Assembly: GCA_013202335.1 (NCBI GenBank)
Contig: JABMQR010000290.1
Coordinates: forward strand, 1 to 5,692
From: Bacteroidota bacterium
GTDB taxonomy: Bacteria; Spirochaetota; Spirochaetia; JABMQR01
DNA length: 5,692 bases
Direction of reading: 5' to 3'
The notes below the pieces were generated by a model. The model was not told the DNA's origin. It ran no database searches and worked only from the letters and a program-made list of their open reading frames with translations. This document shows, piece after piece, positions 1-5,692 of this stretch; the stretch's first letter is position 1, and each line of letters starts with the position of its first letter. Position numbers and translations under genes: made by a program.

Positions 1-22
1 ACCAAGGATTTAACCCTGAATT
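1..22 (+). pseudogene. Left-flank fragment of the split kinase gene
   Basis: Only 22 bases are visible before the insertion sequence. They read TKDLTLN without a stop, in the frame that continues at 1747 once one AATT copy is removed, giving TKDLTLNLGYMFERF across the repaired junction. This segment would immediately precede the conserved ERFHFTH region of the kinase. On so short a stretch the call depends on the frame match and the target duplication. Confidence 0.5.
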
Positions 23-42
23 CCCGAACAATTATAACGAGG
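19..42 (+). repeat. Left terminal inverted repeat of the IS (with flanking AATT)
   Basis: This 24-base segment is the exact reverse complement of 1727-1750. The outermost AATT (19-22) probably belongs to the duplicated target, leaving a 20-bp terminal repeat at 23-42. Matching stops inward of position 42. The transposase stop codon (32-34, minus strand) lies within it. Read leftwards out of the element, it contains a TATAAT (36-31). Confidence 0.9.
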
Positions 43-1630
43 TTGGTGGCTCAACGCCAAGTTTGCGATACAGGTCTTCCTGCTTCCTAGTCATTTCACC
101 CATGCGTAGATTACTCCCGGGTTGTTCGAAGCATTCAATGACATCTAATTCATCAAGTAGCTCTTGCATTGTATATTTTTTATACAGTTCCTGATCTGAC
201 ATCTGCTTCTTTATATAGGACAAATAGATTAATGCTATAAACTGCACAAATAGCTTGCCCTCTAAGGCGCTGTCAGAAGAAACTGTCGTACGGCGCATGT
301 TCAGCCGTTCTTTCAAGTTTCCAAAAGCTTTTTCCACTAAATCTTTGTTTCGATATATTTCCAGGGCTTCTATGGGTTCCTTGATTTCATTGCTGATCAA
401 GGCAAAAAAGCCATAATCTCTTTCAACGGTATCTATTGCCTCTTGTTTAGCGGTGACTTTCGTTCCTCTTTTCGGTGTCGTAGTTACCTCGAAATATTTC
501 TTATACTGTTTCTCATGCTCAGGCTTCCGTTTGCCAGAAACCAATTCATCTTCAAGCCGATCAAGGAGGGCATTGAATCTATTCTCACTCTCCAGAGCTT
601 TTTCACCATTGTAATAGATATGAAGATACATTCTTCGCGTATCTTTGATGCTATCCCCTTTGTAAGGACGGTCTTGCGTGTAATCCCAAGAAATCATGGC
701 CGTGTGTGTATGGAGTTGATACAAAGTATGGTAGTTTGCTCTGGTTCGGATGGTATCCCGTACTTTATCCAATTCCCTGCGTACAAATTTCAAGGACACT
801 TTTATTGCCAATAAGAATTTCAGGTGATTACGATACAGTGCATTTATATTATCCTCACTGTAGAATCCACGATCCAGTACCAGCTTCACTTTGCCAAAAT
901 CCAGGAAATCCATGTCGGCGATAAGATTCTTCAACGTCTTTACATCCGGTATATTTCCCGGCAGCTTTCGATAATAAAAAGGTAAATTCGATGTTTCCCC
1001 AAACAACAAAGCGAGATTAATCTGTGCAAGCTGATCATGATCTTTGTTTCTCCCATACTTGACCTGTTTTAATGACTCTGAGTAGGAAGAGATACTGGTC
1101 GTATCATATGCCCAATATTCATTTTCAGTTCGGCGTCTTCCCTGAAGCCGGAAGAATTGTTCTTTACTTTCTTCAGTTATAGAGGAAAAGAGCTCGCTGC
1201 TTCTTTGGGATACAATATTTTTCCCATACGGGTGTTTGTGCGTACGTTCCCATTTGGGAAAGCGACTTAATGGATTCCGGTCTTCAAGAATCAGGTAGTA
1301 CGCAATGGATAATAACTGCTTATAACTATCTGGGAAACAGGTTTTCAAGTCTTTGGTTATTTCAAGCTTATCACCTAAAGCAGTAAACAGATAGGTTGCC
1401 CCATAAAAACTGTGTTTTACGTGAATTACTGGAACAGGCCCACGTTTCAATGGCAAGACCTGTCCTGATTCGCTGAAACGTTTTGACCGGATGAGATTAC
1501 CAGATCCATCTAACTTACCTATGCAGATACGTGTACTTCTGGATTGTTTTTTCTCTTTGTCCCAATAGTTTGTTGCTTCATAGACATACGTAGTGCCATT
1601 TTTTTTATTGTTCACATATACAAGAGCCAT
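32..1630 (-). CDS. IS1634-family DDE transposase
   Basis: Catalyses cut-and-paste movement of the surrounding insertion sequence by binding its terminal inverted repeats. The 532-residue protein opens MALVYVNNKKNGTTYVYE, typical of this group. The RNase H-like catalytic residues are visible: D176 in YDTTSISSYSE, D253 in VLDRGFYSE, and E433 in YRNKDLVEKAFGNLKERL, the Y-K-E-K signature around the last acid. The long segment between D253 and E433 matches the beta-strand insertion of IS4-type enzymes. A GTG in frame at 1648 is possible, but ATG at 1630 is preferred because GGAGGT (1642-1637) lies six bases upstream of it. The stop codon falls inside the left inverted repeat, a compact arrangement. 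No frameshift or missing catalytic residue is seen, so the protein appears functional. Expression is probably restricted by the 5' hairpin at 1638-1673. Confidence 0.93.
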   Translation of the reverse strand: MALVYVNNKKNGTTYVYEATNYWDKEKKQSRSTRICIGKLDGSGNLIRSKRFSESGQVLPLKRGPVPVIHVKHSFYGATYLFTALGDKLEITKDLKTCFPDSYKQLLSIAYYLILEDRNPLSRFPKWERTHKHPYGKNIVSQRSSELFSSITEESKEQFFRLQGRRRTENEYWAYDTTSISSYSESLKQVKYGRNKDHDQLAQINLALLFGETSNLPFYYRKLPGNIPDVKTLKNLIADMDFLDFGKVKLVLDRGFYSEDNINALYRNHLKFLLAIKVSLKFVRRELDKVRDTIRTRANYHTLYQLHTHTAMISWDYTQDRPYKGDSIKDTRRMYLHIYYNGEKALESENRFNALLDRLEDELVSGKRKPEHEKQYKKYFEVTTTPKRGTKVTAKQEAIDTVERDYGFFALISNEIKEPIEALEIYRNKDLVEKAFGNLKERLNMRRTTVSSDSALEGKLFVQFIALIYLSYIKKQMSDQELYKKYTMQELLDELDVIECFEQPGSNLRMGEMTRKQEDLYRKLGVEPPTSL

Positions 1631-1637
1631 AAAGATA

Positions 1638-1673
1638 CCTCCAACCACGTTTTAATTATAACGTTGTTGGAGA
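1638..1673 (-). promoter_or_regulatory. Hairpin sequestering the transposase ribosome binding site
   Basis: In minus-strand RNA, CCAAC, one base, ACGTT (1670-1660) pairs with AACGT, one base, GTTGG (1651-1641) around an 8-base loop, with a single mismatch. Pairing continues outward as U1671-A1640, C1672-G1639 and a U1673-G1638 wobble. The GGAGG of the ribosome binding site (1642-1638) is therefore fully paired. A transcript begun near 1648 would lack the 5' arm and leave the site free, whereas read-through from outside would form the full hairpin. IS10 and IS50 protect themselves from outside transcription in this way; its operation here is inferred. Confidence 0.65.
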
Positions 1674-1683
1674 GCTTGTTCAA
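1655..1683 (-). promoter_or_regulatory. Transposase promoter, -10 in hairpin loop
   Basis: On the minus strand TTGAAC (1683-1678) is followed after exactly 17 bases by a perfect TATAAT (1660-1655). Transcription would then start near 1648-1650, some 20 bases ahead of the transposase ATG. A weaker alternative lies upstream: TTAATA (1710-1705), a 16-base gap and TATACT (1688-1683). The sequence around the -10 (1654-1670) matches the terminal inverted repeat (30-46) at 15 of 17 positions, so transposase may bind here and repress its own gene. Confidence 0.6.
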
Positions 1684-1726
1684 GTATAAACTGCTAAGAA
1701 ATACTATTAATCAATGTTTTTTGATG

Positions 1727-1750
1727 CCTCGTTATAATTGTTCGGGAATT
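1727..1750 (-). repeat. Right terminal inverted repeat of the IS (with flanking AATT)
   Basis: Exact reverse complement of 19-42, with no mismatches over 24 bases. The element's share is probably 1727-1746, and AATT at 1747-1750 is the second copy of the target duplication. Read rightwards out of the element, it contains a perfect TATAAT at 1733-1738, so the end could act as part of an outward promoter. Confidence 0.9.
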
Positions 1751-2112
1751 TAGGATACATGTTTGAACGGTTTCATTTTACCCATGTATATCACTATGAT
1801 CACATGGCCTGGTCAGATGTTGAGGAGATTGATCGACGACTTGCAAAGCTCAACTGCAAGCTCTGCCTTCTCACCATGGATGATTCGATACTGGAAGATC
1901 GTATCATCTCTGGTCGAAATTCTGCATGGCGAGGCTATTTGTCCCGCTATGGAAAGACGAATGAGGAGATTCTGGAGTACTACGCAGTGCAGCAGAAATT
2001 GTTGCGCAGTCTCTGTGATAAGTCAGAACTGGATACCCTCATAGTCGATACAACGGAAGCGAGTGTTGATGACACACTCGATCAAGCACTGAACTTCTGG
2101 GGAGCAATATAA
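1747..2112 (+). pseudogene. 3' part of an IS-split thymidylate-kinase-like P-loop kinase gene
   Basis: The open frame entering from the IS junction runs NLGYMFERFHFTHVYHYDHMAW and continues to a TAA at 2110-2112. The ERFHFTHVY stretch resembles the D/E-R-x-H/Y-x-S/T segment of thymidylate kinase-like enzymes. The later R-rich stretch EDRIISGRNSAWRGYLSRYG looks like a lid region, and a LDTLIVDTTE strand follows near the end, as in nucleotide kinases. The Walker A loop and the first half lie left of the window. The gene is interrupted by the insertion sequence: positions 1-22 read TKDLTLN in the same frame and join this piece if one AATT is removed. An ATG at 1759 could restart translation, but AGGA (1752-1755) is only three bases away, which is poor. 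It was the coding part of cassette 1, since attC-1 follows within a few bases. The exact substrate is not known. Confidence 0.6.
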
Positions 2113-2115
2113 GGC

Positions 2116-2175
2116 GCACAACAAAGTGTTGCATAGCGACGCGGTGAACCGCGCACGTGAAAGCAGACGTTAGCT
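2116..2175 (+). other. attC: attC recombination site 1 (end of kinase cassette)
   Basis: This 60-bp imperfect palindrome begins four bases after the kinase stop codon. It has the outer boxes of an attC: GCACAAC at 2116-2122 and GTTAGCT at 2169-2175, the latter holding the G-TT crossover point. Inside, CGCGGT (2140-2145) and ACCGCG (2148-2153) form the tip of the folded strand. The inner arms (2127-2133 and about 2159-2166) pair imperfectly with an extra base in one. The first 23 bases from AAC match attC-3 at 20 positions, strong support that both are true sites of one array. Integrase would act on the folded bottom strand. Confidence 0.8.
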
Positions 2176-2199
2176 TGCAGAGAATTACAAATTGCCTCT

Positions 2200-2230
2200 T
2201 TGACAAAACTCGAAAAAAATATGGTATACT
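2200..2230 (+). promoter_or_regulatory. Cassette-borne promoter upstream of the MBL-fold gene
   Basis: A consensus -35 TTGACA (2200-2205) is followed by an extended -10, TGG plus TATACT (2222-2230). The spacing is 19 bases, longer than optimal, but the TGn extension usually compensates for this. It lies 25 bases inside cassette 2 and predicts a leader of about 140 bases ahead of the hydrolase start. Most integron cassettes lack a promoter, so this cassette can probably be expressed at any place in the array. Confidence 0.6.
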
Positions 2231-2330
2231 TTCCCCGGGTTTTATCAAGACAGCAAGGGGTCGAGGAAGTTTCAGGTATCCAGGCATGTTATAGTCAAAA
2301 GCACCAAGTGATTTATTATTACAAAGAAGA

Positions 2331-2349
2331 ATCCGCCTACGTGGCGGAT
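2331..2349 (+). promoter_or_regulatory. Leader hairpin just upstream of the MBL-fold gene
   Basis: ATCCGCC (2331-2337) and GGCGGAT (2343-2349) form a perfect 7-bp GC-rich stem with a 5-base loop, in an otherwise AT-rich leader. It ends 15 bases before the GGAG ribosome binding site (2365-2368). No T-run follows directly, so it is not a standard terminator. It could stabilise the mRNA or bind a regulator; its role is unknown. The rest of 2176-2330, beyond the promoter, shows no convincing gene. Confidence 0.4.
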
Positions 2350-2374
2350 AATTCGTATTTTCTTGGAGAGTCAA

Positions 2375-3238
2375 ATGAAATTAGAAGTTCTAGGTTCTGG
2401 TGGTGCTGTTATAACTCCAAAACCTTTGTGTTCATGTTCGGTTTGTAGAGAAGCCAGAGAAAAGGGACAGAAATATTCAAGGCTAGGGCCATCTGTATTT
2501 ATTCATGGACCTAATATACTAATTGATACTCCTGAAGACATTTCTACAGAATTAAATCGTTCAAACATAAATAATATAAATGCTTGTTTTTATTCTCATT
2601 GGCATCCAGATCATACTGCAGGAAAGCGAATCTTTGAAATGAATATGGACTGGTTGAACAATCCTCCAAACCACAAAAAAACAAAAGTGATTCTCACTGA
2701 ATCTATTGCCGATACTTTTAAATCTTATATGTCTATCATGAATCATTTTGAAATATTCATAGAGAGAGGAATAATTGAACTAGATATAATAAAAAATAAT
2801 CAAGAGATAAAAATTAATAGTTACATCATTAAGCCTGTTCAATTAGCTGAAAATTATGTTTTTGGATATGAAATAAGAAATGAAAAGAATAAAATTCTTG
2901 TAGTTATGGATGAATTGAAAAATTGGAATCCTGATAAAGAAATAAAAAAAACATATTATGATCTTGTATATTTACCATTTGGAGTTTTTGACTTTAATCC
3001 TATAACAAATATTAGACGAATCAAAAAAGATAACCCTTTATTGTTGTATGAACAAACTATTGATGAAACCATTGAACTTATAAAAGTATTAAACACGAAT
3101 GAAGTAATACTTTCTCATATAGAAGAGCCTTATGGTATTTCAATAGATTTGGCGGAAAATCTATCAAAATATTACTCAGGACTTACTGGTAAAAAGATAC
3201 AATTAGCATTTGATAGTTTAATGGTTGAAATTGAATAA
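2375..3238 (+). CDS. PhnP-like metallo-beta-lactamase-fold hydrolase
   Basis: A 287-residue MBL-fold protein of the PhnP/PqqB-like branch, expected to be a cytoplasmic metal-dependent phosphodiesterase or related hydrolase; the substrate is unknown. The N-terminus MKLEVLGSGG leads to a cysteine cluster, C19, C21 and C24 in CSCSVCREAR, like the structural zinc site of PhnP. The metal motif SHWHPDH supplies H75, H77, D79 and H80. D179 in LVVMDEL and H248 in LSHIEE are the later ligands. At the position where PhnP has its third histidine, a few residues before FGY, this protein has LAENYVFGY with no histidine, so one metal may be bound differently. ATG at 2375 is chosen over an in-frame TTG at 2363 because GGAG (2365-2368) sits six bases upstream. 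The gene is much more AT-rich than its neighbours, suggesting a different origin. It is the only gene of cassette 2 and follows the promoter at 2200-2230. Confidence 0.85.
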   Translation: MKLEVLGSGGAVITPKPLCSCSVCREAREKGQKYSRLGPSVFIHGPNILIDTPEDISTELNRSNINNINACFYSHWHPDHTAGKRIFEMNMDWLNNPPNHKKTKVILTESIADTFKSYMSIMNHFEIFIERGIIELDIIKNNQEIKINSYIIKPVQLAENYVFGYEIRNEKNKILVVMDELKNWNPDKEIKKTYYDLVYLPFGVFDFNPITNIRRIKKDNPLLLYEQTIDETIELIKVLNTNEVILSHIEEPYGISIDLAENLSKYYSGLTGKKIQLAFDSLMVEIE

Positions 3239-3277
3239 TATTGGAAATCTCTGGAATAATTATATACCCATATCGCA

Positions 3278-3337
3278 AGATAACGAGGGTTTTAAAGCTG
3301 TCAGGTCTTCTACCTGCACCTTAATACAACGTTATGC
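3278..3337 (+). other. attC: attC recombination site 2 (end of MBL cassette)
   Basis: This is the best-folding site in the window. Outer boxes AGATAAC (3278-3284) and GTTATGC (3331-3337) pair as ATAACG with CGTTAT. Further in, TTAA (3292-3295) pairs with TTAA (3321-3324), then G, TG and CAGGT (3297-3306) pair with ACCTG, CA and C (3312-3319) around the loop CTTCT. C3298 and T3301 are unpaired and both lie in the left arm, as expected for the extrahelical bases that direct strand choice in attC sites. Its sequence outside the core boxes differs from sites 1 and 3. It starts 39 bases after the hydrolase stop. Confidence 0.83.
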
Positions 3338-3378
3338 TTTTAGAAACAACCGCATATAACGGTCGAAGGTAAAATAGA

Positions 3379-3843
3379 TTGAAAAGAAAAGTGAATGCAG
3401 AAACTGAAGCAATAGAACACCTCGTTGAGAAGGAAACTCATGCATGGAACAATAAGGACGTTGAAACGCTACTATCACTGTTCCATGAGGATATGGTATG
3501 GCCTTGGCCAATACAAAATGAAGATCATGATCCTATAAGCTGGTCAATATCACAAGGTAAATTCAATGCTAATCGTTGGCGAACCGGTTGGGATCAGTTA
3601 TTTACGACATATGAATTAGTGCATAATAAACGAACTATTGCAAAAATAGAGTTGTCTCATGAACGTGATGCTGCGTTCGCTGTCGTAGACATAGAAACCT
3701 TGTGGCGAGAACGTAAAACAGGCAAGACGTCTCACTGGAAGGGACGAACGTGCAAAGTGTACACTCGGACATCCAAGGGCTGGAAGATGATTATGCACAC
3801 TGGGCCGCTAGAATACGAAAGCTTAACAAGGGGGCGTGCATGA
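3379..3843 (+). CDS. NTF2/SnoaL-like protein
   Basis: A 154-residue protein with the layout of a one-domain NTF2-like (SnoaL/DUF4440-type) cone fold. An N-terminal helix (AIEHLVEKETHAWNNKDVETLLSLF, residues 11-35) leads to a short HEDMVWPWP turn, then to strands ending in GRTCKVYTRTSKGWKMIMHTGPLEY (122-146). Such proteins bind or transform small molecules or serve as scaffolds; no specific catalytic pair can be assigned here. The start is TTG at 3379, with GAAGG (3365-3369) nine bases upstream. A GTG at 3391 is in frame but has no suitable ribosome binding site. It is the first gene of cassette 3, beginning about 45 bases after the cassette junction. Its stop overlaps the next gene's start as ATGA, so the two are probably translated together. 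No signal peptide or membrane segment is seen. Confidence 0.72.
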   Translation: MKRKVNAETEAIEHLVEKETHAWNNKDVETLLSLFHEDMVWPWPIQNEDHDPISWSISQGKFNANRWRTGWDQLFTTYELVHNKRTIAKIELSHERDAAFAVVDIETLWRERKTGKTSHWKGRTCKVYTRTSKGWKMIMHTGPLEYESLTRGRA

Positions 3844-4748
3844 AATTGGATGATCTAGTGAAAAGATTGGATGAGCAGTTCGAGTTGACCGACTGGGGAC
3901 CTGATCCAGCCATGCGGAAATGGGTACCGCGAACCTACGAAGCAATCCAGTATCCATACGAAAGGGTCTTTGAACAGCGATTTTGTGAGTTGTTTAACGG
4001 TCTCATGTTGAGATCGAGTGATGACGTACAGAAAGTCTTTTGTTGCTCGTTTCCGACCCCAGGGGTCATAGCTACTGTTCTAGAGCGAAGCGATCAACCT
4101 GCGCTCCTTATCGCCCATCATCCTGTTGACATGGAGGTATCCGGCAGGGGATTCCTACCAATCGATCCAGAACACCTAAATGCTCTTCAAGAAAGCGCAA
4201 TCTCTTTTTATTCGATCCACGCACCGTTGGATGGTCATGATTCTTGTGGTACAAATTCGGCTATTATCAAGGAACTCGGTTTGCACGAGATAGAGAAGTT
4301 CGTGCCGTATGGCCAAGGCTATGCTGGACGAATCGCTGAGTTCCATATCCCACAATCTTTAGATTGCCTGACATCAATTCGAAGAACTTTTCAGGTGCCC
4401 TGGGTTGAAGTCGGTGGCAACGCTCCCCAGAAGATATCGCGAGTCGCTGTTGTCGCCGGAGGCGGAGATGACTTGGACAACATCAGAGATGCAGCCAACC
4501 GAGATTGTGATATGTATCTTTCAGGAGAGTGGTATTTCCGACAGAAACCTCAGGACCATAATGTCAGAACTCGGTTCAGTAAATCAAACCAAGCTATCTT
4601 TCATCTTGCTAACGAGAGCCGGATGCTTCTTGTCGCCGTTTCGCATGCGGCATCCGAGTTCTTAGTGATGCGTACACAAATGGCGAAATATCTTGCAGGC
4701 TTGGGACTAGATGTTGAATGTGTACCTCAAGAAGATTGGTGGAGGTAG
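3840..4748 (+). CDS. NIF3-family dinuclear metal centre protein
   Basis: A 302-residue member of the NIF3 (YbgI/YqfO) family, which forms ring-shaped hexamers around dinuclear metal sites. The biochemical role is not settled, and GTP cyclohydrolase I type 2 is a common but weak label. The family's metal motifs are present: LIAHHP (H93, H94), YSIHAPLDGHDSCGTN (H127, D131, then GTN), the SGE segment (228-230) and SHAASE (H269, E273). There is no inserted PII-like domain as in YqfO. About 60 residues precede the first recognisable strand, and FNGLML (52-57) occupies the place of the usual DN-GL motif. ATG at 3840 is chosen because AAGGGGG (3828-3834) lies just upstream; it overlaps the preceding stop by four bases. 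attC-3 begins three bases after the stop, so this is the second gene of cassette 3. Confidence 0.82.
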   Translation: MKLDDLVKRLDEQFELTDWGPDPAMRKWVPRTYEAIQYPYERVFEQRFCELFNGLMLRSSDDVQKVFCCSFPTPGVIATVLERSDQPALLIAHHPVDMEVSGRGFLPIDPEHLNALQESAISFYSIHAPLDGHDSCGTNSAIIKELGLHEIEKFVPYGQGYAGRIAEFHIPQSLDCLTSIRRTFQVPWVEVGGNAPQKISRVAVVAGGGDDLDNIRDAANRDCDMYLSGEWYFRQKPQDHNVRTRFSKSNQAIFHLANESRMLLVAVSHAASEFLVMRTQMAKYLAGLGLDVECVPQEDWWR

Positions 4749-4751
4749 AGA

Positions 4752-4810
4752 AGATAACAAAGTGCTGCACAGAGACGCCTGCGAGGGTGTTCGTGAGCTT
4801 GACGTTATAT
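4752..4810 (+). other. attC: attC recombination site 3 (end of NTF2/NIF3 cassette)
   Basis: A 59-bp imperfect palindrome with AGATAAC (4752-4758) and GTTATAT (4804-4810) as outer boxes; ATAAC pairs with GTTAT. The inner arm GCTGCAC (4764-4770) pairs with GTGAGC (4793-4798), leaving G4767 unpaired in the left arm. Further partial pairing continues toward the tip. The left half, from AAC to GACGC (4756-4778), matches attC-1 (2120-2142) at 20 of 23 positions, and CGTGA plus GACGTTA recur in the right half. The crossover point would be between G4804 and T4805. Confidence 0.82.
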
Positions 4811-4842
4811 TGCGTATAGAACTGTGGTAAGGAGAGACCCAA

Positions 4843-5556
4843 GTGAAAAAGTCACTTTCAGATAGAACAAATTACGATTCTATCGCAGCGGAATATATAT
4901 CATCCGCGGATAAGAAACCTTTTACTACATATTACGAGAGGCCATTTATTATAAAAAACTTGCCATCAGTTCAAGGACGGAAAGTCTTAGATTTGGGTTG
5001 CGCAACCGGATTTTACTCGAAGTACTGCTCGGAGAGAGGTGCGGATGTAATATCAGTGGATGCAAGTAAAAAGATGATTGAGCACACCCTGGAGGTATGT
5101 GATAACAAAATTGCAGGTTATGTGCATGACATTTCCAAGCCATTTAGATTTGTCGATGCTAACAGCATCGATGTAATAATCTGTTCTCTGGTTTTGCATT
5201 ATCTTGAAAGTTGGGACAAAACATTGGAAGAATTTCATAGGATGCTTGTCCCCGGTGGAAAGTGCATAATCTCTACACATCATCCAATTAATGATTTTAC
5301 GCATTTCAATAAAGAGAATTATTTCAATAAGAGCTTAATTGAAGATGAATGGAGTGGATTTGGAGAACCCCTTAAGGTCATGTATTTCGTGAGGCCTCTG
5401 AATGAATACATCCAGCCAATGGTAAGTAGTAACCTCACATTATTAGAAATTGCTGAACCAGAACCTGATCATAGTTTGAAAGGGATTGATAGGGAAATGT
5501 ACAAGCGGTTGAAAACAAGGCCAGCATTTCTTTTTTTTATCTTAGAAAAGGAATGA
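4843..5556 (+). CDS. Class I SAM-dependent methyltransferase
   Basis: A 237-residue cytoplasmic methyltransferase with a Rossmann-like SAM domain. Motif I is KVLDLGCATGFYSKYC (47-62), the acidic ribose-binding residue is D73 in VISVDASKKMIE, the motif near strand 4 is DVIICSLVLHYLESW (110-124), and the post-motif turn is MLVPGGKCIIS (134-144). The closest broad match is the Methyltransf_11 (UbiE/BioC-like) type. The substrate cannot be read from the sequence; the C-terminal third (FGEPLKVMYFVRPLNEYI and beyond) would form the acceptor side. GTG at 4843 is the start, with AAGGAGAG (4829-4836) in good position. It is the only visible gene of cassette 4, about 38 bases after the junction at attC-3. 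No promoter of its own is convincing, so it may rely on read-through. Confidence 0.88.
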   Translation: MKKSLSDRTNYDSIAAEYISSADKKPFTTYYERPFIIKNLPSVQGRKVLDLGCATGFYSKYCSERGADVISVDASKKMIEHTLEVCDNKIAGYVHDISKPFRFVDANSIDVIICSLVLHYLESWDKTLEEFHRMLVPGGKCIISTHHPINDFTHFNKENYFNKSLIEDEWSGFGEPLKVMYFVRPLNEYIQPMVSSNLTLLEIAEPEPDHSLKGIDREMYKRLKTRPAFLFFILEKE

Positions 5557-5662
5557 TAAATATTACACAATAAAACACATATAAGCCCCCAATACGTCAA
5601 GGGGTAAAAGAAGTCCGGCCCCGAAAAAAAATCGTTGCCAAAATCTGAATGAATGCAGCCGG

Positions 5663-5692
5663 AAATAACACGTCATCTGAGTCGATGTTCCG
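5663..5692 (+). other. Possible left half of a fourth attC site
   Basis: AAATAAC at 5663-5669, followed by ACGTCATCTGAGTCGATG, has the start expected of an attC left box and arm, and lies where cassette 4 needs one. The matching GTT half would fall past the window edge, so folding cannot be tested. The preceding 5557-5662 holds no gene; it contains a CCCC/GGGG inverted repeat (5587-5604) without a T-run. Confidence 0.3.

Follow-up and report, generated by a model that had tools for sequence, protein, structure and literature searches.

The window, that is, the whole stretch of 5,692 nucleotides analysed here, carries an insertion sequence of the IS1634 family at one edge (15-1754, minus strand), followed on the plus strand by a truncated open reading frame and a series of genes (2375-5556), with three short attC-like sites between them whose model matches all lie on that same strand. 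The insertion sequence consists of a transposase gene (32-1648, minus strand) together with terminal inverted repeats of 28 bp (15-42, 1727-1754) that are 96% complementary. Its transposase reached 309.8 bits against the NCBIfam model NF033559 (cut-off 100), which assigns it to the IS1634 family, and is 91% identical to one in a Spirochaetia MAG. On the left side of the element the window holds 14 bases only. The reading frame on its other side (1756-2112, plus strand) is a 3' remnant, its 5' side having been cut off by the insertion sequence, and is the final gene in the cassette terminated by site 1. It gave no Pfam or NCBIfam family match. Six database proteins match it at E <= 1e-3, one being its own or an identical protein of 102 aa; in the other five, MRIP immediately precedes the position at which the element ends in the window, and one relative gave a weak adenylate-kinase-like signal (ADK, E 0.037, below cut-off).

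Downstream of site 1, a single gene (2375-3238, plus strand) encodes an MBL-fold metallo-hydrolase resembling PhnP and phosphoribosyl cyclic phosphodiesterases, as judged from matches that all fall below their cut-offs (NCBIfam MBL_Geo_Pelo, E 4.2e-14; PRK02113, 2.9e-13; PhnP, 6.4e-8; Pfam Lactamase_B_2, 23.3 of the 27 bits required); 1,292 relatives were found, of which 120 were listed. This gene is preceded by a possible sigma-70 promoter identified by eye (2200-2230, plus strand; TTGACA, a 19-base spacer and TATACT with TG before it), absent from our promoter scan because the latter allowed spacers of 16 to 18 bases, and by a terminator- or attenuator-like hairpin with a 7-bp stem and a 5-base loop just 5' of the gene (2331-2349, plus strand), one of five terminator-like matches in the region against 2.4 expected from shuffles. 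Rfam had no match at gathering scores across the window and none around this leader at E <= 1. Between sites 2 and 3 lie a SnoaL-like/DUF4440 gene (3379-3843, plus strand; Pfam DUF4440, 27.9 bits, cut-off 25.2; SnoaL_2, 26.3 bits, under its cut-off of 27) and a gene of the DUF34/NIF3 family (3840-4748, plus strand; PF01784, 96.5 bits, cut-off 23.4; 115 relatives), the stop codon of the former and the start codon of the latter sharing ATGA at 3840-3843. No relative of the NIF3 protein or of the transposase was found in viral contigs by tblastn. Past site 3, a gene for a SAM-dependent class I methyltransferase (4843-5556, plus strand) matched Methyltransf_11 (PF08241) with 68.8 bits (cut-off 21.2) and, far more weakly, Pfam TehB (26.6 against 20.4), while the NCBIfam TehB models stayed under their cut-offs. 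These family matches confirm that the genes set apart by the three sites are unrelated in function, as the preliminary description had held.

That description had also recognised the three sites, each with AAC and GTT outer boxes, as 59-60 bp long and of one orientation, and in the sequence they are found precisely so, in the same direction as the genes. Site 1 (2116-2175, plus strand; 60 bases) has its AAC at 2120-2122 and its GTT at 2169-2171, with the crossover after G2169; in site 2 (3278-3337, plus strand; 60 bases) the boxes lie at 3282-3284 and 3331-3333, with the crossover after G3331; and in site 3 (4752-4810, plus strand; 59 bases) they lie at 4756-4758 and 4804-4806, with the crossover after G4804. 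The cassette limits proposed earlier coincide to the base with these G/TT crossover points, so that cassette 1 spans 2170-3331, cassette 2, with its two overlapping genes, spans 3332-4804, and cassette 3 begins at 4805 and runs off the window at 5692 (all plus strand). The G+C contents of the three cassettes are 31, 46 and 38%, respectively.

We searched the window with three covariance models, all of which yield rough E-values. R1 and R2 were built, with the window left out, from 23 and 136 attC sites, respectively, in arrays lying beside integron integrases in Spirochaetota; for R1, three of 26 picked sites had been dropped, two of them (in loci L082 and L089) for poor alignment and one (L071:18073-18136) without a test. 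R3, a class 1-type attC model, was made from eight matches in class 1 regions and aligned with R2, and is therefore not fully independent of it. As a control we used 91,845 bp from seven loci, selected by length among the 12 with relatives of the insertion sequence; no integron is known in any of the seven, but the source genome of one (L008) has an integrase-like fragment on another contig. Under both R1 and R2, sites 2 and 3 were the two top-scoring matches in the window, on the gene strand and placed to the base (site 2, 19.5 and 19.6 bits; site 3, 15.6 and 18.4 bits), and they exceeded every control score (maxima of 14.3 for R1 and 14.0 for R2). R3 gave full-length matches at all three sites, ranking site 3 first (17.8 bits), site 2 second (12.9 bits) and site 1 fourth; site 1 was placed exactly but weakly (9.7 bits, E 0.87), and its score, like that of site 2, lies below the R3 control maximum of 13.4 bits. 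R1 matched just 19 bases of site 1 (2116-2134, 6.8 bits), not as a site, and R2 gave no match to it at E <= 10. The covariance-model search that the preliminary description had offered as a check thus upheld sites 2 and 3, which stand above the control under R1 and R2, but recovered site 1 by R3 only, and weakly. Past 4810 no attC site of cassette 3 was seen, the three models giving short weak matches only (5100-5123 and 5171-5204, at most 8.2 bits).

When R2 was applied to six class 1 integron regions, it recovered 13 of 18 cassette junctions with 10.5-38.9 bits, the 18 being our own count from gene tables, the 13 lying on the cassette strand and two of the 13 being the same aadA1 site. The five ends missed were those of OXA-4, aadA1 of locus L101, dfrA12, OXA-10 and aac(6')-Ib4. 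At E <= 10 the six regions yielded 27 matches in all, among which, by our reading, nine were opposite-strand copies of array matches, two fell in a previously unsuspected second array of a Klebsiella plasmid, which also carries a second integron integrase, and three are unexplained (L104 9580-9645, 15.0 bits; L099 8769-8831, 11.5 bits; L104 9768-9833, 11.1 bits).

The acceptance of site 1 as an attC site comes from its likeness to site 3. Their left halves have 20 of 23 bases in common, exactly as had been claimed, and when GACGTTA is included the figure is 27 of 30, whereas 500 dinucleotide-shuffled versions of the remaining window sequence reached 22 at best, which speaks against chance, as had been stated earlier. 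Site 1 is nevertheless a divergent site, in which, past AAC and GTT, the R boxes barely pair when read from the sequence. Folding singles out site 2 only: with AAC/GTT pairing enforced, 8 of 500 inner shuffles folded equally well on the bottom strand and 22 of 500 on the top strand for site 2, as compared with 58 and 37 for site 1 and 90 and 62 for site 3. Unconstrained DNA folds agreed with the constrained ones, the energies of sites 1 and 3 being no better than those of shuffles. When folded, sites 2 and 3 show unpaired left-arm bases, which for site 3 are g and a in GCTgCACaGA; the arms of site 1 are too weak to judge.

No Pfam or NCBIfam match in the 5,692-nt window is an integrase, and the head of the array, where attI and the Pc promoter would lie, is not within it. 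Three genomes with relatives of the insertion sequence gave 26 integron integrase matches at E <= 1e-3, none above the family cut-off, and no attC site by R2, which matched nothing anywhere in them and is thus uninformative here; equally uninformative, the four genomes in the family of the closest genome showed no integron integrase at E <= 1e-30. A strict DNA pattern of sites 1 and 3 had no match in genome contigs or viral contigs. Their left half, with up to two mismatches, matched four times in 392 spirochaete genomes; we counted these matches as chance because none has GACGTTA within 130 bases of the match start.

We conclude, with a probability of roughly 0.92, that the window represents a section of an integron gene-cassette array; the base-exact model matches, the unrelated gene families and the differences in G+C between cassettes all support the integron-type array first proposed. 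Chance resemblance in ordinary intergenic gaps is scarcely credible. It is true that AAC/GTT candidates are common, a loose motif scan with pairing arms, which does not discriminate, having returned 27 places at its cut-off on both strands of the window, sites 2 and 3 included and site 1 absent; but sites 2 and 3 score highest in the window under R1 and R2, above the control, and sites 1 and 3 agree in 27 of 30 bases. That the sites belong to some other intergenic palindromic repeat resembling attC, such as a REP-like element, a terminator or a transposon end, is quite improbable, even though site 1 nearly duplicates site 3 and both have ordinary fold energies. The top two model matches have correct R-box ends on the gene strand, the same models match site 2 in spite of its different sequence, and the sites are separated by short units of unrelated genes.

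The large integron of Vibrio cholerae is the paradigm of the integron field. Insertion sequences embedded in its cassettes have been reported (PMC11023631), and this weighs against reading the truncation of the first gene by the IS1634 element as a sign of decay. Such a reading would make the array real but a remnant (CALIN) in which the integrase was lost, site 1 eroded, the insertion sequence entered and the cassettes became immobile; it is a special case of the integron array rather than an exclusive alternative, and we regard it as possible though rather unlikely. The divergence of site 1 and its weakness under the models fit it, whereas the models recognise sites 2 and 3, and the absence of intI covers 5.7 kb only.

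For the integron cassette array as we read it, each gene or gene pair would be followed by its own attC site, and a tyrosine recombinase, IntI, whose gene lies elsewhere, would turn the attC bottom strand into a hairpin and cleave the R' box at G/TT, the cassette being excised as a circle or inserted at attI; integrase action, strand choice and cutting point are taken over from what is established for integrons. The IS1634-family element probably inserted later into the cassette before site 1, cutting its gene. The array may be part of the chromosomal integron carried by some uncultured bacterium, and the host is perhaps a spirochaete. More tentatively, and at somewhat less than even odds, this integron would come from a lineage so far unsampled, which has an attC subtype of its own (left half AACAAAGTGYTGCAYAGMGACGC) and whose cassettes are perhaps expressed deep inside the array, cassette 1 through an internal promoter and leader hairpin and cassette 2 as a translationally coupled gene pair. 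The array contributes cassettes of environmental origin, encoding an MBL-fold hydrolase, a SnoaL/NIF3 pair and a methyltransferase, to the mobile gene pool of integrons, with limits readable to the base from the DNA alone, and leaves existing knowledge of integrons unchanged.

Among known systems, chromosomal integrons occur in Spirochaetota (Treponema and its relatives), where 37 of 296 sampled genomes contain a match to integron integrase at E <= 1e-50. They resemble the window in their short AAC/GTT sites and single orientation and, as far as the folds of sites 2 and 3 show, in extra left-arm bases; the attC sites of Treponema denticola are given as 63-68 bp (PMC3607928). They differ from it in site sequence, two left-half patterns having no match in 88 loci, and in that no integrase is seen in the 5.7 kb of the window. 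With at least two attC-like sites and no integrase, the window might also be labelled a CALIN, defined in IntegronFinder 2.0 as at least two attC sites without an integrase (PMC9024848), a label that covers the 5.7-kb fragment only. The site architecture is the same as that of class 1 integron cassettes (attC of aadA, catB, aadB, blaVIM-2 and others); unlike in class 1 integrons, there is no intI1 here, the cassette genes match general metabolic families or families of unassigned function, and the only resistance-named match over cut-off is Pfam TehB, far below the methyltransferase models. The neighbouring element resembles the IS1634 family in both its transposase, above the family cut-off, and its inverted repeats. 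What this single 5.7-kb stretch appears to hold is a cassette-array fragment, a genuine but ordinary further example of an integron cassette array with a transposon at one edge.

The leftmost feature of the window is an IS1634-family element. Next come the 3' part of an open reading frame (ORF) and then four open genes, all on the + strand, whose products are, in order, an MBL-fold hydrolase, a protein of SnoaL-like/DUF4440 type, a member of the DUF34/NIF3 family and a class I methyltransferase. Three attC-like sites, on the same strand, lie between genes; the gap separating each from the preceding gene's stop codon is three bases at site 1 (2116-2175) and site 3 (4752-4810), and 39 bases at site 2 (3278-3337). 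An AAATAAC motif near the right end (5657-5692) could represent the R'' outer box of a further, fourth attC truncated at the window edge; no model matched there.

Because the closest transposase to that of the IS element (91% identical) is in the Spirochaetia MAG BS150m-G37, the search was moved to the spirochaete phylum, where a threshold of E <= 1e-50 picked out 37 of 296 sampled genomes as having a match to the integron integrase; in 35 of these the match exceeds the family cut-off. Candidate training sites were sought in one region from each of these 37 genomes and in one from G003 (Spirochaeta MAG UBA9216), which has an integrase-like fragment of 85 aa beside a GNAT gene at the end of a contig (L013, 1498-1755); against the integron integrase family this fragment scores 125 bits, under the cut-off because it is cut. 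The sites retained were repeated AAC...GTT sites, each folding as a single hairpin whose left side has the more unpaired bases. Three attC covariance models were derived: R1 from 23 of 26 picked spirochaete sites, R2 from 136 R1 matches at E <= 3e-6 in 42 loci, and R3 from eight R2 matches in class 1 integron regions, aligned with the structure of R2 and not independent of it. Some spirochaete sites carry long structured inserts and reach 131-144 bases (L052, 10093-10236; L073, 5982-6112), and share an array with sites of about 63-66 bases.

The two best R1 matches in the window were sites 2 (19.5 bits, E 0.0018) and 3 (15.6 bits, E 0.02), which were also the top two with R2 (19.6 and 18.4 bits, respectively); in 91,845 bp from seven control loci not known to hold an integron, searched with filters off, the maxima were 14.3 bits for R1 and 14.0 for R2. 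For comparison, R2 was applied to six class 1 integron regions, where it recovered 13 of the 18 cassette ends counted from gene tables, with scores between 38.9 and 10.5 bits, and failed to find five. Two further matches (21.7 and 18.6 bits) fell in a small-gene array on a wastewater Klebsiella plasmid (NZ_CP056487.1; L105, 3431-14514) that also encodes a second integron integrase, which lacks the class 1 name, and one of 15.0 bits in the class 1 regions lacks explanation. The small hypothetical genes of the plasmid array share one strand, with an IS1595 transposase among them. Judged against these scores, sites 2 and 3 therefore resemble genuine attC sites that were not used for training, though towards the low end of their range. 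The covariance-model check proposed in the preliminary description bore out sites 2 and 3, but site 1 was matched by R1 over its first 19 bases only (6.8 bits), not at all by R2, and at full length by R3 alone. R3 gave full-length matches at site 3 (17.8 bits, rank 1 in the window), site 2 (12.9 bits, rank 2) and site 1 (9.7 bits, rank 4, E 0.87); as its control maximum was 13.4 bits, R3 alone would support site 3 only.

Site 1 is accepted as an attC on its near-identity with site 3. No direct repeat listed for the window is longer than that formed by the left halves of these two sites, and 27 of 30 bases agree (23 left-half bases plus the right-end GACGTTA), versus at most 22 on either strand when the remaining window was dinucleotide-shuffled 500 times, so that their likeness does exceed chance, as had been claimed. 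Searches of genome_contigs and viral_contigs gave no match to the shared pattern, and 392 spirochaete genomes yielded no convincing one. The R boxes of site 1 barely pair outside AAC/GTT, and, on our reading of the sequence, its inner arms require two G-T pairs and two extra right-side bases. After integron recombination, the R' portion beyond the G derives from the next cassette, and poor outer pairing would therefore not disqualify site 1; cassette 1 closed on itself would oppose AGATAAC and GTTAGCT, with 6 of 7 pairs.

The bottom strand of attC is described as the one used in recombination (PMC2727003, PMC11023631). When AAC and GTT were constrained to pair, the fold of this strand was equalled by 8 of 500 inner shuffles at site 2, as against 58 at site 1 and 90 at site 3; folding energy by itself is therefore weak evidence here.

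The crossover points delimit cassette 1 (2170-3331), cassette 2 (3332-4804) and cassette 3 (4805 onward), the same limits as first proposed. Their G+C contents (31, 46 and 38%, respectively) agree with separate origins. An ATGA overlap (3840-3843) joins the SnoaL-like and NIF3 genes, so cassette 2 likely carries a coupled pair. Cassette 1, which holds the MBL gene, has a long leader that contains, within 2200-2349, a promoter-like TTGACA, 19 bases and a TATACT preceded by TG, as well as a 7-bp hairpin ahead of the gene; this putative promoter and hairpin could free the cassette from the array promoter.

The IS1634-family element (15-1754) carries a transposase bounded by inverted repeats (15-42 and 1727-1754). 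Besides its 91% identity to the Spirochaetia protein, this transposase is 85% identical to that of a Eubacteriales MAG, as might be expected if the IS had moved between phyla recently; being mobile, the IS is a poor host marker. Among the matches listed, one relative of the MBL protein is named Brucepastera, and one relative of the truncated ORF Chitinispirillia. The ORF following the IS lacks its start. Of its six protein-database matches, one is the protein of the window itself or one identical to it; the other five read MRIP just before the point matching the IS end, so the IS probably struck the cassette that ends in site 1. Cassettes containing ISs have been reported from the large Vibrio cholerae integron (PMC11023631). 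We conclude that the window is a real fragment of an integron cassette array, of an already known kind.
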